Positions 1 to 49,953 of a DNA stretch of 49,953 nucleotides are shown piece after piece. Origin of the DNA: Yoonia sp. (GTDB taxonomy: Bacteria; Pseudomonadota; Alphaproteobacteria; Rhodobacterales; Rhodobacteraceae). Position 1 is the first letter of the stretch. The number at the start of each line of letters is the position of its first letter. The notes beneath the pieces are model-generated. The model saw only the letters and a list, made by a program, of their open reading frames with translations, was not told the origin of the DNA and searched no databases. The DNA lies in NCBI GenBank assembly GCA_029252195.1, contig JAQXBV010000128.1:1-49953 (forward strand). The letters run 5' to 3'. The translations under genes were made by a program, and so were the position numbers.

Positions 1-769
1 GTCCGGTCGCCATGCGGCTGGCATGCACCACCCCGACGGCCCCGTTTGCAAGACGGACGTGCATGTTCATACTGTCGTTCGCATCCAAGACATAGTGACC
101 AATGCGTCCGTCCTTTGCCTTATCGAAGGTCGTCAGGCGACAAGAGACGGACGCGACAACGGCGCCCGCAACAAAGGTCGCGTAATCCAGAATATGCACG
201 CCAACGTCGCCAAGCACGCCCATCGACCCATGCGACTTTGACAACCGCCAAAGCCATTGGTCTTCTGTCTGCCAGTCACCCCATGCGGGCTGCGTGAGCC
301 AACTTTGCAGATATGAGGCCTCGAAGTGGCGGACCTCGCCGATCTGCCCATCTGCAACCAGCTTTTGCGCCGCAATAAGAGCGGGTCCGTTGCGATAGGA
401 CAAATTCACCATATTCACCACGCCAGCGCGCAAGGCGGCTTGGGTCATTTCAAGTGCATCTGCGGCGTTAGATGCCAGCGGCTTTTCACACAACACATGT
501 TTGCCCGCAGCCAGCAGCGGCAAGGTCGTCGGATGGTGAATGGCGTCAGGCGTCACATTCGACACCGCATCAAAACCACCCCATGCAATTGCCTCTGAAA
601 CAGATCCGAAAGCGTGCGAAACGGCATGTTTCTTCTGAAATGCAGCAAGGCGCACCGGATCGGTGTCAACGCCCGCAACGACCATCACACCTGGCATGTC
701 CGCATAGGCTTCTGCGTGGCAATTGCCCATGCTGCCGGTGCCGACGATTAAAACGCGTATCGTACTCAA
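1..769 (-). CDS. Gfo/Idh/MocA family NAD(P)-dependent oxidoreductase, 3' end cut by window edge
   Basis: Reading the minus strand from a TTG at 769 gives an uninterrupted frame to the window edge (256 codons visible). It opens with a Rossmann dinucleotide-binding turn ([16 protein letters not shown]), continues to the family motif around CEKPLA, and later has a [14 protein letters not shown] segment of the substrate domain. The start is TTG because it follows a GAGGAGGG ribosome site by six bases and overlaps the TGA of the upstream gene in a TTGA junction, so the two are translationally coupled. Proteins of this family oxidise sugars, inositols or related polyols with NAD(P). The ThuA partner suggests sugar catabolism, but the substrate cannot be read from the sequence. 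The C-terminal part lies outside the window. Confidence 0.85.
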
Positions 770-1550
770 CGCAAACCCTCCTCGCCGTCTTGGTGCAAGC
801 GCGGTCCGCGCGCCACAAGCGGCTCTAATGCGGCTTCAACTGGCACATTTGGCGCATCATTGACGCCCACAATCCGTGGCGCGGGGTTATGCGCCCAGCG
901 GACAGCGTTACGCAAAACCGTTTGAATATTCGCATCGTGATAGGTCGGATAGGTCTCGTGGCCGGGCCGGAAATAGAACACGTTTCCAGCGCCACGCTTA
1001 TAGGTCAGACCAGACCGGAACACCTCTCCCCCCTGAAACCAACTGATAAAGACCGTCTCAAGAGGTTCAGGGACACCAAATGGCTCGCCATACATTTCCT
1101 CGTTTTCCAAGGTAAAATGATCAGGCAGTCCTAAAGCAATCGGGTGATTGCGGGATGTCACCCAAAGTCGTTCTCTTTCGCCGGCTTCGCGCCATGTCAA
1201 ATTGCAGGGCGTTCCCATCAAGCGTTTGAAAATCTTTGCAAAGTGAGCGGAGTGCAAAAGGATCAGCCCCATCCCCGCATTAACATGATCGGCAACGCGT
1301 TCGACAATCGCATCAGCGACATCGCCATGCGCGGCATGCCCCCACCACAGCAGAACATCCGTGTCCGCCAAACGCGCCTGTGTCAGCCCGTGCTCCGGGT
1401 CCTGAAGCGTGGCTGTTGTCGCCGTAATCCCTGCGTCTTGATTGAGAGCGGCGGCAATCGCACTATGCATTCCCTCGGGATAGATCTCTGCCACGGTCTT
1501 GTTGTTCGTTCATGTACGTTTTCGCCCCACACGATTGCTTTTATGGTCAT
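766..1550 (-). pseudogene. ThuA-domain protein (trehalose utilisation family), broken by a one-base frameshift near 1505
   Basis: From 1494 down to 766 the frame encodes a nearly complete ThuA domain (glutamine-amidotransferase-like fold), including [40 protein letters not shown] and [14 protein letters not shown]. The expected first beta strand is missing from that frame. It is present one frame over, starting at an ATG at 1550 preceded by [26 protein letters not shown]. One extra base around 1500-1507 (ACAACAAG to ACAAACAAG) would join the two as ...[16 protein letters not shown]. As written, translation from the good ribosome site runs out of frame. Only a GTG at 1494 without a clear ribosome site could start the rest. 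ThuA proteins sit in disaccharide and polyol catabolic clusters, which fits the coupled oxidoreductase. The break is either a real mutation or a sequencing error. Confidence 0.75.
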
Positions 1551-1659
1551 CTGGTCCTCCAAACCGCTTTGGATGATGGTTGCGGCTATGCAGACAGAGA
1601 TTCAAGCAAATAATATCTCTGGCTGTCCCATGGTTCAAAAGGGCTGCAAGTCCGACTAT

Positions 1660-2196
1660 ATGACAGAAATGACCCATACGATTCTCATTCCTGCTTGGGT
1701 CGATGGAACGCTGACCCCCGTTGAAAAGCTCGACGCGCATTTGCGCGGCTTGCGGCATAAGGCCGTGAGCATTTTTGTGATGAACAGCGGGCGGATTTTG
1801 ATCCAGCAACGCGCCTTTCACAAATATCATACGCCTGGGCTTTGGGCGAATACCTGTTGCACCCATCCCGCGTGGAACGAGGCCGCCGAGACCTGTGCCG
1901 CCCGACGCCTTAATGACGAATTGGGCATCACAAATCTCGATTGCATCCACCGCGCGAAGTTAGAATATCGCGCAGATGTGGGCGGCAACATGATTGAGCA
2001 TGAGGTTGTCGACGTCTTCGTGGCAGATGCGCCTGATGATATGAACATCACGCCCAACCCTGATGAAGTTCATGATGTCCGGTGGATTACCCCCGCTGCG
2101 CTGCAACAGGAGCTCAGCCAATCACCCGATCTGTTCACGCCGTGGCTGCATATCTACATGGCCGAGCATTTTGACAAAATAATAGTCTCTAAATAG
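1660..2196 (+). CDS. idi: Isopentenyl-diphosphate delta-isomerase, type I (Nudix fold)
   Basis: A 178-residue protein that interconverts IPP and DMAPP in isoprenoid synthesis. The type I family motifs are clear: NTCCTHP carries the active-site cysteine and a metal-binding histidine, AARRLNDELGI is the Nudix-like helix, and EHEVVDVF holds the second catalytic acid region (E. coli ENEV). DEVHDVRWI follows. ATG at 1660 is chosen because MTEMTHTILIPAWVDG resembles the family N-terminus, although a longer open frame extends upstream. No strong ribosome site is visible. The gene diverges from the thuA-like gene, so 1551-1659 must hold both promoters. Its 3' end overlaps that of ynjD by eight bases in convergent orientation. 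It belongs functionally with ispA and dxs later in the window. Confidence 0.93.
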   Translation: MTEMTHTILIPAWVDGTLTPVEKLDAHLRGLRHKAVSIFVMNSGRILIQQRAFHKYHTPGLWANTCCTHPAWNEAAETCAARRLNDELGITNLDCIHRAKLEYRADVGGNMIEHEVVDVFVADAPDDMNITPNPDEVHDVRWITPAALQQELSQSPDLFTPWLHIYMAEHFDKIIVSK

Positions 2197-2827
2197 GTAA
2201 AAGAGACACTATCTTGCCATGAGCCGCCGCCGCATCTTCGGCGTCATGTGTCACCAAGAGCACGGGCAGCGACCGCGCCTTCGCATGAGAAAATACAAGC
2301 TCACGCACTTGCGATCTTAACGTTGCATCCAGTCGGGAAAACGGTTCATCCAACAAAAGCGCGCAGGGCTCCGAGAGCAGCATACGCATAAGCGCAACGC
2401 GGGCTTTTTGCCCACCCGAGAGCGTTGCAGGATCCCGATCCGCAAACCCCGCGAGACCAACCTCTGCGAGCGCCGCCTCGATCTTTGCAAGGCGCTGGAC
2501 CTTGGTCCCCCCAGGCCGGAGGCCAAATGCAAGGTTGGCCCCGACCGAGAAATGCGGAAACAAGAGATCGTCTTGAAACAGAATGCCCACGCGCCGCGCA
2601 TAAGGCGGAGCGTGGGTAATGTCATGCCCGTCAAGCATGACGCGTCCAGTCGCCTCAAAATCGGGCCCAAGCGTGCCGGTGACAAATGCAAGCAACGTCG
2701 ATTTCCCGACCCCGGACGGACCCATGATCGTCAGCACTTCACCAGGCGCAATATCTTCTGACAGCGAGAGCAACCGCGCGCCGTCTTTCGTGATCTCGAC
2801 ACTTTGTAGCGATAGACCCTTATCCAT
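2189..2827 (-). CDS. ynjD: ABC transporter ATP-binding protein, YnjD-like
   Basis: A 212-residue ABC ATPase with Walker A GPSGVGKST (about 36-44), Q-loop near Q85, signature LSGGQ (136-140), Walker B LLLDEP (157-162) and a switch histidine in VTHD. It energises import with the membrane protein encoded immediately upstream. Its start overlaps the permease stop by eight bases, showing translational coupling. Order and sequence match the E. coli ynjBCD set, related to thiamine and iron/sulfate importers. The substrate is not known. It is the last gene of the cluster and runs convergently into idi. Confidence 0.88.
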   Translation of the reverse strand: MDKGLSLQSVEITKDGARLLSLSEDIAPGEVLTIMGPSGVGKSTLLAFVTGTLGPDFEATGRVMLDGHDITHAPPYARRVGILFQDDLLFPHFSVGANLAFGLRPGGTKVQRLAKIEAALAEVGLAGFADRDPATLSGGQKARVALMRMLLSEPCALLLDEPFSRLDATLRSQVRELVFSHAKARSLPVLLVTHDAEDAAAAHGKIVSLLPI

Positions 2828-4514
2828 GCCTCAATCCTCTCCTTTTGCGCCAAATGATGGCGGGAACGGCCAACGCCAATGCAAACGGGATCAAAGCCGC
2901 TGCCGTTTGCATCAGGCCGTAAACACCAATCGCCCGCCGATCGCCGGCAGAGGCCAATGCGACAGCCTCTGTCGTCAATGTCTCAATCCGACCGCCGCCA
3001 ATCAATAACGTGGGTAAATATTGCCCGACGGAGACCGCAATTCCGACAGCCACGGCTGTCAAAATCGGGCCCAAAAGCATTGGCAAACGGACTTGCCACA
3101 AAATGCGATCCGGCCGCGCGCCCAAGGCTGCGGCGATCGTCCCGATGCGGCTATCCCACGCACGAAACGGGTCCGCCAAGGCCAAAAAGACATAGGGGAA
3201 GACAAAGACAAGATGCGCAAACATGACCGGCGCGCGCCCGACATCGGCCCCCACAGTCAACATGAGTGTCTGCAATCCAGGCAGGAAAGCCGTCTGAGGC
3301 ACAAGTAATGGCAGATACAACAGCCACATGCCGCGCGAAGACACCCGCAAATCGTAGCGGTATTCGGCCTCCAAACACCCGACGGTGAGCGCCAGAGCGA
3401 CCAAGACAACTGTCAGCGCGATAATGGCTGTTTCGCCCAAGGCGCTCATCGTTCCAACCGCGTGACGGTCCCAGTTCCGCATCGTGAACTGATCGGGTAG
3501 AAAGTCTGGAAACCCCCAATAACCAGCGACAGACCAAACGGCCAAGGACGCCAATCCGAGCGCGATCATCAGCGCGCCTAAAACACCCGCACCCAATGCA
3601 GAAACACGCACGATAGTGTCGGATTTCCCAAGACTTCCCGTCGCAATCCACATTGCGCCAAGCTGCCCGACGACCCGCTCTCCAACGCGCCAAAACATCA
3701 GGACGCCAAGCACCAGCGAGAGCTGCAGCAACGCCGCCGCCGCCGCCTGCAGGCGCATGGCAAGGTCAGGGTCGGACATCCATTTCACGATCTGCACCGA
3801 GAGCGTCGGCGGTGTGTTCGGACCCAAAATCACCGCGACATCAACAACAGACATGCCGTAGGCCAAGACGACATAAACAGGCAGACGGATTTGCGCATAG
3901 ACCAATGGAAAGATAGTCTTGAGCCATCCCGTGACACGACCATACCCAAGCGCTTGGAAAATTGCGGCACTGCGCTTTGTGTCGATCTGTCCCAAGGACG
4001 CCATCATGATCAGCATGAGGAAAGGGACTTCTTTGATGATCAATCCGGCCATCATCGACATGCCCCATGCATCCTGCACGATCAACAGATCGGGCGGACG
4101 ATCCCACCCGGTCAAAGCCGGAGACACCGCGCGAGACACCCAACCGGAGGGCGAAATCAGGAAGGCAAAACCAAAGGCTGCCGCCGCGTGGGGGACGGAC
4201 AAGAGCGGCGAAAGCGCGCGTTCCAAAATCCGGTAAACCCACGTGCCAGACCAACCGGCCGTGATCAATGCGACCAAAGCGAGGGCAAAAACCGTCGTAA
4301 CAACCCCAACGGCCACCGAAAGCCACACGGCACGCAGCAAGCCGACCCAAGCGAACAGCGCCTCAAAGGGCGCGAGTGTCGGCCCCGTCAGCCCTGCAGC
4401 GGGCAAATGCCCAAACGCGGGTAATACTGTCCCCAACAGCCCTGCGAGCACTGGTCCGAGCATGACAATCAGCGTCAAAACCGGCAAAAACGGGAGGGCG
4501 CGTCGGGTCTTCAT
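2820..4514 (-). CDS. ynjC: ABC transporter permease, two-domain, YnjC-like
   Basis: A 564-residue, highly hydrophobic protein made of two tandem binding-protein-dependent permease halves. Each half has about six membrane helices and an EAA-like loop, for example around ALGYGRVTGWLKTIFPL and ALGARPDRILWQVRLPM. The fused arrangement is the one seen in ThiP and YnjC, so a single polypeptide forms the transmembrane channel. ATG at 4514 is preceded by GGGAGGG eight bases upstream. The gene follows ynjB by 30 bases and overlaps ynjD. It is somewhat longer than the roughly 510 residues of the E. coli protein. Substrate unknown. Confidence 0.88.
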   Translation of the reverse strand: MKTRRALPFLPVLTLIVMLGPVLAGLLGTVLPAFGHLPAAGLTGPTLAPFEALFAWVGLLRAVWLSVAVGVVTTVFALALVALITAGWSGTWVYRILERALSPLLSVPHAAAAFGFAFLISPSGWVSRAVSPALTGWDRPPDLLIVQDAWGMSMMAGLIIKEVPFLMLIMMASLGQIDTKRSAAIFQALGYGRVTGWLKTIFPLVYAQIRLPVYVVLAYGMSVVDVAVILGPNTPPTLSVQIVKWMSDPDLAMRLQAAAAALLQLSLVLGVLMFWRVGERVVGQLGAMWIATGSLGKSDTIVRVSALGAGVLGALMIALGLASLAVWSVAGYWGFPDFLPDQFTMRNWDRHAVGTMSALGETAIIALTVVLVALALTVGCLEAEYRYDLRVSSRGMWLLYLPLLVPQTAFLPGLQTLMLTVGADVGRAPVMFAHLVFVFPYVFLALADPFRAWDSRIGTIAAALGARPDRILWQVRLPMLLGPILTAVAVGIAVSVGQYLPTLLIGGGRIETLTTEAVALASAGDRRAIGVYGLMQTAAALIPFALALAVPAIIWRKRRGLRHG

Positions 4515-4544
4515 ACGTCACGCCCTCCCTGTTGTTGTGGCAGC

Positions 4545-5744
4545 TTATTGCGCAACGCCGTAACGGCTCGCCCAATCATCGGCCAAACGGACCGCCCAGC
4601 TTGGATGAGGTTCAGCTTGGACCGTGCCCAATTCTGCCGGAGTCAGCGTTGCGATGCCCAAATCGAGCCCTTCAAAGACCGCACGCTCGTCTGGCGAAAT
4701 GGCCTCCATATCCAGAACCGTCCCGTAGCCAAGAATTGCTGGATCTTGCGCACGGGCCTGCGCCTCGGGGGACATGAGGAAGTTCGCAACCACCATTGCG
4801 CCCGCTTTAGACCCTGAATTGTAGGGAATGGCGACAAAAGACGCGTTTCCGATTGTGCCTTTATCAAGCACAAAAGTTCGGACAGTGTCAGGCAACTCAA
4901 AATTTGCAATCGCGGTCGACGCCGCACCAGGGCTAAAGGAAATCGACAGGTCGATCTCTTCATCCGTAATCATAGGAAACATGGCCGTTCCAGTTGCAGG
5001 ATAGGCTTTGCCTTCGCGCCAAAGATAAGGCGTCAATTCATCCAGATAGGCCCAAAGAGGCGCAGTCACCTCCGCATAGTTTTCGTCTGTCGCGGGCGCA
5101 ACCAAGACCGACGCATCAGGCAAGATATCAACCAAAACCTGTTTGAGGAACGTGGTCCCCAAAAAATCTGGCGGCTGTGGGTAACTAAAGCGCCCCGGAT
5201 TGGCTTTGACCCACTCTAGCAAGGCCGCCATAGAGCCCACGCGCTCTGGCATATCGGCGGTATCATGAACGAACACAACTTGGGCCATCGCCCAAGGGCT
5301 CTCATATCCATCAACAGGCACGGTGAAATCGGACTGCACTGTCTTTCCTGCGACATCGACAAGCGCCCAATTTGGGAGCTGCTCAGCATAGGGCCCGAAC
5401 AAGAGGTCTGCGTTTTTCATCGCCGCAAAATTTGCCCCGTTAATCCAGATCAGGTCAATTGCACCGTCACTGTCCTCGCCTGCCTGCTTTTCAGACAAAA
5501 CGCGGGTCACAGCATCTGCCGTATCCGTCAGCTTGACGTGTTCCAAGGTAACGCCAAAGTCCTCAACGACCCGAGACCCGACCCAAGCAAGAAAATCGTT
5601 TGTGGTGGTCGATCCCCCCCAAGCATTCCAATACACTGTTTCGCCTTGTGCATCGGCCAGAACAGCATCCCAATCAGCTGGATTAGGGTCTGACAGGGCC
5701 GCAACAGGCGCGACAAGAGCCGCAAGAAAGGCTAGGTATTTCAT
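4545..5744 (-). CDS. ynjB: ABC transporter periplasmic substrate-binding protein, YnjB-like
   Basis: A 399-residue exported binding protein. Residues 1-17 form a signal peptide (MKYLAFLAALVAPVAALS), followed by YNJB-type features such as VYWNAWGGSTTTNDFLAWV and IDLIWINGANFAAMKNADLLFGP, then SYPQPPDFLGTTFLKQ. GAAGGATAATCA precedes the ATG. The family is related to bacterial extracellular binding proteins of the thiamine/iron type, but its ligand has not been established. It lies between ynjF (10-base gap) and ynjC, so all four genes are probably one transcript. Confidence 0.88.
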   Translation of the reverse strand: MKYLAFLAALVAPVAALSDPNPADWDAVLADAQGETVYWNAWGGSTTTNDFLAWVGSRVVEDFGVTLEHVKLTDTADAVTRVLSEKQAGEDSDGAIDLIWINGANFAAMKNADLLFGPYAEQLPNWALVDVAGKTVQSDFTVPVDGYESPWAMAQVVFVHDTADMPERVGSMAALLEWVKANPGRFSYPQPPDFLGTTFLKQVLVDILPDASVLVAPATDENYAEVTAPLWAYLDELTPYLWREGKAYPATGTAMFPMITDEEIDLSISFSPGAASTAIANFELPDTVRTFVLDKGTIGNASFVAIPYNSGSKAGAMVVANFLMSPEAQARAQDPAILGYGTVLDMEAISPDERAVFEGLDLGIATLTPAELGTVQAEPHPSWAVRLADDWASRYGVAQ

Positions 5745-5754
5745 TGATTATCCT

Positions 5755-6363
5755 TCAATCAGAGTAGTTTTTTTGGGCGGCAACAAGCCGCAAGACAGCC
5801 GTCACAAAGCAAAGCCCTCCAAAGATGTAGGAAAGCAGTGCGAATTGGTGCGGAAAAATGCAAAGAAGCGCGAAAAAGACAATCGTCTCTGTGCCTTCGA
5901 GCAGCCCGTTCGAATAATAGAGCGACTTTTGGCCTTGTGCATTCGTTGTATCGCCGCGCTTTTCCGCAAGCAGAGCATATCCCAAAAAGCTTGCGCCATT
6001 GAAATAGAACGCCGTAAGAAGGAACGCCCCAGCCGCACCGTTTGATGCCGGATCAGCAAAAACAAACGCCGCAGGGACCGCCCCGTAGAACAAGAAGTCT
6101 GCGGTGATATCGAGGTATCCGCCAAAGTCGGTCTTACGCGTTGCCCGCGCAATCGCACCATCCAATCCATCCGCAACCCGACTGGCCAAGATGAAAACCA
6201 GTGCGATCAATGGCTGGTGACTTGCAATCAAAACAGCGGAAAATAGACCCAAAAAAACGCCAATCAGCGTAACCAAATTCGCCGTCAAACCCGTATTGGC
6301 AAGCACTTTACCAGCCGCATTCAACGGTGGATCAATCAGTGGTCGGGCATATCGGTCGAGCAT
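5755..6363 (-). CDS. ynjF: CDP-alcohol phosphatidyltransferase family membrane protein, YnjF-like
   Basis: A 202-residue integral membrane enzyme with the complete CDP-alcohol phosphotransferase signature (D-x2-DG-x2-AR-x8-G-x3-D-x3-D) beginning at VADGLDGAIAR and ending at LDITAD. All metal- and substrate-binding aspartates are present. About five or six hydrophobic segments follow. ATG at 6363 (MLDRYARPLI) is chosen because it aligns with E. coli YnjF (MLDRHLHPRI). A longer frame starts 17 codons upstream. The family transfers a phosphoalcohol from CDP-diacylglycerol or a similar donor, but the acceptor is unknown. It is the first gene of the ynjF-B-C-D cluster. Confidence 0.88.
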   Translation of the reverse strand: MLDRYARPLIDPPLNAAGKVLANTGLTANLVTLIGVFLGLFSAVLIASHQPLIALVFILASRVADGLDGAIARATRKTDFGGYLDITADFLFYGAVPAAFVFADPASNGAAGAFLLTAFYFNGASFLGYALLAEKRGDTTNAQGQKSLYYSNGLLEGTETIVFFALLCIFPHQFALLSYIFGGLCFVTAVLRLVAAQKNYSD

Positions 6364-6463
6364 GGCAACATTACACCTGTTGAGTTCGCTTTCTTGTGAC
6401 CTACCCGCAAGCAATGCACAATCGGCCTAACGGGAATGTGACAAGCCACTCAATTCTGAAACC

Positions 6464-8470
6464 TTAACCCTCCGCGATGCGCGGGCGCCCCTGTGCCGTG
6501 ACCTTGACTGTTGCCTCGATGAACATTGACTGACCATCCACATTCACTTCGCTCACGTCTTGATCAACGGTGATCCGGACCTCCTCGACACCTGCGGCAC
6601 GCGCCTCGGCGTCAACGATTTCGGTTAGCCCCGCAATAAGCGCCTGCAGCGCCTGCTCGGATGACGCAAATCGCGCGACCTCATGTGGCAAGTGCGCCGC
6701 AAATATGCCGAGGCCCGGGCTAGTGATCGTGCCTGCCACATGCATGGAGACTTGGCCCACAACTGCACCAATCGCATTCGCAACACCCGCATGTTCGGGC
6801 AGGATCATGCGGGTGTTCAGCCGCGCTCCGACAGCGCCATAATAGGCACCCGCAGAGGCGCCAAGGCCAATTACGGGAACACCTAGTCTCAGGTCAACTT
6901 CGACAACGCCGCGATGCTGGTCCATACCGGCAGTCGTCAAGACATGCTTGGCAAGCGCATCGGGCGCTTGCCCCCAGTCGCGCTCGTCCTCGGCGAATGC
7001 AGCCTGTAACAGGCAATCAACCGTCTGGTGTGTTAATTGGTCAATGATCGCAGTGGCCATCTCTTCGGCGCTTTGGGCCAATCTCTGCCCTGCCCCATTG
7101 CGGCGACGCGCAAACAGCGTCAAAGCCTTAATTGCTGCTTCTTTGTCCCAAGCGTCCACACGCCCTAGAACATGTGATGCATCCGACGGCGTGACGCCAG
7201 AAATCATCACCATGCCGCGTGCGACCAATCGGCTTAAAGCGGGCGCCTCCATACGGCTGGTGACGGCATGACCGACACGCAAGGGACCCTCTGCTAAGCG
7301 GGTCGCAACAGCGGTCTCGCGTGGGTCCAGCCCTTGCGGAAAGCCGCCCCACATAGGGATGGCGAACTGGCAATCGTCTGCCGCAGGCACATCCGACCCC
7401 ATGGCGCGATCCAGAACACCGTGAACCAATTCCGGATAGTCACGCGCTGCGAGAGAAATCGGCATCAAACGCCGCGGGCCAAGCCGCAGCCCGCCATCCA
7501 ATCCATCAACGACATGCACGGCGCTATCTCCGCCAAGGCCAGTGGTGCGCATCGCGACCGCTTCAACCATGGTGCGGTAGGGACCGACACGGGCGCCTTG
7601 TGGATCAATTTTGGGCTTTCCGCCCTGCAATAGACACACATCCGTCGTCGTGCCCCCGATATCGGACACCAAGGCATTCATCTCGCCCGTCAACCAGCTT
7701 GCGCCAGCAATAGATGCGGCAGGTCCGCTCAAAATCGTCTCAATCGGCTTTTCGCGCGCAACATCCGCCGAGACCAGCGCACCATCGCCACGCACAACCA
7801 TGAGCCGGGCAGAAATGCCTCTCTTAACGAGATGTCCTTCACACGCGCCAATCAGCCCATCAATCATGCCGATCAAACGGGCATTCAAAACCGCAGTCAG
7901 CGCCCGCTTTGGTCCCCCCAAGGCACTCGACAATTCGTGGGAACAGGTCACGGGCTTACCTGTCAATTCCCGAACAAGATCGCGTGCAGCGATTTCATGC
8001 GCCGAATTACGGGTCGCAAAACTCGCAGCGACCGCAAATCCGGTCATCCCAGCATCCAAAGCGTTGATAGCCTCCGAAAGCGCCGCCATATCAAGCGGCA
8101 CGACCTCATTGCCTGAATGAGTATGCCCGCCAGCGAGCGTAATAACCGGGTCGCCGCGCAAGGCGTCCATCAAGCCGGCACGCCCAAGTTCGGCAGGGTC
8201 GAAGCCAATAAAGATCAAAGCAATTCGCCCGCCCTGTCCTTCAACAAGCGCATTGGTGGCAAGAGTGGTTGAAAGCGACACCATCGCGACCGCCGTGGGA
8301 TCAATGCCCGAATCCGCAATCGCAGCATCAATCGCGCGACCCACGCCGAGCGCCAAATCAGGACGCGTCGTCAATGATTTAGCGCTCGCCAAAACCTGAT
8401 CCGTCGCCTCGTCAAGCACAACGGCGTCCGTATAAGTCCCGCCCGTATCCACACCCAAAAGATAAGCCAT
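6464..8470 (-). CDS. Hydantoinase/5-oxoprolinase family protein, HyuA-type subunit
   Basis: A 668-residue protein of the ATP-dependent hydantoinase/oxoprolinase family. The ASKHA-type phosphate loop is at the N-terminus (LLGVDTGGTYTDAVVLD) with a second one at SDIGGTTTDVCLLQGG. The C-terminal half carries GLGASAGAYYGAVG. ATG at 8470 is chosen because the conserved N-terminus starts there, although an open frame continues 23 codons upstream. A HyuB partner is not next to it, so it is an orphan here. A terminator at 8590-8619 separates it from the pyrimidine operon, so it probably needs its own promoter. Its position suggests ring-opening of a hydantoin-like compound, but that is inference. Confidence 0.85.
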   Translation of the reverse strand: MAYLLGVDTGGTYTDAVVLDEATDQVLASAKSLTTRPDLALGVGRAIDAAIADSGIDPTAVAMVSLSTTLATNALVEGQGGRIALIFIGFDPAELGRAGLMDALRGDPVITLAGGHTHSGNEVVPLDMAALSEAINALDAGMTGFAVAASFATRNSAHEIAARDLVRELTGKPVTCSHELSSALGGPKRALTAVLNARLIGMIDGLIGACEGHLVKRGISARLMVVRGDGALVSADVAREKPIETILSGPAASIAGASWLTGEMNALVSDIGGTTTDVCLLQGGKPKIDPQGARVGPYRTMVEAVAMRTTGLGGDSAVHVVDGLDGGLRLGPRRLMPISLAARDYPELVHGVLDRAMGSDVPAADDCQFAIPMWGGFPQGLDPRETAVATRLAEGPLRVGHAVTSRMEAPALSRLVARGMVMISGVTPSDASHVLGRVDAWDKEAAIKALTLFARRRNGAGQRLAQSAEEMATAIIDQLTHQTVDCLLQAAFAEDERDWGQAPDALAKHVLTTAGMDQHRGVVEVDLRLGVPVIGLGASAGAYYGAVGARLNTRMILPEHAGVANAIGAVVGQVSMHVAGTITSPGLGIFAAHLPHEVARFASSEQALQALIAGLTEIVDAEARAAGVEEVRITVDQDVSEVNVDGQSMFIEATVKVTAQGRPRIAEG

Positions 8471-8561
8471 TTCACACCCATTTCCGTTTCGCAGCAAACA
8501 ATCACCACACAAGAGCGCTGACCATCCCAAATGCGACACTTAGGGCTTTCTATGTCCAATC

Positions 8562-8580
8562 AAACTCCCGCCGGAGGCTC
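8562..8580 (-). repeat. Diverged copy of the GCCTCCGGCGGG intergenic repeat
   Basis: On the minus strand this reads GAGCCTCCGGCGGGAGTTT, sharing its core with the arms of the inverted-repeat element at 23491-23671. It lies in the 171-base gap between the binding-protein gene and the HyuA-like gene, just past the terminator. Confidence 0.6.
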
Positions 8581-8589
8581 CCAGAGAAC

Positions 8590-8619
8590 AAAAAGCGCGC
8601 CACATCGCTGCGGCGCGCC
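8590..8619 (-). terminator. Rho-independent terminator after the binding-protein gene
   Basis: On the minus strand a 7-bp perfect G+C stem (GGCGCGCC... with GGCGCGC on the other side, loop of ten bases) is followed by TTTTT. It lies 23 bases past the stop of the substrate-binding protein gene and should end the long pyrimidine operon transcript. Confidence 0.8.
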
Positions 8620-8641
8620 CTCATTCGGTAAAATTCGCCGC

Positions 8642-9634
8642 TTAATTCAGGGCCGCATCCGTGATTGCATGCGTCCAAGCGCCCTCAGGTGCTGCCGAAA
8701 TCACAGGATCAGAACCGCCAGCCAGAAGCGTATCAACGGTGCGCTGATAGTCGGCCTCATCCAGAGCCCCGTTTGAACCTGCTGTCAGCTTTGCGATCTC
8801 GCCCATCATGCGGACCTGATGGGCTTCGGTCTGCGCCCCGGTTTCATCATTGTCCAAGACAATGGCCGCCGCGGCCTCTGGGTTCGCTTCGGCCCACTTC
8901 CAACCCTTCATCGAAGCGCGCACGAAGCGGACCATCTTGTCGACGAAAACGGGATCTTCAAGATTGGCTTCAAGCGCATAGATACCATCCTCCAAGGTGG
9001 CAACGCCCTGCTCTTCATATTTGAACGTGACCAGATCATCCGCAGAAATCCCCGCGTCCAGAACCTGACCATATTCGTTATACGTCATCGTCGAAATGCA
9101 ATCGGCCTGACGCTGCAACAACGGATCGACGTTAAACCCCTGCTTGAGGACCGTCACGCCGTCTTCGCCGCCATCCGTCGAAATACCTGCCTGCGACATC
9201 CACGACAGGAACGGATATTCATTGCCAAAGAACCAAACGCCAATCGTCTTGCCTTTGAAATCTTCGACAGAGGTAATGCCCGTATCTTTCCAACACGTCA
9301 GCATCAGACCGGATGTCTTGAACGGCTGGGCGATATTCACCACAGGCAGGCCCTTCTCGCGGGCCGCGAGCGCAGATGGCATCCAGTTGAGCATGACATC
9401 AGCCCCGCCACCGGCAAGAACCTGCGGCGGCGCAATATCAGGGCCACCAGGAAGAATGGTCACATTCAGCCCTTCTTCCTCATAGAACCCTTCGTCGAGC
9501 GCCACATAATAGCCCGCGAACTGAGCCTGCGTGACCCACTGCAACTGAAGCTTTACATCATTCGGGGACGTTTCCGCAAACGCTGCCCCACCAAAACCAG
9601 CCGCAACAGCCGCCGCTAACATCATCGTTTTCAT
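8642..9634 (-). CDS. ABC transporter substrate-binding protein, NMT1/THI5-like, probable pyrimidine-related ligand
   Basis: A 330-residue periplasmic binding protein. Residues 1-20 are a signal peptide (MKTMMLAAAVAAGFGGAAFA), then the NMT1-type start VKLQLQWVTQAQFAGYYVAL and the ligand-domain segment GKTIGVWFFGNEYPF. ATG at 9634 follows GGAGGTCAATACG. An in-frame TTG at 9649 lies inside that ribosome site and is rejected. It follows the second permease by 51 bases and is the last gene before a terminator. Relatives bind thiamine precursors, riboflavin or pyrimidines. The surrounding dihydropyrimidinase operon makes a pyrimidine, hydantoin or ureido compound the best guess. Confidence 0.85.
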   Translation of the reverse strand: MKTMMLAAAVAAGFGGAAFAETSPNDVKLQLQWVTQAQFAGYYVALDEGFYEEEGLNVTILPGGPDIAPPQVLAGGGADVMLNWMPSALAAREKGLPVVNIAQPFKTSGLMLTCWKDTGITSVEDFKGKTIGVWFFGNEYPFLSWMSQAGISTDGGEDGVTVLKQGFNVDPLLQRQADCISTMTYNEYGQVLDAGISADDLVTFKYEEQGVATLEDGIYALEANLEDPVFVDKMVRFVRASMKGWKWAEANPEAAAAIVLDNDETGAQTEAHQVRMMGEIAKLTAGSNGALDEADYQRTVDTLLAGGSDPVISAAPEGAWTHAITDAALN

Positions 9635-9685
9635 CGTATTGACCTCCAAGTCAGTTGAATTGTTGAGCCCGTGCCGAATCGTTTC

Positions 9686-10531
9686 TTATGTTCGTTGTGA
9701 AGGGTGCCAAAACGTCACCCCTTTTTCGATCAGCGCAATCGCACCATAGAAAAAGCTTCCCGCCAGTGCCGCGACAACGATCTCGGCCCAGACCATATCA
9801 AGGGCCAACTGCCCCACACTCGTCGAAATTCGAAAGCCCATGCCAAGCGTCGGAGAGCCGAAAAACTCAGCCACGATCGCCCCCACAAGCGCAAGAGTCG
9901 TCGCTATCTTCAACCCATTGAAAATAAACGGCATCGCAGCAGGCAGGCGTAGCTTGAAAAGGGTTTGCCCATAGCTCGCCCCATAGGTCCGCATCAAATC
10001 TCGCTGCATGTCCGACGTATCACGCAGCCCCGCAACCGTATTCACGAGGATCGGGAAGAACACCATCACCACAACGACAGCCGCTTTCGATTGCCAGTCA
10101 AACCCGAACCACATCACAAGGATCGGCGCGGTCCCGACAATCGGCAATGCGGCCATGAAGTTGCCAACGGGAAGCAACCCCCGACGCAGAAAATCATACC
10201 GATCAACGACAATCGCAAGAAGAAACGCCGCCAGCCCACCGATGAAAAACCCCGACAAAGCGCCCTTTACAAAGGTCTGCACAAAGTCGGCCCAAAGGAT
10301 TGGCAGACTCTGCCCAAACGTCGCCGCAATCATGCTCGGCGGTGGCAGGATCACCAAAGGCACAGACAGCCCCCGCACGATCAGTTCCCAGATCAGCAAA
10401 ATCGTCACACCAAAGATCACGGGCACCGCGATTTGCACCGTGCGGCGTTTTGCATGGGGCCCATTGGCTAACCGCGCATTGAGCCCCCAGCCCATCGCCC
10501 ACAAAATCAAAGCGCCGACAATGTAAATCAC
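9686..10531 (-). CDS. ABC transporter permease, SsuC/ThiX-like (second permease)
   Basis: A 281-residue inner-membrane protein with about six or seven hydrophobic segments and the EAA-type loop at LMRTYGASYGQTLFKLRLPAAMPFIF, which contacts the ATPase. It starts four bases inside the previous permease gene (10528-10531), so translation is coupled. It resembles the other permease next to it, and the two probably form a heterodimeric channel for the NMT1-type binding protein. Confidence 0.87.
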   Translation of the reverse strand: MIYIVGALILWAMGWGLNARLANGPHAKRRTVQIAVPVIFGVTILLIWELIVRGLSVPLVILPPPSMIAATFGQSLPILWADFVQTFVKGALSGFFIGGLAAFLLAIVVDRYDFLRRGLLPVGNFMAALPIVGTAPILVMWFGFDWQSKAAVVVVMVFFPILVNTVAGLRDTSDMQRDLMRTYGASYGQTLFKLRLPAAMPFIFNGLKIATTLALVGAIVAEFFGSPTLGMGFRISTSVGQLALDMVWAEIVVAALAGSFFYGAIALIEKGVTFWHPSQRT

Positions 10532-11397
10532 GGGCGCTCTCCCATCTTGCGTAGTGTCATGCGCTCAATCAGCCCAACCAAAATAACCAGCCCCGCGGCA
10601 AGTATGGCCGCCGCAAACAGGGCCGACCAGATTTGCACAGTTTGACCGTAATACGAGCCCGCAAGTAGGCGTGCGCCCAAACCACGCACCGCGCCTGTCG
10701 GCAACTCTCCGACAATCGCCCCGACCAGCGATGCGGCAACGCCGATTTTCAGCGAGGCAAACAGGTAAGGCACCGACGCAGGCAGCCGCAGCAGCCACAA
10801 CCGCTGCGCATTACTGGCCGAATATGTCCGCAGCAAATCAAGCTGCATGGCATCAGGGCTGCGCAGCCCTTTGACCATGCCAACGACAACGGGAAAGAAC
10901 GATAAGTAGGCACTAATAACGGCTTTTGGTAGCAAGCCTTGAACCCCGACGGAATAGAGCACCACGATAATCATTGGCGCAATCGCGATAATCGGGATCG
11001 TTTGACTGACAATCGCCCATGGCATCACGCTCATATCCATCGTCCTGCTATGCACGATCCCGATGGCCAAAAGCACGCCCAAAGTCGTTCCGATCCCAAA
11101 GCCCAAAAGCGTCGCACTCAACGTGATCCACCCATGATAGACTAGCGATTTTTTCGACGTGACGGATTTCATCACCGTCGTATCCCAGAGCTCGGCCGCG
11201 ACTTGATGCGGCGCGGGCAACCTTGGCCGTTCCTGCGACCAAGAATCGACGATGTGCTCGGTCGTTGTCATCGTCTCTCCAGACCGCTCAAGCTGCTGGA
11301 TCGTCCACGCCGCATTCATCGGAATGCACGTCGCATACCAAAGCGCAATAATGACACCCAACACCGCTAAAACTGGCAGGATAGAGCGCTTAAACAT
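10528..11397 (-). CDS. ABC transporter permease, SsuC/ThiX-like (first permease)
   Basis: A 289-residue permease with about six membrane segments and an EAA loop at LLRTYSASNAQRLWLLRLPAS. ATG at 11397 (MFKRSILPVLAVLG) is chosen. A GTG ten codons upstream gives a polar leader without homology and no ribosome site. The chosen start overlaps the ATPase stop by eight bases, the same overlap length seen elsewhere in this operon. Residues 25-75 form a longer periplasmic stretch than in the partner permease. Confidence 0.86.
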   Translation of the reverse strand: MFKRSILPVLAVLGVIIALWYATCIPMNAAWTIQQLERSGETMTTTEHIVDSWSQERPRLPAPHQVAAELWDTTVMKSVTSKKSLVYHGWITLSATLLGFGIGTTLGVLLAIGIVHSRTMDMSVMPWAIVSQTIPIIAIAPMIIVVLYSVGVQGLLPKAVISAYLSFFPVVVGMVKGLRSPDAMQLDLLRTYSASNAQRLWLLRLPASVPYLFASLKIGVAASLVGAIVGELPTGAVRGLGARLLAGSYYGQTVQIWSALFAAAILAAGLVILVGLIERMTLRKMGERP

Positions 11398-12172
11398 CGC
11401 CTTGATGCCCCGCCCGCAAGCCGTCACGCACGCGGTGCGCGATCTCTATAAACTCTTTGCTGTCGCGAATATCCAAAGGGCGTTCGCGGGGTAGCGGACT
11501 GTCGATCACATCTGTGATCCGCCCTGGCCTTGGCGACATCACGACTATTTTTGTCGAGAGATACACCGCTTCGGGGATCGAATGGGTCACAAACCCAATC
11601 GTCTTTTCAGTCCTTGCCCAAAGTGCGAGCAACTGCTCGTTCAAATGGTCACGCACGATCTCATCCAGCGCCCCAAACGGCTCATCCATCAGCAAGATAT
11701 CAGCATCAAACGCCAGCGCCCGCGCGATACTCGCCCGCTGCTGCATGCCGCCAGACAACTGCCAAGGAAACTTCTTCTCGAACCCTGACAGATCGACCAA
11801 TTCCATAACGCGGGCCACACGCTCGGCTTGCTCCGCCTTCGAGAACCCCATGATTTCCAAAGGCAGCTTGATATTGCCACCAATCGTGCGCCAAGGATAA
11901 AGCCCTGCGGCCTGGAAGACGTAGCCGTAAGCGCGCGCTTTGCGTGCCTCATCAGGGGTCATTCCATTCACGGAAATCTGCCCGCCCGTCGGCTGCTCCA
12001 GCCCCGCGATACATCGCAAAAAAGTCGTCTTACCGCAACCAGACGGCCCGATAAACGAAACAAACTCACCCTTTTCGATCTCAAGGTTCACATCCTTAAG
12101 CGCGTGCACAGGACCATCGTTCGTCTGAAACGTCAGATCGAGGTTTTTGGCTGAAATGATCAAGTTAGACAC
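11390..12172 (-). CDS. ABC transporter ATP-binding protein, SsuB/TauB-like
   Basis: A 260-residue ATPase with Walker A GPSGCGKTT (about 42-50), signature LSGGMQQR, Walker B LLMDEPFGALDE and switch histidine in VTHS. GTG at 12172 (MSNLIISAKNLDLTF) is chosen because it matches the family N-terminus and overlaps the dihydropyrimidinase stop by eight bases. An adjacent GTG lies one codon upstream. It powers the two-permease importer encoded downstream. SsuB/TauB/ThiZ relatives import small organic compounds. Ligand here inferred from operon context. Confidence 0.87.
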   Translation of the reverse strand: MSNLIISAKNLDLTFQTNDGPVHALKDVNLEIEKGEFVSFIGPSGCGKTTFLRCIAGLEQPTGGQISVNGMTPDEARKARAYGYVFQAAGLYPWRTIGGNIKLPLEIMGFSKAEQAERVARVMELVDLSGFEKKFPWQLSGGMQQRASIARALAFDADILLMDEPFGALDEIVRDHLNEQLLALWARTEKTIGFVTHSIPEAVYLSTKIVVMSPRPGRITDVIDSPLPRERPLDIRDSKEFIEIAHRVRDGLRAGHQGDV

Positions 12173-13619
12173 CACTCGCAGGAATACCCGACCGCTCAAC
12201 AGGGCGCGGCGCGGTCAGTTCTTTCCATGATGACAGCGCCTTGTTCACCGCCGTATTCGGCTCACGCTTTACAAACTTGCCGTGGCCTTCTTGGGTACGA
12301 ACCTCACCGTCATAAATCGCGACCTGCCCGCGTGTCAGCGTGAACCTTGGCAGGCCCTTCACCTCCTTGCCTTCAAACACGTTGTAATCAATCGCGGACT
12401 GCTGGGTCTTGGCCGTAATCGTCTTGGCTTTCTCAGGGTCCCAGACCACCAGATCGGCATCAGCACCAACCAGAACCGCGCCCTTTTTCGGGTAACAATT
12501 CAAAATCTTGGCGATATTCGTCGAGGTGACGGCGACAAATTCGTTCATCGTCAAACGGCCAGTGGCGACGCCGTAAGTCCAAAGCATCGGCATCCGATCC
12601 TCTAGCCCACCTGTACCATTGGGGATCTTGGTGAAATCGCTGACGCCGTAACGTTTCTGCTCGGTCGTGAACGCACAGTGATCCGTGGCGACCACGCTCA
12701 AGGACCCGCTTTGCAGACCCGCCCAAAGGCTATCTTGATGTTGTTTATTGCGGAACGGCGGCGACATCACGCGGCGCGCGGCATGATCCCAATCTTGGTT
12801 GAAATACTCGCTCTCATCCAAGGTCAAATGCTGGATAAGCGGCTCGCCCCAAACGCGCTTGCCCTGCATCCGCGCACGGCGAATTGCCTCGTGGGAATCC
12901 TCGCAAGAGGTATGCACCACATAAAGCGGAACGCCTGCCATATCGGCGATCATAATCGCGCGATTAGTCGCTTCACCCTCGACCTGCGGCGGGCGGGAAT
13001 AGGCGTGCGCCTCTGGGCCGGTATTGCCAGCCGCCAGCAATTTGGCAGAGAGTTCCGCGACAACATCACCATTCTCGGCATGGACCATCGCGATTCCACC
13101 AAGCTCGGCCAAACGATTGAACGAGGCATACATCTCGTCGTCATTCACCATCAACGCGCCTTTATAGGCCATGAAGTGTTTAAACGTGTTGATTCCGCGA
13201 TCACGGATCACGGTTTCCATCTCGTTGAAAACCTGCTCGCCCCACCAAGTGACGGCCATATGGAACGAATAATCACAATTCGCGCGGCCTGATTTGTTGT
13301 CCCACATTTGAAGCGCATCGTGCAGCCCCTGACCGGGCGCAGGCAATGAAAAATCGACAACCATTGTCGTGCCGCCCGAAAGCGCCGCACGGGTGCCGCT
13401 CTCGAAATCATCCGTGGAATAGGTGCCCATAAACGGCATCTCAAGGTGGGTATGCGGGTCAATACCGCCGGGCATCACATAACATCCGGTCGCATCCAAT
13501 TGCTCGTCACCCGACAGGTTCGGCCCGATCTGTGTGATCACGCCACCTTCGATCAGCACATCCGCCTTATAGGTCAGATCGGCCGTTACAATCGTTCCAT
13601 TCTTGATCACTGTGGACAT
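12165..13619 (-). CDS. hydA: Dihydropyrimidinase (D-hydantoinase)
   Basis: A 484-residue cyclic amidohydrolase that opens dihydrouracil or dihydrothymine to the N-carbamoyl-beta-amino acid. The binuclear zinc site is visible: HTH at 56-58, the carbamylated lysine in FMAYKGALM (K153), H180 in VHAENGD, H236 in VVHTSCED and D313 in ATDHCAFTTEQK. TAAAGGAGACCCAAG precedes the ATG. It follows the small lipoprotein gene by 12 bases and is followed by the ABC importer genes. It catalyses the second step of reductive pyrimidine degradation, after PreTA and before the amidohydrolase at 13778-15028. Confidence 0.95.
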   Translation of the reverse strand: MSTVIKNGTIVTADLTYKADVLIEGGVITQIGPNLSGDEQLDATGCYVMPGGIDPHTHLEMPFMGTYSTDDFESGTRAALSGGTTMVVDFSLPAPGQGLHDALQMWDNKSGRANCDYSFHMAVTWWGEQVFNEMETVIRDRGINTFKHFMAYKGALMVNDDEMYASFNRLAELGGIAMVHAENGDVVAELSAKLLAAGNTGPEAHAYSRPPQVEGEATNRAIMIADMAGVPLYVVHTSCEDSHEAIRRARMQGKRVWGEPLIQHLTLDESEYFNQDWDHAARRVMSPPFRNKQHQDSLWAGLQSGSLSVVATDHCAFTTEQKRYGVSDFTKIPNGTGGLEDRMPMLWTYGVATGRLTMNEFVAVTSTNIAKILNCYPKKGAVLVGADADLVVWDPEKAKTITAKTQQSAIDYNVFEGKEVKGLPRFTLTRGQVAIYDGEVRTQEGHGKFVKREPNTAVNKALSSWKELTAPRPVERSGIPASGV

Positions 13620-13631
13620 CTTGGGTCTCCT

Positions 13632-13781
13632 TTAGAGCGGAATACAAATCGGGTCGCGGTTGACCCCGGTGCGATCATTGTCGCTTGGCAGGGCCTCTTC
13701 GACAGATAGCGGCAAGAAGCGGGGTGCCGCAGGTGGACGGGCGCAGGCAGAGAGCAAGACCATGACGCCTGCGATCCTCAC
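13632..13781 (-). CDS. Small predicted lipoprotein (49 residues) within the pyrimidine operon
   Basis: This short frame starts at GTG 13781, overlapping the TGA of the upstream amidohydrolase in a four-base GTGA junction, and stops 12 bases before dihydropyrimidinase. The N-terminus is a lipoprotein signal: basic residue, hydrophobic core and the lipobox LLSAC (VRIAGVMVLLSACARPP), giving a mature peptide of about 37 residues anchored in a membrane. The mature part is Pro- and Ala-rich at its start and ends NRDPICIPL with a second cysteine. The tight overlap and exact fit between two operon genes argue that it is real. No function is recognised. A periplasm-facing accessory of the importer or pathway is possible but unsupported. 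Confidence 0.7.
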   Translation of the reverse strand: MRIAGVMVLLSACARPPAAPRFLPLSVEEALPSDNDRTGVNRDPICIPL

Positions 13782-15028
13782 ACAACAATCCCTGCCGTTT
13801 CAATCACGGCGTGAAAAAGCACATCCGCACCAGCCGCCGCCCATTCCTTGGAAATCTCCTCGGCTTCATTATGGCTTAACCCATCGACGCATGGGCACAT
13901 CACCATTGCGGTGGGCGCAACGAGATTGATCCAGCAGGCATCATGTCCGGCACCAGAAATCAAATCCATGTGGGAATAACCCAAGCGTTCGGCCGCACTG
14001 CGCACCGCCGTTACGCAGCCCTCATCGAAGGTCACAGGGTCAAAATGGCCGACAGGCTCTATCGTCATAGCCAGCCCCAAAGCCTTAGCAATTGCAGCCG
14101 CTTCGGCCTCAAACCTTGCGCGCATGGCAGTCAATTTCGCCAAATCAGGCGAACGGAAATCAATCGTAAACACGCATTTTCCGGGAATCACATTGCGGCT
14201 ATTGGGATAGACATTGCACTGGCCAATCGCGCCTACCGCACCCGGTTGATTGTCCATCGCAATCGTATGCACAAGCTCGGTCATCCGCGCCATGCCAAGA
14301 CCCGCATTCACCCGCATATTCATTGGTGTAGACCCTGTATGAGCGTCTTTACCAATCAGCGTGACCTCTAACCACCAAAGCCCCTGACCATGGGTGACGA
14401 CGCCAATCTGCTTGCCCTCAGCCTCCAAAATCGGCCCCTGTTCGATATGCAATTCAAAGAAGGCGTGCATCTTGCGATCCCCCACTTTTTCATCGCCACG
14501 CCAGCCAATCCGCTGCAACTCATCGCCAAACTTTTTACCCTCTGCGTCAAAGCGGTCATAGGCCCAGTCTTGGTCGTGCATACCCGCAAACACACCCGAG
14601 GCAAGCATCGCCGGCGGGTAGCGCGTGCCCTCTTCATTCGTCCAGTTCGTCACGACAATCGGGTGCTTGGTCTTGATGTCGAGGTCATTCATCGTGCGCA
14701 AAATCTCAAGCCCGCCAAGGACACCAAGGACACCGTCATATTTACCGCCAGTTGGCTGCGTATCCAGATGCGAGCCAACATAGACAGGCAGCGCCTCCGG
14801 ATCGGTGCCCTCACGGCGCGCAAACATATTGCCCATCTGGTCAAGGCCCATCTCACAGCCCGCAGCCTTGCACCAATCCTGAAACAAGTGCCGCCCTTGG
14901 CTGTCAAAATCCGTCAAAGTCTGCCGGTTGTTCCCGCCTGCAACACCGGGGCCGATCTTGGCCATTTCCATCAGACTATCCCAGAGCCGCTCTGGGTTAA
15001 TCCGTAAATTCTGTGCAGGGGCAGTCAT
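13778..15028 (-). CDS. hyuC: Zn-dependent amidohydrolase, M20 hydantoinase/carbamoylase family; probable beta-ureidopropionase
   Basis: A 416-residue enzyme that removes the carbamoyl group from N-carbamoyl amino acids. Metal ligands of the M20 family can be seen: H87 in GSHLDTQPTGG, D98 in KYDGVLG, E132-E133 in TNEEGTRYPP and H194 in ELHIEQGPIL, with a late histidine in GLSHNEAEE. AAAGGAGAAACTG precedes the ATG. It is the first gene of the operon and diverges from the RutR-like regulator. Next to dihydropyrimidinase and preTA, the expected substrates are N-carbamoyl-beta-alanine and its methyl derivative. Allantoate or N-carbamoyl-L-amino acids are alternatives that sequence alone does not exclude. 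Confidence 0.9.
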   Translation of the reverse strand: MTAPAQNLRINPERLWDSLMEMAKIGPGVAGGNNRQTLTDFDSQGRHLFQDWCKAAGCEMGLDQMGNMFARREGTDPEALPVYVGSHLDTQPTGGKYDGVLGVLGGLEILRTMNDLDIKTKHPIVVTNWTNEEGTRYPPAMLASGVFAGMHDQDWAYDRFDAEGKKFGDELQRIGWRGDEKVGDRKMHAFFELHIEQGPILEAEGKQIGVVTHGQGLWWLEVTLIGKDAHTGSTPMNMRVNAGLGMARMTELVHTIAMDNQPGAVGAIGQCNVYPNSRNVIPGKCVFTIDFRSPDLAKLTAMRARFEAEAAAIAKALGLAMTIEPVGHFDPVTFDEGCVTAVRSAAERLGYSHMDLISGAGHDACWINLVAPTAMVMCPCVDGLSHNEAEEISKEWAAAGADVLFHAVIETAGIVV

Positions 15029-15095
15029 CAGTTTCTCCTTTCGGGAAACCGTTTGGCAGGCTCGGGGAGGAAACCGCCCGCCAAACAGTTATGTT

Positions 15096-15111
15096 TTGAC
15101 CATCCGGTCAA
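15096..15111. promoter_or_regulatory. RutR-type operator in the divergent hyuC / regulator promoter region
   Basis: TTGACCATCCGGTCAA is a 16-bp inverted repeat that matches the published E. coli RutR consensus TTGACCAnnTGGTCAA at 13 of the 14 specified positions. It lies in the 212-base gap between hyuC (starts 15028) and the regulator gene (starts 15241), whose product strongly resembles RutR. It should control hyuC and probably the regulator itself. Confidence 0.8.
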
Positions 15112-15160
15112 AGCTACGCTATCAGGGAGCAAATATCTGTCAAGTTTTCCGCACAGATTT

Positions 15161-15185
15161 TGGTCAAACAGCGGTGTTTAACACC
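15161..15185. promoter_or_regulatory. Half RutR site plus 13-bp palindrome upstream of the regulator
   Basis: TGGTCAA (15161-15167) repeats one half of the RutR box, and GGTGTTTAACACC (15173-15185) is a perfect inverted repeat around one central base. Both lie in the leader of the regulator gene. They may be a second, weaker control site, but a match to a known consensus is lacking for the palindrome. Confidence 0.35.
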
Positions 15186-15240
15186 AAGTGGTCGTTTTTT
15201 TTTGAGAAATGGTAAAATATTGTGCATAAGCTGGATCGAG

Positions 15241-15840
15241 ATGAAAAAACCAGAAACACGTATCCAGAAGAAGAACCGCGCCGCCATCCTTTCGGCTGGA
15301 CTGGACGTGTTTTCGCAATTCGGCTTTCGCGGTGCGACCCTTGATCAAATTGCAGAGGCTGCGGGGCTGTCAAAGCCGAACCTGCTTTATTACTTTCCGT
15401 CCAAGGAAGAGATCCACCAGCAGTTGTTGACCAGCCTGCTTTCCACGTGGCTCGATCCCTTGCGCAAGATGAACGACTCAGGCGACCCGATCGAAGAAAT
15501 TCTCGGATATGCCAAACGGAAACTTGCATTGAGTCGCGATTTCCCGCGTGAGAGCCGTCTTTTTGCGAATGAAATTTTACAAGGCGCACCACGATTGGGC
15601 GATTCAATGCCTGCGCTCAATGCGCTCGTCGACAAAAAGGCAACGGTCATCAACGGATGGGCAAAAGCAGGCAGAATAGCAGCAATAGACCCATATCACC
15701 TGTTGTTTTTGATCTGGGCGCAGACCCAGCATTACGCTGATTTTGACGTGCAAGTGCGTGCGGTCTTGGGGCGCGACGATCCTTTTCCAGAGGCCGCGAC
15801 CTTTATGGAACATATGTTACGACGCACATTGGCACCCTAA
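15241..15840 (+). CDS. rutR: TetR family transcriptional regulator, RutR-like (pyrimidine-responsive)
   Basis: A 199-residue repressor. The N-terminal helix-turn-helix (about residues 12-58) reads FSQFGFRGATLDQIAEAAGL and continues SKPNLLYYFPSKEEI, almost the same as E. coli RutR. The C-terminal ligand domain shares LKLALSRDFPRESRLF-like and HLLFLIWAQTQHYADF segments with it. In E. coli, uracil or thymine releases RutR from DNA. ATG at 15241 is chosen by homology. A longer open frame upstream lacks similarity. Its gene diverges from the pyrimidine operon, with a near-consensus RutR box between. The target here would be the reductive pathway rather than the E. coli rut genes, which are absent from the window. 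Confidence 0.9.
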   Translation: MKKPETRIQKKNRAAILSAGLDVFSQFGFRGATLDQIAEAAGLSKPNLLYYFPSKEEIHQQLLTSLLSTWLDPLRKMNDSGDPIEEILGYAKRKLALSRDFPRESRLFANEILQGAPRLGDSMPALNALVDKKATVINGWAKAGRIAAIDPYHLLFLIWAQTQHYADFDVQVRAVLGRDDPFPEAATFMEHMLRRTLAP

Positions 15841-15910
15841 AATAATGCCCCTTGTGAGTGGATCAAAGCAGGCATAAATCAGCGCGAGAATTCCTAATTG
15901 GCCAACGGTC

Positions 15911-17797
15911 ATGTCTCCTGTTTTCGCCGCTGCACACGGCAAACGCTCCCACCACAGTTCTACAGTCGCGCTTTCATTGGGCTCGGTTGGTGTCGTCTAC
16001 GGCGACATCGGGACAAGCCCGCGATATGCGCTCCGAGAGGGGTTGGCGACTGCAACGCGCGGCGGACGCGCAGGCCCCGAAGAGGTGATCGGGATCGTTT
16101 CTTTGCTTTTGTGGCTGCTTATTCTCATCGTGACTCTAAAATATGTGACGCTTATTTTACGGGCAGACAACCGTGGAGAAGGTGGCACATTGTCGCTTTT
16201 GGCGCTTGGCCAACGCGCACTCAAGGGGCGCACACCTTGGCTGCTGGGTCTGGGCATCATTGGTACCTCGCTGTTTTTTGGCGATGCAGTGATCACGCCC
16301 GCAGTCTCGATCCTTTCGGCGGTCGAAGGCATTAAACTCATCGCGCCGCATTTCGAGCCTTATGTGATCCCGACGACGCTCGCGATTATCACAACACTCT
16401 TTTGGGCGCAACGTCGCGGGACGGCGGGGATCGCCCGATTGTTCGGGCCGATCATGCTGGTTTGGTTTCTCGTCATGGCGGGCTTAGGACTATCCCACAT
16501 CGCAGATGATCCCACCATCCTGAAGGCATTCAGCCCTGTGCCCGGACTGCAATTCCTCTTCAACCACGGCGCGGCATCGTTGCCTGTGCTTGGCTCGGTC
16601 TTTTTGGCGATCACCGGGGCAGAGGCGCTTTATGCGGATATGGGGCACTTTGGTAGCAAGCCAATCCGCTTGGCATGGCTCTTTGTCGTCTTCCCGTCAC
16701 TTGCGCTGTCTTATCTTGGACAAGGCGCCTTGGTGCTCGCGGATCCAAGTGCGGCGAGCAATCCATTCTTTTTGATGGTGCCCGCGTGGGCGCTCGCGCC
16801 GTTCATCGGGTTCGCGACAATCGCAACTGTCATCGCCAGCCAAGCGGTTATCACTGGCGCATTTTCCGTGGGCTATCAGGCCGTTCAAATGGGACTATTG
16901 CCGCGGATGGAAGTGCAGCACACCTCTGAGACCCAGCGCGGCCAAATCTACATCCCCCGCATGAACTCGATATTGCTCTTTTTCGTCATCATCCTCGTTC
17001 TGGCATTTGGTAGCTCTGCGCGGCTGGCAACGGCCTATGGAATCGCAGTCACAGGCGAAATGATCGTCACGACAGTGCTAGCATTCATCGTCTACCGTTT
17101 CCTGTGGTCATGGCGCACCAGTTTCGCGGCCATGATCTTTGGCCCGCTGCTTGTTATCGAAGGGTTATTGCTGGCCGCGAACCTGACAAAGTTCATTGAT
17201 GGCGGGTATTTACCGATCCTGATCGCGGTCCTTTTGGCAACAGCGATGGGCACGTGGGTGCGCGGTTCTGCGCTGGTCCAAAAGAAGTCGGCAGATAGCT
17301 CTGTGCCGCTGAAAAGTCTGATTACATCTTTGGATGGCAGCGAAAACTTGGCGCAAACTTCTGGAACGGCGATCTTTCTGACCCAAGAGCCGATCATGGC
17401 GCCGCCGGCTTTGCTGCACAATCTCAAGCACAATGGCGTTCTGCACGCCCGTAATATCGTCGTCACTGTCGCGACCGCAGATCGCCCCCATGTCAGCCCA
17501 GAGCACCAAGTGGTCGTCAAACAGCTATCGGATGAATTCATCCGGTGTCGGGTTACATTTGGCTACATGGATCGTCCGAACGTGCCAGTCGCCCTCAAGA
17601 CCGCGCTCAAATTTGACATCATGACAACATCGTTCTTTCTCAACAGACGGTCATTTAAAATATCGGACAAGCCAGGCCTATGGCTCTGGCAAAAGCGCCT
17701 CTTTGTCACCTTGTCCAAAACCGCGAGCAATGCGCCCGATTACTACCGGATTCCATCAGAACGCGTCGTTGAGCTAGGGCAGCAGATAAGCCTCTAG
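15911..17797 (+). CDS. kup: Low-affinity potassium/proton symporter Kup
   Basis: A 628-residue transporter with about twelve membrane helices and a C-terminal cytoplasmic domain, close to the usual family length. The family signature near the start (SLGSVGVVYGDIGTSP) is present, followed by NRGEGGTLSLLALGQRA and GDAVITPAVSILSAVEG. One oddity is R38 in GDIGTSPRYA, where the family almost always has leucine (SPLYA), next to the first membrane segment. No strong ribosome site is visible before ATG 15911. It sits between the RutR-like gene and preA and ends one base before the preA stop codon, convergently. A link to pyrimidine catabolism is not evident. Confidence 0.92.
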   Translation: MSPVFAAAHGKRSHHSSTVALSLGSVGVVYGDIGTSPRYALREGLATATRGGRAGPEEVIGIVSLLLWLLILIVTLKYVTLILRADNRGEGGTLSLLALGQRALKGRTPWLLGLGIIGTSLFFGDAVITPAVSILSAVEGIKLIAPHFEPYVIPTTLAIITTLFWAQRRGTAGIARLFGPIMLVWFLVMAGLGLSHIADDPTILKAFSPVPGLQFLFNHGAASLPVLGSVFLAITGAEALYADMGHFGSKPIRLAWLFVVFPSLALSYLGQGALVLADPSAASNPFFLMVPAWALAPFIGFATIATVIASQAVITGAFSVGYQAVQMGLLPRMEVQHTSETQRGQIYIPRMNSILLFFVIILVLAFGSSARLATAYGIAVTGEMIVTTVLAFIVYRFLWSWRTSFAAMIFGPLLVIEGLLLAANLTKFIDGGYLPILIAVLLATAMGTWVRGSALVQKKSADSSVPLKSLITSLDGSENLAQTSGTAIFLTQEPIMAPPALLHNLKHNGVLHARNIVVTVATADRPHVSPEHQVVVKQLSDEFIRCRVTFGYMDRPNVPVALKTALKFDIMTTSFFLNRRSFKISDKPGLWLWQKRLFVTLSKTASNAPDYYRIPSERVVELGQQISL

Positions 17798-19102
17798 TTA
17801 CTCTGCCGCCACGGCACCCGGATTATTTGGGTGGGTCGTCCAGTTGGCGTATGTGTCCGATACAACCTTGCCCGTGCGCGGATCAACTTCGCCTGCTTTC
17901 ATCGGTTCCATTGTGATGCAATTCTCAACGGGACAGACATCAACACAAAGGTTGCAGGCCACACATTCGGAATCAATCACTTCGAACACGCGGTCAGCGG
18001 ACATCGCAATCGCCTGATGCGATGTGTCTTCGCAGGCGGCATAGCAGCGGCCGCATTTGATACAATCGTCCTGCGAAATCTTGGCTTTGGCGACGTAATT
18101 CAAGTTCAGATACTGCCAGTCTGTGACATTCGGAACAGCCATGCCGACAAATTCGGAGGTGTTCTCGAACCCCTTTTCATCCATCCACTGGGACAGACCC
18201 GAGATCATTTCTTGAACGATCTTAAAGCCATAGGTCATCGCAGCCGTGCAGACCTGCACATTGCCGCAACCCAGCGCCATAAACTCCGCCGCGTCGCGCC
18301 ATGTCGTCACGCCGCCGATGCCCGAAATGGGCAGGCCATGTGTCTCGGGATGGCGGGCAATCTCTGACACCATCGACATTGCAATCGGCTTCACCGCAGG
18401 GCCGCAATAGCCACCATGCGATCCTTTGCCGTCAATCGAGGGCTCGGGAGACATCGTGTCTAAATTGACGGAAGTGATCGAATTGATCGTATTAATCAGG
18501 CTCACCGCATCTGCCCCGCCGCGCTTCGCCGCCGCCGCAGGTTTGCGCACATCAGTGATATTCGGGGTCAGTTTGACGATCACGGGCTTGTCGTAATATT
18601 GCTTGCACCAGCGGGTCACCATCTCGATATATTCCGGCACCTGGCCCACAGCAGCACCCATGCCGCGCTCTGACATCCCATGTGGACATCCAAAGTTAAG
18701 CTCGATCCCATCGGCCCCCGTGGCAGCCACTTTCGGCAGGATATCTTTCCAAGCCTGCTCCTCGCACGGCACCATAATCGACACTATTATGGCACGATCA
18801 GGGTAATCCGCCTTCACGCGGGTGATCTCTTCGAGGTTTACCTCCAGCGGCCGGTCGGTAATCAGCTCAATGTTATTAAGCCCCATCAAGCGCCGATCCG
18901 CCCCGTAAATCGCACCGTATCGCGGGCCATTCACATTGACGACAGGCGGGCCTTCCATGCCCAAGGTCTTCCAGACGACTCCGCCCCAACCTGCTTCGAA
19001 CGCGCGGCGCACGTTGTATTCCTTGTCAGTCGGCGGCGCAGAGGCGAGCCAGAACGGGTTCGGGCTTTTGATCCCAAGAAAATGCGTAGTTAGATCAGCC
19101 AT
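17798..19102 (-). CDS. preA: NAD-dependent dihydropyrimidine dehydrogenase, PreA subunit
   Basis: A 434-residue FMN and iron-sulfur protein that reduces uracil and thymine to the dihydro forms. Residues 1 to about 310 form a dihydroorotate-dehydrogenase-like barrel (FWLASAPPTDKEYN, ELNFGCPHGMSERGMG, LTPNITDV, SGIGGVTTW). The C-terminus has two 4Fe-4S motifs, CIKCGRCYAAC and CVACNLCVDVCPVENC. The start lies one base after the preT stop with a GGAGG site inside preT. With PreT it forms the heteromer that starts reductive pyrimidine degradation. The products feed the dihydropyrimidinase encoded about 4 kb away. Confidence 0.94.
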   Translation of the reverse strand: MADLTTHFLGIKSPNPFWLASAPPTDKEYNVRRAFEAGWGGVVWKTLGMEGPPVVNVNGPRYGAIYGADRRLMGLNNIELITDRPLEVNLEEITRVKADYPDRAIIVSIMVPCEEQAWKDILPKVAATGADGIELNFGCPHGMSERGMGAAVGQVPEYIEMVTRWCKQYYDKPVIVKLTPNITDVRKPAAAAKRGGADAVSLINTINSITSVNLDTMSPEPSIDGKGSHGGYCGPAVKPIAMSMVSEIARHPETHGLPISGIGGVTTWRDAAEFMALGCGNVQVCTAAMTYGFKIVQEMISGLSQWMDEKGFENTSEFVGMAVPNVTDWQYLNLNYVAKAKISQDDCIKCGRCYAACEDTSHQAIAMSADRVFEVIDSECVACNLCVDVCPVENCITMEPMKAGEVDPRTGKVVSDTYANWTTHPNNPGAVAAE

Positions 19103-19103
19103 C

Positions 19104-20402
19104 TCACTTGCCTCCCATCAGACTTGCATGAATATCCATTGCGGCATCGCGGCCTTCTGCCACTGCCGTCACGGTCAGATCATCACCGCCACTGGCACAA
19201 TCGCCGCCAGCCCATACGCCCGCACGACTCGTGCGGCCATGTGCGTCCACGGCAATCTTGCGACCGTCCAGTTTCAATCCGGCATCTGTTACCAACGTCT
19301 GGCCAATCGCCTTAAACACCTGATCGGCAGGAATGCGCACCGTCTCACCAGAGCCATCCGTGTATGCAAGCTCAATCTCACCCTGATGGATCGCCGAAGG
19401 CTGCACGTTGAACATCAGCTGCACACCTTTCGAGGCCGCTAAATCCTGCTCATATGGGCTGGCACTCATGCAATCCCGACCCCGTCGGTAAGCAATTGTC
19501 ACGTTTCGCGCGCCAAGAAGTTTCGATTGAACGGCAGCGTCGACGGCAGTCATACCGCCGCCGATCACCACCACATCGCGACCGACGGGGAGAGACGCCA
19601 GATCGCTCGTCTGTCGCAGATCTGCGATGAAATCGACAGCGTCACTCACACCGCTTTCGTTTTCACCATCAACCGACAGACTATTCACACCACCCAAACC
19701 AACACCGAGAAAGACCGCATCGTATTGCGCGCTCAGATCATCAAGCGAGAGGTCAGCGCCCAGCGCCTTTCCTGCCTCAATCGTGATCCCACCAATGCCC
19801 AAGAGCCAGTCAACCTCGCGCGCTGCAAAATCGTTCGTCGATTTATACGACGCGATCCCAAATTCGTTGAGACCGCCAGCCTTCGTGCGGGCGTCAAAAA
19901 TAGTCACGTCAGAGCCTAACATGGCCAAACGGTGCCCCGCAGCAAGACCAGCAGGCCCAGCACCGACAACCGCTATCCGTTTGCCTGTCGAGGCCGCGCG
20001 CTGGTAAGGATGCGCCTGTTTAGCCATCACGGTATCAGTCGCGTGCCGCTGCAATCGGCCAATCTCAACGGGTTTTCCCTCGGCCGTTTCCCGCACACAG
20101 GCCTGTTCGCACAATGTCTCGGTCGGACAAACGCGGGCGCACATGCCGCCCAGAATGTTCTGATCAAAGATCGTCTTGGCCGCTGCTTCCGACGTACCCG
20201 TAGCGATCTGGCGAATGAAAAGCGGGATATCAATCGACGTCGGACAGGCAGTCACACAGGGTGCATCATAACAAAAGTAACAGCGGTCAGCAGCCACAGT
20301 CGCTTCATGCTCGCCAAGCGGCGCATGTAAATCCGCAAAGTTGGTTTTCAAAACGTCACCGTTCAATCGCGCGGCAACAATTCCAGAAGTCGTGTCAGGC
20401 AT
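19104..20402 (-). CDS. preT: NAD-dependent dihydropyrimidine dehydrogenase, PreT subunit (flavoprotein)
   Basis: A 432-residue GltD-like oxidoreductase that passes electrons from NADH to PreA. The N-terminal cysteine-rich domain (CYFCYDAPCVTACPTSIDIP, then CARVCPTETLCEQAC) binds iron-sulfur clusters. The FAD fold follows at RIAVVGAGPAGLAAGHRLA, and a second nucleotide-binding fold at VVVIGGGMTAVDAAVQ. ATG at 20402 (MPDTTSGIVAARL) follows CAGGGGTGCCGA. An in-frame start 27 codons upstream gives an unrelated leader. It is the first gene of the preT-preA pair. Two palindromic sequences lie just upstream and may be operators. Confidence 0.92.
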   Translation of the reverse strand: MPDTTSGIVAARLNGDVLKTNFADLHAPLGEHEATVAADRCYFCYDAPCVTACPTSIDIPLFIRQIATGTSEAAAKTIFDQNILGGMCARVCPTETLCEQACVRETAEGKPVEIGRLQRHATDTVMAKQAHPYQRAASTGKRIAVVGAGPAGLAAGHRLAMLGSDVTIFDARTKAGGLNEFGIASYKSTNDFAAREVDWLLGIGGITIEAGKALGADLSLDDLSAQYDAVFLGVGLGGVNSLSVDGENESGVSDAVDFIADLRQTSDLASLPVGRDVVVIGGGMTAVDAAVQSKLLGARNVTIAYRRGRDCMSASPYEQDLAASKGVQLMFNVQPSAIHQGEIELAYTDGSGETVRIPADQVFKAIGQTLVTDAGLKLDGRKIAVDAHGRTSRAGVWAGGDCASGGDDLTVTAVAEGRDAAMDIHASLMGGK

Positions 20403-20415
20403 TCGGCACCCCTGT

Positions 20416-20470
20416 CTATCAAATTGGATAGCCCCAGCCTGACACAACTTTATTTTTATCAAACGGTAAA
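20416..20470. promoter_or_regulatory. Candidate operator pair upstream of preT
   Basis: CTATCAAATTGGATAG (20416-20431) and TTTATCAAACGGTAAA (20455-20470) are imperfect inverted repeats sharing TATCAAA on the plus strand, with centres about 39 bases apart, nearly four helical turns. The second, read on the minus strand as TTTACCGTTTGATAAA, agrees with the RutR consensus at about ten of fourteen positions. They may be weak RutR sites or sites for another regulator. Confidence 0.35.
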
Positions 20471-20527
20471 CTTTTAGATTCACAGAAAAACTAAAGAATC
20501 CAGTAAAACCGTCAAAAATCTGCCTAT

Positions 20528-21439
20528 TTAAAAGGCAAAAGGCGCAACAATCTCGCGCCGACCAAGCGTGAGCGCATCGGCAACGTGAACCATCGGTGCT
20601 AAATCAACGTCCCGTTCGCCGGTTTTCACCAACTGCGCCATCCGTTCATAAAGGGCAGGATATTCCTCTAAGGCCGTGCCTTGGGCCTCGACCCCGTTGA
20701 TCACACACCGATTCCCGCCTTCGATCAAACGCAAGTCATCAGACCCCGCGCGGATCGTCATTTCCCAAAGCTGCTCACCCTGTTTTAGCCAGTCAAATTC
20801 GGCCTTCACGCCGCCCGAAAACACCAGATCGGCGGCAATCGGGGTCTGGCGGTTTTCAGGAAACTTTAGAACAGCAGATTGCAGATGCACGGGCGCCGGC
20901 AAGACCTCGGTCAGGATCGACAGTGCGTTGATGCCAGGATCAAACACACCCATGCCGCCCGGCTCGAATACCCACTCCTGGTTCGGATGCCAGCGGCGGA
21001 CGTCTTCTTTCCACATGATCTGCGCTTGGGTGACGACCTTATCTGCAAGAAACGCCTTTGCCGCCGCAACGCCCTTTGCCATGCGGCTATGCCATGTCGC
21101 AAAAAGCGTAACGCCTGCATCTTTGGCCATCGCCTCTAGCGCATGAACCTCTGCCAAGGTCGCGCCCGGCGGTTTCTCCAACATCACATGGCGACCAGCC
21201 GAAATTGCGCGGGACGCATAATCAAAACGCGGCACAGGCGGCAGGCAAAGCGAAATCACGCGAATATCTGGACGCTCGGCCAAGAGCGCGTCGAATTCCG
21301 TATAAGACGGCACGCCTGCAACGCTGCCAGCACGACTCACTGTCGCTGCAAGGCTCCAATCGGACGATCCGGCGATCGCCGGCACATGCTGATCCACAGC
21401 AATCTTGCCAATACCCACCAGACAAATCGGTTGTTTCAT
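20528..21439 (-). CDS. Gfo/Idh/MocA oxidoreductase, probable D-galactose / L-arabinose 1-dehydrogenase
   Basis: A 303-residue dehydrogenase with Rossmann turn VGIGKIAVDQHVPAI, the family EKPPGATLAEV motif carrying the catalytic lysine, and EWVFEPGGMGVFDPGINALS, a segment typical of galactose 1-dehydrogenase and Azospirillum L-arabinose 1-dehydrogenase, which have the same length. These enzymes oxidise the aldose to its lactone in non-phosphorylating sugar pathways. ATG at 21439 is chosen (GGGGAG upstream, MKQPICLVGIG). The gene stands alone on the minus strand, diverging from the aldolase operon. No other sugar-pathway gene is adjacent. Confidence 0.83.
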   Translation of the reverse strand: MKQPICLVGIGKIAVDQHVPAIAGSSDWSLAATVSRAGSVAGVPSYTEFDALLAERPDIRVISLCLPPVPRFDYASRAISAGRHVMLEKPPGATLAEVHALEAMAKDAGVTLFATWHSRMAKGVAAAKAFLADKVVTQAQIMWKEDVRRWHPNQEWVFEPGGMGVFDPGINALSILTEVLPAPVHLQSAVLKFPENRQTPIAADLVFSGGVKAEFDWLKQGEQLWEMTIRAGSDDLRLIEGGNRCVINGVEAQGTALEEYPALYERMAQLVKTGERDVDLAPMVHVADALTLGRREIVAPFAF

Positions 21440-21474
21440 GCACTGCGCTCCCCAAATACCCACAACAGATCACT

Positions 21475-21488
21475 CTTTTGATCAAAAG
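21475..21488. promoter_or_regulatory. 14-bp perfect palindrome in divergent promoter region
   Basis: CTTTTGATCAAAAG lies in the 130-base gap between the sugar dehydrogenase and the aldolase operon, overlapped by a longer imperfect repeat (TCTTTTGATC, GATCAAGAGA). Its site between divergent genes suggests an operator. No regulator gene is adjacent and no consensus is recognised. Confidence 0.4.
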
Positions 21489-21569
21489 GATCAAGAGAGC
21501 ACGACACGTCGGTTTCAGACTTGACCGAATAACGGCACACCTGCCAGCCTACCCTTAAACGAGGAGGAC

Positions 21570-22310
21570 ATGATGCAGAACTTGGAGAATTGGCAGGAAC
21601 GGGTTGATCTCGCTGCGGCCTTCCGCTGGACGGCGCGGCTTAACATGCACGAAGGCGTCGCAAACCACTTTTCGCTTGCCATCAATGACGACGGGACAAA
21701 GTTCCTGATGAACCCCAACCAGATGCATTTCAGCCGGATCAAGGCTAGCGATATGATCGTCGTGGATGCCAATGACCCTGATACGCTCAAGGGGCCGAAT
21801 GCGCCCGATCCTACAGCTTGGGGCCTGCACGGTGGTATTCATCGCGGCGTTCCCCATGCGCGCTGCGCCATGCATGTGCATTCCATTCATGCGACCGTTC
21901 TCGCAAGTCTCGAAGACAGCCTCTTACCGCCGCTCGACCAAAACGCCTGCACATTTTACGAGCGGCAAGTCGTTGATGAAAACTATGGTGGACTGGCTTT
22001 TGAGGATGAAGGTGCGCGTTGCGCGACACTGCTAACCGATCCAGACAAAAAGGTCATGATCATGGGCAACCACGGCATCATGATTATCGGCGATACGGTC
22101 GCAGAAACCTTTAATAGACTCTTTTATTTTGAGCGCGCCTGCGAGACCTATATCCGTGCGCTCCAGACAGGAAAGCCATTGCGTCTGATACCGCACGACA
22201 TTGCACGCAAAACCTCAGCAGAGCTTGCAAGCTACCCCGAACAGGACACCCGCCACCTGAACGAACTCAAGGCCATTCTGAACGAAGAAGGCTCTAACTA
22301 TGCCAAATAG
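21570..22310 (+). CDS. Class II aldolase/adducin family protein
   Basis: A 246-residue protein of the class II (zinc) aldolase/adducin fold. Likely metal-binding histidines are in HVHSIHATVLA and in the later MGNHGIMIIGDTV. HEGVANHFSLA is the N-terminal phosphate-loop region. A strong AGGAGGAC site precedes ATG 21570, with a second ATG as the next codon. It starts a plus-strand operon and the acyl-CoA dehydrogenase follows after 12 bases. Family members are aldolases, epimerases or dehydratase-like enzymes. This subtype resembles adducin-type proteins of unknown substrate, so its reaction cannot be assigned. Confidence 0.85.
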   Translation: MMQNLENWQERVDLAAAFRWTARLNMHEGVANHFSLAINDDGTKFLMNPNQMHFSRIKASDMIVVDANDPDTLKGPNAPDPTAWGLHGGIHRGVPHARCAMHVHSIHATVLASLEDSLLPPLDQNACTFYERQVVDENYGGLAFEDEGARCATLLTDPDKKVMIMGNHGIMIIGDTVAETFNRLFYFERACETYIRALQTGKPLRLIPHDIARKTSAELASYPEQDTRHLNELKAILNEEGSNYAK

Positions 22311-22322
22311 GACCATCCGCAC

Positions 22323-23483
22323 ATGATTTACGGCCTTACAGAAGAAAACATCATGATCGCCGACACCGTGCGGGCCTTTGTGGAAAAAGAGATTTACCCG
22401 CACGAGGCCATGGTAGAGCGCACCGGCGTGGTGCCGACGGAGATCGCACAAGATATCAAACGCAAAACGCTCGACCTCGGGTTCTATGCCTGCAACTTTC
22501 CAGAAAGTGTTGGCTGCGCGGGTCTGAACCACCGCGAATTTGCGCTGGTAGAACGTGAGCTGGGGCGCGGATCCATGGCGCTCAATCACTTCTTTGGCCG
22601 CCCGCAAAATATCCTGATGGCATGCGAAGGAGAGCAAATCGACCGTTACCTGATGCCCGCCGTCCGCGGCGAGAAAATGGATGCGCTCGCAATGACAGAA
22701 CCGGGTGCGGGCTCTGATGTGCGGGGTATGAAATGCAGCGCGGTGCGCGACGGCGGCGATTGGGTCGTAAACGGCACAAAGCATTTCATTTCCGGTGCCG
22801 AACATGCCGATTTTATCATTGTCTTTATCGCAACGGGCGAAGATCAAACACCGCGCGGTCCCAAAAAGCGGATTACGACCTTCCTCGTTGATCGTGGCAC
22901 ACCAGGCTTCACCATCCGTGACGGATATAAATCAGTGTCGCACCGAGGCTACAAAAACATGATCCTCGAATTCGACGACTGCCGCCTGCCGGATGCGCAA
23001 GTGCTGGGTGAGGTTGATGGCGGTTTTGCCGTTATGAACGAATGGCTTTATGCCACGCGGATCACTGTCGCGACAATGTCGGTGGGGCGGGCGCGGCGGG
23101 TCTTTGACTACGCGCTCAGCTACGCAGCAGAGCGGGAACAATTCGGTCAGCCTATCGGAAAATTCCAAGGTGTCAGCTTCCAACTCGCGGATATGATCAC
23201 CGAAATCGACGCCGCAGACCTGCTGACCCTCGCCGCCGCTGACCGGCTCGATCAAGGACTGCCCGCCAACCGCGAAATCGCGAGCGCAAAACTCTACGCA
23301 AGCGAAATGCTTGGCCGCGTTACCGATGCCGCGATCCAAATCCACGGCGGCATGGGTCTGATGGATGACTACCCGCTCGAACGATTCTGGCGCGATGCAC
23401 GAGTCGAACGGATCTGGGACGGCACATCGGAAATCCAGAGGCACATTATTAGCCGCGATCTCCTTCGCCCGCTCGGCGCATAG
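22323..23483 (+). CDS. Acyl-CoA dehydrogenase family protein
   Basis: A 386-residue flavoprotein of normal family length. [14 protein letters not shown] is the first signature, [15 protein letters not shown] and [12 protein letters not shown] follow, and [22 protein letters not shown] precedes the C-terminal helix. The catalytic base is expected in the motif (Y/W)EGT. Here the sequence is IWDGTSEIQ, so aspartate 366 replaces the usual glutamate. Some alphaproteobacterial relatives may share this, but activity or substrate range could differ. It is the second gene of the aldolase - dehydrogenase - ligase - crotonase operon. The acyl substrate is unknown. Confidence 0.9.
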
Positions 23484-23490
23484 ATTTTAT

Positions 23491-23671
23491 GCCTCCGGCG
23501 GGGATATTTTCGAACCAAAGAGGCGAAACGGGCATGGCCCCGTCACCGATGCACATGCCCACCTCTTTGGTGGCGGTCATCGGCGTCCCCGCCTGTACCG
23601 CCGCTCCACCATCGGCGATTCTGGTTAACAAAACCCTGCCTCTTTGGCTGTCAAATATCCCCGCCGGAGGC
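23491..23671. repeat. 181-bp element with 34-bp terminal inverted repeats
   Basis: The left arm (23491-23524) starts GCCTCCGGCGGGGATATTT and ends CCAAAGAGGC. The right arm (23638-23671) is its reverse complement with 30 of 34 positions identical, the differences confined to the five central bases. The 113 bases between the arms show no convincing gene. No clear target duplication flanks it. It lies between the acyl-CoA dehydrogenase stop and the ligase gene. The GGAGG of the right arm is close enough to a TTG at 23681 to act as a ribosome site. The arm core occurs again in altered form at 8562-8580. Confidence 0.75.
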
Positions 23672-23703
23672 TCACACAATTGCAGCAACTCGGAACCATA
23701 CCT

Positions 23704-25719
23704 GTGACACGCGACCTCTCATCCCTCCTTCGTCCCCGCTCCATTGCCGTGGTTGGCGGTGGTGCTTGGTGCCATGCCGTCCTGCTCCAACTGACCAAAT
23801 CAGGGTTTTCCGGTGACATCTGGCCTGTTCACCCGAAAGGCGGCCAAATCAATGGGATTAGTGTCTATGAAGGACTCAAGAGCCTTCCAAGCGCTCCAGA
23901 CGCAACTTTCATCGGCATCAACCGAACCGCGACAATCGACGCAGTACAGGTTCTTTCGGACATGGGCGCAGGCGGTGCGGTTTGCTTCGCTTCGGGCTTC
24001 GCCGAGGTCGAGGACGGGGCTGATCTCAACGCTGCCCTTCTTGCCGCCGCAGGCGACATGCCCATACTTGGCCCGAACTGTTACGGCATGATCAACAACT
24101 GTGACGGCGCATTGCTTTGGCCCGATCAGCATGGCTGTACACCTGTCGAACGCGGCGTCGCGATCCTGACCCAATCGTCGAACATTGCGATCAATCTGAC
24201 GATGCAATCACGCGCGCTGCCAATCAGTTATGTCATCACCTGCGGCAATCAGGCCCAGACAACCCAAGCCGAAATTGCCCTTGGCCTGCTTGATGATCCA
24301 CGGGTCACGGCGATCGGCCTGCATATCGAAGGGTTTGGTGACATTTCAGCTTGGCAAAGCCTTGCACGTGCTGCAGCAACCAAGAATATTCCGCTTATCG
24401 CGCTCAAGGTCGGTAAATCGGCTCAGGCGCAATCTGGGACGATTTCTCATACCGCCTCTCTCGCGGGGAGCGACGCGGGTGCCGCGGCCCTTCTTGAGCG
24501 CTTCGGTATTGCGCGCGTTGATGATCTTGCCACCTTTCTCGAAACGCTCAAAATTCTGCATGCGGTTGGCCCGCTTCCAAGCGGGAATATTGCGTCGATT
24601 AGCTGCTCTGGCGGCGAGGCCTCTTTGACCGCGGACCTCGCGCACGACCTCGAGCTTACCTTTCCGCCTCTCAACAGCGCGCAACATGACGCATTATTTG
24701 CTACTCTCGGCCCCAAAGTCGCGCTTGCCAATCCACTCGACTATCACACCTACATCTGGCGCAATGCGGATGCGATGACTGCTGCTTTTTCCGCCATGAT
24801 AGTCCCAGGTTTGGCGCTCACCTTGCTGATCGTCGACTTCCCGCGCGCGGATCGTTGCGATCCGACAGATTGGGATTGCACCGTGCAGGCTGCCCTGCGG
24901 ACACGTGCCGCGACCGGCGGTAATATCGCCATGGTCGCAACATTGCCCGAGCTCATGCCCGAAGACGTCGCACAAACGCTGCTCGCCGGAGGTGTGATCC
25001 CTCTCAATGGATTGCGCGAGGCACTCGCTGCAACGCAGGCGGCCCGCGTGCACTTGCCAACCGATCTCGACATTGATCTGTGCCTCGCGCGCGAGATGCG
25101 GCCTGCATCCGACCTCACGGAAGCAGCAGCAAAGACCCGATTAAGCCAATTCGGACTGACAATACCGCAGCAGATCGTCACCGACGACATCCGGAATGCC
25201 CCGCTCGACACCCTCAGATACCCCGTCGCCCTCAAAGGGATCGGAATCGCCCATAAAACCGAGAGAGGCGCCGTTGTTCTGGGCCTCAATTCCACAAGAG
25301 ACGTGACTGCCGCAGCCCAAGCCATGCCTGTGACGCAGTTTCTCGTCGAGGAAATGGTGACAGGCACCGTCGCCGAATTACTGGTCGGGATCGTTAAAGA
25401 TCCAGCGCACGGCTTTGTCCTGACGGTTGGTGCTGGCGGCATCCTGACTGAAATCCTGCAAGACACCTTTTCGCTCCTTGTCCCGACCAGCCCACAAACC
25501 TTGGAACAGTCTCTAAAAAGGCTAAAGTGTTACAAATTATTGATGGGGTACCGTGGGAAGCCTGCGGCTGATATTGACGCCATCGTCGAAGCTATCAGTG
25601 CAATTCAGGACTACGCGCTTGCCAATCTGGACAGGATTGAAGAAATTGAGATCAACCCGCTGATCTGCACGCAATCCGCAGCGATTGCAGTAGACGCCCT
25701 CATCAGGATCGCAAAATGA
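23704..25719 (+). CDS. ADP-forming acetate--CoA ligase family protein (acyl-CoA synthetase, FCS/ACD-like)
   Basis: A 671-residue fused synthetase. It has an N-terminal CoA-binding domain (LLRPRSIAVVGGGAWCHAV), a middle succinyl-CoA-ligase-like domain (GPNCYGMIN, TQSSNIAINLT, LHIEGFGD), then a C-terminal ATP-grasp domain (YPVALKGIGIAHKTERGAVV, LVEEMVTGTVAELLVG, EEIEINPLI). Such enzymes couple an acid to CoA with ATP giving ADP. GTG at 23704 (VTRDLSSLLRP) is chosen by homology. A TTG at 23681 nearer a GGAGG is the alternative and adds eight residues. Its stop overlaps the next start by four bases. It would activate the operon's unknown acid. Feruloyl- or carnitine-like acids are possible, but not shown. 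Confidence 0.87.
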   Translation: MTRDLSSLLRPRSIAVVGGGAWCHAVLLQLTKSGFSGDIWPVHPKGGQINGISVYEGLKSLPSAPDATFIGINRTATIDAVQVLSDMGAGGAVCFASGFAEVEDGADLNAALLAAAGDMPILGPNCYGMINNCDGALLWPDQHGCTPVERGVAILTQSSNIAINLTMQSRALPISYVITCGNQAQTTQAEIALGLLDDPRVTAIGLHIEGFGDISAWQSLARAAATKNIPLIALKVGKSAQAQSGTISHTASLAGSDAGAAALLERFGIARVDDLATFLETLKILHAVGPLPSGNIASISCSGGEASLTADLAHDLELTFPPLNSAQHDALFATLGPKVALANPLDYHTYIWRNADAMTAAFSAMIVPGLALTLLIVDFPRADRCDPTDWDCTVQAALRTRAATGGNIAMVATLPELMPEDVAQTLLAGGVIPLNGLREALAATQAARVHLPTDLDIDLCLAREMRPASDLTEAAAKTRLSQFGLTIPQQIVTDDIRNAPLDTLRYPVALKGIGIAHKTERGAVVLGLNSTRDVTAAAQAMPVTQFLVEEMVTGTVAELLVGIVKDPAHGFVLTVGAGGILTEILQDTFSLLVPTSPQTLEQSLKRLKCYKLLMGYRGKPAADIDAIVEAISAIQDYALANLDRIEEIEINPLICTQSAAIAVDALIRIAK

Positions 25720-26498
25720 CCAGCCCGATTATCACCAGGCGCGAGGGCGCTATCCTTCACGTCACACTGAACCGCCCTAAAGCCAACGCCATTGATCTGG
25801 CGACATCAAAGATCATGGGCGAAACTTTTGCCGCCTTTCGCGACGAGCCAGATCTGCGCGTCGCGATTATCACGGGTGAAGGTGATAAATTCTTCTGCCC
25901 CGGATGGGATTTGAAGGCGGCGAATGACGGCGATGCGGTCGATGGTGATTATGGCGTCGGTGGTTTTGGCGGGCTGCAAGAGCTTCGACATCTCAATAAA
26001 CCCGTCATCGCGGCCGTAAACGGCATCGCCTGCGGTGGGGGGCTCGAATTGGCGCTCTCAGCCGATATCATTCTGGCGGCAGAACACGCGACATTTGCGC
26101 TTCCCGAAATCCGGTCCGGTACAGTCGCGGATGCAGCGAGTATCAAACTACCAAAGCGGATCCCCTATCATATTGCGATGGAACTTCTGCTCACGGGCCG
26201 TTGGTTCGATGTGCAAGAGGCTCTTGGCTGGGGGCTGATCAATCACGTTCACCCCGCAGACCAACTTCAAGACGCCGCATGGGACATGGCCCGCCTGATC
26301 GCCTCGGGTCCGCCATTGGTTTACGCGGCCATAAAGGAGATCGTGCGCGACGCCGAAGACAGCAAATTCCAAGACGCTATGAACCGGATCACCGGCCGCC
26401 AATTGGCCAGCGTTGACTTGTTGTATTCCTCAGAGGATCAAGCCGAAGGGGCACGCGCCTTCGCTGAAAAACGTGATCCGGTTTGGAAGGGGCGCTAG
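25716..26498 (+). CDS. Enoyl-CoA hydratase/isomerase family protein, CaiD-like
   Basis: A 260-residue crotonase. The oxyanion-hole and acid residues are present: ITGEGDKFFCPGWDLKAA, ACGGGLELALSAD with the first catalytic glutamate, and FALPEIRSGTVAD with the second. The C-terminus FAEKRDPVWKGR is the same as in E. coli carnitinyl-CoA dehydratase CaiD, and the SSEDQAEG stretch before it is close. It overlaps the ligase gene by four bases (ATGA). It probably hydrates the enoyl-CoA formed by the upstream dehydrogenase. Carnitine-type chemistry is suggested by the CaiD resemblance only. Confidence 0.88.
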   Translation: MTSPIITRREGAILHVTLNRPKANAIDLATSKIMGETFAAFRDEPDLRVAIITGEGDKFFCPGWDLKAANDGDAVDGDYGVGGFGGLQELRHLNKPVIAAVNGIACGGGLELALSADIILAAEHATFALPEIRSGTVADAASIKLPKRIPYHIAMELLLTGRWFDVQEALGWGLINHVHPADQLQDAAWDMARLIASGPPLVYAAIKEIVRDAEDSKFQDAMNRITGRQLASVDLLYSSEDQAEGARAFAEKRDPVWKGR

Positions 26499-26536
26499 GG
26501 CTTGCAACTGATCCATACAAGGCGCACATCTAGCCC

Positions 26537-27397
26537 ATGACAAAAACACTCCTCTCCTTCGGCCACGGCTTTTCGGCACGCGCGCTCTCTCATATATTAC
26601 TGCCACAAGACTGGCGGATCATCGGCACGACCCGTGACGAGGACAAGGCCGTGCGTTTAATGCATGAAGGTATCGAGCCGCGCATTTGGCCCGGCGCGGA
26701 TATGACGCCTGCACTCAATGCCGCAACGCATCTCTTGATTTCAGCGGCACCTGATGATGCTGGCGACCCTATTTTAGCCCAGTTAGAGTCTGAAATTGCG
26801 GCGCGCGCGGGCCAGTTCGAATGGGTAGGCTACCTGTCAACAACAGGCGTTTACGGCGACCACAACGGCGATTGGGTCGATGAGGAAACGCCGCTGACAC
26901 CCGCCACAAAGCGCGGCGTCGCCCGTGTGCAAGCAGAGGCCGCATGGCAGGCTATCCCCGATCTCCCACTGCACATTTTCCGCCTCGCGGGCATTTATGG
27001 ACCAGGTCGCGGACCATTTGCCAAGGTGCGTAACGGCACGGCGCGACGGATAATCAAAGAGGGGCAAGTGTTTAGCCGGACGCATGTGGCCGACATCGGG
27101 CGCGTGCTTGCTGCCTCCATAAAGCGACCAAACATAGGGTCGATTTATAATGTTTGCGATAATGATCCTGCACCACCCGAAGACGTCATTGCCTATGCTG
27201 CCGAGCTTCTCGACATGCCAATCCCCGAAGCGGTGGATTATGAAGCAGCAGAGATGACGCCAATGGCCCGCAGTTTTTACGCGGAAAGCAAAAAAGTGCG
27301 GAACGACAAAATTCGGAACGAGCTTGGCGTTGACCTGCTCTATCCCGATTATAAATCCGGTCTCAGGGGGCTTTTGGCGCAAGAACTCGGCGGCTAG
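26537..27397 (+). CDS. NAD(P)-dependent epimerase/SDR family protein, YeeZ-like
   Basis: A 286-residue extended short-chain-dehydrogenase-like protein. The N-terminal nucleotide site is atypical (LLSFGHGFSARALSHIL). It has STTGVYGDHNGDWVDE with the YG of YeeZ proteins, then RLAGIYGPGRGPFAKVRNG and a C-terminal binding domain. It starts 39 bases after the crotonase gene on the same strand, so it may share the transcript, though a link in function is not visible. Biochemical role of this subgroup is unknown. Confidence 0.83.
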   Translation: MTKTLLSFGHGFSARALSHILLPQDWRIIGTTRDEDKAVRLMHEGIEPRIWPGADMTPALNAATHLLISAAPDDAGDPILAQLESEIAARAGQFEWVGYLSTTGVYGDHNGDWVDEETPLTPATKRGVARVQAEAAWQAIPDLPLHIFRLAGIYGPGRGPFAKVRNGTARRIIKEGQVFSRTHVADIGRVLAASIKRPNIGSIYNVCDNDPAPPEDVIAYAAELLDMPIPEAVDYEAAEMTPMARSFYAESKKVRNDKIRNELGVDLLYPDYKSGLRGLLAQELGG

Positions 27398-27456
27398 CCC
27401 TTGCCGTCGGCCAGTGGCGCAATCATATCAGACCTGTGTTAAAACCGGATATACTT

Positions 27457-28230
27457 ATGCATTTGCGTCAACAGACTGCTGACTTTCTTGCGCGGCCAAC
27501 AGTAGGACGCGTGATTCTCGCCGTGATTGTCTTCAACGCGATCATTCTCGGACTTGAGACGTCTGAGGTGGTTATGGAAAAGGCTGGTCGTCTGATCCTC
27601 ACACTCGATAGCATGTGTCTTGCGATTTTCAGCGCGGAAATCGCAGCAAAGCTCTTTGCGCAGGGGCGTCAATTCTTTCGCAAGGGTTGGAATCTATTCG
27701 ATTTTTTCATCGTTGCGGTGGCCTTTATCCCAAATGGTCAGGGGTTCTCGGTCCTCCGAGCTCTGCGCATTTTGCGTGTTTTGCGTGTGATTTCGGTCGC
27801 GCCGTCCCTGCGTCGCGTGGTCGAAGGCTTTGTCACCGCCCTGCCGGGAATGGGGTCTGTTTTCGTCTTGATGGGGATTATTTTCTACATTGGTGCGGTC
27901 ATGACGACAAAACTCTTTGGGGCGGCCTTCCCCGAATGGTTCGGTACGATCGGGCGGTCGGGCTATTCACTTTTCCAAATCATGACCCTCGAAAGCTGGT
28001 CAATGGGGATCGTACGGCCTGTGATGGAGGTGTTCCCCTATGCTTGGGTCTTTTTCCTGCCGTTCATTTTGGTCACCACGTTCGCGGTCGTGAACCTGCT
28101 TGTTGGTCTGATTGTGAACTCAATGCAGGACGCGCACCACCAAGAAGACATCGCAGCAACTGACGCGCACCGCGACGAGGTGATGGCAAAGCTGGAGGCT
28201 ATCGAGGCCCGTCTAAAAGCGCTTAAATAG
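27457..28230 (+). CDS. Bacterial voltage-gated sodium channel (NaChBac/NavAb family)
   Basis: A 257-residue ion channel subunit that should assemble as a tetramer in the inner membrane. Six helices are visible. S4 (VLRALRILRVLRVIS) carries arginines 101, 104, 107 and 110 at every third place, the gating charges. The pore helix and filter read TLESWSMG (about 177-184), identical to NavAb and diagnostic for sodium selectivity. FPEWFGTIG and VRPVMEVFPYAWVFF flank it. The C-terminus (EVMAKLEAIEARLKALK) is a coiled-coil-like tetramerisation tail. ATG at 27457 is chosen. A GTG at 27436 would add seven residues, and neither has a clear ribosome site. It ends four bases before the dxs stop, convergently. 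Marine roseobacters are known to carry such channels. Confidence 0.92.
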   Translation: MHLRQQTADFLARPTVGRVILAVIVFNAIILGLETSEVVMEKAGRLILTLDSMCLAIFSAEIAAKLFAQGRQFFRKGWNLFDFFIVAVAFIPNGQGFSVLRALRILRVLRVISVAPSLRRVVEGFVTALPGMGSVFVLMGIIFYIGAVMTTKLFGAAFPEWFGTIGRSGYSLFQIMTLESWSMGIVRPVMEVFPYAWVFFLPFILVTTFAVVNLLVGLIVNSMQDAHHQEDIAATDAHRDEVMAKLEAIEARLKALK

Positions 28231-28233
28231 GCC

Positions 28234-30144
28234 CTAAGCGCGTTTTCCAATCACAGCGACGTCCAAAACCTCAAGCACCTTCTTTTCGATATCAGCCGCA
28301 TTTAGCCCCGCCATATCGTACATATCGCGCGGGCTGGATTGGTCGATAAAGGTATCCGGCAAGACCATTGAGCGGAACTTTAGCCCGTGATCAAACACAC
28401 CCTCATCGGCAAGCAGTTGCGCGACATGAGAGCCAAATCCACCGACAGCCCCCTCTTCGATACAAATCAGCGCCTCGTGATCTGCGGCAAGCTTTAGAAT
28501 CAAATCGCGATCCAATGGCTTGGCAAAACGGGCATCGGCAACGGTCGGTGTAATCCCTTTCGCGGCCAAGGCTTCGACGGCGACCTCGACCTCCTGCAAG
28601 CGTGTACCAAACGACAGGATTGCGACCCGCTTGCCTTCTCGGATCATCCGGCCCTTGCCAATTTCCAGCAGCTCGGGATCGGTAGGCATCTCGACGCCAA
28701 CGCCCTCGCCACGCGGAAAGCGGAACGCAATCGGGCCGTCGTCATAGGCGGCGGCTGTCGCCACCATGCGCACCAATTCGGCCTCGTCAGCGGCGGCCAT
28801 GACCACCATGCTGGGAAGGTTCGCCATGAATGCAATATCGAAGGCACCAGCGTGTGTTGCGCCATCCGCACCGACCAACCCCGCGCGATCAATCGCGAAG
28901 CGGACTGGCAAACGCTGGATCGCCACATCGTGCACGATCTGATCGTATCCGCGTTGCAGGAACGTCGAATAAAGTGCGCAGAACGGCTTCATCCCGCCAG
29001 CAGCCAAACCTGCCGAAAACGTCACCGCGTGCTGTTCGGCAATGCCAACGTCAAAGCAACGGCTGGCATAGCGCTCCATAAATTTGTTGAGCCCCGTGCC
29101 ATCAGGCATGGCGGCGGTGACAGCACAGATTTTAGGGTCTAACGAGGCATATTTCAGCAATGTATCGGCAAAAACGCTTGTATAAGATGGTGCATTCGAC
29201 GGCGCAGATTTCTGCTCGCCGGTCACGACATTAAACTTGCCTGTCGCATGCCCGCGATCCCGCGCGGCCTCGGCAGGGGCATAGCCTTTCCCCTTTTTGG
29301 TGATTGCATGGATCATAATCGGCCCCGTCGCGCGATCCTTGACCGTGCGCAAAACCTGCAACAATTGCTCCATATCGTGCCCGTCAATCGGCCCGACGTA
29401 GGAAAAACCCAGCTCCTCAAATAAGGTGCCGCCAACAGTCATATGTTTGACCATATCCTTGGCACGCTTTGCCCCCTCGCGGAACGGCTCTGGCAAAAGG
29501 GACATGGCACCCTTGGCTGCGGCCTTCAATTCCTGAAACGGCTCACCAGCATAAAGGCGGCTCAAATAAGACGACATCGCCCCGACTGGTGGTGCTATCG
29601 ACATCTCGTTATCGTTCAAAATCACGATCAACCGCTTACCTAGGTGGCCCGCGTTATTCATCGCCTCATAAGCCATGCCTGCCGACATCGAGCCGTCACC
29701 AATCACCGCAATCGCATCGCCAACGTCACCGCCCAGATCGCGGGCCACGGCAAAGCCAAGCGCCGCCGAAATCGACGTACTTGAATGGGCTGCACCAAAC
29801 GGATCATAGGGGCTCTCAGACCGTTTGGTGAACCCAGACAGCCCGTCTTTCATGCGCAATGTGCGGATCCGGTCCCGCCGCCCCGTCAAAATCTTATGCG
29901 GATAGCACTGGTGCGACACGTCCCAAATGATCTTGTCCTTCGGCGCATCGAACACGGCATGCAGGGCGACAGTCAGCTCAACGACGCCCAGCCCTGCACC
30001 CAAGTGCCCCCCCGTGACAGACACAGCGGAAATCGTCTCGGCGCGGACCTCATCGGCCAGCTTGCGCAATTCGCGATCTGTCAGAGACTTCATATCGGCA
30101 GGCGACTGAATGCGGTCTAAAATCGGGGTCACTGGATTGGTCAT
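28234..30144 (-). CDS. dxs: 1-deoxy-D-xylulose-5-phosphate synthase
   Basis: A 636-residue thiamine-diphosphate enzyme making DXP from pyruvate and glyceraldehyde 3-phosphate, the first step of the MEP isoprenoid pathway. The length is normal. Key motifs are present: [42 protein letters not shown], the cofactor motif [20 protein letters not shown] and the C-terminal transketolase domain ([17 protein letters not shown]). ATG at 30144 follows AAGAGGCATTT, nine bases after ispA. Operon with ispA, xseB and an HDAC-like gene. A CAD- or light-dependent regulator is not seen. Confidence 0.96.
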
Positions 30145-30153
30145 AAATGCCTC

Positions 30154-31002
30154 TTACTTTCGGCGCGCGATAACAAATCGTGCCGCCTCTTTCAACGTCT
30201 CGGCCTCGTCACCGTAGCACGATAAGCGGTCACATGCCTCTGCGACCAATTGAGCAGCGCGATCCTTGGCACACTGCAGTCCTAACAACGTCACAAACGT
30301 CGCCTTGCCAGCATCGGCATCCTTGCCGACCGCCTTACCCACTTCGACCGCATCACCCTCAACATCAAGCACATCGTCAGCTATCTGGAACGCAAGGCCC
30401 AGCGCGTCGCCATAGGCCTGCAAAGGCGCGGTATCAGCCCCCGCCATACGCGGCCCCGCCATCGCCGACCACGAAATCAAGGCACCCGTTTTACCCGCCT
30501 GCAAGGCGACAATCTGATCAAGGCTCAAAGGCGCGGACGCGGTCTCTGCCGCGATATCAGCCGCCTGCCCGCCGACCATGCCACGCACGCCAGAGGCGCG
30601 GGCAAGTGTTCGCATCATGAGGGCGGCATTTGGCACATCTGCCAGCAACTCAAACGCCAAGGCCTGCAAGGCATCACCGGCCAGAACCGCAGTCGCTTCG
30701 TCCCACTTCTTGTGCACAGTAGGTTGGCCTCGACGCAAATCGTCGTCGTCGATACAAGGTAAATCATCATGGATCAGCGAATAGGCATGCACCGCCTCAA
30801 TCGCACCAGCGGCACCAGCGGCAGCATCCACGCCATGCAACCGCGCAGACTCTAACACAAGGAAACTGCGCAAGGCCTTGCCGCCTCTGACGGCATAGCG
30901 CATTGCGTCAGGCACTGTGCCTTCTGTCCCTGCAAGCGCAAGTTCAATCTGGGCAACAGCGGCCTCACCAGCCGCCGTTAATGCATCTTTCAGTTCAGGC
31001 AT
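30154..31002 (-). CDS. ispA: Polyprenyl synthetase, probable farnesyl diphosphate synthase
   Basis: A 282-residue trans-prenyltransferase that condenses IPP with allylic diphosphates. The first aspartate-rich motif is DDLPCIDDDDLRR (about 79-91), with the four-residue spacer of bacterial farnesyl-type enzymes. The second is FQIADDVLDVEGD (about 205-217). GGKALRSFLVL near residue 41 binds IPP. It overlaps xseB by eight bases and precedes dxs, the usual alphaproteobacterial order. Product length (C15 or C20) is inferred from the spacer and length. Confidence 0.92.
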   Translation of the reverse strand: MPELKDALTAAGEAAVAQIELALAGTEGTVPDAMRYAVRGGKALRSFLVLESARLHGVDAAAGAAGAIEAVHAYSLIHDDLPCIDDDDLRRGQPTVHKKWDEATAVLAGDALQALAFELLADVPNAALMMRTLARASGVRGMVGGQAADIAAETASAPLSLDQIVALQAGKTGALISWSAMAGPRMAGADTAPLQAYGDALGLAFQIADDVLDVEGDAVEVGKAVGKDADAGKATFVTLLGLQCAKDRAAQLVAEACDRLSCYGDEAETLKEAARFVIARRK

Positions 31003-31231
31003 CCAACGGCGCAGTCGCTACAGCATTGCCGTCACCGTCCAGCGTCAGCTTGGCGACCTTTTCTTCGGCTTCTTTGAGCTTGTCCTGACAACGCTTTCGC
31101 AAGGCCGCCCCGCGCTCGTAAAGAGCGATACTCTCATCGAGCGCCACATCGCCGCGTTCCAATTGGCCCACGACCTTTTCCAACTCCGCAATCGCCTGCT
31201 CAAAGCTCATGGCGTTGACATCATCACTCAT
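30995..31231 (-). CDS. xseB: Exodeoxyribonuclease VII small subunit
   Basis: A 78-residue, mostly helical and charged protein with the XseB signature (SFEQAIAELEKVVGQLERGD, then LDESIALYERGAALRKRC). It joins the large subunit XseA, not in this window, to degrade single-stranded DNA. It overlaps the HDAC-like gene by four bases (ATGA) and ispA by eight, so its translation is coupled on both sides. Confidence 0.93.
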   Translation of the reverse strand: MSDDVNAMSFEQAIAELEKVVGQLERGDVALDESIALYERGAALRKRCQDKLKEAEEKVAKLTLDGDGNAVATAPLDA

Positions 31232-32151
31232 TCGGATCTCTCCCTCAAAACATTCACATGAGCGGCTACACTGACACCCAAGGCGGCCAAATCATAACCA
31301 CCTTCTAGGCTGGATACCACGCGCCCTTTGCAATGACGATCCGCAAGATCGCACAGGCGCTCTGTGATCCACGCAAAATCGTCCTCAACCAAATTCATCC
31401 CCGCCAATGGATCATCCCGATGTGCATCGAATCCGGCCGAGATGATCAGAAGTTGGGGAGAAAACGCATCGACGCGGGGCAACACCACGCGCTCCATCAC
31501 ATCACGAAAGGCCTTGGATCCAGCACCAACAGGCAGCGGACAGTTGAGAACATTGCCCACGCCCGTTTCATGCCCCGCCCCCGTGCCTGGATAAAGCGGG
31601 CTTTGATGGGTCGAACAGAACAGGATGCGCGGATCATCTTCGACCAGATCTTGCGTACCATTCCCATGATGCACGTCGAAATCAACGATGGCGACGCGCT
31701 TCAGCCCGTGATGCGCGAGCGCATATTTCGTGGCGATCGCCACATTGCCAAAGAAACAAAACCCCATCGCCGTCTCGCGCTCTGCATGGTGCCCGGGCGG
31801 ACGCATCGCGACAAAGGCATTCCGCGCGTCGCCGCTCATGACCAGATCAACCGCACGAACAATGCCGCCTACACAGCGGAATGCGGCCTCCAAGGTGCCG
31901 ACCGACATATGGGTATCTGCATCAAGCGAGCGCCAACCGCTTTCGGGCGCGGCGTCGCGCATCGCGGTGATATGCGCCTTTGGATGGGCCAGAAGGATGT
32001 CATCCTCCGCCCCCAATGGCGCCTTCACCCGCAAAAGGTCCATGTCGCGCAACGCGCCCAAAACAGCATCCAGTCGGGCAACCTGTTCGGGGTGCCCCAG
32101 AGGTGTCACATGGTCGTAGCAGGCGTCATGTGTGACAAGAGCGGTGACCAT
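31228..32151 (-). CDS. Histone deacetylase-like amidohydrolase (HDAC/AcuC/AphA superfamily)
   Basis: A 307-residue zinc deacetylase. Family motifs: RPPGHHAERETAMGFCFFGN with the catalytic histidine pair, IVDFDVHHGNGTQD with zinc-binding aspartate and histidine, ILFCSTHQSPLYPGTG, and SAGFDAHRDDPL with the second zinc aspartate. GAAGGAATGAAAA precedes the ATG. Substrate in bacteria is usually an acetylated polyamine or short-chain amide rather than histone. It heads the HDAC - xseB - ispA - dxs operon, a common alphaproteobacterial order without known functional link. Confidence 0.92.
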   Translation of the reverse strand: MVTALVTHDACYDHVTPLGHPEQVARLDAVLGALRDMDLLRVKAPLGAEDDILLAHPKAHITAMRDAAPESGWRSLDADTHMSVGTLEAAFRCVGGIVRAVDLVMSGDARNAFVAMRPPGHHAERETAMGFCFFGNVAIATKYALAHHGLKRVAIVDFDVHHGNGTQDLVEDDPRILFCSTHQSPLYPGTGAGHETGVGNVLNCPLPVGAGSKAFRDVMERVVLPRVDAFSPQLLIISAGFDAHRDDPLAGMNLVEDDFAWITERLCDLADRHCKGRVVSSLEGGYDLAALGVSVAAHVNVLRERSE

Positions 32152-32183
32152 TTTTCATTCCTTCGATAATTGACACAAAGTAT

Positions 32184-32582
32184 CTAACACCGAAGGGAAA
32201 ACCGCCACCACCCTTCGTTGATTTTATCCGTTTTCGTCGTGGCATGCGAAAGCTCCATGGTTTGACGCGCCGCGATATCAAACAGGAAGTCTTCGCTATC
32301 GAAACAGATATCTGCACCCCGAACACCCTTAAGGTAGATCCCTGTCGCGGTGCCCTCTTCGATATCGCCTCATGCATCGTTAAACGCGTGGCATAGCCCT
32401 GCGCTTCATTGAGTTCAAAGCCGATCCGCACGGTCGATCCGTCAGTATAAGCAGCTTGAATCAAGCATCTATCGCCTCCTAACCGCCAGCTTCGCCCCGG
32501 TATTCAACCGATTGAGCTATCACAGCCCCAGAACTCGCCAAAATAACTGCACTCGCGGCAATCAGCGCCTTTACTTTTTCAT
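32184..32582 (-). pseudogene. Remnant of a secreted protein of about 130 residues, broken by at least three frameshifts
   Basis: GGAGGAAAGCATC precedes an ATG at 32582, but the frame stops after three codons. One added A in the run gives a clean signal peptide (MKKVKALIAASAVILASSG, then AVIAQ) and SVEYRGEA. A second frame then carries AAYTDGSTVRIGFELNEAQG and YATRLTMHE. A third runs from DIEEGTATGIYLKGVRGADI through CFDSEDFLFDIAARQ to a TAG at 32184. Three shifts within 400 bases point to true decay rather than a reading error. The family is not recognised. It lies between the HDAC-like gene and petR and accounts for most of the otherwise gene-free 513 bases. Confidence 0.7.
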
Positions 32583-32664
32583 GATGCTTTCCTCCAATGA
32601 ATGCCAGCACACGCGGGCGCAGGCGGAGGATTGCAAAGGGTAAGCCGCGTTGATTGGCCTTTGG

Positions 32665-33366
32665 TTAATCGGGCGCGATCATATACCCCTCGCCGCGGAC
32701 CGTCTGCAGATATCGTGGCTGCTTTGGGTCCGCCTCGATCTTGCGGCGCAGGCGGGTGATCTGCACGTCAACAGCGCGCTCTTGCGTCTGGCTGCCCGAA
32801 CGGCTCAGTTCCTCCACGAGCGTTGCACGGCTAATTGGGGTCGCGGGTTGGGCGGAGAAGATCTTCATCAACTGGCCCTCGGTCGCGGTCAGTCTGACCT
32901 GACTTTCGCCATCCCACATCTCGCCGCGCTTTATATCATAACGCACACCACCCAAATGCAGCACCTTGGGTGCGACAACAGCCGGTTCGGCAGCGGGCAC
33001 GCGACGTAAGATCGCGTTGATCCGCAAGAGCAATTCCTTGGGCTCGAACGGCTTGGCCAAATAATCATCGGCCCCCGCCTCAAGGCCGGAAATCCGGTCC
33101 CCTGTCTCGGCCTTTGCGGTGAGCAACATAATCGGCGTCGTCAATTTTTGGCGCAAATCACGGCACAGGGTTACACCGTCTTCGCCCGGCATCATCACGT
33201 CGAGCACGATCAGATCAAACTCAAGCCCCGACAAAATCCGCCGCGCATGGGCCGCGTCCCGTGCTGTCGTCACCAAAAAACCGGAGCGCACGAGGAATTT
33301 CTGCAACAGACCCCGAATCCGCTCGTCATCATCAACAATCAGCAGGTGCGCGTCATCAGCCATCAT
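32665..33366 (-). CDS. petR: OmpR-family response regulator, PetR-like
   Basis: A 233-residue two-component regulator. The receiver domain has the acidic pair VDDDE, phospho-acceptor D56 in VLDVMMPGEDG and K105 in LAKPFEPKE. The C-terminal winged helix (about 135-230) ends TRLRRKIEADPKQPRYLQTV, RGEGYM. It overlaps the MarR-type gene by four bases. The same pair, petP-petR, is known in Rhodobacter capsulatus near the cytochrome bc1 genes. The cognate kinase is not in this window. Confidence 0.88.
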   Translation of the reverse strand: MMADDAHLLIVDDDERIRGLLQKFLVRSGFLVTTARDAAHARRILSGLEFDLIVLDVMMPGEDGVTLCRDLRQKLTTPIMLLTAKAETGDRISGLEAGADDYLAKPFEPKELLLRINAILRRVPAAEPAVVAPKVLHLGGVRYDIKRGEMWDGESQVRLTATEGQLMKIFSAQPATPISRATLVEELSRSGSQTQERAVDVQITRLRRKIEADPKQPRYLQTVRGEGYMIAPD

Positions 33367-33869
33367 TCCGGTCTATCCTTCATCGCCCTGTAGTGGTGGC
33401 GTATTTCTTCATCCATCATCGCCTCCAAGACCTCGCGGAACCCCGCAACTGCCTCTGGCCCAGCGGCCCGATAGGCCGAGCGCATCCGGTCGCGCTGCGC
33501 GTCCGACAACTCCCGCTCAAGCGCGGCCCCCGCATCCGTCAAATGCAAATGACGTTCACGCTTATCGGCCTTACCAACTGTGCTAGAGACTAAACCGTCC
33601 GCAATCAAACTGCGCAACACACGATTAAGCGACTGTTTTGTAACACCAAGTATCGCCAGCAGGTTGTTGACCGTCGTCCCTGGACTGCGATGAATGAAAT
33701 GGATCGCACGGTGATGCGCGCGACCATAAGCCTTTGTCGCCAAAATGCGGTCAGGATCGGCCGTAAACCCGCGATAGGCAAAGAACATCGCCTCAATACC
33801 AATACGGACCTGCTCGTCTGTCAAAAAGAGCAGAGTTTGCCCCGTTGTTGGTTGTCCGCTTTGGGCCAT
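33363..33869 (-). CDS. petP: MarR-family transcriptional regulator, PetP-like
   Basis: A 168-residue winged-helix regulator. The recognition region is NLLAILGVTKQSLNRVLRSL followed by the wing DGLVSSTVGKADKRERHLHL. ATG at 33869 (MAQSGQPTTGQ) follows GAGGA at eight bases. A GTG two codons earlier is too close to that site. It overlaps petR in an ATGA junction. R. capsulatus PetP has the same pairing and size. It diverges from ilvE, with a 12-bp palindrome between them that could be its operator. Confidence 0.86.
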   Translation of the reverse strand: MAQSGQPTTGQTLLFLTDEQVRIGIEAMFFAYRGFTADPDRILATKAYGRAHHRAIHFIHRSPGTTVNNLLAILGVTKQSLNRVLRSLIADGLVSSTVGKADKRERHLHLTDAGAALERELSDAQRDRMRSAYRAAGPEAVAGFREVLEAMMDEEIRHHYRAMKDRPE

Positions 33870-33917
33870 CGGCACGTTCCTCGCACTTATCCTGCCGCAG
33901 ACAATACGTCAGCTTTA

Positions 33918-33961
33918 TTGACATTCCAACAATCAAGAGTTAGCGATTTCGGTAATTACCG
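33918..33961 (+). promoter_or_regulatory. Probable ilvE promoter with adjacent 12-bp palindrome
   Basis: TTGACA (33918-33923) is followed 17 bases later by a weak TAGCGA (33941-33946) as possible -35 and -10. CGGTAATTACCG (33950-33961) is a perfect palindrome at the expected transcription start, 62 bases before the ilvE ATG. It is a candidate operator. The regulator is unknown, the neighbouring MarR-type PetP being one candidate. Confidence 0.4.
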
Positions 33962-34023
33962 CAACTTTATGTCCGAAACGGACCTATCTGCGACACTAAT
34001 GCAAATCAAACGGGAGACGACCA

Positions 34024-34893
34024 ATGGCTGGTGCATATGATGACCGAGACGGCAAAATCTGGATGGATGGCAAACTGATCGAATGGCGCGACGCAAACGT
34101 CCACATTCTGACCCACGCCATGCACTACGCTTCTTCGGTTTTCGAGGGCGAGCGCTGCTATTCTGGCAAGATTTTCAAATCGCGCCAGCACACCGAACGA
34201 CTGCACACATCCGCCAATCTCATCGACTTTGAAATCCCGTTTTCCGTGGATGAAATCGAAGCCGCGAAAATGGCAACCCTCAAGGCAAACGGCCTCACCA
34301 ACGCCTATGTGCGCCCACTTGCATGGCGCGGCTCTGGCGAGGACATGGGCGTCGCAGCCAAGCGGAACCCCGTCCACCTCGCCATCGCCGTCTGGGAATG
34401 GGGCAACTACTACGGCGACGCGAAAACCAAAGGCGCGAAACTCGACATCGCCAAATGGAAGCGCCCGTCACCCGAATGCGCGCCCTCCCAAGCCAAGGCC
34501 GCAGGACTTTACATGATCGCAACCATGTCCAAACATGCAGCCGAGGCCAAGGGCTGCTCTGACGCGCTCATGTTCGACTATCGCGGCTACGTGGCAGAGG
34601 CTACCGGCGCCAACATGTTCTTTGTGAAGAACGGCGAAGTCCACACCCCAACACCAGACGCCTTCCTCAACGGCATTACCCGTCAGACGGTCATCGACAT
34701 GCTGCGTGAGAAAGGGATCAACGTGATCGAACGGCACATCATGGCTGAGGAACTCGAAGGCTTCGAGCAATGCTGGCTCACCGGCACCGCCGCCGAAGTC
34801 ACCCCCGTCGGCCGAATCGGCGACTACAACTTTGAGGTCGGGGCCATGGCGCTGGATATTTCAGCGAGCTATGAGAAGTTGGTGCGGGCTTAA
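34024..34893 (+). CDS. ilvE: Branched-chain amino acid aminotransferase
   Basis: A 289-residue class IV (D-amino-acid-aminotransferase fold) PLP enzyme for the last step of valine, leucine and isoleucine synthesis. The PLP lysine is K158 in APSQAKAAGLY. HAMHYASSVFEGERCY, GYVAEATGANMFFVKNG, NGITRQTVIDML and CWLTGTAAEVTPVGRI are family motifs. GGGAGACGACC precedes the ATG. A short membrane-protein frame begins two bases after its stop. Confidence 0.94.
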   Translation: MAGAYDDRDGKIWMDGKLIEWRDANVHILTHAMHYASSVFEGERCYSGKIFKSRQHTERLHTSANLIDFEIPFSVDEIEAAKMATLKANGLTNAYVRPLAWRGSGEDMGVAAKRNPVHLAIAVWEWGNYYGDAKTKGAKLDIAKWKRPSPECAPSQAKAAGLYMIATMSKHAAEAKGCSDALMFDYRGYVAEATGANMFFVKNGEVHTPTPDAFLNGITRQTVIDMLREKGINVIERHIMAEELEGFEQCWLTGTAAEVTPVGRIGDYNFEVGAMALDISASYEKLVRA

Positions 34894-34895
34894 AT

Positions 34896-35306
34896 ATGCG
34901 ATACCTTTTAATCCTAGCCCCCACGGTTCTAGTTTCATTCTTGATACTTTTGCCATTCGGGTGGCTAGGATTGTGCGCAATGTCGGACTGCTTAAATTCT
35001 GGAACGCCTAACCCTCCAGTTAACCCAGCCGATAAACTTTCGGGTATCGCGCTAATTGCCAGCGCGTACATACCTTTCGCTCTATCCAAACGGTTGCTAT
35101 ATTAATTTCTACGGAAACAACCGCTCGGAAAGATCACGAGGGGACTCGCATGGCTTCTCCCTTTTGTTTTGGCAGCATTAGGCATTTTTCAAATTCTTAA
35201 TGACTTCGGTGACGCAATTTGGAGCGGGATACCCTTAGTCATTTTCGCAATATTTCTTGGTATGTCGGTACGTTACTTCCCGATCTCGGACAAAGTAGGC
35301 ATTTAG
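34896..35306 (+). pseudogene. Small four-helix membrane protein interrupted by an in-frame TAA at codon 70
   Basis: The frame from ATG 34896 encodes 69 residues with two membrane segments (YLLILAPTVLVSFLILLPFG, then GIALIASAYIPFALSKRLL) and stops at TAA 35103-35105. The same frame continues without another stop for 66 codons to TAG 35304, giving two more membrane segments (GLAWLLPFVLAALGIFQIL and GIPLVIFAIFLGM). The continuation has no start of its own with a ribosome site in frame. A single protein of 136 residues cut by one nonsense change fits best (CAA to TAA would be one transition). The stretch is richer in A+T than its neighbours. No family recognised. The 69-residue product might still be made. 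Confidence 0.55.
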
Positions 35307-35360
35307 ATCAGGACGTTTCTCAAACCGCAAAGCCTCGCTTTTTCCCAAATACTCACTCTT

Positions 35361-35459
35361 CTACTTCCGCCCAACATGCCCCATCGCCTTACGTTGCTCG
35401 GCACGTTGCAATCCCAGCTTCCGCTCGCGCCAGATAATCAAAAGCCCCGCAAATATTGC
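35361..35459 (-). pseudogene. C-terminal remnant of an EamA/DMT transporter gene
   Basis: On the minus strand this reads IFAGLLIIWRERKLGLQRAE, then QRKAMGHVGRK and a stop. It closely matches the C-terminus of the intact transporter at 35712-36632 (IFAGLLIIWRERSLGLKRAQ, QRKATGNVGG). Similarity ends abruptly at about 35459 and nothing upstream of that point resembles the transporter. It is a leftover of a duplicated or lost paralogue, separated from the intact gene by a 58-residue gene. Confidence 0.75.
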
Positions 35460-35481
35460 AGGGCTTCGCTCATTGTAACGC

Positions 35482-35658
35482 CTAAGCCTCGTTACCCCGT
35501 TCAATCCGCAAGAATTCCTTCATCCGAATTGCATCATCACGGTCCCGCTTGCGGGCCTGCAATATCAAGGTTGCTTCACTCGGCTTCGCCGCTAAATCTT
35601 GCTTATAATTGGCCCTGTAGTCGGGGTCTTTGGTCATTTCGCGTGGTTGTGCAGACAT
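35482..35658 (-). CDS. Hypothetical protein, 58 residues, charged
   Basis: GGAGGAGCCATATC precedes ATG 35658, giving MSAQPREMTKDPDYRANYKQ and a highly charged helical C-terminus (LILQARKRDRDDAIRMKEFL). It is probably cytosolic, with no signal or membrane segment. An upstream open extension lacks a ribosome site. It lies 53 bases after the EamA transporter stop on the same strand and ends just before a remnant of a second transporter copy. No function recognised, but the ribosome site and composition support a real gene. Confidence 0.65.
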   Translation of the reverse strand: MSAQPREMTKDPDYRANYKQDLAAKPSEATLILQARKRDRDDAIRMKEFLRIERGNEA

Positions 35659-35711
35659 GATATGGCTCCTCCATAGGTCTAACCATACCGCATTTCCTCT
35701 GATGCACCAAA

Positions 35712-36632
35712 TCATCCGCCCACGTTACCGGTGGCTTTCCGCTGCTGCGCCCGCTTCAATCCAAGCGACCGCTCGCGCCAGATGATCAAAAGCCCCGCGA
35801 AAATCACCACACTGGCACCCGCGATCATGGTCATCGTGGGCACTTCACCAAACACGAAATACCCGACCCCAAGGGCGAGGATCATCGAGGTGTATTCAAA
35901 GGGTGCCACCAATGACGCATCCGCATAGCGATAACTCGACGTCAGCAAAATTTGCCCGACCCCGCCCAGCAACCCCGCCAAGGCGAGCATCAAAAACGTC
36001 GAAACGCTTGGCACGGCCCAGCCCCAAGGCAGGCTCAACAAAGACATCAACGTCGCCGTGACCGAGAACCAAAACACAATCGCCGCCGTGCCTTCCGTGT
36101 TCACAAGTTTGCGCACAAACACCTGCGCCAAGGCCGCACAAACCGCGCCCATCAGCACCACGATCGCGCCCAAAGTTTCCGCCGTGCCCATTGCCGCCCC
36201 GACCGACAACCGTGGCGAAAGCACAATCATCACCCCGATCATGCCCAAGGCCACCGCAGACAAGCGAAACGCTTTCACCTCTTCGTTCAAAAACATCGCC
36301 GCAAACACGACCACGAGGATTGGCGCGGCATAGCCAATCGCCGTCACCTCAGGCAGCGGCAGCAGGCCCAAGCCGGCAAAGCCCAAGCCCATCGCCGTCG
36401 TCCCCACAACCCCGCGCCAGACATGGCCCATCGGGTTCTTGGTCTCCAATCCATGCCGCAACTCGCCACGCATGATCAGCCAAGCGACAATCACAGGCAG
36501 CGCAAAGATCGACCGGAAAAACACTGCCTCCCCCGGAGGCACTTCGCCAGACGTCGCCTTGATCAAACTCGCCATCGCAAGAAAGACGCAGACCGATAAA
36601 ACCTTGAACAAAATCCCACGCAATGGCTGCAT
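35712..36632 (-). CDS. DMT superfamily transporter, EamA domains
   Basis: A 306-residue membrane protein with ten predicted helices in two EamA halves (about 8-140 and 155-285). Typical features are PPGEAVFFRSIFALPVI, AAPILVVVFAAMFLNEEV in the first half and FEYTSMILALGVGYFVFGE in the second. The ATG overlaps the queG stop in a TGATG junction, so expression is coupled. A GTG one codon earlier is possible. The exported or imported metabolite cannot be told from sequence. Confidence 0.88.
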   Translation of the reverse strand: MQPLRGILFKVLSVCVFLAMASLIKATSGEVPPGEAVFFRSIFALPVIVAWLIMRGELRHGLETKNPMGHVWRGVVGTTAMGLGFAGLGLLPLPEVTAIGYAAPILVVVFAAMFLNEEVKAFRLSAVALGMIGVMIVLSPRLSVGAAMGTAETLGAIVVLMGAVCAALAQVFVRKLVNTEGTAAIVFWFSVTATLMSLLSLPWGWAVPSVSTFLMLALAGLLGGVGQILLTSSYRYADASLVAPFEYTSMILALGVGYFVFGEVPTMTMIAGASVVIFAGLLIIWRERSLGLKRAQQRKATGNVGG

Positions 36633-37663
36633 CACGATAACCTCTCTACGGCCCAGAGCGCCGCATCTGCCACCGCCTCATCCGCATCATTCACCAATGG
36701 CAAAATGGATCCCAATAGCGCCTTATCCCCCGAATTCCCAATCGCATAAGCCACATTACGCACAAAGCGATCCCGCCCGATCCGCTTGATCGGCGACCCC
36801 GAGAACTTCTCGCGAAACGCCTCATCGTTTAAACGAACCAGTTCGGCCAGCGGAGGTGCCGCCAAATCATCCCGCGCGGCATAGCGCACCTCGCGCGCCT
36901 CAACCGCAAACTTGTTCCAAGGGCACGCCGCCAAGCAATCATCGCAGCCATAAATATGGCTCCCCATTTTGGCCCGAAGTTCCAGATCAACTGCACCCTT
37001 ATGCTCGATCGTCAAATAGGAAATACAGCGCCGCGCGTCCAAGCGGTAAGGCGCAGGAAACGCGTCCGTTGGGCAAACATCCAAGCAGGCCGTGCAAGAC
37101 CCACAATGGCTGACTTCCGCTTTATTAGTATCGAATTCCAGCGTTGTAAAAATCGCCCCCAGAAAGAACCAAGACCCTAAATCGCGGGCCAAAAGGTTCG
37201 TATGCTTGCCCTGCCAACCTATCCCCGCCGCCTGCGCCAACGGCTTTTCCATCACTGGGGCCGTATCGACAAACACCTTAATCTGCGATTCCGGATCCTG
37301 CGCAATTAACCAGCGCCCAACAGTCTTAAGCCGTTTCTTTACGATGTCATGATAGTCTCTATTCTGAGCATAAACCGAAATCGCGCCCGCATCAGTCTGA
37401 TCAAAGACCGCCAGCGGATCATGTTCCGGGGTGTAAACCTCTGCGAGCATAATGACGGTCTTGGCCTCGGGCCAAAGCGCTGCAGCATTGCCTCGCCAAT
37501 GCATGCGCTCTGCCATCCAACCCATCTGCCCGTGCATCCCCGTGTCGACAAAGACGGCCAGCCGATCCGGCAAGTCAGGCACAGCATCAGGCCTGCAAAA
37601 CCCGACCTTCGCGAACCCGACCTCTTGCGCATAGTCGACCAAGCGTTGCTGTAGGTCGGACAT
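36632..37663 (-). CDS. queG: Epoxyqueuosine reductase
   Basis: A 343-residue cobalamin and iron-sulfur enzyme that reduces epoxyqueuosine to queuosine in tRNA. Two 4Fe-4S motifs are visible, [19 protein letters not shown] and [14 protein letters not shown], with the family [13 protein letters not shown] between. A short HEAT-like C-terminus follows. The gene starts six bases after the glutathione S-transferase stop and is coupled to the EamA transporter. Length is normal for the family. Confidence 0.94.
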
Positions 37664-37669
37664 CTGGGT

Positions 37670-38335
37670 TTAGAAATCGAGGTCGGCGTAATGACGCGGT
37701 GGCGGAAATCCAGAAACCTGGTCGGCCAATAACGAGCGGAAGGCAGGGCGCGACTTAATCTTCGCGTACCAGTTTTTGACAACCTCGGATCGGTTCCAAT
37801 CAACGTCAGAAATATAGTCTAAACAGGACAATTGCCCCGCCGCTGCAAAATCTGCGAGAGACATGTCGTTGCCAGCCAACCACCGTCTTTGATCCAAAAG
37901 CGACGCCATATAATCGAGGTGATATTTCACCGCGCGCGCACCCGCCTTCACATTGGCACTGTCGGGGTAGCCCGTGCCCATAATCTTTCGAAACACGCGC
38001 TCTCCAACCAGCTTGCTCGTGACATCTTCATGAAATTTGTCGTCAAACCACGCCACCAAACGACGGACCTCGTAGCGATCCTCGGCCGATTTAGGCAGAA
38101 GCGCTGGCGTTGGAAACACTTCCTCAAGATATTCACAAATAGCGGTGCTATCCGCAAAGGTGCGATTGCCCATCTTCAAGACAGGAACCTTACCCGCCGG
38201 ATTGCGCCGCAAGAAATCAGGGTCTTGCTCCCAATACCGCTCTTCGACCAATTCGACTTCGATACGCTTTTCGGCCAGCGACAAGCGGACTTTGCGCGAA
38301 AATGGTGAAAGTGGAAAATGATAGAGGCGGTTCAT
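37670..38335 (-). CDS. Glutathione S-transferase family protein
   Basis: A 221-residue protein. The N-terminal thioredoxin-like domain (MNRLYHFPLSPFSRKVRLSL, later NPAGKVPVLKMGN with the cis-proline, and DSTAICEYLEE for glutathione contact) is followed by an all-helical domain from about residue 90, with DMSLADFAAAGQLSCLDYI. Serine 9 or 13 is in the usual catalytic area. It precedes queG by six bases. Physiological substrate unknown. Confidence 0.88.
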   Translation of the reverse strand: MNRLYHFPLSPFSRKVRLSLAEKRIEVELVEERYWEQDPDFLRRNPAGKVPVLKMGNRTFADSTAICEYLEEVFPTPALLPKSAEDRYEVRRLVAWFDDKFHEDVTSKLVGERVFRKIMGTGYPDSANVKAGARAVKYHLDYMASLLDQRRWLAGNDMSLADFAAAGQLSCLDYISDVDWNRSEVVKNWYAKIKSRPAFRSLLADQVSGFPPPRHYADLDF

Positions 38336-38404
38336 GAGGGCAACGCTTTTATATAAGGTGACCCCTTATCAATGCCGCAAGCGGGCGCGCGATTCAATGG
38401 GTGA

Positions 38405-39133
38405 TCAGCCTTCAAAGCATGCAGCACGACCATCGGCCGCAATCGTCGCCGCCCCATCCAAGATTGCGGCAGACCGTTTACGTTGGCGCGACGTGAGGTT
38501 GCCCGCATCTCGATCTTTCGGATTCGGCAGGACAGAGGCGAGACGCGCGGCCTGCACAGCGGATAGATCTGCGGCATCCACCCCAAAATAGTGTTGCGAT
38601 GCGGCTTGAACGCCGAACACACCAGTATCGAATTCGACAACATTCAGATAAATCTCAAGAATGCGGCGTTTTGACCAAACGATTTCTGATAAGGGCGTCC
38701 AGAGGGCCTCTGTTGTTTTGCGCACCCAACTGCGGCCCTGCCATAAAAACACGTTTTTGATAACTTGCTGGCTGATTGTTGAGGCGCCGCGATTGCCGCC
38801 CGCATCTAACGCTGCTTCAATCGCCTTAACGTCAAGGCCCCAATGCAGACAGAAATTCGCGTCTTCGGCGGCAACTACAGAGCGCGCCATGACTGGAGCA
38901 ATCTGTTCTATTGGCACCCACTCTTGAGAGACACCGCCAAGGCGCCGGCTCTCGGCCAACATGTAGGGGGTCGTCGGTGGGTTAAAGACGGCAAAAACGA
39001 CGGTCAGAAAAATGGCGAGCGACAAAACAATGACTGTGGCGCGTAATGCCCATTTGAGCAAGAACCGAACCGGGCGCGCAGACGCGGCAGCTTTCTTCGC
39101 TGGTTTTGCTTTAGGTTTCACTGTCTTTACCAT
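38405..39133 (-). CDS. mtgA: Monofunctional biosynthetic peptidoglycan transglycosylase
   Basis: A 242-residue GT51 enzyme polymerising lipid II into glycan strands. A basic cytoplasmic tail (1-22) and one membrane anchor (about 27-50) precede the catalytic domain. Catalytic E90 is in SVVAAEDANFCLHWG. RGASTISQQVIKNVFLW, then RKTTEALWTPLSEIVWSKRR and LNVVEFDTGVFGVQAAS follow. ATG at 39133 (MVKTVKPKAK) is chosen. An open extension upstream to 39241 overlaps the Hint gene and is not homologous. Confidence 0.9.
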   Translation of the reverse strand: MVKTVKPKAKPAKKAAASARPVRFLLKWALRATVIVLSLAIFLTVVFAVFNPPTTPYMLAESRRLGGVSQEWVPIEQIAPVMARSVVAAEDANFCLHWGLDVKAIEAALDAGGNRGASTISQQVIKNVFLWQGRSWVRKTTEALWTPLSEIVWSKRRILEIYLNVVEFDTGVFGVQAASQHYFGVDAADLSAVQAARLASVLPNPKDRDAGNLTSRQRKRSAAILDGAATIAADGRAACFEG

Positions 39134-39170
39134 GCCCCCATAAGTCACAGTGACGATCGCGGGGTCAAGC

Positions 39171-40091
39171 CTACATCCCGCATAGCACACGTGCCTCCTT
39201 GCCCTTGATGACATGGCGGGCACACCGACGATCCCAACCACTCCCCATGTCCGATAGCTCCGGAAACAGGGTGCTTAACTCGGCGCGCAAATCAGCGTCA
39301 CCATCAAGAATAGTTTCCCCAGGATGAAAACTCTCACTCGGGATTCCGTTGCTAAAGACAATTTCATGTTGGTCAAAAAGTAGGTGATGGTAGCTGACCT
39401 CGCGCGTTGACATCACATGGATCATGTCACCATTTACAAGGTGTTTGGCCGCTACCAAGACCTCATCCTCACCAAACAAGAGTTCTGCCCGCCATCCTGT
39501 AATCAACATTCGATGTTGCGGAGACACCAGTAATTCAACCTCATTTCTCAAGGCATTTGGCGCAAAGCGTATCGGCGCAAAGTCACCTTGCCCCGCAACA
39601 ACGCGACATCCAGTCCAACGCACCTCTTGTGGCCCATTGTCGAGCGTCATAACCAGATCGCCGACGTCCAGGTCTTCAACGGCGCGCGGTCCTTCGTGCG
39701 TATCAATAAGCGTCCCAGCGACAAAACACGGTGGGCCCAAGCTCCCGACCAAAAGCGGCCCTTACGTATTCACATAGGTGGAACTGTTAAGAGTCGCTAC
39801 TTTTAAAACCTGCCCGTCGGTTGGCGCAAACACACGCCCGCCACCCTGCAGATAGAAGGTCGTCCCGACATAGGTCACCGCGCTACCATCAGGCAGCGGC
39901 ACCTTGACTGTATCACCAGGCCACGAATTGACGATATCAATGCCATTGATTGAATCGCCACTGAAGCGATCAATATCCCCATCATTGTTTTGATCGGTGA
40001 GCGTATAGCTGACAGACGTCATCGTCGACCCCACCGAAGGTGGGTTCGCGGGGTCCATCAAATAGAACTGATCGACATAACTTGTCGGCAC
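39171..40091 (-). pseudogene. Hint-domain protein with a premature in-frame TAA at 39762-39764
   Basis: From GTG 40091 the first 109 codons encode MPTSYVDQFYLMDPANPP and the NDGDIDRFSGDSINGIDI region typical of Rhodobacteraceae Hint proteins, ending STYVNT before a TAA. The same frame then continues as GPLLVGSLGPPCFVAGTLID, with the Hint cysteine, VEDLDVGDLVMT and VSPQHRMLI, to the stop at 39171. Relatives read straight through this point with glutamine (NTQGP), so one C-to-T change (CAA to TAA) explains it. An intact product would be 306 residues. Hint domains self-cleave in inteins and hedgehog proteins. The role of these bacterial ones is unknown. Confidence 0.8.
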
Positions 40092-40171
40092 AGTCTTTAC
40101 GCCCTTTCATCAAAGCTCTTTGACGTTGGGGTAAGGGAAGATTTTGACGTAAATTTGAGGTAATTGTGCCT

Positions 40172-40211
40172 AAAAACGAAACAACCAAGACGTATTTGCC
40201 TTGGTTGTTTC
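40172..40211 (-). terminator. Rho-independent terminator of the glutamate synthase operon
   Basis: GAAACAACCAAG (40178-40189) pairs perfectly over 12 bases with CTTGGTTGTTTC (40200-40211), with a ten-base loop. On the minus strand the hairpin is followed by GTTTTT. It lies 23 bases past the gltB stop. Confidence 0.85.
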
Positions 40212-40234
40212 TGATTTAGCAATTCAAAGGGGTG

Positions 40235-43200
40235 CTATTCCGCAGGAATAGCGGCCTGTTCCAAAGTGAGCGGATGCTTGAGGTGGACCAGCATTTCTTT
40301 CGGGCAAACCTGCACGAAGTTGGCCTTTTCAGTATCCCAATCCTGCAAAATCGCCGCCGCTTTCACACTGCCGGACTCCACATGATGACGCTTGACCAGA
40401 GACAGCAACTGCTCTTCCCAATGGGCGACGGTGACAGGGCAAGTGACCAGAGTTTCCATATTAATCAGGTCTTTCGTCATCCCATTTGGATCATAAAGAT
40501 AGGCCATACCGCCCGTCATACCCGCGCCAAAGTTCGCGCCAATTGACCCAAGGATCACAGCGACACCGCCGGTCATATATTCGCAACCGTTCGTGCCACA
40601 GCCTTCGATGACCACGGATGCCCCAGAGTTGCGCACCGCAAATCGCTCGCCCGCACGACCCGCCGCAAACAGATAACCAGCCGTCGCACCGTAAAGCACC
40701 GTGTTGCCGATAATCGTGTTCTCGGAGGCCACCAGTGGCGAGCTCATCGGCGGACGCACGACGATCAAGCCGCCAGACAGGCCCTTACCAACGTAGTCGT
40801 TGGCATCGCCCGACACTTCCAGTTTCAGACCGGGTGCCGCAAAAGCGCCCAGCGACTGACCGGCAGAGCCGCGCAATTTCACCGTCAGGTGGTCATGCTG
40901 CAAACTGTTCCGCATCCCGAACTTCTGCACAATGTGGCTCGAAGTGCGCGTCCCGATTGTGCGCAGCGTATTTTGCACCGCATAATCAAGCTGCATCTTC
41001 TCACCATCATTGAGGAAGCGCGCAGCGTCCTGAACGATCTGTGCGTCAAGCGTATCATCGACAGGGTTACGCGGTTTATCCCTGTTATAGACAATAGATT
41101 TCGACCCATCGACCGTGATCAAAAGCGGGTTCAGGTCAAGATCATCAAGATGGGCAGAGCCACGGCTTACCTGTGTCAGCAAGTCCGCGCGGCCAATCAC
41201 ATCATCCAAGGACCGCGCTCCGATAGACGCCAAGATTTCACGGACTTCGGTCGCATAGAATGTGATCAGGTTCACTACCTTGTCAGCATTTCCTGTGAAC
41301 TTCTTACGCAGCGCCTCGTCTTGCGTACACACGCCAACAGGGCAAGTGTTCGACTGGCACTGACGCACCATGATACAGCCCATCGCGATCAATGCTGCCG
41401 TGCCGATCCCGTATTCCTCGGCACCGAGCATGGCCGCCATAACGATGTCACGCCCGGTACGCAAACCACCATCGGTGCGCAATGTAATGCGGTCGCGCAG
41501 GTTGTTCATCGCAAGCACTTGGTGTGCTTCTGTCAAACCCATTTCCCATGGCAGACCCGCATATTTGATCGACGTGCCTGGGGACGCACCAGTGCCGCCA
41601 TTGTGACCCGAAATCAGGATCACATCGGCCTTGGCCTTAGCCACACCAGCGGCAATCGTGCCAACACCACTTGAGGCAACCAGCTTTACCGTCACTTTAC
41701 AGCGCGGGTTGATCTGCTTGAGGTCGTAGATGAGCTGCGCCAAATCCTCGATTGAATAGATATCGTGGTGCGGCGGTGGCGAAATCAGGGTCACACCCTT
41801 GGTCGAGTGACGCAGACGCGCAATCAGGTCTGTGACCTTCATCCCCGGAAGTTGACCGCCCTCACCCGGCTTCGCGCCTTGGGCAACTTTGATTTCCAAC
41901 TCTTCACACGCGTTCAGATACTCCGCAGTCACACCAAAGCGACCAGAGGCAACCTGCTTGATCTTCGCGGATGGATTGTCGCCGTTCGGCTCTGGGTTAA
42001 AGTGCGCTGGATCTTCACCGCCCTCACCACTGTCCGACTTTGCGCCGATACGGTTCATCGCGACGTTTAGTGTCTTGTGGGCCTCAGGTGACAACGCGCC
42101 AAGCGACATGCCCGGCGTAACAAAACGCTTACGAATAGCCGTAATAGATTCTACTTCTTCGATCGGAACGGCCGTGCCAAGTGGCTTGATTGCCAGCAAA
42201 TCGCGCAAGTGGATCGGCGGGTTTGCCTGCATGGATTTGGAATACTGCTTCCACATCCCATAAGACGCGTTGGTACAAGCAGCCTGCAACATGTGCATCG
42301 TCTGCGCTTCCCAAGCGTGCTTTTCCCCCGAGCGACGGGACTTATAGAAACCGCCAACAGGCAAGACATCCGTCTGTCCCTGCCAACCGCGTGCATGTAC
42401 TTCCTCGGTCTTCGCTTGAATACCTGTCGTACCAATCCCAGAAATGCGGCTCTGCATGCCAGGGAAATACTCGGCAACCATCGCACGCGACAGACCGACA
42501 GCCTCAAAGTTCAGACCACCGCGATAGGATGACAGGACCGAAATTCCCATCTTCGACATGATCTTCAACAAGCCTGCATTGACGGCATCGCGGTAACGAT
42601 GCACAGCGTTCAAAAGTGTGCCCTCGATCAAGCCACGCTCAACGCGGTTTGCGATGCTATCCTGTGCCAGATAGGCGTTAACGGTTGTCGCGCCGCAGCC
42701 AACCAGCACAGCAAAGTAATGCGGATCGACACATTCTGCTGACCGCACGTTCAATGAACAGAAGGTACGCAAACCTTTCGCCGTTAAACCCGAATGCACC
42801 GCACTCGTTGCCAAAATCATCGGCATCCCGATCCGCTCTTCGGACTGGTGTTGATCGGTCAAAACGATATGGCCCGCGCCTGAAGATACGGCATCGGCAG
42901 CCTCGGCACGAATGCGCTCCAGCCCTTTGCGCATTGAATCCGTGCCCTTGGCGAAGGTACAGTCGATCACCGTTACGGTTTCGCCGAAATGGCGCATCAT
43001 TTCGTCAAATTCGGCGTTGGCCACAAATGGGCTTTCCAGAACCAAGATCTCGGTCTGGGACCCGTCTTCATCCAGCACGTTCTTGAGGTTGCCGAAACGG
43101 GTCTTAAGCGACATCACGCGGCTTTCGCGCAAGCTGTCGATTGGCGGGTTCGTCACCTGAGAGAAGTTTTGGCGGAAAAAATGCGATAGTGGACGATATT

Positions 43201-44761
43201 GCTTGGACAGGACGGCACTCGGCGTGTCGTCACCCATAGAGGCGATCATCTCTTTGCCGTCTTCGGCCATCGGGGCGAGAACCTGCTCTAATTCTTCGAT
43301 GGAATAGCCCGCCGCGACCTGTCGCTTGCGCAATTCCGCACCCGTGAACACAGCCTTTTCATCAACGTCGCGCATCATGTCATTTAGATCGACAACCTTT
43401 TCGACCCACTCACCAAACGGTTGCGCAGCGGCCAGTTTGTCTTTCAACTCTTCATCGCGGTACAAACGACCCTCGGCCATATCGACAGCAATCATCTGCC
43501 CCGGACCAAGCGCGCCTTTTTCAACAACAGTCGCTTCATCTACAGGTACCATGCCAACCTCGGACCCAGCCACCAAAAGGCCGTCACCTGTCACGACATA
43601 ACGCAGCGGGCGCAGACCGTTACGGTCGAGACCACCACAGACCCAGCGACCATCTGTCATCGCAAGCGCAGCAGGACCATCCCACGGCTCCATCACGGCG
43701 TTGCAATAGCCATACATGTCTTGCCAAGACTGCTTCATTTCAACCGCTTGCTGCGACCACGCCTCTGGCACAAGCATCGTTTTCGCCATTGGCGCATTGC
43801 GGCCAGCACGGACAAGAACTTCAAAAACAGAGTCTAATGCTGACGAATCCGAGGCATTCGCAGGAATGATCGGCTTGATATCTTCGGCACGATCCCCAAA
43901 GGCAGACGAGGCCATGCGGATCTCGTGAGAGCGCATCCAGTTGACGTTGCCCTTGAGCGTGTTGATCTCGCCGTTGTGGGCCAACATGCGGAACGGCTGG
44001 GCCAAATGCCACTGCGGGAAGGTGTTGGTGGAATAGCGCTGGTGGTAAATCGCAAAGGCGCTCTCAAACCGCTCGTCCATCAGGTCAGGATAAAACTCTG
44101 CTACCTGTTCGGCCAGCATCATGCCCTTATAAATGATCGACCGGCAAGACAGCGAACAGATATAGAATCCGTTGACCATCGCAGTTGCTTTTTCGATGCG
44201 ACGACGAATGATATACAGCTCGCGTTCGAACTTCTCGTCGTCAATGCCCTTCTCGTTGCGGATCAAAATCTGTTCGATTTCGGGGCGTGTCGCGTTTGCC
44301 TTATCGCCCAGAACAGCATTGTTCACAGGCACATGGCGCCAGCCGTAAATGTAGTGGCCCATGCGCAGCACTTCGGTCTCGACAATCGTGCGGCAACGCT
44401 CTTGCGCGCTAAAATCCGTGCGCGGCAGGAATACCTGACCAACGGCAATGAGCTTGTCCATCGCAGGCTCGTGGCCTGTGCGGCGCACCTGATCATAAAA
44501 GAAGGGAGCAGGGATTTGCACATGGATCCCCGCGCCATCACCCGTCTTGCCGTCGGCATCGACCGCGCCACGGTGCCAAACTGCCTTCAGCGCGTTAATG
44601 CCTTTTTCCACAACCGAACGAGACGCTTTTCCCTCGATGGAAACCACAAGGCCAACACCGCAAGAGCTATGCTCATCTTCGGCAGCATAAAGGCCGTTTT
44701 TAGCCATCCACTTGCGCTTTGCCTCTTCGGCCTCAACCCAATTTTGATCAAATGTTGTCAT
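40235..44761 (-). CDS. gltB: Glutamate synthase (NADPH) large subunit
   Basis: A 1508-residue enzyme making glutamate from 2-oxoglutarate and glutamine. A short propeptide is removed before C34 (EHSSCGVGLVVSIEG), the N-terminal nucleophile of the glutaminase domain. The central and FMN domains follow (GGEDPAHFNPEPNGDNPSAK, SGHNGGTGASPGTSIKYAG). The 3Fe-4S motif is CIMVRQCQSNTCPVGVC, and the C-terminal beta-helix begins near AFAAPGLKLEVSG. Length matches the bacterial family. Its start lies 14 bases inside the upstream secreted-protein gene, an unusual coupling. Operon order is gltD, two secreted genes, gltB, then terminator. Confidence 0.97.
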   Translation of the reverse strand: MTTFDQNWVEAEEAKRKWMAKNGLYAAEDEHSSCGVGLVVSIEGKASRSVVEKGINALKAVWHRGAVDADGKTGDGAGIHVQIPAPFFYDQVRRTGHEPAMDKLIAVGQVFLPRTDFSAQERCRTIVETEVLRMGHYIYGWRHVPVNNAVLGDKANATRPEIEQILIRNEKGIDDEKFERELYIIRRRIEKATAMVNGFYICSLSCRSIIYKGMMLAEQVAEFYPDLMDERFESAFAIYHQRYSTNTFPQWHLAQPFRMLAHNGEINTLKGNVNWMRSHEIRMASSAFGDRAEDIKPIIPANASDSSALDSVFEVLVRAGRNAPMAKTMLVPEAWSQQAVEMKQSWQDMYGYCNAVMEPWDGPAALAMTDGRWVCGGLDRNGLRPLRYVVTGDGLLVAGSEVGMVPVDEATVVEKGALGPGQMIAVDMAEGRLYRDEELKDKLAAAQPFGEWVEKVVDLNDMMRDVDEKAVFTGAELRKRQVAAGYSIEELEQVLAPMAEDGKEMIASMGDDTPSAVLSKQYRPLSHFFRQNFSQVTNPPIDSLRESRVMSLKTRFGNLKNVLDEDGSQTEILVLESPFVANAEFDEMMRHFGETVTVIDCTFAKGTDSMRKGLERIRAEAADAVSSGAGHIVLTDQHQSEERIGMPMILATSAVHSGLTAKGLRTFCSLNVRSAECVDPHYFAVLVGCGATTVNAYLAQDSIANRVERGLIEGTLLNAVHRYRDAVNAGLLKIMSKMGISVLSSYRGGLNFEAVGLSRAMVAEYFPGMQSRISGIGTTGIQAKTEEVHARGWQGQTDVLPVGGFYKSRRSGEKHAWEAQTMHMLQAACTNASYGMWKQYSKSMQANPPIHLRDLLAIKPLGTAVPIEEVESITAIRKRFVTPGMSLGALSPEAHKTLNVAMNRIGAKSDSGEGGEDPAHFNPEPNGDNPSAKIKQVASGRFGVTAEYLNACEELEIKVAQGAKPGEGGQLPGMKVTDLIARLRHSTKGVTLISPPPHHDIYSIEDLAQLIYDLKQINPRCKVTVKLVASSGVGTIAAGVAKAKADVILISGHNGGTGASPGTSIKYAGLPWEMGLTEAHQVLAMNNLRDRITLRTDGGLRTGRDIVMAAMLGAEEYGIGTAALIAMGCIMVRQCQSNTCPVGVCTQDEALRKKFTGNADKVVNLITFYATEVREILASIGARSLDDVIGRADLLTQVSRGSAHLDDLDLNPLLITVDGSKSIVYNRDKPRNPVDDTLDAQIVQDAARFLNDGEKMQLDYAVQNTLRTIGTRTSSHIVQKFGMRNSLQHDHLTVKLRGSAGQSLGAFAAPGLKLEVSGDANDYVGKGLSGGLIVVRPPMSSPLVASENTIIGNTVLYGATAGYLFAAGRAGERFAVRNSGASVVIEGCGTNGCEYMTGGVAVILGSIGANFGAGMTGGMAYLYDPNGMTKDLINMETLVTCPVTVAHWEEQLLSLVKRHHVESGSVKAAAILQDWDTEKANFVQVCPKEMLVHLKHPLTLEQAAIPAE

Positions 44762-45452
44762 TGGTAAACTCCTGCAATTCGGGGGCTGCTGACATCACAA
44801 CGCCGCAGCCATACTTGGGTTTAGAAGAAAGAAAGCCAGCCTCACCGGGGAAAATGAATTCCTTTGGTGAGTTGTCTCTCTCGAAGGTTTCGGTCGAATT
44901 GGTAATCGTGGCTGTGCCTGAAAGGAACAAGCGCCACTCACGGTTGATAAACTCATAGCCCTCAGATTGCCAAAGGGTCATGCCGTCAGGGGACATCGCG
45001 GTGATCTCGAACTTGGTTTCGTCCAGCGTAACACCATCAATTGTTACCGTGCGGCCCGTCAAAATGTCTGTCCCGACATAACGGGTTATGCCGATCTCAG
45101 GAGACGTGGTTTGAAAATCGTAGGCGTCGACCTTATTCGCGATAAGGTCAGAAAAAGATGCGGGTTCTGCAGGGTTAGACACTAATCTCTCAGTATGCCC
45201 ACTCAACGGATGATAACTCTCGATCCACTGGGTCTCGGCGTCGATCTGGCCCATAAATGTCATACGATCCTCGTCGAGAGAGACGCGACGCTGCGTGCCT
45301 GCCAGATCGCCATTACACCTGAAATGATGATCAACAGAGCAACTGGTCTCTTGCACGGTCAGATAAGCGGTGCACCCCGCAGGCAAGCTAAATGGCGTCT
45401 GCGCCATCGCGCCGACAGGAGCCAGCGTCGCTATGATCGCAAGGGTTTTCAT
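44748..45452 (-). CDS. Uncharacterised secreted protein (paralogue B) between gltD and gltB
   Basis: A 234-residue exported protein with signal peptide MKTLAIIATLAPVGAMAQ, then FSLPAGCTAYLTVQETSCSV. Cysteines 27, 38, 46 and 216 align with those of the neighbouring paralogue, suggesting two disulfides in the periplasm. The C-terminal EFIFPGEAGFLSSKPKYGCG is the best shared block. ATG 45452 overlaps the previous stop by four bases, and the gltB start lies 14 bases inside its 3' end. No known domain recognised. Tight coupling suggests a job tied to glutamate synthase expression or nitrogen supply, but that is only positional inference. Confidence 0.82.
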   Translation of the reverse strand: MKTLAIIATLAPVGAMAQTPFSLPAGCTAYLTVQETSCSVDHHFRCNGDLAGTQRRVSLDEDRMTFMGQIDAETQWIESYHPLSGHTERLVSNPAEPASFSDLIANKVDAYDFQTTSPEIGITRYVGTDILTGRTVTIDGVTLDETKFEITAMSPDGMTLWQSEGYEFINREWRLFLSGTATITNSTETFERDNSPKEFIFPGEAGFLSSKPKYGCGVVMSAAPELQEFTNDNI

Positions 45453-46117
45453 CCTCCGAAACTCGACTCGATGACACCGCATTCAAACTTCGGCGTGGCC
45501 GCAAAGAACCCCGCCTCGCCCGGATAGACAAATTCTACAGGGGACAGGTCAACCATCTGATCCGCGTCGTCCCCTGCCGGGCTTACGCCGAAAAAGAACA
45601 TCCGGTGCTTGGCGCTAACAAACTGATTGCCGATGCCACCGTCAATCTCTGTGCCATCCTCGGCCAAAGTACGGCCTTCAAACTCGGTCTGAAAAAGCGG
45701 TTCTCCGTCGATTTCAATTTCAAGGCCGGTCAAGGCATCGAAGCCAACATTGCGCTCCGTGCGCCCTTCTTTCTGGATCACGAACTCGAACGTATCGATT
45801 CCGTTTTCAAGGAGTTCGGTCATTGATGAAGGATCGGGCGCGGGGACAATCAGGTTTTCATTTCCCGTGACCTTGAACGATTCGAGCCATTGGAATTCAC
45901 GATCAACGTGTTGCACCGAATAGGGGCCGTTTTCAGTGATCAGTGCGATCCATTTGTCGCCTTCGGGATCGGCAGCGCATTGCCAAACATTCACCAACAG
46001 ACAGCCGCGTTGCTGGACGGTCAAAACGCCTTCACAACCATCAGGCACGGGGAAGGACTGCGCTTGCGCCGCAAGCGGGAGGAGGCCGAAAAAGGCAGCG
46101 ATCAGATGTTTATACAT
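45449..46117 (-). CDS. Uncharacterised secreted protein (paralogue A) between gltD and gltB
   Basis: A 222-residue exported protein. The signal peptide is MYKHLIAAFFGLLPLAAQAQ, followed by SFPVPDGCEGVLTVQQRGC. Cysteines at 28, 39, 47 and 213 match those of paralogue B, as do WLESF/WIESY, FDALTGLEIEIDG/TDILTGRTVTIDG and PGEAGF near the C-terminus. The two look like an old tandem duplication. GGAGAGTGAAGA precedes the ATG, and a 15-bp palindrome sits just upstream of it. It overlaps paralogue B by four bases. Function unknown. Confidence 0.82.
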   Translation of the reverse strand: MYKHLIAAFFGLLPLAAQAQSFPVPDGCEGVLTVQQRGCLLVNVWQCAADPEGDKWIALITENGPYSVQHVDREFQWLESFKVTGNENLIVPAPDPSSMTELLENGIDTFEFVIQKEGRTERNVGFDALTGLEIEIDGEPLFQTEFEGRTLAEDGTEIDGGIGNQFVSAKHRMFFFGVSPAGDDADQMVDLSPVEFVYPGEAGFFAATPKFECGVIESSFGG

Positions 46118-46131
46118 TCTTCACTCTCCAT

Positions 46132-46146
46132 GTCAGCGCGGCTGAC
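46132..46146. promoter_or_regulatory. 15-bp palindrome upstream of the first secreted gene
   Basis: GTCAGCGCGGCTGAC lies 15 bases before the paralogue A start and 36 bases past the gltD stop. It has the same GTCAGY-nnn-RCTGAC form as two sites upstream of gltD. It could be an operator for an internal promoter or, less likely, an RNA hairpin over the ribosome site. Confidence 0.6.
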
Positions 46147-46182
46147 CAATTGCGGGTCCGTTCCCTTTGCTTGCGAAACGGC

Positions 46183-47616
46183 TTACTCTGCGGCGACGGC
46201 TTCGACCTGATTGAGGTAAGTCATGATCGCCTCAGCAGCGTCACGACCATCTTTGATCGCCCAAACAACCAAAGAGGCACCGCGGACGATATCACCAGCG
46301 GCAAACACGCCCTCAAGGCTGGTTTGACCCGTCGTAAATTCGGCCTTGATCGTGCCCCAGCGGGTCACTTCCAAGCCCTCGACACCCCAGAGTGCAGGCA
46401 GGTCTTCTGGCTCAAAACCAAGGGCCTTGATCACAAGATCAGCAGGTTCGACATAGTCGGCACCCACAATCAGTTCCGGCATCTGACGACCTGTCGCATC
46501 AGGCGCACCAAGGCGCATTTTTTGCACGTTCACGCCCGTCACCGCATCGCCCTCAAATCCAGCAGGTGCAGAGAGCCAGACGAACTCGACACCTTCTTCT
46601 TCGGCGTTTTGCACTTCGCGTTGCGAACCGGGCATGTTGTTGCGGTCGCGGCGATACAGACACTTCACGCTTCCCGCACCCTGACGGATCGCTGTGCGTA
46701 CACAGTCCATCGCCGTATCACCGCCACCGATGACGACAACGCGCTTGCCCACGGCATTCAATTCACCGCTCTCGTATTCCTCGACAAGGTCGCCAAAGGA
46801 TTTGCGGTTGCTTGCCGTAAGGTAGTCGATGGCGCGGACGATCCCGTCAGCCTCATTGCCCTCAAGCTCCAAATCGCGTGTTTTATAGACGCCTGTCGCG
46901 ATTAACAGCGCATCATGCTTGCCGCGAATGGCATCAAACGTCAGGTCTTCGCCGACATTACAGTTCAGGACAAACTCAACGCCGCCGTCTTCAAGCTGCG
47001 CCATACGCTGCATGACGATGTCTTTCTCAAGCTTGAAACCAGGGATGCCATAGGTCAGCAAACCACCCCCGCGATCATAACGATCGTAGACGGTCACTTG
47101 CACACCCTGACGGCGCAGCATGTCCGCCGCAGCAAGGCCACCCGGACCCGCGCCAATGATGCCCACGCTCTCGGTACGTTCGGCATGTGGGCGGATCGGC
47201 TTGACCCAGCCTTCTTGGAAAGCGGTGTCGGTAATATATTTTTCAACAGCGCCAATCGTCACAGTACCGTGGCCAGATTGCTCGATCACACAGTTGCCTT
47301 CGCACAGGCGGTCCTGGGGGCAAATGCGACCGCAAATCTCTGGGAAAGTATTGGTCGCCTGTGAAATCTCATAGGCTTCTTCGAGACGACCTTCCGCCGT
47401 CAAACGGAGCCAATCAGGAATGTTATTTTGCAGCGGGCAATGCGACTGGCAATAGGGAACCCCGCACTGACTGCAGCGGCTCGCTTGATCGGCGGCCTTG
47501 TCGGTCGCGTACTGCGCATAAATCTCATCAAAGTCTTTGTTGCGCAGGTTCGGCACACGCTTTTCGGGCATGTCACGCTCTACAGTCACAAACTTTAACA
47601 TTTTCTGGCCAGCCAT
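46183..47616 (-). CDS. gltD: Glutamate synthase (NADPH) small subunit
   Basis: A 477-residue flavoprotein passing electrons from NADPH to GltB. N-terminal cysteine motifs CSQCGVPYCQSHCPLQNNIP and CGRICPQDRLCEGNCV bind 4Fe-4S clusters. GIIGAGPGGLAAADMLRRQG binds FAD, and VVVIGGGDTAMDCVRTAIRQ with YRRDRNNMPGSQRE binds NADPH. Length is typical. It is first in the operon. Its upstream region carries two perfect 15-bp palindromes and a third related site. Two secreted genes separate it from gltB, whereas the subunit genes are usually adjacent. Confidence 0.96.
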   Translation of the reverse strand: MAGQKMLKFVTVERDMPEKRVPNLRNKDFDEIYAQYATDKAADQASRCSQCGVPYCQSHCPLQNNIPDWLRLTAEGRLEEAYEISQATNTFPEICGRICPQDRLCEGNCVIEQSGHGTVTIGAVEKYITDTAFQEGWVKPIRPHAERTESVGIIGAGPGGLAAADMLRRQGVQVTVYDRYDRGGGLLTYGIPGFKLEKDIVMQRMAQLEDGGVEFVLNCNVGEDLTFDAIRGKHDALLIATGVYKTRDLELEGNEADGIVRAIDYLTASNRKSFGDLVEEYESGELNAVGKRVVVIGGGDTAMDCVRTAIRQGAGSVKCLYRRDRNNMPGSQREVQNAEEEGVEFVWLSAPAGFEGDAVTGVNVQKMRLGAPDATGRQMPELIVGADYVEPADLVIKALGFEPEDLPALWGVEGLEVTRWGTIKAEFTTGQTSLEGVFAAGDIVRGASLVVWAIKDGRDAAEAIMTYLNQVEAVAAE

Positions 47617-47676
47617 CGCGCAGTCCTTTTCTGAAACACTTGAAGGTGTTTTAGAACGCGTTGCCGGAAATGAAAA

Positions 47677-47722
47677 GTCAGCAGTGCTGACCTAAATGAC
47701 AGTTTTTGTCAGTGCGACTGAC
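47677..47722. promoter_or_regulatory. Two 15-bp palindromes in the gltD promoter region
   Basis: GTCAGCAGTGCTGAC (47677-47691) and GTCAGTGCGACTGAC (47708-47722) are perfect inverted repeats around three- or one-base centres. Their centres are 31 bases apart, about three helical turns, and both are followed by CTA. A third related half, TAGGTCAGTA, lies at 47748-47757. They are 61-142 bases upstream of gltD. They look like a cooperative operator for a dimeric regulator, whose identity is unknown. Confidence 0.65.
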
Positions 47723-47773
47723 CTATTCTGTAGAATTATACCGTAATTAGGTCAGTATATGTTACCTATATGA

Positions 47774-48580
47774 TCAATAACCCAATGAGAGCGCGACAAA
47801 GGCAGCGCTCCCGACGATGATTCGCCACCAGCCGAACAGCGCGTAACCGTTCTTGCTCACATATCCCAAAAGCCATTTGACGACTAAGACCGCCGCAATA
47901 AATGCGAAAACGAAACCGACTGCGATCTCATTGATCGCACTGGCGTCAAGAACATCACGGTTCTTATAAAGGTCATAGGCGAATGCACCCGCCATCGTCG
48001 GCATCGACAAAAAGAATGAAAACTCGGCAGCGGCGCGCTTGCTCGATCCCAGCATCAACGCGCCCACAATCGTCGCACCAGACCGTGAAACGCCAGGAAT
48101 CATGGCAAGACATTGGATAAAGCCGATCGCGAGCGCCATCGGGATCGGAAACTTCATCGCATCTTCGTGGCGTGGCGGCGGCGCAAGGCGATCAACAAAC
48201 ACCAAAACGATCCCGCCGAGCACGAGCATCACGGCAATCAGACGCGGCGTTTCAAAAAGAACGGTCTTGATGAAGTCATGCGCCAAAACTCCGATAAAGA
48301 CAGCGGGCAAGAAAGCGATCAGCACAGAATAGATGGTGCGACGCGCACCTGCATCATGCGGCGCATCGCGAAAAAGCGGCCATAGGCGCCCCGCGTAAAT
48401 CGTCAAAATCGCGAGGACAGCGCCAAGCTGGATCACCACTTCAAACGTTTTGCCCGCACTATTGAAACCAAGGAAATGGCCCGCCAGCAAGATATGCCCA
48501 GTCGATGAAACTGGGATGAACTCTGTCAGCCCTTCCAGAAGACCTAGAAAAGCCGCTACCAACGTTGTTGAGCTATCCAT
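47774..48580 (-). CDS. uppP: Undecaprenyl-diphosphatase
   Basis: A 268-residue membrane enzyme recycling undecaprenyl diphosphate for cell-wall synthesis. The two family motifs are [20 protein letters not shown] (about 13-32), with catalytic glutamates, and [13 protein letters not shown]. Eight or so hydrophobic segments fit BacA/UppP. Its ATG directly follows the stop codon of the upstream NDUFA9-like gene, so the two are one transcript. Confidence 0.95.
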
Positions 48581-49561
48581 TTAGGTTTTCCGCAGATTCT
48601 TTGCCGAATCTTTGATTGCGTTATATTGCCCGGAAGGACGGAACCGCCACAAATAATCAGGCAAAATCGCGCCCATTGCTGCGGGACGAATCCCAAGTGC
48701 TTCAAATCCCTGCGCGGTCTCAGAGACCACATTGTCGACCCGCAAATTCGCGATCTGATCCTTGGTAATCGGCGCCTTTATGATCCCCAGAGAACAGACC
48801 TGCGCGATCTTAAAGCCGAATGCCAAGAGGTTTGCCGCTCCAAATGGAATATTCACAACCAAACGGCGGCGGTGCACAACGCCAAGCATGGTGTGCATCA
48901 ACTCGCGCATTGTTTGCCGCTCAGGTCCGCCAAGCTCGTAAATACCAGCAGCATCACCCGCGACCCCCATCACCGCAGCAGCGGCGACATCGTCAACATA
49001 AACGGGCTGAAACGTCGTATCCGCCCCAACAATCGGCAATATCGGACCCATCCCGGCCATGCTCGCAAAGCGGTTGAAAAACTCATCCTCGGAGCCAAAA
49101 ATCACCGAAGGACGCAGGATCATCGCGCAGGGCATATGAGCCAGAACGCCCGCTTCGCCTTGGGCCTTGGTCTTGGCGTAATCGCTCTGGGCCTCTGCAT
49201 CGGCACCAATCGCGGAGATATGCACCATGCGCGCAACACCGGCAGCGGCAGCCAAACGCGCGATCCGCTCGGCCCCTTCCGCCTGCACAGCCGCAAATGT
49301 GTTCTTCCCGGCTTCGGTCAAAACCCCAACGCAGTTGACGACGGCATCAGCGCCCTCAAGCACGGCAGCAACTGATGCGTCATCACGGATATTGCAGAAA
49401 ACAGGCTCGACCTGACCGACCGCACCATAGGGCCGCACGAACATCGCTTCATTCTGATTGCGGACGGCGACGCGAATACGCCAGCCTTCCTTGGCCAAAC
49501 GGCGCGCAATGTAGCGTCCCACAAAACCGGAACCGCCAAAAATCGTGACAAGCTTAGACAT
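48581..49561 (-). CDS. NAD(P)H-binding protein, complex I NDUFA9 subunit family
   Basis: A 326-residue atypical short-chain dehydrogenase-like protein. It has the nucleotide motif VTIFGGSGFVGRYIARRLA, then GADAVVNCVGVLTE, HISAIGADAEAQSDYAKTKA with the YxxxK pair, and LRPSVIFGSEDEFFNRFA. Bacterial NDUFA9-like proteins resemble the complex I accessory subunit. Whether this one binds complex I is unknown. It ends directly against uppP. No nuo genes are in the window. Confidence 0.88.
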   Translation of the reverse strand: MSKLVTIFGGSGFVGRYIARRLAKEGWRIRVAVRNQNEAMFVRPYGAVGQVEPVFCNIRDDASVAAVLEGADAVVNCVGVLTEAGKNTFAAVQAEGAERIARLAAAAGVARMVHISAIGADAEAQSDYAKTKAQGEAGVLAHMPCAMILRPSVIFGSEDEFFNRFASMAGMGPILPIVGADTTFQPVYVDDVAAAAVMGVAGDAAGIYELGGPERQTMRELMHTMLGVVHRRRLVVNIPFGAANLLAFGFKIAQVCSLGIIKAPITKDQIANLRVDNVVSETAQGFEALGIRPAAMGAILPDYLWRFRPSGQYNAIKDSAKNLRKT

Positions 49562-49687
49562 GATGCAGCCTCTTTATATTCAATGCAACAGGGTTTACGC
49601 GTCCTGCGCGCATCAGACAAGACGCAACATCCCTAAGTTCCAGTCTATCGCAGACGCATAATAGCACAAACTTCCGCGCGATTGACA

Positions 49688-49716
49688 TTGACAGCGCCCT
49701 GCGTTCCCCCTAAATC
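49688..49716 (+). promoter_or_regulatory. Possible tRNA-Leu promoter
   Basis: TTGACA at 49688-49693 (a second copy overlaps at 49682-49687) is followed at about 17 bases by TAAATC (49711-49716), 17 bases before the tRNA. The -35 matches consensus and the -10 is weak. Confidence 0.45.
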
Positions 49717-49733
49717 GCGATCACGACGCACCT

Positions 49734-49819
49734 GCCCAGGTGGCGGAATGGTAGACGCGCTAGCTTCAGGTGCTAGTATTGGCAACGATGTGGAGGTTCG
49801 AGTCCTCTCCTGGGCACCA
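49734..49819 (+). tRNA. tRNA-Leu (anticodon CAG)
   Basis: An 86-base tRNA with encoded CCA. Acceptor GCCCAGG pairs with CCTGGGC. The D arm contains GGAATGGTAGACGC. The anticodon stem CTAGC/GCTAG encloses the loop TTCAGGT, with anticodon CAG. A long variable arm typical of leucine tRNAs follows, then the T loop TTCGAGT. It reads CUG codons. Confidence 0.95.
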
Positions 49820-49872
49820 AGCATCTCTCAAAATCCTTATTTATATAGTAATTTTTGGCTTACTCAGAGAAG

Positions 49873-49909
49873 TTTCGTACCAAATTAACCCGAAATTTCG
49901 TACCAAATT
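49873..49909. repeat. 14-bp direct repeat downstream of tRNA-Leu
   Basis: TTTCGTACCAAATT occurs at 49873-49886 and 49896-49909, spaced by 23 bases, in an A+T-rich stretch just after the tRNA. Repeats of this kind next to tRNA genes can be integrase arm sites or attachment-site remnants. No integrase is seen before the window ends at 49953, so this is only suggestive. Confidence 0.5.
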
Positions 49910-49953
49910 GGCGAGCATCAATGAAGTGCATTTAACACTCTCGACCAAATCTC

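Follow-up and report, generated by a model that had tools for sequence, protein, structure and literature searches.

Gene order within the glutamate synthase operon

The window analysed, a stretch of 49,953 nucleotides from Yoonia sp. (contig JAQXBV010000128.1), contains the genes for the two subunits of glutamate synthase (GOGAT), gltD and gltB, and between them two open reading frames, named here ORF A and ORF B. The four genes lie on a single strand in the order gltD-A-B-gltB (Table 1), so that both frames are found inside the GOGAT operon. The start of ORF B is taken as the ATG at 45452; the program-called frame opens 10 codons upstream, at 45482. A sequence-only reading of this DNA had described the two products as paralogous, exported four-cysteine proteins, each overlapping the next gene; the paralogues, with their signal-peptide-like N-termini, and the two overlaps are borne out at the lengths claimed.

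Table 1. Genes, overlaps and candidate operator sites at the glt locus of the window
Feature	Position	Strand	Basis
gltD, glutamate synthase small subunit, 477 aa	46183..47616	-	TIGR01318 537.7 bits (cut-off 483), PF14691
ORF A, paralogue on the gltD side, four cysteines, apparently exported, 222 aa	45449..46117	-	
ORF B, paralogue on the gltB side, four cysteines, apparently exported, 234 aa	44748..45452	-	
gltB, glutamate synthase large subunit, 1508 aa	40235..44761	-	NF008730 1702 bits, PF00310, PF01645, PF04898, PF01493
ATGA, start of B over stop of A, 4 nt	45449..45452	-	sequence reading
End of B over start of gltB, 14 nt, stop from gltB codons	44748..44761	-	sequence reading
Candidate operator, palindrome GTCAGYNNNRCTGAC in the gltD-ORF A interval	46132..46146	.	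perfect match
Candidate operator, palindrome GTCAGYNNNRCTGAC ahead of gltD	47677..47691	.	perfect match
Second palindrome GTCAGYNNNRCTGAC upstream of gltD	47708..47722	.	perfect match

An apparently exported four-cysteine family

ORFs A and B are 33% identical across 219 aligned residues (E 7e-40). At E up to 1e-3, searches retrieved 169 homologues of A and 445 of B. An alignment of 77 rows keeps four cysteines without exception, which argues that the family is real and not a product of chance; exactly four, with a 0/11/19 spacing, are present in 110 of the 114 members parsed from one genome set (135 members in all). Thirteen members form an A-type clade (SH-aLRT 98), and A and B would stem from an old duplication after which the order gltD-A-B-gltB was kept. 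The family is conserved as a protein, in its cysteines and its fold, and it evolves fast: over 78 single-copy loci mean identity is 36%, versus 81% for the first 240 residues of gltB. A strong co-inheritance of the family with gltB was discarded, the signal being weak.

The members are apparently exported, since a simple hydrophobicity rule, applied by script to the N-terminal Sec signal in place of SignalP, recognises 189 of the 194 members tested as having a hydrophobic N-terminus and 188 as having an AxA-like site (some genomes are duplicated in this pooled set); a lipobox-like pattern occurs in 2/194. The earlier statement that the proteins belong to no recognised family agrees with the absence of any Pfam or NCBIfam match above cut-off. 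With E up to 1, Pfam returned 0 families for either protein and NCBIfam none for A and one sub-threshold match for B (E 0.15); when 77 family members were scanned against Pfam at E up to 0.1, any single family appeared in at most 2 of them (best E 0.0078). The best E in a sequence-profile search of the PDB, 0.14, carries no meaning; among viral folds the best was 0.012, and nothing reached 0.001. DUF3298 is the UniRef name of a few homologues and finds no support in the Pfam scans.

AlphaFold models of ORF A (pLDDT 91.3, pTM 0.83) and ORF B (pLDDT 90.8, pTM 0.84) predict with confidence a beta-barrel or half-barrel close to YmcC-like exported proteins. YmcC/GfcB-like exported lipoproteins (2in5, 3fzx, 4fvs) recur as structural neighbours of both models and are of similar size; however, lipobox-like patterns are rare in the A/B family, and its genes in the window do not lie in a capsule operon. 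Among the closest known systems are also the LolA/LolB/RseB-type periplasmic proteins and EipB (PF08904, DUF1849), the latter with no sign of a sequence relation in a poor test, whose hhalign probability of 0.75% comes from a weak profile (5/6 loci, one, L284, apparently in a wrong frame). A sequence relation to YjbF (PF11102) was rejected, as the hhalign probability of 0.22%, obtained with 15 YjbF proteins (11 genomes of the genus of the window), falls within the 0.08 to 0.24% of unrelated controls.

The gltD-gltB gap, its occupants and a candidate operator

The family is present in 108 of 295 sampled genomes of Rhodobacteraceae in the broad sense, that of the window included, and no match was obtained outside this group in a class-wide sample of 240 genomes. 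Among the 107 other carriers it adjoins gltD and/or gltB in 104 (both flanks in 92, one in 12, none in 3), and in the named loci it adjoins glt genes in 80/80 (both flanks in 77, gltD only in 3). The proposed tie of an undescribed, apparently exported family to gltBD is therefore supported by these flanks, and the scattering of the pair without gltBD, which was searched for, was not found, bar the 3 genomes above. At E up to 1e-3, the 107 genomes yielded no off-locus members other than two distant relatives (G152 and G194); a weak hit (C90) in the genome of the window (E 0.02) looks spurious, its best frame scoring E 2.3 by profile. A dedicated pair, as first proposed, is not supported, because copy number varies from 1 to 4 and is one in 79 of the 92 two-flank loci.

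The gap is a slot also filled by unrelated genes, among them GFA, hydrolase-like and Metal_resist genes. A survey of 132 two-flank loci, the last 40 of them hand-picked, counted family plus GFA in 33, family plus hydrolase-like in 3, only other families in 30 and an empty gap in 10, these ten having been chosen for a short gap. The GFA proteins (PF04828) resemble the A/B family in place, strand and tandem copying, with up to 4 copies in one locus (L033), but differ from it in sequence (hhalign 0.08%), in their zinc-type cysteine motifs and in a signal peptide that is not apparent by eye. In one assembly the pair is kept while gltB and gltD are both undetectable. At a junction in G085 the family seems to be followed by an mtgA-like gene and not by gltB. 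Unrelated fillers, empty gaps and a pair without detectable GOGAT genes argue for co-expression with the enzyme rather than for a part in it.

The palindrome GTCAGYNNNRCTGAC is a candidate operator: allowing up to 1 mismatch, the window has 4 sites against 0.19 expected, and 3 of the 4 perfect sites of the whole genome are at the glt locus. With at most 1 mismatch it lies upstream of gltD in 45/76 loci of one genome set versus 0/76 for the reversed pattern, and in 51/74 versus 6/74 of the named set; ahead of the family it occurs in 23/94 family-first loci versus 1/94, although this gap copy may not be restricted to loci with the family. Across 13 genomes of the genus, each genome has between 1 and 6 perfect sites, compared with 0 to 3 for the reversed control; of 17 site loci read, 2 are at gltD and most others, judged by eye, are apparently within genes. 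A regulator was not found by this regulon scan of 13 genomes and 17 site loci, because perfect sites are few and most of those away from gltD are seemingly inside genes.

Possible roles of the A/B proteins

The explanation preferred here, tentatively, is that A and B are envelope proteins, the cargo of a lineage-specific slot in the GOGAT operon, co-expressed with GOGAT and acting apart from it. Their transcription would probably be shared with gltD and gltB and governed by the operator of the operon, in some cases with an additional operator copy for these genes; after export, the four conserved cysteines would probably form two disulfides in a small YmcC/LolA-like beta-barrel or half-barrel. 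To judge from the predicted fold, such a protein probably binds or carries an apolar or envelope ligand, and would in this way support the cell envelope, keeping pace with the capacity for nitrogen assimilation, and not the enzyme reaction itself. The mechanism of the sequence-only reading, in which the pair senses or binds a nitrogen compound or tunes gltB translation, is weakened.

A possible but less probable explanation is that A and B are pure passengers, the gap being well expressed and permissive, open to the arrival and duplication of genes, and the function of the family being unconnected to nitrogen. The unrelated families in the same slot, alone or mixed with A/B members, the fast evolution and the 187 of 295 sampled genomes where the family was not found are consistent with this; however, passengers would be expected elsewhere too, while off-locus relatives are confined to the two distant ones, and the operator-like palindrome ahead of the family also speaks against it.

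Periplasmic sensing or binding of nitrogen compounds or amino acids, feeding glutamate synthesis, appears unlikely. It is in part also the view of the authors of a Tn-seq study of R. sphaeroides (PMC5513736), the one study, among those listed by literature searches for the arrangement, its genes or a regulator, that was found to remark on the gap genes. In that species RSP_1147 and RSP_1148 are likewise two genes between gltD (RSP_1149) and gltB (RSP_1146), according to PMC5513736 and PMC3849096, and both scored as essential on succinate-ammonium minimal medium (PMC5513736). RSP_1148 is probably the A/B member and RSP_1147, differently from the second frame of the window, a GFA gene and not a second family copy; this assignment, made from gene order and numbering, follows from the order gltD-family-GFA-gltB of C. 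azotoformans (L207), whose family protein is 91% identical to that of C. sphaeroides. The near-strict gltBD linkage favours sensing or binding as well, but polarity is an alternative to real function, since the evidence reported there comes from Tn5 insertions upstream of gltB; moreover, the models have no significant match to known binding-protein folds, and gltB is detected in 285/295 genomes while the family is in 108.

It is rather improbable that A and B are small outer-membrane barrels or barrel-assembly-like proteins instead of soluble ligand binders; for the B model, porins are as close as YmcC-like proteins. Equally speculative is a Rhodobacteraceae-specific family of exported, disulfide-bonded barrels under a palindromic glt operator that would link the state of the envelope with the glutamine/glutamate pool; such proteins might, for instance, carry or sense the membrane lipids of this group that contain amino acids.

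That the overlapping frames serve to couple gltB translation and hold it in check is very unlikely, and this was rejected as the main role: although the window has both overlaps, and the family, where it is the final gene ahead of gltB, overlaps the latter in 28/64 loci of one genome set (exactly 14 nt in 13/64), the exact overlap recurs because the first gltB codons (ATGAC...T(A/T)TGA) provide a stop in that frame, unrelated slot genes end at the same stop, gltB has its own AGGAG 7 nt ahead of its ATG, within the tail of B, the protein itself is conserved and the gap is empty in the ten short-gap loci.

Few enzymes of nitrogen assimilation are better studied than GOGAT, whose operon is generally regarded as encoding the subunits only. 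The present data place in it, almost absolutely, an undescribed, apparently exported family carried by 107 of 294 sampled genera, about one third. For the apparent R. sphaeroides counterparts, scored as essential on minimal medium in published Tn-seq data (PMC5513736), polarity versus real function is at stake. The operator candidate shared in the group offers a handle on a regulator of nitrogen assimilation there; if envelope state were coupled to the glutamate pool, the GOGAT operon would be a joint module for nitrogen assimilation and the envelope.

The paralogous pair and its protein family

The minus strand of the window reads gltD, ORF A, ORF B, gltB, the outer genes encoding the small and large subunits of glutamate synthase (GOGAT). 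ORF A and ORF B share 33% identity over 219 aligned residues (E 7e-40) and are paralogues; their genes overlap by ATGA, and ORF B ends 14 nt within gltB. Gene order, overlaps and paralogy had been read correctly from the sequence alone, as the sequence itself, curated models for gltD and gltB and this identity confirm; the statement that the pair belongs to no recognised family also holds, since Pfam and NCBIfam gave no match above cut-off. Elsewhere in the window, a second gltD-like flavoprotein gene lies next to a dihydropyrimidine-dehydrogenase-like gene (17798-20483), a couple which, from reading the ORFs, we take to be a PreT/PreA-type pair, and a short ORF resembling a Hint domain by eye (39171-39752) is found between gltB and an mtgA-like gene.

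Features of the glt locus and positions of the candidate operator
Feature	Position	Strand	Remark
gltB	40235-44761	-	curated models
ORF B, 234 aa	44748-45452	-	between ORF A and gltB
ORF A, 222 aa	45449-46117	-	gltD side of gap
GTCAGYNNNRCTGAC candidate operator	46132-46146		between gltD and ORF A; perfect match
gltD	46183-47616	-	curated models
GTCAGYNNNRCTGAC candidate operator	47677-47691		upstream of gltD; perfect match
GTCAGYNNNRCTGAC candidate operator	47708-47722		upstream of gltD; perfect match

Protein searches at E up to 1e-3 returned 169 homologues for ORF A, 445 for ORF B and 1382 for a C. azotoformans member; among the best 120 matches listed for each query, the nearest named homologues of ORF A belong to Yoonia and Loktanella. 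Ten columns are invariant in a 77-row alignment, four of them cysteines (C28, C39, C47 and C213, ORF A numbering), and 110 of 114 parsed members carry the four cysteines at 0/11/19 spacing in the family sample (295 Rhodobacteraceae genomes; one locus per genome, two split genomes excepted; 135 members in all), which bears out the shared cysteines of the sequence-only reading. Pooling this sample with separately scanned named genomes, partly the same genomes, gave 220 members, 216 of adequate length and 194 parsed; in the unparsed ones the motif rule missed the first cysteine or a usable start codon was lacking. The N-terminus is signal-peptide-like in 189/194, and the cysteine count is exactly four in 189/194 and five in 5/194. 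We infer that the proteins are exported, form disulfides and have a ligand, and that their genes are co-transcribed with the glt genes.

The split between ORF A and ORF B is, judging from the tree, an old duplication. In a quick-method tree of 134 members, the A-type clade, taken as the common ancestor of members named from nearest-neighbour lists, comprises 13 members with SH-aLRT 98. At 11 loci, window included, the A-type copy has further copies on its gltB side and itself occupies the gltD side; a very divergent copy lies even closer to gltD at three loci, one of which (L013) has no copy behind A, and at locus L012 the A-type copy is alone.

The gap between gltD and gltB as a slot

Among the 295 genomes, nearly one per genus of Rhodobacteraceae in the broad sense, a profile search found the family in 108, while gltB is present in 285 and gltD in 274 at strict thresholds. 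In 240 genomes sampled across the class, matches were confined to two, both Rhodobacteraceae and one the window's own, with none outside Rhodobacteraceae. Loci were retrieved for all 107 other matching genomes (109 loci, two genomes being split between contigs). Whether the pair accompanies gltBD, a check proposed earlier, can be answered for these: the family adjoins gltD and/or gltB in 104/107 and neither in 3/107. Both flanks are visible in 92, and there all members sit inside the gltD-gltB gap in the orientation of the flanking genes (two were initially flagged, a stop-to-stop frame having run into gltD); 12 show one flank, the other being lost to a contig end or the 1.5-kb fetch flank. 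A scan of named genomes, including Tabrizicola, Gemmobacter, Rhodobacter, Cereibacter, Fuscovulum and others, some also in the family sample, found 110; in the best 80 loci kept, the family lies between gltD and gltB in 77, and only the gltD side is visible in 3.

The three exceptions are genomes G152, G194 and G085. The first two carry distant relatives elsewhere in the genome, with the N-terminal cysteine pattern and a C-terminal PGE motif in common. The distant relatives remote from gltBD, with their shared cysteine-rich start, are at loci L103 (2481-3164) and L092 (1990-3123), and one of them is adjoined by an agmatinase-like gene (by eye). In G085 (L076, 40-2316) two open family copies are followed directly by an mtgA-like gene; what we take, by eye, to be mtgA-like, glutathione-transferase-like and queG-like genes follow as beyond gltB in the window. 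Searches of this assembly for gltB at E 1e-10 and for gltD at 1e-100 found nothing; if the assembly is right, the pair outlived the GOGAT enzyme.

At 28/28 loci from other families of Alphaproteobacteria, gltB follows gltD in the same orientation (the best 28 among 42 gltD-matching genomes, 86 searched, two Rhodobacteraceae left out); the gap is at most 150 nt in 22 and longer in 6, one of which holds a GFA gene. Both flanks are present at 132 Rhodobacteraceae loci; the family occupies 92 of them, alone (56), with GFA (33) or with a hydrolase-like protein (3). The other 40 were chosen by gap length (30 long, 10 short), so that their counts are not frequencies: GFA only 23, hydrolase-like only 3, both 1, Metal_resist-like with GFA 2, Metal_resist-like only 1, empty 10. 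GFA genes occur in 1 to 4 tandem copies; the assignment (PF04828) was confirmed on two members, and the one hydrolase-like member scanned had no Pfam match. The long family-free gaps, with GFA, hydrolase-like or Metal_resist-like proteins, are loci L033-L052 and L137-L146. Seventeen slot stretches >350 nt in the pooled set fall outside the assigned occupant families, among the unassigned ones 2.2 kb at L067 (261-2469) and 0.8 kb at L030 (667-1492, gltD-strand counting).

Overlaps and a candidate operator

Where a family gene is last before gltB in the family sample, it overlaps gltB at 28/64 loci, the overlap being exactly 14 nt at 13 of these and 4 nt at 11. The 14-nt overlap arises because the frame of the preceding gene meets a stop within the first codons of gltB, ATGAC then T(A/T)TGA; it also occurs with 4/11 hydrolase-like and 2/86 GFA genes (pooled set), and in the window an AGGAG belonging to gltB itself stands 7 nt ahead of its ATG, within the ORF B tail. 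The overlap alone is therefore no evidence for the proposed tuning of gltB translation.

The palindrome GTCAGYNNNRCTGAC has three perfect copies in the window, against 0.19 expected at up to 1 mismatch, and three of the four perfect sites in the genome are at the glt locus; the two upstream of gltD are 31 nt apart. In the family sample, 45/76 loci have it in the 300 nt preceding gltD versus 0/76 for the reversed pattern (up to 1 mismatch), or 70/76 versus 12/76 at up to 2; the named set gave 51/74 versus 6/74. Its start usually falls 76 to 85 nt ahead of gltD (pooled set), and it often repeats there at 41 or 74 nt, a spacing close to whole helical turns that would suit a DNA-binding protein. 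It is rarer in other alphaproteobacterial families (2/28 at up to 1 mismatch; 9/28 versus 2/28 reversed at up to 2). Frequent upstream of gltD across Rhodobacteraceae, GTCAGYNNNRCTGAC is a candidate operator of the glt operon. The sites might possibly act as an RNA hairpin, two having also scored terminator-like, but this class is no commoner in the glt region than in shuffles. Where a family gene comes first after gltD, the motif lies in the interval between the two at 23/94 loci (9 perfect; reversed pattern 1/94); given its presence before first-placed GFA genes (4/28, none perfect) and in empty gaps (1/10), it may not be specific to the family.

Probable counterparts and possible role

In a Tn5 Tn-seq study of R. 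sphaeroides (PMC5513736), RSP_1147 and RSP_1148 scored essential on succinate-ammonium minimal medium. The glt locus of C. azotoformans, a close relative, reads gltD-family-GFA-gltB, and a protein search found a family protein in C. sphaeroides; because of these, RSP_1148 of R. sphaeroides probably belongs to the family and RSP_1147 to GFA. RSP_1146 and RSP_1149 are GOGAT (PMC3849096). Insertions located ahead of gltB may have polar effects; the word 'polar' is absent from the main text of the Tn-seq study, the one paper on the gap arrangement among those that our literature searches listed. A link of the family to amino-acid lipids (from an abstract, PMC9938194), part of the boldest reading, would be speculation.

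The family, its place in the glt locus and the slot are solid. That the family is a pure passenger of a gap which also receives other genes is unlikely, and the proposed role in nitrogen sensing or the pathway is improbable. We favour, tentatively, ORF A and ORF B as envelope cargo of the glt operon; because the slot is filled in many ways, GFA genes in tandem too, the evidence points to being expressed along with the glt operon, and not to a contribution to the GOGAT reaction, as the trait under selection.
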